This document shows, piece by piece, positions 1-28,746 of a DNA stretch of 28,746 bases. The stretch is from a virus. The notes under the pieces were generated by a model. It saw nothing but the letters and a program-made list of their open reading frames with translations. It had not been told where the DNA came from and made no database searches. The stretch is from positions 1 to 28,746 of the IMG/VR virus record IMGVR_UViG_3300005613_000321; one strand, written 5' to 3'. Position 1 is the stretch's first letter; each line of letters begins with the position of its first letter. The position numbers were made by a program, and so were the translations under genes.

Positions 1-573
1 ATGATGTACCTCATCAGTTGCTTTTGTTGGGCAAACTGTCCAAACATTTTCATCATCTTTTGTTTCCCTGTCACAATCAGTAACCTTTAATACTTGCGAC
101 CCGACTTTTTGCCTAAAATACGATTTTTTATTCTTGTAATTTTTAAGCACCTTCTCTTGTTGGATTGGATTAAATGTTTTTGGTTTACCCTTGCTTAGGA
201 TGAACATATATTCAAAAGTATTAGCATATCTCCGTAATGTTGGGTATGCTGGTGCATAGTTGCTTTTATGATATATCATTGTATCAAGAAGATTAAACCC
301 ACAAGATTCAACAAAGAAAATAGCTTGCTTGAATGAACTTAATGATTCGCAGAATGATTTTGTCTCGTCACCAACAATCCAAACCAGCACACCGCCATCC
401 TTCGTCACTCTGAATAATTCTTTTGCGATTTTCTCAAAAGGGAAAGAGTAACCTTTATAATCCCTCAAGCTATCATAAGGCGGGCTTGTAATTGTTAAAT
501 CAACAGAAATGCTTGTTGGCATCCTTGCCATAGTATCAAGGCAATTTTCGTTGTAGATTTTATTTATTTCCAT
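1..573 (-). CDS. DNA methyltransferase, partial (C-terminal part beyond left edge)
   Basis: The frame is open for 191 codons from an ATG at 573 to the window edge, so the C-terminal part is missing. The AdoMet-dependent amino-methyltransferase motif IV is visible as TSPPYD at about residues 29-34, followed by the typical helix/strand region (KIAKELFRVTKDGGVLVWIV). SPPY-type motif IV fits N4-cytosine or N6-adenine methylation. The DPF-x-G-x-G AdoMet-binding motif is not seen; in beta-class enzymes it would lie in the missing C-terminal part. The start is set by AAGGAG seven bases upstream. It follows the other methyltransferase gene by about 57 bp in the same unit. No restriction endonuclease is adjacent, so host-restriction evasion is an inference. 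Confidence 0.85.
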   Translation of the reverse strand, partial: MEINKIYNENCLDTMARMPTSISVDLTITSPPYDSLRDYKGYSFPFEKIAKELFRVTKDGGVLVWIVGDETKSFCESLSSFKQAIFFVESCGFNLLDTMIYHKSNYAPAYPTLRRYANTFEYMFILSKGKPKTFNPIQQEKVLKNYKNKKSYFRQKVGSQVLKVTDCDRETKDDENVWTVCPTKATDEVHH

Positions 574-630
574 CTTTCATCTCCTTAACTAATTTCTCGT
601 TTGCGTCCGCAATCGCTTGCTTCTGTGATT

Positions 631-1815
631 TTATAGATTTTCATTTATCCGCTTCTCTGCAATTTTGAAATACGCTTCATCTAACTCTATTCCTATGAAA
701 TTTCGGTTAAGATTCTTACAGGCTACTCCAGTAGTTCCTGAACCCATGAAAGGGTCTAAAACTACCCCGCCAGATGGAGTTTTTGTCAATTTGCAGAGAT
801 ATTCCATTAGTTTGATGGGCTTTACAGTGGGGTGATGGTTTTTGTATTTAACATTTCTTTCGTTACCACTACCAGTTTTCATTGTGCATTTAGCACCACC
901 CATTTTATCTATATCGCATTTGGCTTTTTCTTCGCAATTTTGAAGCCCTTTATCACGTTCTGAACGACTTGCTTTAGCACAATAAAAGAATCTACCCGCC
1001 GAACCTTCGACCTCTAAATGATTGTAACTTGTGTCTTTACCACTTCCCCAAATACCTTTGTTTGAATGACTTGTGACTTTGCCTGTTTTTGTATTCGGAA
1101 ACAAATCCATAACCTCTTGGCTACCATCATGAATAAAATTAGCAGGAAATCTACCAGTAGGTTGTGGTTTAACTTGAAACTTACTTTTCTTTGGTTCTTT
1201 GTTTTGGAAACAATCTTCTTTGGTGTAGTGTCTTATATCATATTCACCTTGCCCTGCTGGCACTCTGCAATCATCTATATTTAACCCTGCCACACCATGT
1301 TTTAAGGCATTATTAGCAAAAGACCCATCAGTTGACTTCATGGCTACAATAATAGGCTCATAGGCGGGCTTTAAAGCTGTTCCATAGCCAATAAAGTCAA
1401 TCCCTGTCTTAAATTTAGCTGTTTTCATTATTTGTTTCTGTATATTAAGACTTTTAGGAAATCCACTGCCATAAACCCACATAATACAATCTCTTATCTC
1501 CCAACCAGCATCTTCAATGGCACAAGCTATTCTGTGATAAGTCCTTGTGCCACCAAAACATAGAAGAAATGCTCCAGGTTTTGCAACACGCAAGACTTCT
1601 TTCCATAAGTCAACCTTTAAGGCAATTCCAGTTCCATCCCATTCTTTACCCATGAATCCGCCTTTAGCAACTCTTGTAAATGGGCTATTTTTTCCACGTT
1701 CAAAACCGCTATTTGTTTTTATGAGATTGTATGGCGGGTCAGTAATAACAGTATCTACTAAATTATCTGATAGATTTGCCATAGCTATTAAACAGTCATC
1801 ATTTATCAGTTTCAT
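631..1815 (-). CDS. Site-specific DNA methyltransferase (beta-class, N6A/N4C type)
   Basis: 394 residues with motif IV (TDPPYN, D26-Y29) near the N-terminus and the AdoMet-binding motif I (DPFMGSGTT, about 354-362) near the C-terminus. This IV-before-I order is the beta class of amino-methyltransferases, with a long central region as target recognition domain. PTVKPIKLMEYL before motif I is the usual motif X region. I chose the ATG at 1815, preceded by GAGG, over an ATG 13 codons upstream that has no good ribosome binding site. The start overlaps the end of a 54-residue gene by 17 bases, so translation is probably coupled. It likely modifies phage DNA against host restriction; the target sequence cannot be read from the protein. 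Confidence 0.9.
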   Translation of the reverse strand: MKLINDDCLIAMANLSDNLVDTVITDPPYNLIKTNSGFERGKNSPFTRVAKGGFMGKEWDGTGIALKVDLWKEVLRVAKPGAFLLCFGGTRTYHRIACAIEDAGWEIRDCIMWVYGSGFPKSLNIQKQIMKTAKFKTGIDFIGYGTALKPAYEPIIVAMKSTDGSFANNALKHGVAGLNIDDCRVPAGQGEYDIRHYTKEDCFQNKEPKKSKFQVKPQPTGRFPANFIHDGSQEVMDLFPNTKTGKVTSHSNKGIWGSGKDTSYNHLEVEGSAGRFFYCAKASRSERDKGLQNCEEKAKCDIDKMGGAKCTMKTGSGNERNVKYKNHHPTVKPIKLMEYLCKLTKTPSGGVVLDPFMGSGTTGVACKNLNRNFIGIELDEAYFKIAEKRINENL

Positions 1816-1963
1816 TCTTAACCTCATATTTTTGAACAAGTTGCGTAATCCCATCTTGTAATTTCATATAATCTTTACTCTTAATTGTTGTGCCAAGTTT
1901 AAGGTTTACCTGACATATTCCGTCTTTCTCAAACAATCTGAACTCCCATTCATATAGCTTCAT
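1799..1963 (-). CDS. Small hypothetical protein, 54 aa
   Basis: A 54-residue frame (begins MKLYEWEFRLFEKDGICQVN, ends KNETDK) with an excellent ribosome binding site, AAGGAGAAGAAAA, directly before the ATG. It fills the space between the 56-residue gene and the methyltransferase and overlaps the latter by 17 bases. The protein is charged, with no signal peptide or membrane segment and no motif I recognise. Support comes from the ribosome binding site, tight packing and codon-like composition. Confidence 0.65.
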   Translation of the reverse strand: MKLYEWEFRLFEKDGICQVNLKLGTTIKSKDYMKLQDGITQLVQKYEVKNETDK

Positions 1964-1984
1964 TTTTCTTCTCCTTTTTGTTAA

Positions 1985-2001
1985 TAGCGGAGGCTCCGCT
2001 A
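1985..2001. repeat. 17-bp palindrome at a stop codon
   Basis: TAGCGGAG-G-CTCCGCTA is a perfect 8-bp inverted repeat around one central base, GC-rich in an AT-rich surround. On the coding strand its first bases are the stop codon of the 56-residue gene, and the next gene's ribosome binding site follows about 13 bases later. As RNA it would form a 6-bp stem with a 5-base loop. No U-tract follows, so it is not a standard terminator. A dimer-binding site or an mRNA-processing hairpin is possible. Confidence 0.5.
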
Positions 2002-2169
2002 TTTCTTCTCTTTACGCATATTGCGTATTTGTTCAAGAATAAACTTCTCATGTTCATCCATCATCTCTTGTAATTCTTTAACCGTCATTTCCTCATCCAA
2101 AGGCTCAAAAAAGTAGACTCTTTCGCCCTCAGTTTCAAAATATTTCTTTGTAACTTTAGTGATTTTCAT
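1999..2169 (-). CDS. Small hypothetical acidic protein, 56 aa
   Basis: 56 residues (begins MKITKVTKKYFETEGERVYF) rich in Glu and Lys. The C-terminal half is predicted by eye to be one long amphipathic helix (EEMTVKELQEMMDEHEKF). A GGAGGTG ribosome binding site lies about nine bases before the ATG. Its start overlaps the stop of a possible 22-codon frame (ATGA). Function unknown. Confidence 0.65.
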   Translation of the reverse strand: MKITKVTKKYFETEGERVYFFEPLDEEMTVKELQEMMDEHEKFILEQIRNMRKEKK

Positions 2170-2234
2170 ACCCAAAACACCTCCAAACCCCCATTGTTTT
2201 TAACTGTTTCTTGTTTATTTTGGTCGGTTTTCAT
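2166..2234 (-). CDS. Possible 22-aa leader peptide
   Basis: A 22-codon frame (MKTDQNKQETVK...) begins 12 bases after AAGGAGG and ends with an ATGA overlap on the next gene's start. The tight overlap suggests translation through it into the 56-residue gene. The long spacing from the ribosome binding site and the tiny size leave it doubtful. Confidence 0.3.
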   Translation of the reverse strand: MKTDQNKQETVKNNGGLEVFWV

Positions 2235-2251
2235 AAGCAGTTACTACCTCC

Positions 2252-2431
2252 TTAATCAGCTATAGGAACACGCTTTGCCATAAATAAAATTAAGTCTTGG
2301 AAACACTTGAACGAAGCTAGAAACTCCCATTCTTTTTCTATACTAAATTTTTGCTTTACTATATAAATTCCATCTAGATAAACTAAATATATTGGTTTAT
2401 GATAATCACTTTTGCCTTCAAATATTATCAT
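2252..2431 (-). CDS. Small hypothetical protein, 59 aa
   Basis: A 59-residue frame (begins MIIFEGKSDYHKPIYLVYLD, ends KRVPIAD) that starts inside the stop codon of the lytic transglycosylase gene (ATGA) and has AGGAGG five bases before its ATG. The pattern of short strands followed by a helix suggests a small alpha/beta protein. It is neither secreted nor membrane-bound. Position directly after the endolysin could point to lysis, but nothing in the sequence shows it. Confidence 0.7.
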   Translation of the reverse strand: MIIFEGKSDYHKPIYLVYLDGIYIVKQKFSIEKEWEFLASFKCFQDLILFMAKRVPIAD

Positions 2432-2865
2432 TTTAGCCTCCTGTACTTTTTAATATAGTCCTTAGTGATTTTAGGTAACTCTTTCCATTTAACCATATTG
2501 CCTATACCAAAATTGTAAGCTGTGATTCGACTCTCAATGGTATCTTCAAAACCATAATGTTTGAGCATTTGAGGTATTCTTTTATTGTAATACCATTCTG
2601 CGATTAAAACATTTATACTTGGAGTGAATAAGTCTAATTCATCGTATTGGCTGTTGGGGTGATAGTTATTCCATTCAGTTAAAACAATAGCAGATATTTG
2701 ACAAAGCCCTATCTCTCCGTTTAGACCGATAGCTTCGGGGTTTTCTGATGACTCTATTTGAATTATACGAGAAATGTCTATATCTTCAGGAAAGCAGACT
2801 ATTGATATGAGAGAGTAGAGGATTATGAAGAAAGTGATTAAGAATAAGTTAGTTTTGGGGTTCAT
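2428..2865 (-). CDS. Membrane-anchored or exported lytic transglycosylase (probable endolysin)
   Basis: 145 residues. An N-terminal hydrophobic stretch at about 7-24 is a signal anchor or signal peptide. The rest matches a compact SLT/GH23 lytic transglycosylase: IIQIESSENPEAIG with the catalytic Glu, GEIGLCQIS, and ITAYNFGIGNM (the AYN-x-G motif). The enzyme cleaves the MurNAc-GlcNAc bond of peptidoglycan. The combination of one hydrophobic N-terminal segment and a phage context suggests a signal-anchor-release type endolysin, which is an inference. It overlaps the upstream regulator by four bases (ATGA) and lies in the unit with its own promoter. A virion-associated wall-degrading role is less likely because it is separated from structural genes by a terminator. 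Confidence 0.85.
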   Translation of the reverse strand: MNPKTNLFLITFFIILYSLISIVCFPEDIDISRIIQIESSENPEAIGLNGEIGLCQISAIVLTEWNNYHPNSQYDELDLFTPSINVLIAEWYYNKRIPQMLKHYGFEDTIESRITAYNFGIGNMVKWKELPKITKDYIKKYRRLK

Positions 2866-3023
2866 TTTTGCTCCTCTTTATAACCTCTAAGTTTTAGATA
2901 ATACTCTAAAGCTACTCCAATTAATTGCCTTCTAGACCACCTTTCCTTCTTGCATAAATCATCTACCGCTTCTTGATACTTCTCTTCGATTACTATGCTT
3001 GCGTACATTTTGTCTTTATCCAT
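2862..3023 (-). CDS. Ribbon-helix-helix (CopG/Arc-like) DNA-binding protein
   Basis: 53 residues beginning MDKDKMYASIVIEEKY. One short strand (YASIVI) is followed by two helices (EKYQEAVDDLCKKER and SRRQLIGVALEYYLKL), the layout of the ribbon-helix-helix fold, which binds DNA as a dimer through the strand. I chose the ATG at 3023 because AAGGAGGT lies eight bases upstream; a longer frame back to a GTG at 3065 would run into the promoter. As the first gene after a sigma70-like promoter flanked by TGTGTG repeats, it probably regulates its own unit, which also holds the endolysin and methyltransferases. The fold call is by eye. Confidence 0.6.
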   Translation of the reverse strand: MDKDKMYASIVIEEKYQEAVDDLCKKERWSRRQLIGVALEYYLKLRGYKEEQK

Positions 3024-3049
3024 TTTTTGATACCTCCTTAGATACACAC

Positions 3050-3079
3050 AATATAACATATTCACACAGAGTTTGTCAA
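3050..3079 (-). promoter_or_regulatory. Sigma70-like promoter for the regulator/lysis/methylase unit
   Basis: On the minus strand a perfect TTGACA (-35, 3074-3079) is followed after 18 bp by TATATT (-10, 3050-3055). A shift by one base gives TTATAT with 17 bp. Transcription would start just before the AAGGAGGT of the regulator gene. TGTGTG lies both in the spacer (3063-3068) and right after the -10 (3045-3050), a possible operator pair. Confidence 0.75.
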
Positions 3080-3101
3080 GCCCTTTTCTAAGTTTTTTAT
3101 C

Positions 3102-3140
3102 AAAAAAAATACCCCTGAAATCGTAATGAAATCAAGGGGT
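3102..3140 (-). terminator. Rho-independent terminator of the late operon
   Basis: On the minus strand ACCCCT (3135-3140) can pair with AGGGGT (3111-3116) and is followed by A and eight Ts (3102-3109). The loop holds a repeated GATTTCA element (GATTTC-ATTAC-GATTTC). It sits after the last structural-unit gene and just before the next promoter, the right place to end late transcription. A second weak dyad, TGTTCA/TGAACA (3145-3161), lies just upstream. Nothing else is visible in the 3080-3176 gap. Confidence 0.75.
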
Positions 3141-3176
3141 TTTATGTTCAAAAAATGAACAGAGAAAATAAACTAA

Positions 3177-3704
3177 TTAATCTCCGTAAAATCTACCTAT
3201 CACTTCCATATTTTCAATGGTTTTAAATAGTTTGTTTAGGTCTGCGGGTGAGGGGTGTTTAGGTATCTTATCTTTTATCTCAGGTATCATTCTCAGATAA
3301 CCGGAAAGTCTTTCAGTACAAAAATTTATCCAAGGGTTGTTTATCCAAGGTACTTTAATAAACTGTCCTACTATACCAAGAAAATCATATCTTCTTTTCC
3401 ACCAAGGTTGGGATAAGTCATCTTCTATCTTAGTTATTATTTCAATTTTCTTTGGTTTGCTTAATCCATTATATTTCCAGAATTTTAATCTATGCCTTCC
3501 TGTTAAATATATACCTATATCAATCTCTTTGTATGTCATACCTTGAGTTACTACCTTATCGGGTCTAATCATAACCATACCGTGGCTATATGAGCCAGAT
3601 GTATGAGCCTTTATACCCCAAGATAAAAACCCTCTCATATCATCTGAGAATACAAATACAGGAAAGTCCTCAAAGGTAATTTCGTAAGGGTTAATCTTTT
3701 TCAT
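3177..3704 (-). CDS. Permuted papain-like (NlpC/P60, YiiX-type) hydrolase
   Basis: 175 residues with the signature order of circularly permuted NlpC/P60 enzymes: His first (SYSHGMVMI, H41), a middle YDFLGIVGQF segment (about 106-115), then the nucleophile Cys (NFCTERLSG, C129), then a Pro-rich PKHPSPADL tail (148-156). Family members cleave amide or thioester bonds, often in cell-wall peptides or lipids. No signal peptide is visible. As the penultimate gene of the late unit it could be virion-associated and help local wall penetration; the substrate is unknown. The start has GAGGAG eight bases upstream. The key residues are all present, so it is probably active. Confidence 0.65.
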   Translation of the reverse strand: MKKINPYEITFEDFPVFVFSDDMRGFLSWGIKAHTSGSYSHGMVMIRPDKVVTQGMTYKEIDIGIYLTGRHRLKFWKYNGLSKPKKIEIITKIEDDLSQPWWKRRYDFLGIVGQFIKVPWINNPWINFCTERLSGYLRMIPEIKDKIPKHPSPADLNKLFKTIENMEVIGRFYGD

Positions 3705-3838
3705 TTTCTTAACTCCTCGTATCTTAAATAGGCTTTTGCTCCCCAGACTAATACTGAGAATATTTTACCCCAGATATTCTTTTTTTTCAAGTCTGGTTTT
3801 TCATTAAGAAATTCTTCTATCGCTACTTTTTTATTCAT
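3701..3838 (-). CDS. Small hypothetical protein, 45 aa
   Basis: 45 residues (begins MNKKVAIEEFLNEKPDLKKK) with AAGGAGG four bases before the ATG, ending in an ATGA overlap with the papain-like hydrolase gene. A short non-polar stretch (IWGKIFSVLVWGAKAYL) could be an amphipathic or membrane-associated helix behind a Lys-rich N-terminus, so a role at the membrane is possible. No family recognised. Confidence 0.6.
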   Translation of the reverse strand: MNKKVAIEEFLNEKPDLKKKNIWGKIFSVLVWGAKAYLRYEELRK

Positions 3839-3846
3839 AACCCTCC

Positions 3847-4005
3847 TTATATTAATTCTGCCTCTAAGTTCTGGATTTTAAGCATTTTCCTTTTATATTC
3901 AAACTCTGCCGACTCTCCGATCTCTCTTATCTTTTTCATAAGATTAAAGTATTCTTTTGCTTCGTTCTTTAGAAGTTTTATGTACTTTTTTTCTAGCTCG
4001 TGCAT
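3847..4005 (-). CDS. Small coiled-coil protein, 52 aa
   Basis: A 52-residue frame (begins MHELEKKYIKLLKNEAKEYF) that is almost wholly a charged helix with heptad-like spacing. It overlaps the end of the 63-residue gene by 13 bases and has no clear ribosome binding site, so it would depend on coupling with that gene. It ends just before the AAGGAGG of the next gene. Function unknown. Confidence 0.5.
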   Translation of the reverse strand: MHELEKKYIKLLKNEAKEYFNLMKKIREIGESAEFEYKRKMLKIQNLEAELI

Positions 4006-4184
4006 TTGAATAAATTAGTTTTGTATTTCCTAACGAAGCTATTAACGGCATTGATGTATTTTTCTTTAGCTTTATATGCTGAAACCATACACTTATCTAC
4101 CTCATCACCATATCTTTGAATGTTTTCTAGTTCAGGAAGATGACTGTGTATCAACTCATTGAATCTTTTATCGTTAATTTTCAT
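3993..4184 (-). CDS. Small hypothetical protein, 63 aa
   Basis: 63 residues (begins MKINDKRFNELIHSHLPELE), helical and charged, ending KTNLFKCTS. AAGGGGTGA precedes the ATG and overlaps the stop of the XhlA-like gene, giving tight coupling. No motif, signal or membrane segment. It belongs to a cluster of small genes between the tail fibre and the papain-like hydrolase. Confidence 0.6.
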   Translation of the reverse strand: MKINDKRFNELIHSHLPELENIQRYGDEVDKCMVSAYKAKEKYINAVNSFVRKYKTNLFKCTS

Positions 4185-4185
4185 T

Positions 4186-4530
4186 TCACCCCTTACTAAT
4201 AAGTTCTATTATTTTTAAAATCATAAACACAGTGCCGGGCAATCCTGCTATTAGACCTATTCTCCACTGTGAATTTTTAGTTGTGTTTAGTTTTTCTTCC
4301 TTGATTGCTTTTATGTCTCTTGTATTAGAGAATATTTGCAGTATCCTTTCTTCGCTTTCGTCAACGTGCTTTTCATATTTTGAAAAAGCTCCGTTTATTC
4401 TCTTATCAAGTCTGACAACATTTGCGTTTACTGATTTTAAAGTAGCAGAGAACTCGCCAATCATTCTGTTTGTTTTATCAGAAATGGCATCTAACCTTGC
4501 TAGTCTGTCTTCTTGCTTGCAATGTTCCAT
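4186..4530 (-). CDS. XhlA-like coiled-coil protein with C-terminal membrane segment
   Basis: 114 residues. Residues 5-80 form a long charged helix with coiled-coil character (NRMIGEF...LDKRINGAF). One hydrophobic segment (about 90-112, QWRIGLIAGLPGTVFMILKI) lies near the C-terminus, with a short Lys-Gly tail. This layout is that of haemolysin XhlA-type and related phage lysis accessory proteins, which sit in the inner membrane with the coil in the cytoplasm. The start shares an A with the preceding stop codon (TAATG). No separate classic two-segment holin was seen in the window, so this may contribute to holin function; that is an inference. A structural membrane-anchored role is the alternative. 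Confidence 0.5.
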   Translation of the reverse strand: MEHCKQEDRLARLDAISDKTNRMIGEFSATLKSVNANVVRLDKRINGAFSKYEKHVDESEERILQIFSNTRDIKAIKEEKLNTTKNSQWRIGLIAGLPGTVFMILKIIELISKG

Positions 4531-4661
4531 TATCTCGCACGCCTTCTTCCTAAGCCTCTACCGCCTCTGCCTTGTCCCCTTCCGCCGCCTCTTGGTTTAG
4601 GGTCGCCTTTTTTTCCTACTCTTGGTGTTCCTCCACAACTTCCTTTTCTTGCACTTGCCAT
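4530..4661 (-). CDS. Arg/Gly-rich micro-protein, 43 aa
   Basis: 43 residues beginning MASARKGSCGGTPRVGKKGD. The C-terminal half is an RGG-like tract built from GRG, GGR and RRR, very basic. AAAGGAGGTC stands five bases before the ATG and the stop overlaps the next start (TAATG), so it is well supported as a gene. It lies directly after the tail fibre gene. Such tracts bind nucleic acid or nucleate assembly in other proteins; here the role is unknown. It has local codon use and base composition (GC-rich) unlike its neighbours because of the Gly/Arg content. Confidence 0.7.
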   Translation of the reverse strand: MASARKGSCGGTPRVGKKGDPKPRGGGRGQGRGGRGLGRRRAR

Positions 4662-4675
4662 TTTGACCTCCTTTA

Positions 4676-7408
4676 TTAGTTCTTATACTCAATCATTCCT
4701 TGGTAAACTGATATTGTATTGCCAGCTTTGGCGTTATCCCACTCCACCGTTACGGTTATATTTTCTGCTCCAGTTGTATCCACCGTTTCAATAGAAACCT
4801 CGCTATCGTTAAAGCCGTTTATATCTACGTGCTGATGAGTCGCAATACTACCAGTAGCCCCCACGCTTCTTACAGTCCACTCTCCCGTAATATGCCAAGG
4901 TTCATCTGATACATTGCCTATCGCTGGGTTAAAAGTAATTAAGGTAGTTCCACCGATTTTTATTCTTATGGTAATATCATCAGCAGCGGTAGCGTTGGTA
5001 ATCGAACCGCTGACTGTGCCCTTTAGGACATTACCCGCTTTCAGAGAATCGGCAGGGATTGTGCCTGTGAATATAGTTGTTTCGGTTGTTGTATTCGTTA
5101 CAGTAGTTGTTGAAGTTATTACATCACCTGTCCTGTCTATCGCCCGTTGTGTGTCTACATTTGTAACATACATTCTATCATTGTCAAATTCAAACGTACC
5201 TGCAACTGGTGATCCGAGAAGTGAGCCTGAATCAGTAATTGTAAGAGCGTGAGATAAATCAAACCTGCCTGTATCTTCGTAATACTGCAAATATCCCTGT
5301 GTTGTATCTCCGTAAAAACCTAAAGTATAATCTCCATCGGTTCCATCGCCTATAAAAACTGTTCCAGCAGTAGGTGTAATTTCCAGTTGTCCATCAGAGT
5401 TTGTATAGAAGTCTGTTTCATCTACCCCGTCTGTATGGGTGAGGCGGAGTTGAGTAGTAGTATCAAGAATTTCAAGGGTTGTTGCTGGAGTTGTTGTTCC
5501 TATGCCGACATATCCATCAGCAGCTATTCTCATTCTTTCAGTTCCAGTTAAAGTCGTATTGTTTGCAGCTGTATAGAACTTTAAAAGAGTCGCAGCATTT
5601 CCACTTGATGTTCCACCTCCATAGCTTACAACATTATTGACATCATTAACATAACCATACATAATGACGTAAGGCTCTTCTTGTATATCATAGTGGTAGC
5701 CGCCAATTCTCATAGATTTAGTAGTATCGTCTGTATAATTTGAGCCTCCCATTAAAGACCAGTTTCCCAATACGTCTAATTTTTGGGTTGGCGAAGTTGT
5801 TCCTATGCCGACATCACCACCTTTAGGTTGTAAAAGAAGAGGTCTGTTTAGCCAAGATGTTAAAGGTTCTAAACTTTGGATATATGAATATTCGTAAGCA
5901 TCACCAACGCCTAATAATAATGTTGTTTCTCCTGCTTGTGCTGGTCCGCTATCAATTCTTACACCTGCTTGTGATTGATAAGCTGTGTCTGATGTTGTAT
6001 CTGCCACAACATTGAATTTATTGTAAGGCACAGTTGCACCAACAACAACATTCCCACCATTAGGGTTTAAAAGTAAGGGATAGTTTGTCGCTAAGTTTGC
6101 GGCATCTGTTACTTGCAACCAAGCACCATTACCGCCATTAAGTCCTATATCTAATACCCCTGTTCCTGCACCAGTTCTAAATCTCTGCTTATGTCCTGCA
6201 CTTTGACTTGAACCGCTTGTGGCGGGATAGGCGTTCCCTGCGTTGTTTACTTCTAGTGTTGTTGCGGGAGTTGTTGTTCCTATACCGACTTTATCTGTAT
6301 ATCCTGATGCATTAACTACAAGGGTTGTGGTGTCTACGATTAAACTTCCAAGTGTTCCAAGCCCACTGAATGTCGCCGCTACTCCACCTGTAATTGAGCC
6401 ATCATCTATTGTAAGTGTGCCGTCGGTGAGAGAAGTCCCTGTTATCGCCCCTGCTCCAAGAGTGCCAGTGGTAGACAAATTATCATCATCAAAACTTATC
6501 GTTCCTGTTGAGTCGGAGATTACATTTCCGTTAAGATTAAGGGTATCTACATCAAGGTTGCCGAAAGTTCCGAGTCCGGTGGTGGTAAGGTTGCCTGAAG
6601 CGTCAATTGTCAAAGTTCCTGAATTTACATTAACTCCACCAGCGAGATATAAAATATCCGTACCTGCTTGATAGGTCATTCCCGTATCGCTGGCTATTAC
6701 GCCACCATTAGAGAATAGGACCTCAGCATTTGTTAAGCCTATATTTACATCATCTCCGAAGGTGGCTCCATAAGCAGATAAGTTTCCATTACTATCAATA
6801 TAAAAGACCTCTGCTGAGTCGCTGTCATATACAGAGAAATGACCTGTTCCGTCATTGTCGAATAGTTGATTTTTAATATTATAGGAGTTTATCCAAAGGT
6901 CAGCATTTAGTAATCCTGCACCTGCTGCCCCTACCTGTCTGGAATAAATACGAGAGCCGTAAGTAAAGTCATCACCAGTATTTACGCCATAGAATCCTAT
7001 ATATCCGAGATAATCATTGTTGCCTGTATCAGACATTGCCAATGCTGTATCAGTGTGTGATTTCTGAAGAAGAAGTCTTGAGTAGTCAGCATCTAGAGCT
7101 CCGTAAGTAGTTAGCCATAATTTTGCATCTTCGGTAGCTTTGTAAATATCGAGACTATTTGTTAGAGGGTCGTTTGAGGTGTCTAGTTTGAGATACGTTG
7201 TTGGAAGAGAACCGCCAACAAAATCTATTGAAACTGTACCGTCTGTATTGTCTGTAAGTGATGTGTTAGGGAAGATACCTTTCCATACTTGGACTGTAGG
7301 AGAACCATCTTCTTCTTCAAGAACTAAACCCCCAGCATTACTATGTTGAGGATAAACTTGTAAAGAAAAAGAAATTAAGAATAATAAAGTAAAAATTAGT
7401 TTTTTCAT
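4676..7408 (-). CDS. Tail fibre/spike-like protein with N-terminal signal peptide
   Basis: 910 residues. Residues 1-20 look like a Sec signal peptide (MKKLIFTLLFLISFSLQVYP). Next comes EEEDGSPTVQVWKG...TDGTVSID, a block common at the start of phage tail-fibre-like proteins. The middle is a long Gly/Thr/Asn-rich beta repeat region, including three VGIGTT-x-P-x-x-x-L(D/E) units at about residues 373, 532 and 633, which are typical of fibres and of bacterial surface proteins. The last 150 residues form a compact beta domain (SLKAGNVLKGTVSG...ISVYQGMIEYKN) that may be the receptor-binding head. No endosialidase-type chaperone domain is seen. A signal peptide on a tail fibre is odd; it may instead be a hydrophobic trimerisation or anchoring segment. 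It overlaps the upstream gene by four bases. Confidence 0.75.
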   Translation of the reverse strand: MKKLIFTLLFLISFSLQVYPQHSNAGGLVLEEEDGSPTVQVWKGIFPNTSLTDNTDGTVSIDFVGGSLPTTYLKLDTSNDPLTNSLDIYKATEDAKLWLTTYGALDADYSRLLLQKSHTDTALAMSDTGNNDYLGYIGFYGVNTGDDFTYGSRIYSRQVGAAGAGLLNADLWINSYNIKNQLFDNDGTGHFSVYDSDSAEVFYIDSNGNLSAYGATFGDDVNIGLTNAEVLFSNGGVIASDTGMTYQAGTDILYLAGGVNVNSGTLTIDASGNLTTTGLGTFGNLDVDTLNLNGNVISDSTGTISFDDDNLSTTGTLGAGAITGTSLTDGTLTIDDGSITGGVAATFSGLGTLGSLIVDTTTLVVNASGYTDKVGIGTTTPATTLEVNNAGNAYPATSGSSQSAGHKQRFRTGAGTGVLDIGLNGGNGAWLQVTDAANLATNYPLLLNPNGGNVVVGATVPYNKFNVVADTTSDTAYQSQAGVRIDSGPAQAGETTLLLGVGDAYEYSYIQSLEPLTSWLNRPLLLQPKGGDVGIGTTSPTQKLDVLGNWSLMGGSNYTDDTTKSMRIGGYHYDIQEEPYVIMYGYVNDVNNVVSYGGGTSSGNAATLLKFYTAANNTTLTGTERMRIAADGYVGIGTTTPATTLEILDTTTQLRLTHTDGVDETDFYTNSDGQLEITPTAGTVFIGDGTDGDYTLGFYGDTTQGYLQYYEDTGRFDLSHALTITDSGSLLGSPVAGTFEFDNDRMYVTNVDTQRAIDRTGDVITSTTTVTNTTTETTIFTGTIPADSLKAGNVLKGTVSGSITNATAADDITIRIKIGGTTLITFNPAIGNVSDEPWHITGEWTVRSVGATGSIATHQHVDINGFNDSEVSIETVDTTGAENITVTVEWDNAKAGNTISVYQGMIEYKN

Positions 7409-7722
7409 CTTTCGTAACTAACCTTGATAACACCACTTATTGCACCTGTTCTGATTGCTTTAAAATTATTAAGATTATGCCAGCCTTCTATTATTAAATA
7501 ATTAACTACAGGATTGAGAATATGTCCTTCTGTATCTGTTGGGTCTGTTCCGTCATAACGATAACGAAGTTGTGCTGTTTCTATAGTAAGAAAAGCTCTT
7601 TTGGGTTTAATGGTAGTATTTAATATAGAAGCAGTCAAACCTATAGCGGTATCAGTTACAGTTATTGATTCATAATTGTAAGCTTTGTATTTACCGACAA
7701 CAGCTAGACGTTGGTCTATCAT
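7405..7722 (-). CDS. Small beta-sandwich virion protein, 105 aa
   Basis: 105 residues with alternating strands and the pattern KRAFLTIETAQLRYRYDG, DTEGHILNPV, YLIIEGWHNLNNFKAIRTG, VIKVSYER. This matches a class of small phage structural proteins of about 100-150 residues found near tail genes. There is no signal peptide. It is coupled by four-base overlaps to both the ejection-type protein upstream and the tail fibre downstream, so a fibre-base or decoration role is plausible. It resembles in layout, not obviously in sequence, the two exported beta proteins after the capsid gene. Confidence 0.55.
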   Translation of the reverse strand: MIDQRLAVVGKYKAYNYESITVTDTAIGLTASILNTTIKPKRAFLTIETAQLRYRYDGTDPTDTEGHILNPVVNYLIIEGWHNLNNFKAIRTGAISGVIKVSYER

Positions 7723-10700
7723 TCGTCAATCACCTTTTCCTTTTTCTTAAAAATATCTTCTATCTTTTTATCTCTAAAATCTTCTTTTAATAAGGGATTA
7801 TTTATAATTCTGTAAAATTCTTTATTTAATGCGTCTATTCTTTTTTTCTTATCCCATGTCTTAAATTGTTCAGCTTCATCAACATCTAAAGGATTTATTT
7901 TGATACCCAATATTGAATCTAAGATAGCAGGTATAGCTTCTCTTGTTCTTTCAGGAGCGAATTTCTCAGGTTCTTGCATAATCCCAGCTCGTATCTTTTC
8001 GTATGAATATCCTCCTGGGGCTAAACTTGGGGCTAATTGTCTATATATATACTCTGCGATAGCTTTAGAAGCTTCTACTTTGGTAGCTTCAGGAGGTATA
8101 ATCTCTTTTCCTTTAAAATCAGTATTCTTAATAATGTCAGATACAATATTAAAAGCAGGACTACTTACAAATCCAGCTAGTCCTCTTTCAGCCATTTCAG
8201 GTGCTTGTCCCACTGGTAGAATATACTCAAGATTAAGCCATTGAGTTCTGTTATATTTATCTTTCCAGGGTAACAATAGATTTGTAGGCATACCACCAAT
8301 ATCTTTTAATATCCACTTAGGTAACAACTTTTTCTGTCTTGAATATTCAACTGGACTCATTCCTTGATATTTACGAGAAGTTTCATTTATTGAATCAAAA
8401 AGAGCTTTATATTTATATACAGCCAAAGGACGATTAACTATAGCTTCTCCTATTCTTGGGATAGCTTTATAGGTAAATGTAATAAATGGAGCACCAATCG
8501 GTAATTTTCTTACCCAATCAATTATCTTAGGAACTTTATTATAATCAAAAAGCCACTTTTGGGCTTCTTGAGAGGCTAGTTTGCTGTTACCTGTTTTCTC
8601 TAAAACATCCATATATTTAACCATTTTAGAAACTTGCTCCATTCCTTGATATAATTCTCCAGGTTTCTTAAATGGTGTTGAAGCTATTTTCATAAATTTT
8701 TGTAAATTATTTTCTTGAGAATTTATATAAATACTTTTTAATTTCTGCATTGTTTCTGTTCCTACAAACTCACTACCAATAGCTCCATCTTTTAATGCTT
8801 GTTGATACATTTTTCCTTTAGACATATACTCTTTAAAGACTCTAGGAAATAATTGTGCTTGACGTAAATGATTAGTTCCACTTAAATCAAGAAGCATAGT
8901 ATTAGAAATAAGGTTCCTTGTTTGAGCGGCAGGGTTTAAAACTACCTTTCCATATTTCCAAGCACTCAAAGCTTTAAGATATAATCCTCTTGATTGTTCT
9001 CCAATTTTAGTGATAGCATTTATATCATCAGCTATCTCAGGAATTACCCATTTACCTTTTAACGCTCCTACCGAAGCACTATCGGGCATTTTGATAAGAT
9101 TTCCAGAGATATTACTATTAGCCACCCATTCAGGGTTTTGAGCAACTTTGCTAAATAATTTATTATTAGCCATAGATGATGATATTTCCTTAACTTCTAT
9201 CGCTGCAGGTAAAGCAGGTTCTTTGATAACATTCATTGCCCGCAATGCTTCTTCACTTAATTCTTTTCTATGCTTTAACCCATTAAGTCTTAAACGCATA
9301 TCTTTAAATAGATTAAACCCAGTCTTTTGAGGTTTAAGTTTAGAAGGATACATTCTTGCCATATAGCTACCTATATTTTCTTCTATAACTTTTTTAGCTT
9401 GTTTTTTAGGTATCCCGCTATTAGCAAGTTCAGTTGACCATTTATCCATAATAGCCCTACCGCTGTCTGATATTGATTTTAGTTCTTGATATTTAGGATG
9501 AGCGACAATTTTATCTACAAAGGTCTTATCGAATATTTCATAGTTAGACCTAACATTGAGATGTATAGTTTTAATTTCTTCTTGCAACTGTCGAGATAAG
9601 TTTTTTCTTTGGTTTAGTAATTCTTTTCTTGTTAAATTTACAAATTTATTAGTTGTAGGCAATTTTGATACTTGTCTTATCCCTCTTGCAACACCTTCTC
9701 CTTCTTTTAATAATTCTGCTGGTATTGGAGTGGTTGTAGGTGGAATAGGGGAAACTGGTTCAGCTTCCAAACCTATTTTAAATCTTGGTTTTTTAAATGG
9801 TTTGCCTTTTTTTGTTAGCTTTTCAATTTTTTCAATTCCTGATACTTTTTCAATGAAACCTGTACCAGTTCTAAATTCTTTGCCAACCATTCCTTTAGCA
9901 AGAAGTTCTTTATTTCTTAAACTTTTATTAACTAATTCTAATTTATTTTGTATAGATTGAACCTTAGGACTAAAAGCTGTTTCTACCTCGATATTTTTTG
10001 CTATTCTCGCACTTTGTTTTGGAGTTAAAGTTAAAAAAGACTTTTTACCAGTTTCACTAATTTCTTTTCTAAATATTCTTCCAACATATTTTTGTTCCTC
10101 ACGGGATAGTAATTTACCTGTAGGCTTTTTAGTTAATATATCAGCAACTTTTTGGGCTTCTCTACCACCAGCTAATTTCTCCAGTTTTGCTTCATCAGCT
10201 AATATCTGATAAGCTTTTGGTTGCCCTTTACCTACAGTTAGATTCTTTTCTAAAAACTTTTTGACTGGTAACAATCCTTTTTTTATAACTTTTGGGGTTT
10301 TCTTTGCAATAAATTTGCTTACAGGTTTTGCTATCGGTTTAGCAAGTTTTGAAACCCCTGCAAAAAGACCTACAGTAGAAGGCTTATAGGCTCTAGTTAC
10401 TTCTGCAAGCATTTGACGAGGAATAAATTTTAACGCTCCCTCAAGACCTTCCTCAGCTTTTTTAGGTTCTATCAATCCTGCTAATTTTTCTACCTGTTTA
10501 TCTAATTCCCCAATAGGGCTTTTCCTAAATTCTTCTTTAGTAAGCTCAATGATATTTTTAAAAGAAGGCTTAACTGTTAATTCTTCTTCTGGTTTGTCTA
10601 TAAAGAAATGTTTTTGAATTGTCAATTTATTCTGAGGAGATAAACTTTTCCATTTGTCACTTTGAGTAATATTGTATTTAAAAAACTCACTTTTTGTTTT

Positions 10701-10766
10701 TCGCTTTTCACTTAAGGGAAGTTTTTTATATTCTTCGTCTTGAATTGTTTCACGCCAAACAGCCAT
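7719..10766 (-). CDS. Large internal virion (DNA-ejection) protein, polyvalent-protein-like
   Basis: 1015 residues, basic and largely helical, with a Lys/Pro-rich N-terminal third (LAKPIAKPVSKFIAKKTPKV around 141-160). The C-terminal half has NPAAQTRNLISN (611-622), KPGELYQGMEQVSK (701-714), WLFDYNKVP (738-746) and APFITF (759-764). These match a helical region seen in phage polyvalent proteins and large internal virion proteins thought to be ejected with DNA. No lysozyme or polymerase motif was found. It lies between a 150-residue protein and small tail proteins, in the place ejection proteins occupy in short-tailed phages. No good ribosome binding site precedes the ATG, four codons after the preceding stop. 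The role is inferred from context and pattern. Confidence 0.6.
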   Translation of the reverse strand: MAVWRETIQDEEYKKLPLSEKRKTKSEFFKYNITQSDKWKSLSPQNKLTIQKHFFIDKPEEELTVKPSFKNIIELTKEEFRKSPIGELDKQVEKLAGLIEPKKAEEGLEGALKFIPRQMLAEVTRAYKPSTVGLFAGVSKLAKPIAKPVSKFIAKKTPKVIKKGLLPVKKFLEKNLTVGKGQPKAYQILADEAKLEKLAGGREAQKVADILTKKPTGKLLSREEQKYVGRIFRKEISETGKKSFLTLTPKQSARIAKNIEVETAFSPKVQSIQNKLELVNKSLRNKELLAKGMVGKEFRTGTGFIEKVSGIEKIEKLTKKGKPFKKPRFKIGLEAEPVSPIPPTTTPIPAELLKEGEGVARGIRQVSKLPTTNKFVNLTRKELLNQRKNLSRQLQEEIKTIHLNVRSNYEIFDKTFVDKIVAHPKYQELKSISDSGRAIMDKWSTELANSGIPKKQAKKVIEENIGSYMARMYPSKLKPQKTGFNLFKDMRLRLNGLKHRKELSEEALRAMNVIKEPALPAAIEVKEISSSMANNKLFSKVAQNPEWVANSNISGNLIKMPDSASVGALKGKWVIPEIADDINAITKIGEQSRGLYLKALSAWKYGKVVLNPAAQTRNLISNTMLLDLSGTNHLRQAQLFPRVFKEYMSKGKMYQQALKDGAIGSEFVGTETMQKLKSIYINSQENNLQKFMKIASTPFKKPGELYQGMEQVSKMVKYMDVLEKTGNSKLASQEAQKWLFDYNKVPKIIDWVRKLPIGAPFITFTYKAIPRIGEAIVNRPLAVYKYKALFDSINETSRKYQGMSPVEYSRQKKLLPKWILKDIGGMPTNLLLPWKDKYNRTQWLNLEYILPVGQAPEMAERGLAGFVSSPAFNIVSDIIKNTDFKGKEIIPPEATKVEASKAIAEYIYRQLAPSLAPGGYSYEKIRAGIMQEPEKFAPERTREAIPAILDSILGIKINPLDVDEAEQFKTWDKKKRIDALNKEFYRIINNPLLKEDFRDKKIEDIFKKKEKVIDE

Positions 10767-10769
10767 AAT

Positions 10770-11222
10770 CTACCAATTAGTATCCATAATATTACTCTGT
10801 GTAATAGACTCTGTTTTCTTTTTTTTAGGAGGTGAAAAAGGTGTTACTTTACTTAAAACACCTTCACCTAATTCTTTAGTTACAACACTCTCAGCCTCTT
10901 TATACAAATTAGGATAAGTTCTTTTAACTTCTCTTGCTTTCATTGGGTCAGAAAGTATTCCTAAAGCACCAGAAAGAGTTAGCCCCTTCTGTGGCTCTTT
11001 AGGTTGGAATACTGAACCTTTCGGTCTAAAAGAAATGATAGTTCCTTCTCTATCTACTATTGCTTGGAGTAATTCTTCAGAACCGGTTTCTCTCTCTGAA
11101 CGTAATCGGTCAGCTACACCTTTAATGAGGCTTCCTAGTTGTCCCATTCTTCCACCACCAGTATCTTTCCCAACCTGATAGCCTTGGGTAAGACCTTCTC
11201 GTACCCCTCTCCAATCTGCCAT
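10770..11222 (-). CDS. Hypothetical virion-associated protein, 150 aa
   Basis: 150 residues. The N-terminus is Gly-rich (QVGKDTGGGRMGQLGSLIKG, about 16-35), followed by a helical middle and a Lys/Pro-rich tail (TPFSPPKKKKTES). AAGGAGATAATC precedes the ATG. It lies between two long ejection-type proteins, so a third, small internal virion component is the best guess. No family recognised. Confidence 0.5.
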   Translation of the reverse strand: MADWRGVREGLTQGYQVGKDTGGGRMGQLGSLIKGVADRLRSERETGSEELLQAIVDREGTIISFRPKGSVFQPKEPQKGLTLSGALGILSDPMKAREVKRTYPNLYKEAESVVTKELGEGVLSKVTPFSPPKKKKTESITQSNIMDTNW

Positions 11223-11248
11223 GATTATCTCCTTATGTTTTAACTTTT

Positions 11249-12727
11249 TTAACCTAAGTTTATATTTACTCCTCCATCTTGTTTAACTCCAGTTCCTCTC
11301 ATTAAAAGTTCAACACCAAGAGTTCCTAAAGATTCTCTGATAGCTTGAATGTCAGCAGCTTGAGCACCATAAACCATAGCTGCGGTTTGAACATCTAATC
11401 CTGTAAGACCTACAAGATCATCCATAACCTGTTTATCTACACCTAAAGAATCTTGAATAGCTTGATACTGTGCTGTTCGAGCTAATTCAAATCTTCTTTG
11501 TTCTGTTTCTGAAAATAAAGCACTTTCAGTTCTAGCTAATTGTTCTTGTAGTTTTGCTTTTTCTGCTAAATGTTCACCTGAGCCATAAGTTCCTGCTAAG
11601 TTATAATTAGCATCTATTTGCCTTGCTGCTTGTTCGTAAGACTCTCTTGTTCTTCTTAAAGCAGCGTTATAATATTCATCATTAGCAGTAGGATAAAGCT
11701 CAGAAGGCTTAGAAGCCAATATCTCTGACAAAGAAGTTCTTGCTTGTTGTCCTAAAGGAGAAAGAGCTTCACCTTGCGTTAATTTACTTTGTAAATCTGA
11801 AACATATGATGGCATTTCAAATTGAGGAGTTTTAGGAAGTAAAGAAGCACCCATACTTGCTGCTCCTAAAATGTTAGTTGGACTTTTTATAAACTCTCCA
11901 GCTTTTTCACCAATACCTTTTATCAAAGAAGGTGTTCCTGTACTAACTCCACCTGCTCCTGTGCTTGCTGCGGGAGCTGTAGAAGCTGTTGGAGAAGAAA
12001 GTACTTGAGAAGCAAAAGGATTTCTTGTCGCTTGGCTTACACCACTTGTTCCTGCTTTTAATGCTGATGTTGCTGCTGCTGAACCAATAAGATTTTGAGG
12101 AACTTGTGACAAATTAGAATAACCCATAGCTGATTGTGCTGCTGTTACTGGGCCTTGTAATGGACTTGCTGACAATAATTTTTGTGCTCCGCTTGTTCCA
12201 GTCAAAGTTGATTGCAAACCACTCAATGTTTGACCAAGTATGCCTCCACCTGCTGCTTTTGATGCTGCAACTCCCGCTTTTGCTGCCGGAGCCGCCATCA
12301 TTCCACCTATACCAGCACCAGCTGTTCCTAATAAAGTTTGTCCTAAAGTTTGTCTGCCTTTTGACTGCTCATAAAGTCCATGACCTAATTGCATAGCTGC
12401 GGCTACAGGCGGAGCGAAAGGAGCTACAATAGCACTTACTACATTTCTTATTATCTGACCGCTTTTTTTCCATCTTATATTCTGCTCATCTTCGTGGTCT
12501 GAATGCTTAGCTAAAAGCTCTGTAGCTTCGTGCATTATGGTTTCATCATCCCATTCTTTTACACCAGTTCTTTTGACATAACATTCCTTAGTCTTAGGAT
12601 TGGCAAAGCCTAAGCCTTGTTCTAAGTCCTCTTTCTTAACTTCCGGGATATACTTATGCAATCCATTAAATTCATCTTCATCTAAAATAAAAATCTTATA
12701 AGTTGGTTTTGCTTTCAATTTTTCCAT
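11249..12727 (-). CDS. Ejection-type virion protein with N-terminal zinc-peptidase-like motif
   Basis: 492 residues in three parts. Residues 1-90 are a small soluble domain with MHEATELLAKHSDHEDE (H66, E67, E70, H75, H78, E79), an HExxE arrangement plus further His/Glu that looks metal-binding and peptidase-like. Residues about 90-300 are rich in Ala, Gly, Ser and Thr with hydrophobic helices (IVAPFAPPVAAAM; GTAGAGIGGMMAAP), as in membrane-inserting ejection proteins. Residues about 340-470 form a helical coiled coil (RTRESYEQAARQIDANYN...). AGGAGGAGAAA precedes the ATG. The order of adaptor, tail, then this gene suits a DNA-ejection channel component. Peptidase activity is an inference, since the second His ligand of a classic HExxH site is absent. 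Confidence 0.6.
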   Translation of the reverse strand: MEKLKAKPTYKIFILDEDEFNGLHKYIPEVKKEDLEQGLGFANPKTKECYVKRTGVKEWDDETIMHEATELLAKHSDHEDEQNIRWKKSGQIIRNVVSAIVAPFAPPVAAAMQLGHGLYEQSKGRQTLGQTLLGTAGAGIGGMMAAPAAKAGVAASKAAGGGILGQTLSGLQSTLTGTSGAQKLLSASPLQGPVTAAQSAMGYSNLSQVPQNLIGSAAATSALKAGTSGVSQATRNPFASQVLSSPTASTAPAASTGAGGVSTGTPSLIKGIGEKAGEFIKSPTNILGAASMGASLLPKTPQFEMPSYVSDLQSKLTQGEALSPLGQQARTSLSEILASKPSELYPTANDEYYNAALRRTRESYEQAARQIDANYNLAGTYGSGEHLAEKAKLQEQLARTESALFSETEQRRFELARTAQYQAIQDSLGVDKQVMDDLVGLTGLDVQTAAMVYGAQAADIQAIRESLGTLGVELLMRGTGVKQDGGVNINLG

Positions 12728-12736
12728 TTTCTCCTC

Positions 12737-13111
12737 CTATTTTTTTATGTTTTTGGCTGTTTCACTTTGAATTCTCCTTGAATATGTTTTTACTCCTTTA
12801 GATTTTCTGTCCCACCTTCTCCAGCAGATAGTTTCTACTAAAGGAAATTCATTCTTTATAAAATTCTTAAAATCTCTCCATACTCTATAAGACATTTTAG
12901 GATTAACTGATTTTTTATCAGTAAATAATTGAGCAATATAAAGAATTTTGCCTTGTGAGTCATCTGGTAAAGGTACATAAGGGTCAGAATTTACATATTT
13001 ATCTATATTATTAGTAATATAAAAAGTAATAAACCCTTTCATTAGGGAGCCTGAATAGATAGGCATAAAACGTTTTCTTTTAAGCATTGTTCTATAATAA
13101 AAATCGTTCAT
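12737..13111 (-). CDS. Hypothetical protein, possibly GNAT-like, 124 aa
   Basis: 124 residues. The order of a strand (KGFITFYITN), a strand followed by a loop (KILYIAQLFTDKKS), a helix (VWRDFKNFIKNEFP) and a strand (ETICWRRWDRKSKG) resembles compact GNAT-like proteins found beside tail genes in some phages. The acetyl-CoA P-loop (Q/RxxGxG/A) is not evident, so activity is doubtful. Basic ends. Its start overlaps the end of the fibre-like gene by four bases (ATGA). Confidence 0.4.
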   Translation of the reverse strand: MNDFYYRTMLKRKRFMPIYSGSLMKGFITFYITNNIDKYVNSDPYVPLPDDSQGKILYIAQLFTDKKSVNPKMSYRVWRDFKNFIKNEFPLVETICWRRWDRKSKGVKTYSRRIQSETAKNIKK

Positions 13112-13656
13112 AACATTTTCTCTAATACAATTGATAAATCATACTCAGGAGCTCCTGCTTCTCCGGCTACTGTAGTTGCGTAAGTTATTACCGCTGCTTC
13201 TGAACTAATAAATACACTACCTGTTCCACCATTACCTTTACCTGTTAGGTCTACTTGTGCAGCAGGGGTTGAGCTTTGAGCTTGAGTAATATCAGTCCAA
13301 GCAATTGTAGTATCTAAGGTTCCTCCAGTTCCAGCTTTAGAACATAATTGATATACTGAAGCCCTATACAATCCTGCTGCCGGAACTGTGTACATTGTTG
13401 TAGCCCCAATGCTTGCGGTCTGTCCAGTTAAGGTAACAATATCTACTATTGAAGTTGAGCCTAGACCTGAAGCGTTCCATTCAATGTATTGCCAAGTAGA
13501 ATTAATGCCATCATACCAATACAATCTTCTTACGGTTCCTGAAATATAAAGTAACTGTTCCCCACTCTCACCTGTCCAATCGGGTGCAGAAGTAACTACT
13601 CTCATTTGATAACGCCCTAAACTCAAAATATTACGGACTTCATTTACAAAATCCAT
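13108..13656 (-). CDS. Fibre/appendage-like virion protein, about 182-200 aa
   Basis: 182 residues from the ATG at 13656. A short N-terminal helix (VNEVRNILSLGRYQ) is followed by a small domain (WTGESGEQLLYISGTVRRLY, 27-46) and a Gly/Thr/Ala-rich beta domain (ATTMYTVPAAGLYRASVYQL ... YDLSIVLEKML) of the C1q/TNF-like jelly-roll pattern used in phage fibres. A receptor-binding or fibre-linker role fits. The ATG lacks a good ribosome binding site; the frame is open upstream to an ATT at 13710 preceded by AAGGGGGAAAC, so the true protein may be 18 residues longer. Confidence 0.55.
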   Translation of the reverse strand: MDFVNEVRNILSLGRYQMRVVTSAPDWTGESGEQLLYISGTVRRLYWYDGINSTWQYIEWNASGLGSTSIVDIVTLTGQTASIGATTMYTVPAAGLYRASVYQLCSKAGTGGTLDTTIAWTDITQAQSSTPAAQVDLTGKGNGGTGSVFISSEAAVITYATTVAGEAGAPEYDLSIVLEKML

Positions 13657-13719
13657 AAAATCAGTTTCTTGCCTTAACTTATTACTAAATTCAAAATCTT
13701 GTACTTTAATGTTTCCCCC

Positions 13720-16700
13720 TTAGCTGGTTGCTCTCTCCCCTGTATCTTGCCCTAGTTTTTTTCCATATAAATCTATACCATAAATAGTAGGAGCAGGATT
13801 ACTTGAATCATCTTGTAATTTAATCTGAAACATATTCTCTACAGTACCAATATCAAAAAGAGCTGTCTTACCAAAAGCTAATTCATCATTATGATTAAAA
13901 CTAAAAGTTTCAGCTGTTGTCCAAGATACATTCCAGTCTATACGATGTTGAAAATTCATATTTATAGTTGAAGCAGAAGTTATTTCTTTTAAGTTTATTC
14001 CTACACGAAGCATTTTCATTGCTAAACTTACTAGCTCTGGCTTTATTTTCCCCGATACCCAATAGGCATTTATATCTGTACCATCATCATCATTACCACT
14101 TTCTACTTGCCACATATAGCCTGTATATCCTGCAACATAAAGTATCTTGGCTTTATTTGTAGAAATAACATAAGCTGAACTGGAAAAGACTTGATTGTCA
14201 TAAGGATAAATTCCACCTGTTTTATAATCAAGAACAAAAGCATATCCAATTGAAGTATCGCTATCTAAAACTGCATATAAGATATACTCGTAAGTATCTT
14301 TTTTAACTACTGCGTGAAATAAATCAGCATAAACTAAATTCATATCTGAAAAAGATTTTGGCTGATCATCAGCAGTAGCAAACAAATCATTAGTTTTTTC
14401 AGTTAGAGCATCGTTTATAACCTGAACATTATACCCATCAAAGATAGCTAATTTTTTATCAGAAGTAAGAAACACTAAAACAGTACCTAACTCACCACCC
14501 ATATCCACTTCTTTAATCGTATAATGAGCCGGACTACCAATGCCTAAAATTGGATCAACTTGGAAAGTAGGATTGGAACCAAGATAACTTACTCTATGAA
14601 CAGAATATCTTTTAAAAACATAAAGCTTTCCTTTAAGAACTCTCATCCCGGTAATTACATCACCATCATTAGTGTCAAAATTAAGAGTTTGAGCCGCCGT
14701 CCAAGTAGTGTAATCAGATAAATCAGAGTAACGCATAACATTAGGTGAACCTCTTATGCCTGCCATAAATACATATTTTTTCCAAATAGTCATAAACTTA
14801 CCGATAGGAGCAGCCGCTACAGTAGAAACTGCCCCCGTACCTGTATATGTATAAAGCCCTATATCTGTATTTATTAAAGCTCTACCGGATTGCCAATCAG
14901 CAAATGTAAAATATCTACTTGTAGTTAATAAAGAAGCTACATAAAAATTATCTATATAAAAAGTAGTTTCAGCATCAGCATTAACGATAGTTATTATTAT
15001 TGAATCTATATCATCTTTATTAGCGTTAGTTACAGCAGATAAGTCAATAGTTACAGTTTGCCAAACATTAGCTGAAGTGATATTGGGAGTAGTTTCTGTA
15101 GTTGTTCCTCCAGAGTCATGTATCCCTATTTTTATATTACTTCCAGTTCTTGAAGAACGAATATCAAATTTAAGCGTATTCTCATTAGATAAATCTATAG
15201 CCGTTCCAAGAGTGTTAGTAAGGGTAGAATTTAAACCATCTGTAAGCTCTGCTATCCCTTTTAAAGAATATGTACCTTGTGTTTTAATTGTAGATTCAGA
15301 ATAACTTCTTATTTTTTGGGTAGTTATAGCACTACCTGCCTTAAACCAATCTACATAAGCAACCATATTAGCTGCAGTTGTACCATCTATCTCAAATATA
15401 GTCCGTCCATCTGTATTTCCTCCAAGAGAACAATCTACATTAGCTTGAACTAAATCACCATCCAAATATACATCTACCGTTCCATTAGTTTCATCAATGT
15501 CAAATGTCCACTCTTGCCATGCATCTTGAACAACTATGTTTGTTCCAACCTCATTATAAGAAGCACCGTCATAAATAAAAAGACCATCTGTACCAAATTG
15601 ACAAATACAACGATATTGTCCTCCACCACCATCGAAAGAAGCATAGAAAGAATCAGAATTGCTATACTCTCCTACGTTATCAAGATATAATCTAAAAGAA
15701 ACAATTGTTGGATCAGTATAACTACCAATATCTTGCCTTCTCTGGACATATGTACCTCCTCCAGCGGCTCCTGTTTCTAATTTCATACATGATTCAGAGT
15801 CAAATGTTGCTTGTGAAGAAGCCCCAGTTCCAGCCTTAACCTCAGTCCAGTCAGATATATCTGCCATATCTTCATCATCTATATCTCCATTAGATTGATT
15901 TCCAAAAGAAGAACTTACATAAGCCGCTTGAGCTAAAGCATCAGTAGAATACTCCATATAATCCACTTCAGCACTTACATTATATAAATTATCCCAAGTT
16001 CCATCAGGAGTTCCAACAGAACTTTTATCCATTTTATATAAAGTAGTTCCAAAAACACCTATCATCATATTTTTAGAAGAAAAATCCCAGAGAGCAAAAC
16101 AATCATTACCTTTTGCTCCGCCAGTGATATAAACTTCAAATATGGCATCATATCTTTCATTTGCTGCCCAAGTTGTACCATCATAATCACTCATACTCCC
16201 ATCAGCAAAAACCAAATCATAATCATCAGCACCCCAATTAGCATAAGCAGTTCCATTTATGGTATTATCTCCTTGCAAAACTATATGGTATTGTGTGCCT
16301 GAAGTTAACGATGGACTGGTTGTAAAAGTAAAAGTGTACCAATCATAAGAGGTTGTAAGTGTAGATATGTCTATATTTGCCGAAGTTCCATTTGTAACAG
16401 CTGTACCGGAAGGTTTTCCTGAACTATCGGTTTGTATTTCTATGTTTATATTTCCTGTAGGAGTGCTTGTCTTTTTAAGCCATAATCTTACTTTTTGCAC
16501 AGCGGCAGAAGTCCCTGGTTTAAACCCTTGAGATATTTGTGTTCTTGCAGCTGCATCACGAACAGCATAATCATGCGTTTGATAACCTGGAGGATAATAA
16601 CAATCAAGATCATCACTGCCGGTTGCAGATGAATTTATTTTAGAAAATCCACCTCTTTTGATTAAACGATTAGGATTACCAGCACAATGAAAGTTCCTCA

Positions 16701-16797
16701 TATTAGGACTCTTGCTTAAAGCCATAGATACAATCGGAGTCTTAGTATCTTGCCCTCCAGAAAAGTCATTAACTACAACTATAGGATTCTTAATCAT
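13720..16797 (-). CDS. Tail stabilisation/tubular-like protein with three beta-sandwich insertions
   Basis: 1025 residues. The start (VNDFSGGQDTKTP...SPNMRNFHCAG...LIKRGGFSKI, 1-53) is typical of short-tail stabilisation or tail-hub proteins, and the last 400 residues (from about 625) have beta-propeller-like repeats such as YVFMAGIRGSPNVMRYSDLS and LYVFKRYSVHRVSYLG. Three foreign-looking domains interrupt this core: about 75-225, QISQGFKPG...VRLWLKKTSTPTG (carbohydrate-binding jelly-roll type); about 320-488, concanavalin/LamG-like with AWQEWTFDIDETNGTVDVYL; and about 500-622, YSLKGIAELTDG...FYIDNFYV (CBM-like). They probably bind host surface glycan. It follows the adaptor, as expected for a head-to-tail connector. 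Confidence 0.75.
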   Translation of the reverse strand: MIKNPIVVVNDFSGGQDTKTPIVSMALSKSPNMRNFHCAGNPNRLIKRGGFSKINSSATGSDDLDCYYPPGYQTHDYAVRDAAARTQISQGFKPGTSAAVQKVRLWLKKTSTPTGNINIEIQTDSSGKPSGTAVTNGTSANIDISTLTTSYDWYTFTFTTSPSLTSGTQYHIVLQGDNTINGTAYANWGADDYDLVFADGSMSDYDGTTWAANERYDAIFEVYITGGAKGNDCFALWDFSSKNMMIGVFGTTLYKMDKSSVGTPDGTWDNLYNVSAEVDYMEYSTDALAQAAYVSSSFGNQSNGDIDDEDMADISDWTEVKAGTGASSQATFDSESCMKLETGAAGGGTYVQRRQDIGSYTDPTIVSFRLYLDNVGEYSNSDSFYASFDGGGGQYRCICQFGTDGLFIYDGASYNEVGTNIVVQDAWQEWTFDIDETNGTVDVYLDGDLVQANVDCSLGGNTDGRTIFEIDGTTAANMVAYVDWFKAGSAITTQKIRSYSESTIKTQGTYSLKGIAELTDGLNSTLTNTLGTAIDLSNENTLKFDIRSSRTGSNIKIGIHDSGGTTTETTPNITSANVWQTVTIDLSAVTNANKDDIDSIIITIVNADAETTFYIDNFYVASLLTTSRYFTFADWQSGRALINTDIGLYTYTGTGAVSTVAAAPIGKFMTIWKKYVFMAGIRGSPNVMRYSDLSDYTTWTAAQTLNFDTNDGDVITGMRVLKGKLYVFKRYSVHRVSYLGSNPTFQVDPILGIGSPAHYTIKEVDMGGELGTVLVFLTSDKKLAIFDGYNVQVINDALTEKTNDLFATADDQPKSFSDMNLVYADLFHAVVKKDTYEYILYAVLDSDTSIGYAFVLDYKTGGIYPYDNQVFSSSAYVISTNKAKILYVAGYTGYMWQVESGNDDDGTDINAYWVSGKIKPELVSLAMKMLRVGINLKEITSASTINMNFQHRIDWNVSWTTAETFSFNHNDELAFGKTALFDIGTVENMFQIKLQDDSSNPAPTIYGIDLYGKKLGQDTGERATS

Positions 16798-16804
16798 TTA
16801 ATTC

Positions 16805-17503
16805 TTATTTATAATCAGTTATTCTTACACCTCTAGTCGAATTTATTGGAATTGCAGGATGCCCCATTCTTGCAGCTTTACCTTGGTTCTTATCATCTTT
16901 TTTAAAAGCTGCATTAAGTATCCTCATCGCTTTTCTTTCCCAAGCTGTTAACCCACTTAAATCACCCTGTTTACCAAGCAAATCCGAAACCCCAAGATAA
17001 ACTATTGCTAACTGCTGAGAAGTATCCGGTATTTCAGGAACATCGGTGTCACCAGACAATTCAGTCGGCTTTTTAACATAATCATAATTAATCTCGGTAT
17101 ATAAACTGATAAATGAAGCCGAAGGACGAGGAGAAAACTCTATTTTAATTGTCCCACTACCTTTGGTAATTCTACAAATCTCAGGGTCACCATCAGTATC
17201 ATTATCACTTTCTCGTTTCCATCTAGCATCATCTACTACGTCAATAGGAATTCTTAATCCATTAGACTCATACCAACAGGAAATAATATGGTCAAACCCA
17301 GAAATCAAAGTATAAGCTTGTGTCGAGGCTGTAGGAGTAATCGTACTTTCTCTCCTGAGTATTTTCCAATCTCTAAAAGAAGCTATTAAACGTAATGCAT
17401 CGTTAGCTGCTTTTTTTGCTTTAGTTGCCGAGCCTGTTACATTGTTAATACCTGCATAGTCCTGAATACGTTCGTACAAATCACTAAACTGTAAACCATA
17501 CAT
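16805..17503 (-). CDS. Head-tail adaptor (tail tubular A / gp4-like)
   Basis: 232 residues. The N-terminal helices (FSDLYERIQDYAGI; AKKAANDALRLIASFRDWKI) are followed by a beta middle (STQAYTLISGFDHIISCWYE), RITKGSGTIKIEFSPRPS, and a C-terminal helix region containing DTSQQLAIVYLGVSDLLGKQ. This is the layout of the adaptor that binds the portal underside in short-tailed phages. TAGGAGAATAGGT lies before the ATG and contains the stop of the preceding gene. The next gene begins five bases after its stop. Absence of long-tail genes nearby supports a podovirus-type connector. Confidence 0.75.
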   Translation of the reverse strand: MYGLQFSDLYERIQDYAGINNVTGSATKAKKAANDALRLIASFRDWKILRRESTITPTASTQAYTLISGFDHIISCWYESNGLRIPIDVVDDARWKRESDNDTDGDPEICRITKGSGTIKIEFSPRPSASFISLYTEINYDYVKKPTELSGDTDVPEIPDTSQQLAIVYLGVSDLLGKQGDLSGLTAWERKAMRILNAAFKKDDKNQGKAARMGHPAIPINSTRGVRITDYK

Positions 17504-17505
17504 AC

Positions 17506-17940
17506 CTATTCTCCTACACTTTCTTTAATTAATTCTTTTATTTTCTTTAAGTTAGCAACTCTCTCTTTACTCTCTTCAATCGCTTTTTGTAAAGTCTTCT
17601 CAAGTCCTGCATTTGATTTGATAAGATTATCTGCTTCTTTTTGTTTAGTAATAAATTCACTTTCTTTTGCAGCAGCAGAAGCTTCTCTTGAAACAGCTTT
17701 AGTCATTTTTTCTTTTGCTGATTTCAAAATCTCTTCAGCTTTGACTTCACTTTCCTTTTTGATTATTTTAGATTTTTTCTCTAAATCAAAAATTTCTTGA
17801 GATAGTTTATCCCTTTTAACTTCTAGTTCTTTGACTCTAATCGCTGAATTTGCTTCTTGTGCTTTAAGAGTGTTTACTTTGTTTAAAGCCTGTTTTACCG
17901 CATCTTCAATAAAATTACTTATGCTTGTTTCTCTTGCCAT
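17506..17940 (-). CDS. Coiled-coil protein, 144 aa
   Basis: 144 residues, nearly all one long charged helix (from about 15 to 140: ELEVKRDKLSQEIFDLEKKS, EEILKSAKEKMTKAV), with Glu/Lys-rich heptads, no Pro or Cys and no membrane segment. CAGGAGGTAAAA precedes the ATG. The start overlaps the preceding gene by 26 bases. Position just before the adaptor suggests a head-completion or assembly factor; sequence alone does not say. Confidence 0.6.
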   Translation of the reverse strand: MARETSISNFIEDAVKQALNKVNTLKAQEANSAIRVKELEVKRDKLSQEIFDLEKKSKIIKKESEVKAEEILKSAKEKMTKAVSREASAAAKESEFITKQKEADNLIKSNAGLEKTLQKAIEESKERVANLKKIKELIKESVGE

Positions 17941-18187
17941 TTTTACCTCCTGTTTTTTTCTTTGTATCTTTAACCTTTTTAATCTCTTTTGGTTCTTCTA
18001 TAATCTCTTTGGGTTTTTCTTTTTCTACAACTTCAAATTCACTCTTGTTAGGCAAACCAAAAATGTAATTAATTACCTGTTTATCTCCAATATCCAAAGT
18101 ATAATCATTCTCATTAGAAAAAGTATATGGAGTTCTGCCAAACCTGACTTGATAAACTGTTCTTCGACCAATGTATTTTACTAACAT
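17915..18187 (-). CDS. Small beta-domain protein with charged Lys/Glu tail, 90 aa
   Basis: 90 residues. The first 55 form a small beta domain (MLVKYIGRRTVYQVRFGRTP, NDYTLDIGDKQVINYIFGLP). The rest is a Pro/Glu/Lys tail (EKPKEIIEEPKEIKKVKDTK) ending in a very basic KKKTGGKNGKRNKHK stretch. Similar small proteins with an N-terminal VKYIG-type domain occur among head-tail genes of metagenomic phages. GGAGGG lies nine bases before the ATG. It overlaps the Wzy-like gene by seven bases. A neck or head-completion role is a guess. Confidence 0.5.
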   Translation of the reverse strand: MLVKYIGRRTVYQVRFGRTPYTFSNENDYTLDIGDKQVINYIFGLPNKSEFEVVEKEKPKEIIEEPKEIKKVKDTKKKTGGKNGKRNKHK

Positions 18188-19239
18188 ATAAATCTACCCT
18201 CCTTTTTAGATTCTATTTTCCCAACTTCAAGTAATGCAAAAAGAACTACTGCCGTTCCCGCTAAACGAGCATAATCTAAAAACGAATATCCAAAACCAAT
18301 TACAACCAATATTAAACAAGCAGTAATTAATTCTCTTGAACAATTTTTATATAAACTATTTCTTATAAAAAGTATAATAGCTATTAATCCTGCTATTCCT
18401 AAAGCATGGGTTATACCAAGATACAGATTATATGGATCATTATACTGAACACCATCATGTATAAATTTAAAAGTTCCTACTCCATATCCCCAAATATTTT
18501 TTATTATAAGACTAAATGCTTCCTTCCAAGCAACCCACCGGATTAAAAACCTGCTAACTAAATTATGTTGTAATCCTGCTATCACAAGTACAATCAAAGG
18601 AAATATTATATGTTTTAATTTCAATCTCAAAAGATAAATCATTCCAATAATCATTGCCAATATAGATGTTGCAGATTTTGATAAGAATAAACCAACAGCA
18701 GGTATTAAAGCAAGAAAAGGATTTAATGAATACGTTATCGGGATAGCAATAGCTTGATAAATACCGAGATGAGTTTTATAACTCATTAAACCGACAATAT
18801 CATCTTTACGCCAATAAATAAGGTTTATATCAAAATATTGTAATACTGCAAAAATAGTGTTTAAAGTAGCTACTGAGAAAATTATCCAAAAAAACATTTT
18901 CTTTCTACTGGCATAAATTGATACTAAATAGTAAATTGCAAAACCTGCTAGAATAGTAAAAAAATTCTCCATTGTTTTAGGATTAGAGAAAACACTCCAA
19001 ACATATATCCCGAATAATAAACCTAAATACTTGTTGTCAAACTTTCTTTTAGGTTTATCAAATAAAGCCGCTAAGAAAAGAAATACTGCTCCATATTGAA
19101 AAAATTGTAATTGCATTAAATTACCACTTCCAGTAAGAACCCCAAACTGATACCATTGCAAACGAGCAATAAATCCATTCAAGGGGACTATTACTATTGG
19201 AGATAATAAAAGAAATATTGCTAAAACAAAATTAAACAT
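18181..19239 (-). CDS. O-antigen ligase/polymerase-like (Wzy_C-type) polytopic membrane protein
   Basis: 352 residues with roughly ten hydrophobic segments (for example 3-20, 46-60, 93-110, 114-135, 190-205, 211-223, 274-292, 305-320). The large loop holds RWVAWKEAFSLIIKNIWGYG, VGTF and NDPYNLYLGITHALGIAGLI (234-286), matching the R-x-x-W...GyG-x-GtF...HN-x-yL pattern of O-antigen ligases and Wzy polymerases; the usual loop His is replaced by Asp-Pro here (NDPYN). Such proteins act in the inner membrane on lipid-linked O-chains. It starts on the last A of the upstream gene's stop (TAATG) and overlaps the next by seven bases, so it is fully inside the structural operon. Altering host surface glycan to block superinfection or rebinding is a plausible role, by inference. 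Confidence 0.7.
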   Translation of the reverse strand: MFNFVLAIFLLLSPIVIVPLNGFIARLQWYQFGVLTGSGNLMQLQFFQYGAVFLFLAALFDKPKRKFDNKYLGLLFGIYVWSVFSNPKTMENFFTILAGFAIYYLVSIYASRKKMFFWIIFSVATLNTIFAVLQYFDINLIYWRKDDIVGLMSYKTHLGIYQAIAIPITYSLNPFLALIPAVGLFLSKSATSILAMIIGMIYLLRLKLKHIIFPLIVLVIAGLQHNLVSRFLIRWVAWKEAFSLIIKNIWGYGVGTFKFIHDGVQYNDPYNLYLGITHALGIAGLIAIILFIRNSLYKNCSRELITACLILVVIGFGYSFLDYARLAGTAVVLFALLEVGKIESKKEGRFIC

Positions 19240-19598
19240 TATTCATATCTTAATATTACACATCCATCATTGATTACTAAGTACAAACCATCTGTTAATT
19301 CTAACGGTTTATCACTAAAATCTTGATGTTGGCTTCCTAATGCTGTTACTTCAGAACCTTCGGCTTTAATGTTAGCAAGAATTTCAGTAGCACCTGTTGT
19401 TTGTTCTGTATCATCAAGTACCATAAAATCACCGCCATTTGCTGAAGCTGTAAAAGTAATAGAATATATTATTGCATTGCCACGTTTAACTAAAGTGCTT
19501 GCTTTATAAGCTGTAACTGTAGCAGTATTTCTATCAGCAAAAGCAACTGGTACTAAAAATAATGTCATTAAAAGTATTCCTAAAACTTTTCTTTTCAT
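19239..19598 (-). CDS. Exported small beta protein B (paralogue of the next gene upstream)
   Basis: 119 residues with a clear Sec signal peptide (MKRKVLGILLMTLFLVPVAF, cleavage likely after AFA). The mature part is beta-rich: ASTLVKRGNAIIYSITFTAS, DFMVLDDTEQTTGATEILAN, FSDKPLELTDGLYLVINDGC, VILRYE. The order G-x-aiYsi..., D...T.IL, DF.D-x-P-x-x-x-T-x-GL-x-iv, v.YE/K is shared with the protein encoded at 19655-20041, so the two are paralogues. The pattern without a signal is known from small phage head or tail proteins. AAAGGAGAAAA precedes the ATG, right after a strong hairpin. A periplasmic or membrane-attached role is suggested but unproven. Confidence 0.65.
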   Translation of the reverse strand: MKRKVLGILLMTLFLVPVAFADRNTATVTAYKASTLVKRGNAIIYSITFTASANGGDFMVLDDTEQTTGATEILANIKAEGSEVTALGSQHQDFSDKPLELTDGLYLVINDGCVILRYE

Positions 19599-19609
19599 TT
19601 TTCTCCTTT

Positions 19610-19652
19610 AAAGATTGTGGGGTAGGATAATGTCCCACCCCACATAATCTTT
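19610..19652. repeat. Strong hairpin between the two exported-protein genes
   Basis: TGTGGGGTAGGA (19616-19627) pairs with TCCCACCCCACA (19633-19644) with one G-T wobble and a five-base loop. A further six pairs (AAAGAT/ATCTTT, 19610-19615 with 19647-19652) extend it past a two-base bulge. It fills the whole gap between the two genes. On the plus strand it is followed by a run of Ts (to 19656), a terminator shape facing against the genes. On the coding strand only three Us follow, so partial termination, 3'-end protection or processing is more likely there. Confidence 0.75.
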
Positions 19653-19654
19653 TT

Positions 19655-20041
19655 TTACTTGTAATGAACTACTACATCAGCAGTTGTTGTTACTATTACT
19701 AGACCACTTGTAAACGGAATACCTTCGTCCCCAAAATCATTAAGAAGAATAGGGTCATATTGCGTAGCTTCTCCACCTTCAGTCAAAATGTTTGTTTCGG
19801 CTGTCGGATGAGTTATTGCTTCTGCTAAAGTAGCTTTATCATAAATGATATAGCTTGCCTGAGCAGAAGTAGCACGCCCTACAACCTTATACAAAGTTCC
19901 TGAGCCTGTTACGATTAAAGTATTCGTATGAAGTGCAATCCCAGTTTTCATGGGGATAGTTCTAGCGGATTCTGCTTGTGCTGAAAACATAAGACCAAAC
20001 CCAACTAAAACTATAAGAAATATAGTAGATATTTTTCTCAT
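19655..20041 (-). CDS. Exported small beta protein A, next to the capsid gene
   Basis: 128 residues. A Sec signal peptide (MRKISTIFLIVLVGFGLMFS, cleavage likely after AQA) is followed by a beta domain: LIVTGSGTLYKVVGRATSAQ, YIIYDKATLAEAITHPTAET, ILTEGGEATQYDPILLNDFG, IPFTSGLVIVTTTADVVVHY. It is a paralogue of the next gene. AAGGAGGAATT precedes the ATG, nine bases after the capsid gene ends. Position alone would suggest a head decoration or stabilising protein, but a signal peptide would take it across the membrane. Either it is exported or the N-terminus is used differently. Both readings are inference. Confidence 0.65.
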   Translation of the reverse strand: MRKISTIFLIVLVGFGLMFSAQAESARTIPMKTGIALHTNTLIVTGSGTLYKVVGRATSAQASYIIYDKATLAEAITHPTAETNILTEGGEATQYDPILLNDFGDEGIPFTSGLVIVTTTADVVVHYK

Positions 20042-20050
20042 AATTCCTCC

Positions 20051-21343
20051 TTAAACACTAATTGGGTTATCAGCATAAGTTTTCATAAGCACACAATTAA
20101 CACTATCTCCAGCACTGTTCTCGATGACTGATTGACCATAAACTGCTGCTACACCTAAACCATTCTCAAAAGATGAACCATCAGGAAACTGATAATCATA
20201 ACCTTGAGTAATCGGAGTGGGTTTCATACCCCAACCACGTACAGCTATTTCAGCTCCAAAACCAACTGCTGTAGCTACGTTACGTTGTGTTATCAACGCA
20301 CCAGCTGTATGAGCAGCCGCGGTCGTCCCGTTAGCTCCTCTAGTACATCCGGCAAAACGATAAGTTGAACCAGTTACACCAGCCTCAGTTATACTGGTAT
20401 AGGTAATCTCTTCGCTATCAACAGTAATTGTTCCAGTAGATGAGAAAAAATCTCCTAAGTCTTTCTTACTTGTAGAAACATCAAATTCAAACTCTTCAGA
20501 AGCATTAGTAACCGTAGTGTAAAGTCTTACTTCTGGTCTTAACGGAGAACCTTGAATGTTATTAGCTGATTTCTTTGCCTTGTGAACATAGATAATACAG
20601 CCATTATACATACCCAAAGCACCAGTAAAGACACGATTCTTAGAGTAATCTCTTGGACCGGCATCACGTTGTGCCTGATTCCAAACAGAATCTCCCTTTA
20701 ACCAATACTCATCAATCTCAGAAATTACTATACCGTAATACTCTTCTTCCTCACCATTAGCTCCTTCAGTGCGTATCGGTATAGCAGTTCTTTGCAAAGC
20801 TAATTTTATTCTGTCAATTTCTTCTGTTCCAAAATGTGAGCTAGTTCCTAATGTTGCCGCACTTGTAGCACTACCAGCATAGATAGTATTAGTAGCACTA
20901 GATAAGATACTTGAGAACATATCTCCATCTATCTTCCTTGCTAACCAACTGGATAGTTCTGACCTAATTGTTTGAGCAATATTAAAATTAACTCTTTTTT
21001 CTAAACTTTTTGTGTAGGCTATCGCATTTCTAACCCAATCAACAGTTAAGGTATATTGCCCTAAAGCAAGTTTATCTTCACTGCCTGTTAAAGTACTTTC
21101 ACCAGTTACACCTGCTGAAAACAATTGTGATACTACATTAAATCTTAAAGTATCACCAGGTTTCTTAGTAAAATCTTCATTAACTACGATTGGTTTACGA
21201 GAGCCTTCTTTTCCTTCAAACCTAGAACCCCAAAAGGCTCTACGGATTGCATCATCTCTCAACCTTTCCGCCCACCATTCCGGTATAGCGTAGTCTAATA
21301 CGCCAGCTCCGGCACTATAGGACATGTTGTTCAAAGTTGCCAT
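20051..21343 (-). CDS. Major capsid protein (N4-gp56 family, HK97 fold)
   Basis: 430 residues. Recognisable family features are VLDYAIPEWWAERLRDDAIR (15-34), GDTLRFNVVSQLFSAGVTGE (63-82), TVDWVRNAIAYTKSLEKRVN (100-119), YYGIVISEIDEYWLKGDSVW (202-221), GALGMYNGCIIYVHKAKKSA (241-260) and VGFGAEIAVRGWGMKP (360-375). Between the last two is an inserted domain (about 270-355) with GTITVDSEEITYTSI and CTRGANGTTAAAHTAG, a beta module also found in phage adhesion proteins, probably displayed on the capsid surface. GGAGGATGAA before the ATG contains the stop codon of the scaffold-like gene. It forms the icosahedral shell. Confidence 0.88.
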   Translation of the reverse strand: MATLNNMSYSAGAGVLDYAIPEWWAERLRDDAIRRAFWGSRFEGKEGSRKPIVVNEDFTKKPGDTLRFNVVSQLFSAGVTGESTLTGSEDKLALGQYTLTVDWVRNAIAYTKSLEKRVNFNIAQTIRSELSSWLARKIDGDMFSSILSSATNTIYAGSATSAATLGTSSHFGTEEIDRIKLALQRTAIPIRTEGANGEEEEYYGIVISEIDEYWLKGDSVWNQAQRDAGPRDYSKNRVFTGALGMYNGCIIYVHKAKKSANNIQGSPLRPEVRLYTTVTNASEEFEFDVSTSKKDLGDFFSSTGTITVDSEEITYTSITEAGVTGSTYRFAGCTRGANGTTAAAHTAGALITQRNVATAVGFGAEIAVRGWGMKPTPITQGYDYQFPDGSSFENGLGVAAVYGQSVIENSAGDSVNCVLMKTYADNPISV

Positions 21344-21344
21344 T

Positions 21345-22121
21345 TCATCCTCCCATTTGTCCTAAATCATAAGCATCTTTCTCTTCTTCAGAAAGTTTGT
21401 TGTATTCTTCATAACTAAGTTGTTTTTTACCTGCTGATGATTTAGTTCCTTTTCCTTGAATTGCTCCTAACTTTTCCTTGTCAGGAAGCGATTGTTTTGC
21501 TCTTTTTGCCAAAATTGCATAAGCCTCAACAGTAGATAAGTATTCTGCCTCAGGGTTTGAATACTTATGAAATGTACCGTCTGGGTTAAAGACAGCATAT
21601 TTGCTAACAACAATTTCATCAGCCAGTTTGTATAAAGGGCTAAGAGGGTTCATCTTGCCATTTTTTACAAACTCAAATTCTCCGCCAAATTCTTCCATAG
21701 CTTTACTACGGCTTCCAAGAACGCTTGAATTATACTCTTGGGCGAATGTCGATTCTTTTCGGTACTCATTCAAAGCATCTTTAATCTTGCTTCCTACATA
21801 ACCACCTACTACTTTTTTAAAGTCTGGGTCGTAACCGTCCAATAGTTTATCAAAATCTTCATCTTGAACTACTGGTGTTGCGGTTTTCGGTTTCCAGGTT
21901 CGAGTATTGTGGTCAAAAGTAGCAAATTCTTGTAACTGCTTTACCAATGGCTGAATTTGAGACTGACTATCCCCATATCTTTTTTTATAGGGATTGTTGT
22001 CCTGTTCCCAATCAATCTGTTGAAATTGATTTTCCTGACTCTCCTGTTGCTCCTGATTTTCTTGATTTTCCTGACTTTCCGAGTTCTCGGTGTTAGCCTG
22101 GGTTAAATCTGGTTCTGGCAT
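21345..22121 (-). CDS. Scaffold-like protein
   Basis: 258 residues from the ATG at 22121, which has CAGGAGATTTT upstream; a frame extended back to a TTG at 22154 has no such site. The N-terminus is a low-complexity Gln/Glu/Asn/Ser tract (SESQENQENQEQQESQENQF). The middle is helical and acidic (DEDFDKLLDGYDPDFKKVVG). The C-terminus is charged (QLSYEEYNKLSEEEKDAYDL), a common ending for scaffolds that contact the capsid protein. It lies directly before the major capsid gene and overlaps its ribosome binding site. Acidic, helical and Gln-rich composition plus position support an assembly scaffold. No protease domain is visible. Confidence 0.7.
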   Translation of the reverse strand: MPEPDLTQANTENSESQENQENQEQQESQENQFQQIDWEQDNNPYKKRYGDSQSQIQPLVKQLQEFATFDHNTRTWKPKTATPVVQDEDFDKLLDGYDPDFKKVVGGYVGSKIKDALNEYRKESTFAQEYNSSVLGSRSKAMEEFGGEFEFVKNGKMNPLSPLYKLADEIVVSKYAVFNPDGTFHKYSNPEAEYLSTVEAYAILAKRAKQSLPDKEKLGAIQGKGTKSSAGKKQLSYEEYNKLSEEEKDAYDLGQMGG

Positions 22122-22193
22122 AAAATCTCCTGTTTTTTCGCTTCTTATTACCAAGAGTTACGAATGTTTTTAAGTGCAAGGTAATTTGCAATA

Positions 22194-22216
22194 AACTGTT
22201 CAATTATTGAACAGTT
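22194..22216. repeat. Inverted repeat upstream of the scaffold gene
   Basis: AACTGTTCAA-TTA-TTGAACAGTT is a perfect 10-bp inverted repeat with a three-base loop, at the stop codon of the upstream small gene. On the coding strand no U-tract follows. It could be an mRNA-stabilising hairpin before the highly expressed scaffold and capsid genes or a protein site. No clear promoter was found in the 22122-22214 gap. Confidence 0.6.
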
Positions 22217-22535
22217 ATTTTCCTAATACTTGTTTTTCGTCTTCTTTGTCTTTTTCTTCATCAGACATCTTGTCGTATTCTTTTTTAGATACTGTATTTG
22301 TTCCTACTTGCATTATTTTTATCTCATATTCAGCCTCCTTCTTATCATCATAATCTTCGTGCATACCACCGATTTCGCCTTTAATATTCAGTTCAATATT
22401 ATCTCCAAACTTCTTCCCTTTTAACATAGGAAGTTGTTTGGAGGATATAGAAACCGAAGGATAATACTTTTCTTTTTTACTTTTCCCTTCCATAGTAGGC
22501 TCTTCTCTGACTCTACCAATGTCTTGCATTTCCAT
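22215..22535 (-). CDS. Small capsid-region protein, 106 aa
   Basis: 106 residues. A short charged N-terminus is followed by YYPSVSISSKQLPMLKGKKF and a beta stretch (DNIELNIKGEIGGM, EAEYEIKIMQVG), ending in a Lys/Glu/Asp-rich helix (KKEYDKMSDEEKDKEDEKQV). Small beta proteins of this type often lie between portal and capsid genes in phages of this gene order. GGAGGGAAGTA precedes the ATG, which shares a base with the previous stop (TAATG). The role is unknown; a capsid assembly or decoration part is possible. Confidence 0.55.
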   Translation of the reverse strand: MEMQDIGRVREEPTMEGKSKKEKYYPSVSISSKQLPMLKGKKFGDNIELNIKGEIGGMHEDYDDKKEAEYEIKIMQVGTNTVSKKEYDKMSDEEKDKEDEKQVLGK

Positions 22536-22804
22536 TACTTCCCTCCTTTAGCACTACTCTTTAATTCTTTTGGTATTCTCTGGACTTCTTTATAAACCTG
22601 ATAAGCTAATTGAAGCCTTTTTAAGTCTTCTCCTGTTAAGCTAGTATCAGTCTTTATTTTATTAAGAATACGTTCCATCTTTTTTTCTATTTCTTCTTCA
22701 TAGAATTTCCAACCCTGACTTTTAGAAATCTCCACCCAAGAAGTAAACTTTTCTCTGGCTTCTCTTACTTTTTCAGCTCTTTTATTGTTGAACAGTTTGA
22801 GCAT
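22535..22804 (-). CDS. Hypothetical helical protein, 89 aa
   Basis: 89 residues from the ATG at 22804 (MLKLFNNKRAEKVREAREKF), which has GGAGGT seven bases upstream; a frame 25 codons longer has no such support. It is helical and basic (EEEIEKKMERILNKIKTD; DLKRLQLAYQVYKEVQRIPK), with no membrane segment. It overlaps the portal gene's end by 23 bases and the next gene by one. Function unknown. Confidence 0.55.
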   Translation of the reverse strand: MLKLFNNKRAEKVREAREKFTSWVEISKSQGWKFYEEEIEKKMERILNKIKTDTSLTGEDLKRLQLAYQVYKEVQRIPKELKSSAKGGK

Positions 22805-24614
22805 CTTTTTGTACCTCCGCTTGCATAAGTTGAGCCTGCATTTGCTCGGCTTGTTGTTTTTCCTGCTGTATTTGTTCAATAGCTTTTAACCGAACATTCC
22901 TCACGTCTATAGACCTGAAAAAATTCTCAGTAACATCAAGCATTGTTTCTTCACTAATAGCAGGGTTTTTACCAAGAGAATTAAGAACAGTATTATAAGA
23001 AAGTAATGCCCTGTCTTGTTCTATAGCACGATTTATATTTACTGAATTTCCTACTGATTCAAAATCGTAATTTCCACCCCAATAAGATTTATTAAGAGTC
23101 TTAAAAGGATTGCCTTGTTGTTCGGTAAGCTGATATATAAAATCATCATCAAGATTTTCAGAATTAAGATTAACAATAAAATCGTATAAATCTTCATTCA
23201 CATCTTGCAAGGCTCTTATCATATCATCAAACTTAATATTACCTTCACCGACTATGGTCATTATTCCTGTAGCAGTTCTATTAGAAGCAATAGAACTTTC
23301 AGAACCTAATGCATAATCAGTAACTCCAAAAAGTTTTTGAACCATTCCAAGCAAAAATTCCATTTTAGCAAATTCCATTTGCTCAGATTTAGGAAGTTCT
23401 AGCACTTTATACCCCGATGGATTTTCTGATTTCCATTTAACACCCGGTCCAAAAGGGTTTAAGTCTTCTTCATGGTCGGAAGGAGTTATTATTGGAGGGT
23501 TATTATTTATAGAGCCTCTATCTATCATTTGATTAAATGTAGCATCTGTCATATCCCTCAAACCAGTTAAAAATTCAGGTACTCCTTTTCCATAAGGAGA
23601 ACCTTCCATCGGGATAATTTGATAATGAAAAAATGGACGAACTTGAAATGGACTTAGCATCCAACCGAGAATAACATTATGCTCAGGAGCTACAAAAGCT
23701 ACTATCTCTTCATCTTTATCATCTCCATTAATATCAAATTTACCATACCACTCGTAAATCAAAATAGGTTTACGCATAGCCTTAGCATGGTCAGCATTAT
23801 TCAAAATATTCTCTTTTATCTTTTTTATATTTTTGAACTTACCCTCTTTAATATCTCCTTCTCTGCGAATTATCCAATCATAGGTAACTTCGTAGCTATC
23901 ACATATCCAATCCCATTCTTCTATTTCAGGACTAATAGCATTTTTGGGAATAATTATTTCTTTTATCGTTCTGCCATAAAGAGCTGGCCCTTCATAAATT
24001 GTTTTTTCATCTTGTATTTCATCTTTGACAACAACTAATCCCGGAGCGGCAGGAAAATCTTCTTTGACCTGGACAGGTGTTCCATCTTCGTTAACTATAT
24101 ATTCTCCGGTCAATTCATTTTGTAAGTAATAAACTACTTTATTAAAAGGACGAGTTTTTTTCTCCCAAACACATTTAGTAAAAGCATCACCTTCTATAAT
24201 AACATTTTTAAAAACAAGTTTCATTTTACGATAAATTTTCATCAAACGAGTAAGCTGATAATTTAGAGCTTCTTGGACTAAGGGAGCTGCTTCTATGTCA
24301 CTTTGCCCCTTGCCCCTAACCCAAGCTACAGGCTTTGCACCATAACATACTTTAAGAAACCTCGGCAATAAACCTTCGATAGTAAAAGCATCTATAGGGA
24401 TACCAACATCACTAGCTCCATCCCAGGGTGAGTCTTTAGGGTTTTTTACGGGGTCATCACCCCAGCCTAAAAGTCCTGATATGGAACGTTTAGCCTCGTA
24501 GCGTTTAACAAACTCTTTAACCTTGTTTATTCTAGGAGTTTGTGTTGCTGATGAGCTTTTCACTTCTTGAATGATATACTTTTTTAGTTTATCTTCAATG
24601 TTTTCTATAAACAT
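22782..24614 (-). CDS. Portal protein (P22-like)
   Basis: 610 residues. Typical portal features in order are PWDGASDVGIPIDAFTIEGL (68-87), a helical clip region (ALNYQLTRLMKIYRKMKLVF), VIIEGDAFTKCVWEKKTRPF, FFHYQIIPMEGSPYGKGVPE, FLTGLRDMTDATFNQMIDRG and SIASNRTATGIMTIVGEGNI, ending in a long Gln/Glu-rich coiled tail (IEQIQQEKQQAEQMQAQLMQ). The dodecameric portal is the DNA channel of the head and docks terminase and adaptor. AGAGGAGATAAA precedes the ATG. The place between terminase and scaffold/capsid genes fits. Confidence 0.88.
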   Translation of the reverse strand: MFIENIEDKLKKYIIQEVKSSSATQTPRINKVKEFVKRYEAKRSISGLLGWGDDPVKNPKDSPWDGASDVGIPIDAFTIEGLLPRFLKVCYGAKPVAWVRGKGQSDIEAAPLVQEALNYQLTRLMKIYRKMKLVFKNVIIEGDAFTKCVWEKKTRPFNKVVYYLQNELTGEYIVNEDGTPVQVKEDFPAAPGLVVVKDEIQDEKTIYEGPALYGRTIKEIIIPKNAISPEIEEWDWICDSYEVTYDWIIRREGDIKEGKFKNIKKIKENILNNADHAKAMRKPILIYEWYGKFDINGDDKDEEIVAFVAPEHNVILGWMLSPFQVRPFFHYQIIPMEGSPYGKGVPEFLTGLRDMTDATFNQMIDRGSINNNPPIITPSDHEEDLNPFGPGVKWKSENPSGYKVLELPKSEQMEFAKMEFLLGMVQKLFGVTDYALGSESSIASNRTATGIMTIVGEGNIKFDDMIRALQDVNEDLYDFIVNLNSENLDDDFIYQLTEQQGNPFKTLNKSYWGGNYDFESVGNSVNINRAIEQDRALLSYNTVLNSLGKNPAISEETMLDVTENFFRSIDVRNVRLKAIEQIQQEKQQAEQMQAQLMQAEVQKDAQTVQQ

Positions 24615-24615
24615 T

Positions 24616-24861
24616 TTATCTCCTCTTTAATCCTCTGACAAAATTTTTAAACCCTGACGGTTTTATTACTTTACTTTCCTTGGGAGGTTTATTAGTTTTT
24701 ACTATATCTTTACATACTTCTAGGATTCCAAGAGCCTGTACTTTTCCTGCAAAGAAATCTTTTGGAGCATCTAGCATTATTTGTCCGCTTCTAACCCAAA
24801 TCTCGGCTATTTTAAAATCTTTTATTTCTTCTTGTTTCTTATCCTGAATTTTATCAGTCAT
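24616..24861 (-). CDS. Small hypothetical protein between terminase and portal, 81 aa
   Basis: 81 residues, helical (EIKDFKIAEIWVRSGQIMLD, FAGKVQALGILEVCKDIVKT), with a basic tail (GFKNFVRGLKRR). AAGGAGGATAA precedes the ATG, and its stop is directly before the portal's ribosome binding site. Small basic genes in this spot are common in tailed phages but no function is visible. Confidence 0.6.
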   Translation of the reverse strand: MTDKIQDKKQEEIKDFKIAEIWVRSGQIMLDAPKDFFAGKVQALGILEVCKDIVKTNKPPKESKVIKPSGFKNFVRGLKRR

Positions 24862-24870
24862 TTATCCTCC

Positions 24871-26538
24871 TTAATATCCAGAAAGTCCTCTATAAGCTTT
24901 TCTTTTTTTAACCATGAATACTTTCTCTTTATAGGGTTTTTCCAATCTGACTTGCGAAGCTATTGCCCTAGCAAAGACTAGATCATCATGTTTTCCTTTC
25001 TCAGCTTCAGGGCGTTTCTTCTTAACATTGTTTATAAATGTCCAACATTGGTTGATCAAATCTAAATCATTTAACTTACAAGAGCCTTCTTTTATCTCTT
25101 CGGCTAATTGAGCTAACATTGTAGGCCTTGATATAGAATTAGTATTCCAGCCAAGTTCATTGGTTTGTATTTTCATGCCCTTTTTAGTATTTATTCTTCT
25201 ATAGACATTACCATAATTTTTATAAAGCTCTTGGTTAACTGAATATCCATATCCTTTGTTCTCGCAAGCAATCCACGCTTGATTATAGAAATGACCTAAT
25301 TTAAGCAAATCTTCTCCAAACCTTTCAGGAGGAACATTATGGTTGTAAGTACAAACTGTTTCATTATTCAACTTATCTATTACACAAGCCGCAGATTTAT
25401 CCCCATGCTCCAATCCTTCTGCTGAATCACCGCCTATAGCATACTGCCCCGCTCTTTTAGGAAATCCATAAAATTTAAAAACCCCCGTAGAACTCTCTCT
25501 AAATACATATCTACCGTTTTCCTTTACAATACTACCAATAAAAGGTTTTTTAGGCTCCTGTAATTTAAGAGCTTCTCTGTCAAAAAACAAATCTCCACTA
25601 GCTACAAATGCAGACTCCCAGCAATCAGGATTTTCTTGATTGAACTTATTAATATCGCCGGAACAGTTATTAACTATATCCCATCTTCTCCAATTCATCT
25701 GTTCATCAGTCAATCCATGCTTACTTTTTAATTTCTTTTCTTCTATCAAAAACTGTTCTTTTTGCCCCGGACTAACAAAATTTATGTTTTCTAAAGGATA
25801 CATACCTCCCTCAAGAGGCATCTTATTCTCCGGGTTCTCAAACCAAGCATAAAAAAGAGGTATCCAATCAGATTTACCATTTATTGATTTTAGCCATAAT
25901 TCGTGGAAGTCCTCATACCCTTTAGCGGTAGTCTCTAAGAAAATCATCGTCCCTTGGGTGTTGGGAACAGCGTGTCCAAGGCCGGTCATTATATCCTTGA
26001 TTGGCCTCTGCCAGCGAGCCACCTCAGTACAATGAACGAATTGAAAAGTATATTTGTGTCCGGCATTAGAGTTATCTGAGGTATCTATCAAAATCTGGGA
26101 GTTTATCCCTTTAAAGGCGAGTTTCTTTTCGTTGGAATGTTTAGGCTCAGGCTTTAAGTGCGTTTCCAAATACTCTTGAAATAGCTTCTGCATTTCAAAA
26201 ATATAGTTAGCCCCGTCCAAATCATCAGCTATAACGCAGGAATTTATACCCGGCGACCGAGAAGTAAAAGCATAGATAATAGCCTCTATGGCTGTTGAGA
26301 TACCCACCTGCCGGGCTTTCAATACCAATATTCTTACCGGCTTAAGAGCATAAAATCGTTCCCTAACTTCATTGATGAACTTCTTCTGAATGAAATTAGG
26401 CAGAAACCTCTTCAGGCCGTCCTTCTTGGTTTTGATAGTGAAATAACCATTCTCAAGAAGTTTAAAAGGGTCTTGACCGATAAGCCAAGCTTCTTCTTTC
26501 TGCATTTCTTCTACTGATTTATCTAATACTTCTTCCAT
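24871..26538 (-). CDS. terL: Terminase large subunit
   Basis: 555 residues. The ATPase part has Walker A (KARQVGIST, 74-82), an atypical Walker B (FQFVHCTEVARW, 166-177, with Cys-Thr-Glu where Asp-Glu is usual), and the coupling motif (FLETTAKGYEDF, 200-211). The nuclease part begins with YAIGGDSAEGLEHGDKSAAC (366-385, D371 metal-binding) and ends with GKHDDLVFARAIASQ. Together with the small subunit it recognises, cuts and pumps phage DNA through the portal. GGAAGG lies six bases before the ATG, which follows the previous stop with no gap. The domain order is complete. Confidence 0.92.
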   Translation of the reverse strand: MEEVLDKSVEEMQKEEAWLIGQDPFKLLENGYFTIKTKKDGLKRFLPNFIQKKFINEVRERFYALKPVRILVLKARQVGISTAIEAIIYAFTSRSPGINSCVIADDLDGANYIFEMQKLFQEYLETHLKPEPKHSNEKKLAFKGINSQILIDTSDNSNAGHKYTFQFVHCTEVARWQRPIKDIMTGLGHAVPNTQGTMIFLETTAKGYEDFHELWLKSINGKSDWIPLFYAWFENPENKMPLEGGMYPLENINFVSPGQKEQFLIEEKKLKSKHGLTDEQMNWRRWDIVNNCSGDINKFNQENPDCWESAFVASGDLFFDREALKLQEPKKPFIGSIVKENGRYVFRESSTGVFKFYGFPKRAGQYAIGGDSAEGLEHGDKSAACVIDKLNNETVCTYNHNVPPERFGEDLLKLGHFYNQAWIACENKGYGYSVNQELYKNYGNVYRRINTKKGMKIQTNELGWNTNSISRPTMLAQLAEEIKEGSCKLNDLDLINQCWTFINNVKKKRPEAEKGKHDDLVFARAIASQVRLEKPYKEKVFMVKKRKAYRGLSGY

Positions 26539-26877
26539 TTATAACCTTCCATGTTTAGAGCACATTACGCTATCGCCTTTTTTACATCCACAGGAATATT
26601 TAGAGTTGTTTCTCATATAGTTGGGAGTAAATTTGTTTGTTGACTTTGTTGCATTTAAAGTATCTTTAGGTTTGTCTGGTAATCCAGCTGATAGGACTGG
26701 TTTAACGTTAGTAACCTCTGTTGTTCGAACCTTCTCTGTTTCTTTTGGAGTTGTTCGAACATTAGGTTTAGAAATTGTTAGAACAAGTGCCTCTTTTCCG
26801 TACATTGTTAGAACAATTGTACCTTCTTTCAGATATTTGTTCGTACACTTTAGGAAATCTCTTTTAGGTACTTGCAT
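26539..26877 (-). CDS. Small protein with C-terminal Cys/His (zinc-binding-like) motif
   Basis: 112 residues. The N-terminus is short and basic (MQVPKRDFLK); the middle has repeated V(L/R)T(I/M/T) tetrapeptides at about 22, 32, 40 and 50 that arise from a repeated DNA decamer. The C-terminus is YSCGCKKGDSVMCSKHGRL with C96, C98, C106 and H109, which looks like a small zinc-binding knuckle. The stop is directly adjacent to the terminase large subunit start. Only a weak GAG precedes its ATG. It may bind DNA or terminase near the packaging genes, which is an inference. Confidence 0.6.
   Translation of the reverse strand: MQVPKRDFLKCTNKYLKEGTIVLTMYGKEALVLTISKPNVRTTPKETEKVRTTEVTNVKPVLSAGLPDKPKDTLNATKSTNKFTPNYMRNNSKYSCGCKKGDSVMCSKHGRL
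26721..26846. repeat. Five copies of a TTGTT(C/A)GAAC decamer
   Basis: TTGTTCGAAC at 26721 and 26751, TTGTTAGAAC at 26775 and 26805, and a diverged TTGTTCGTAC at 26837. GTTCGAAC is a perfect palindrome and GTTAGAAC near-perfect. Spacings are 30, 24, 30 and 32 bp. The last copy is in another reading frame, so the repetition is not only a protein repeat. The cluster lies between the two terminase genes, a fitting place for a packaging or regulatory site. Confidence 0.65.
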
Positions 26878-27221
26878 AAAAACTCAAAATTGGGGGAGTT
26901 TGAGATAGGGGGATACATATATATAGGGTTTTTGCTCCTGTCCCCCTCCCCCCCTCTTCACATTATAACTATATATATTCACTTAACCAGCCAATAATGG
27001 ATATTATGTTAACTTTCACTATTCCTTAACCTTTTGTTTATCAATGAGTTATGCATATATGCTTATTCTTGCTCTGTCTTAGTGTCTGATACTACCATAT
27101 GTGGTATAGTATAAAGCTGTGATCCTTTTCTATTATTAAGTAATGCTAACCTATGCCTCAACCTCTTTAACCCCTCTTAAAACGCAACCTCGTGCCATTT
27201 AAGGCTATAATAATAGTATAT
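26878..27221. other. 344-bp non-coding segment between terminase genes
   Basis: No supported gene on either strand; only frames of about 15 codons without ribosome binding sites. It holds G and C tracts near 26892-26954, a minus-strand TATAAT (26962-26967) that could be a -10 box for the terminase/late unit although no good -35 is at the right distance, an AT-rich run (26968-27010), and an interrupted dyad, TACCA-CATA-TGGTA within ATAC...GTAT (about 27090-27114). A packaging site or late promoter region is plausible. Confidence 0.45.
26884..26954. repeat. G/C-tract foldback upstream of the Cys/His protein gene
   Basis: GGGGG at 26892-26896 and 26908-26912 can pair with CCCCC (26942-26946) and CCCCCCC (26948-26954); GGGGGAG and GGGGGA have exact complements in the C tract. 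Inside is an AT run. A smaller dyad, CTCAAA/TTTGAG (26884-26889 with 26900-26905), is followed on the minus strand by five Ts just before the ATG at 26877. The tracts stand out in an AT-rich segment. Confidence 0.5.
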
Positions 27222-27626
27222 CTAAGGTTGTTTAGCTTCTTTAAGCTTCTTAACTCTATTAGCTAAGGAAAACTGGCTATCAGCGTTATTTACTAGGATA
27301 TTTATATTGCTATCACTCCACATTTGCAAATACTTCCCTAAGAGTTCACAAGCCCTTATAAAACTAGACATATCCTTTTTCTTGCCTTTGATACATAACT
27401 TCTTAGCCTTTTCTAATTCAGATAGCACATAATCAGTAGTTATCACCGATTTATCAAAGCTAGCCATGATATTTTTCATACTTTGTTTTACTACAGCGTT
27501 ATGAGTTGATTGTCTTATTGCTGATTTACTATACTTAGCTGTCTTTAAAGCTTGTCTTGCGGATTTACCTTTTAAGAGTTCCCGTGTAACTATTGCTTTT
27601 TTAAGGGGATTTACTGTTGCGGGCAT
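27222..27626 (-). CDS. terS: Terminase small subunit (probable)
   Basis: 134 residues. The basic N-terminal part (KKAIVTRELLKGKSARQALK, AKYSKSAIRQSTHNAVVKQS) has a helix-turn-helix-like pattern. It is followed by helices (ITTDYVLSELEKAKKLCIKG; SSFIRACELLGKYLQMW) and a short basic tail, matching small terminases that bind DNA at the packaging start and form a ring. GGAAGGATAAT precedes the ATG. It is followed by a non-coding segment, a zinc-knuckle gene and the large subunit. A 13-codon frame, MAKKGKQRIAKEG, runs from 27669 to 27628 in the preceding gap. Confidence 0.7.
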   Translation of the reverse strand: MPATVNPLKKAIVTRELLKGKSARQALKTAKYSKSAIRQSTHNAVVKQSMKNIMASFDKSVITTDYVLSELEKAKKLCIKGKKKDMSSFIRACELLGKYLQMWSDSNINILVNNADSQFSLANRVKKLKEAKQP

Positions 27627-27668
27627 ATTATCCTTCCTTTGCTATGCGTTGTTTGCCTTTTTTAGCCA

Positions 27669-27911
27669 TTAGTACTCCCTAGCTATTTTCTCCAATACTT
27701 TCATTTCCCCATTCCAGTTGTTTATACAGTCGTTGCTTAATATGTTTGCTAAACCGCAGGCTCTAAACCATTGCCCTTTGCCGTAATAGGTATTAAACTT
27801 ATGCTGTTGTTTTTCTTGGGGTAATTCATAGGCACAAACAAAAGTCTCGCACCGGTTTTCAATTTCTTTTATTAAATCGTCTAAGGGGATTAAAGATAAA
27901 TCTTGGTCCAT
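27669..27911 (-). CDS. Small hypothetical protein, 80 aa
   Basis: 80 residues (MDQDLSLIPLDDLIKEIENR, then CETFVCAYELPQEKQQHKFN, WFRACGLANILSNDCINNWN). It is acidic, with four Cys but no metal-site spacing that I recognise and no signal peptide. No ribosome binding site precedes the ATG. It lies just before the small terminase gene and about 130 bp after a candidate promoter. Function unknown; an early or packaging accessory protein is possible. Confidence 0.5.
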   Translation of the reverse strand: MDQDLSLIPLDDLIKEIENRCETFVCAYELPQEKQQHKFNTYYGKGQWFRACGLANILSNDCINNWNGEMKVLEKIAREY

Positions 27912-28043
27912 AATAAATACAAGCTGTTTCTTGGGTTTTCTACGTCAGACCTGGGTTATGTCGCAAGTGTTAAGTCTCTCTTAGTGCCGCAAGTACAACT
28001 TATTGTCAAATAGTAGTAAACATAACAATACACCACTATAATA

Positions 28044-28073
28044 AGTATAACATTATTACAATAGGGATTACAA
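28044..28073 (-). promoter_or_regulatory. Candidate promoter for the packaging/head operon
   Basis: Minus strand TTGTAA (-35, 28068-28073), 18 bp spacer, TATACT (-10, 28044-28049), five of six -10 bases matching. Transcription would begin near 28037 and run into the 80-residue gene and terminase. The TTATAACAGG repeats end eight bases from the -35, so a regulator could act here. Confidence 0.5.
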
Positions 28074-28080
28074 GGTAACT

Positions 28081-28100
28081 TTATAACAGGTTATAACAGG
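28081..28100. repeat. Tandem TTATAACAGG repeat containing a 16-bp dyad
   Basis: TTATAACAGG is present twice in perfect tandem. The junction forms TTATAAC-AG-GTTATAA, a perfect seven-base dyad with two central bases. It lies just upstream of the candidate -35 at 28068-28073, as an operator or activator site would. Confidence 0.6.
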
Positions 28101-28239
28101 ATTAAATCTAAGCGTAAATAGCTGTTGATTCTGTTGGGTTTTTTAGGTTTTCGACCTCTTTAGCGGATAAAAACTTTTTTATTCTTTTCTGTTGTATATG
28201 GATAGATGAGAAGGATATTGAATATTATGTTGATGGTGC

Positions 28240-28479
28240 CTAGTCTATATGAAAGGTTATATATGCTTCTTTGTTTTCGGGGATTTTTATATTAACATCC
28301 CTATTGACTTTGACTATAAACTCTTTATCTTTGATTATAATAACATCACATTTCGGGTGGCGTTTTTCCATTAACTTCTTTTCCCACTTAGCCCCCAGCT
28401 CGGACTCTCTCCTTCTCTCTTCGATAACTACCTTTGAGCGACCTATGGCTTTTATATACCAGACTTCTACTAAGGGCAT
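28240..28479 (-). CDS. Small hypothetical protein, 79 aa
   Basis: 79 residues, basic (IGRSKVVIEERRRESELGAK then EKKLMEKRHPKC) with a beta C-terminal part (VIIIKDKEFIVKVNRDVNIK, ITFHID). GGGAG lies about ten bases before the ATG, which shares a base with the preceding stop (TAATG). No signal, membrane segment or family recognised. It is probably co-transcribed with the membrane protein at the right edge. Confidence 0.5.
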   Translation of the reverse strand: MPLVEVWYIKAIGRSKVVIEERRRESELGAKWEKKLMEKRHPKCDVIIIKDKEFIVKVNRDVNIKIPENKEAYITFHID

Positions 28480-28746
28480 TATTTTATTCTCCCATTTAGT
28501 TTATTGTGTTTATGATCATTATATTCTTTGGTCAAAAAGAGCAGGGCTTCTTTTTGGCTTTGTGCCTCTAATCTAAGGTCGTGCAGTTGTCTCGTAAGTA
28601 TATTTAGTTTTGTCCAGGCACCTCTGGGATAACCTAACCAAAAAACTGCAACCATAGCTATCAATGCTAATATAATTAGAGTAGTAGTTACTGGATTATC
28701 GCAATCTTTAATTATAATATTCTTATTCTCACAATCAGGACAGGCT
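28479..28746 (-). CDS. Membrane protein, N-terminally truncated by right edge
   Basis: The frame is open to the window edge and codes for at least 88 residues; an internal TTG at 28664 is not a convincing start because it would cut the membrane helix. Before the helix is ACPDCENKN...KDCDNP, with Cys at C-x-x-C spacing and a third Cys (zinc-ribbon-like or disulfide). The helix is TLIILALIAMVAVFWLGY, followed by a helical charged tail (LNILTRQLHDLRLEAQSQKE). A phage membrane protein such as a spanin or accessory lysis component is possible; the true N-terminus lies outside the window. Confidence 0.55.
   Translation of the reverse strand, partial: ACPDCENKNIIIKDCDNPVTTTLIILALIAMVAVFWLGYPRGAWTKLNILTRQLHDLRLEAQSQKEALLFLTKEYNDHKHNKLNGRIK

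Follow-up and report, generated by a model that had tools for sequence, protein, structure and literature searches.

A WaaL-fold membrane protein functionally tied to exported phage proteins in the virion operons of podoviruses

Results

Genes at the locus

The window (the whole stretch of DNA analysed, 28,746 nt) takes up an entire IMG/VR record, and all of its main genes lie on the minus strand. Pfam and PHROG scans of the genes around a polytopic membrane protein, hereafter the enzyme, showed that the virus is a podovirus whose portal and adaptor are of the SU10 type. The features are given below in the order in which the minus strand is read, followed by a more distant gene.

22782..24614, minus: SU10-type portal protein (Pfam SU10_portal, 8e-38)
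20051..21343, minus: major capsid protein, which anchors the conserved slot (Pfam Phage_capsid_3, 2e-22; PHROG major head protein, 5e-30)
19655..20041, minus: exp1, small beta protein of 128 aa with a signal peptide, paralogue of exp2, GEATQY motif (predicted all-beta sandwich)
19239..19598, minus: exp2, small beta protein of 119 aa with a signal peptide (MKRKVLGILLMTLFLVPVAFA^D, by reading and heuristic), conserved, likely partner or acceptor
18181..19239, minus: the enzyme, WaaL/Wzy_C-superfamily polytopic membrane protein of 352 aa (ATG-started ORF, Pfam, AlphaFold model, Foldseek)
18538..18540, minus: Arg234 of the enzyme, equivalent to C. metallidurans WaaL R265 and corresponding to E. 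coli R288 / PglL R298
18469..18489, minus: GYGVGTF loop, enzyme residues 251-257 (G251 and G253 invariant)
18412..18441, minus: NDPYNLYLGI, enzyme residues 267-276, with Tyr270 (18430-18432) where WaaL has its catalytic His
17915..18187, minus: 90-aa protein downstream of the enzyme, order conserved (comparison of relatives)
17506..17940, minus: 144-aa Lys/Glu-rich protein, probably coiled-coil (from its sequence), order conserved (comparison of relatives)
16805..17503, minus: SU10-type head-tail adaptor, downstream anchor (Pfam SU10_adaptor, 7e-12)
4676..7408, minus: 910-aa fibre-like protein with a Sec-type signal peptide (heuristic), possibly a further exported part of the virion

Two signal-peptide beta proteins come after the capsid gene and the enzyme gene is directly next; it shares 1 nt with the exp2 gene upstream (19239-19598) and 7 nt with the gene downstream (17915-18187). 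An initial annotation of this DNA had placed the gene between exported beta proteins and head-tail genes with overlaps of 1 and 7 bases, and this was confirmed, on the minus strand; the co-transcription with late genes that it proposed is suggested by these overlapping same-strand genes. It had also described the phage as having no lysogeny genes. No tyrosine integrase (PF00589) turned up in the window or in nine related records (ten in total), all of which are possibly fragments. Bacterial genomes scanned with the capsid profile gave zero matches. At the record end, two genes at 1-573 and 631-1854 (minus strand) carry, by reading only, the DNA methyltransferase motifs TSPPYDS and TDPPYN.

A conserved slot in SU10-like relatives

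Scanning viral contigs with the window enzyme as a single sequence gave no match, and SU10-like relatives were gathered by portal and capsid scans of viral contigs. Twelve distinct metagenomic relatives (the window not counted) cover the same slot, and in 11 of them it holds a homologue of the enzyme, the exception being L012. The initial annotation had made conservation of the position in related phages a test of its reading, and the position is conserved. Gene order is kept in 11 contigs: capsid, exported protein 1, exported protein 2, enzyme, 90-aa protein, coiled-coil protein and adaptor. Both exp1 and exp2 lie directly upstream of the slot in every covered relative, and we infer that they serve as acceptors. 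A chance ORF was ruled out by conserved homologues, with 28-47% identity and the same position in related contigs.

Several minor features vary among the relatives. Homologues of the 90-aa protein end in a C2H2-type finger (CDECGFTAKSEYGLLVHSRKHK) in L015:11251-11544, L019:16563-16862 and L022:10153-10452, whereas the window protein (17915-18187) is without this finger and its C-terminus is a Lys/Arg-rich tail. In L018:10179-11404, three tandem signal-peptide proteins precede the enzyme, compared to two elsewhere. Interruptions of approximately 0.8-1 kb occur in the terminase gene (L012:7574-8337 and L007:847-1901) and in the portal gene (L021:2622-3667 and L022:2869-3914), which suggests introns, inteins or homing-gene insertions in these relatives.

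Fold of the enzyme

The only Pfam match of the window enzyme was Wzy_C (PF04932; E=5e-4, 20.2 bits, against a curated cut-off of 31.7), and the cut-off was passed by homologues in L018 (35.5 bits), L004 (32.8), L079 (34.4) and L082 (34.0). Neither the PglL_A motif (PF15864) nor Wzy_C_2 was reported for the window enzyme in a Pfam scan at E<=1, and PHROGs held no informative family for the enzyme or for the exported proteins. When twelve homologues were combined into a profile, the one PDB sequence that it matched was the WaaL ligase of C. metallidurans (E=0.025).

The AlphaFold (AF2) model of the enzyme, built from 12 sequences (mean pLDDT 74, pTM 0.78), has about ten long hydrophobic helices, in agreement with the ten-segment membrane protein read earlier from the sequence. 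Its sole significant Foldseek match in the PDB was WaaL 7tpg (E=1.5e-4). Comparison by VIA aligned the model with WaaL at Z 21.4 over 306 residues (3.8 A), followed by SEDS proteins (Z 10-13), which belong to the same wider fold class. These comparisons establish a WaaL fold for the predicted structure and bear out the assignment to the ligase/Wzy family; holins, transporters and other unrelated membrane families were ruled out by the same result.

The dN/dS ratio of the enzyme was 0.15-0.18 (two comparable pairs) versus 0.06-0.13 for the capsid protein. These ratios show purifying selection on the enzyme, of a strength close to that on the capsid gene.

Active-site residues

The GYGVGTF and NDPYNLYLGI motifs noticed initially are present at residues 251-257 and 267-276. 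Nine residues are invariant in the twelve diverged homologues (R65, N127, Q134, R234, W238, G251, G253, Y270 and R325), and the homologue profile pairs R234 with R265 of C. metallidurans WaaL and the DPYN loop with HAHN. WaaL and PglL rely on two Arg and one His (R215, R288 and H338 in E. coli WaaL; R224, R298 and H349 in PglL; PMC3643930). The equivalent of R288/R298 is thus present and invariant in the phage family as R234. About 73 residues ahead of R234, where the second Arg (R215/R224) would be expected, no Arg is conserved; R65 and R325 are invariant and at most putative equivalents. The position of the catalytic His (H338/H349) is held by Tyr270 in every SU10-like member. The initial annotation was therefore right that the loop His is altered, but not that Asp-Pro replaces it, as Asp-Pro stands just before the Tyr.

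Since the catalytic His is Tyr270 throughout its clade, activity of the window enzyme can only be predicted; in PglS, the substitution H324A is inactivating (PMC12800693). Retention of the R288 equivalent, Tyr at the His position and a dN/dS of 0.15-0.18 mark the window enzyme as an altered but constrained member of the family, whose exact activity is a prediction from sequence and model. Another catalytic residue or a water relay would have to substitute for His in the window's clade.

A second lineage with the same pair

The enzyme profile also found homologues in unrelated podoviruses whose connector, capsid and tail tube genes are T7-like. Here the slot reads decoration protein (phrog_486), secreted small beta protein, enzyme and tail tubular gene, and the secreted protein has the GEATQY motif in common with exp1 of the window. 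These T7-like relatives mostly keep His-Asn in the loop (AHNDY, PHNDYL, VHNDWL), although His is lost in L071 and L082 too.

A scan with a capsid profile gave 45 loci, 23 of them distinct and showing the slot (the L067 enzyme runs off its contig). Both partners were present in nine of these 23 genomes, neither in 14, and one alone in none. This pattern needs only two changes on the capsid tree, which makes the count weak statistics, and a test treating the 9/14/0/0 table as independent samples was dropped because of shared ancestry. Joint exchange of the partners is the stronger fact. Two of the nine paired genomes, L068 and L079, carry a different secreted protein (type B) together with a different Wzy_C enzyme (type B). 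Their secreted proteins (175 and 217 aa) are homologous to each other (3e-11 to 3e-12), with no significant similarity to the other type. The two enzymes, both of which keep His, join with 100/100 support, while the phages fall in different capsid-tree clades and are not sisters; both partners were therefore exchanged jointly.

In some T7-like relatives without the pair the slot is empty. In other pair-less genomes (L091:8357-12319, L090:8324-9477, L088:3036-3731 and L078:3918-4544) different genes are often found there: a GT4 glycosyltransferase in L091, genes with weak MptE-like matches elsewhere, and genes that by reading are SAM-methyltransferase-like.

A TMTC-like gene in the place of the enzyme

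In L012 both exported proteins are present and the enzyme's slot (14794-16257, plus strand) encodes a 487-aa membrane protein with C-terminal TPRs (TPR_2, 8e-18). Over its full length it shows homology to TMTC-type proteins of acidobacteria, and the N-terminal membrane part alone (330 aa) matches bacterial relatives at about 2e-14 (blastp). The TMTC type is related to protein O-mannosyltransferases (PMC7801869). From the motif set defined in that work, the L012 protein keeps the DD motif after TM1 (FISDDN) and ERxxY before TM10 (AERYLY), while KE(T/Q)xxT and SHKSYRP were unrecognisable in its sequence by reading. One of the acidobacterial TMTC-type proteins, L106, has a weak PMT_2 match (1.8e-4) below the cut-off. 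Because of the full-length homology and the DD and ERxxY motifs, and despite the missing ones, the L012 protein is likely, not certainly, a GT-C sugar transferase. It belongs to a different sequence family from the window enzyme, which it replaces in the identical slot without being its relative. A scan for further phage copies of this gene returned L012 alone.

The exported small beta proteins

Every exported protein opens with a textbook Sec signal (K/R, hydrophobic core and AxA-type site); these calls were made by reading and a heuristic, not by SignalP. Modelling gave exp1 an all-beta sandwich fold (pLDDT 86). When the model was compared with predicted structures of viral proteins, it matched best with phage proteins of 92-103 aa; these are close in length to the mature domain and apparently lack a signal peptide. 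In its predicted structure the secreted protein therefore resembles a small protein common in phages, in a form made for export. Against PDB folds the beta-sandwich matches were middling (best Z 6.9, nucleoplasmin-like; Z 5-6 for viral turret, capsid and cement folds), and they were dropped as evidence of homology, the scores being too middling to name a family. The exported proteins showed neither a glycosylation site nor a Ser/Thr tract of low complexity.

Discussion

The conserved slot, the pairing in two lineages and the joint exchange of subtypes tie the enzyme functionally to the exported phage proteins. A secreted partner that is constantly present, changes jointly with the enzyme and also accompanies a stand-in sugar transferase, together with the analogy to pglL and pilO, makes O-glycosylation of the exported proteins the most economical reading. 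In bacteria, pglL lies beside the gene of its pilin acceptor in 21 of 31 cases, and TfpO/PilO likewise lacks the PglL motifs, PglL_A included (PMC3643930). In the reading we favour, to which we give an even chance, the enzyme is dedicated to the exported proteins and works as a protein O-oligosaccharyltransferase like PglL or TfpO, or as a near equivalent in function, adding host lipid-linked glycan to them.

Such an enzyme would act late in infection as a WaaL-fold (GT-C type) glycan transferase in the inner membrane. For a WaaL-fold enzyme to work, a glycan on a lipid carrier and an acceptor must both be available on the outer side of this membrane. The donor would be host undecaprenyl-pyrophosphate-linked glycan, which would be placed on the small beta proteins encoded just upstream and exported by the Sec system. 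This would yield phage proteins that carry glycan outside the cytoplasm and that leave at lysis together with the virions or attached to them. The transferase activity, the lipid-linked donor, the protein acceptor with its modified residue and the attachment to virions are steps that we infer from the computed fold, position and pairing.

The initial annotation had proposed that the enzyme modifies the host surface glycan, keeping released virions from readsorbing to debris. An O-antigen ligase- or polymerase-like enzyme could act late in this way by remodelling or shortening host surface polysaccharide, or could so block superinfection, with the exported proteins helping it or binding the altered glycan. 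Membership in the WaaL/Wzy superfamily agrees with such a role, and phage Wzy enzymes that alter O-antigen or capsule linkage are known (PMC4815439, PMC9241936). However, the known cases are prophage-borne and act in lysogens, while here no integrase was found and the gene is fixed in a virion operon, and neither the strict pairing, nor the joint exchange of the secreted proteins, nor the TMTC-like replacement is predicted. We consider action on host surface glycan unlikely as the main function, and a role in seroconversion is disfavoured.

A catalytically dead WaaL relative might instead bind lipid-linked glycan or the host ligase or polymerase as an inhibitor, or act in the membrane to chaperone or anchor the exported proteins. 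Tyr in place of His across the window's whole clade fits this, and an inhibitory role had been suggested initially. Arg234, Trp238, the GxG loop (G251 and G253), Tyr270 and Arg325 are nevertheless invariant across the 12 diverged homologues, the T7-like relatives mostly keep His, and an inhibitor would leave an unrelated transferase family in the same slot unexplained, which makes an inactive protein quite improbable. The least probable reading, that the pair is a passenger or host-interaction cassette that hitchhikes among the late genes (a secreted exclusion protein plus its processing enzyme, for instance), fits the variable T7-like slot (empty, or with GT4 glycosyltransferase or methyltransferase-like genes) but not the presence of the pair, in a fixed order, in nearly all of the SU10-like clade or the purifying selection close to that on the capsid gene.

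The proposed O-transferase resembles several known systems in part. With the WaaL O-antigen ligases (C. metallidurans 7TPG/7TPJ; E. coli RfaL) it shares the fold (Z 21.4), the Wzy_C region, the R265/R288 equivalent and the GxG loop, but it has Tyr for the catalytic His and, with no LPS locus, lies next to secreted phage proteins in the late operon of a phage. Like PglL, PglS and TfpO (PilO), it belongs to the Wzy_C superfamily and its gene adjoins and is co-oriented with genes of small exported proteins (pilin or ComP in those systems); unlike them, it has no reported PglL_A or Wzy_C_2, its partners are virion-type beta proteins, its His is altered and its activity is predicted. The phage seroconversion polymerases (P. 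aeruginosa Wzy-beta and Acinetobacter WzyPh1) are likewise phage-encoded membrane proteins of the Wzy/WaaL class, but they are prophage-borne and act in lysogens, whereas the window gene is fixed among capsid and head-tail genes and no integrase was found. Mycobacteriophage virions are glycosylated by soluble cytoplasmic phage glycosyltransferases acting on cytoplasmic virion proteins. Sugar-transfer genes lie beside structural genes in both systems, but the window has a polytopic membrane enzyme and exported proteins.

Bacterial O-transferases beside their acceptors and prophage Wzy enzymes are thus already known, and the combination with secreted phage proteins in a virion operon appears new. 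The partners tested by tblastn (secreted protein and enzyme) gave no convincing match in 50,697 cultivated phage records, only partial or sub-threshold ones, and no publication naming a phage oligosaccharyltransferase was found in the literature searched. The data suggest that these uncultivated phages sugar-coat proteins sent out of the host cytoplasm. If true, this would be, as far as searched, the first case of a phage particle operon that encodes a membrane transferase dedicated to secreted partners of its own. Phages could then dress particles or decoys in host glycan, with a bearing on readsorption, superinfection and glycan-based phage typing, and the family would be a possible source of new O-glycosylation enzymes with small cognate acceptors.

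Predicted signal peptides on large fibre-like and nozzle proteins

Heuristic Sec-type signal peptides were also found on large fibre-like proteins, in the window (4676-7408, minus strand) and in L117:14623-17568, L119:5198-8580, L122:15267-19168, L125:8433-11036 and L130:7336-9108. Some of these signal-bearing proteins match PHROG tail fibre or virion families or lectin-like folds; the 910-aa protein of the window had no informative family match. The tail nozzle of the T7-like L079 (11549-13948, plus strand) matches phrog_376 (PHROG tail protein, 2e-198) from residue 27, and its N-terminal extension is a signal peptide that is missing in other T7-like relatives. Among soluble ORFs of at least 150 aa in the SU10-like records, 13 of 167 had a heuristic signal peptide (at least two lipoprotein-like and some outside the late region). 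The corresponding figures were 4/70 in paired versus 0/119 in unpaired T7-like loci, and 1/44 in two cultured schitoviruses, the one being a spanin.

These signals suggest that part of the particle is exported. A tentative extension, which we think unlikely, is that virions are finished in two compartments: decoration proteins, fibres and the L079 nozzle would be exported by Sec and glycosylated in the periplasm by the phage transferase, and they would be assembled onto DNA-filled heads from the cytoplasm once lysis opens the inner membrane. A testable claim follows on where tailed-phage virions are completed. A Sec-type signal peptide is also present on a 145-aa transglycosylase-like protein of the window (2428-2865).
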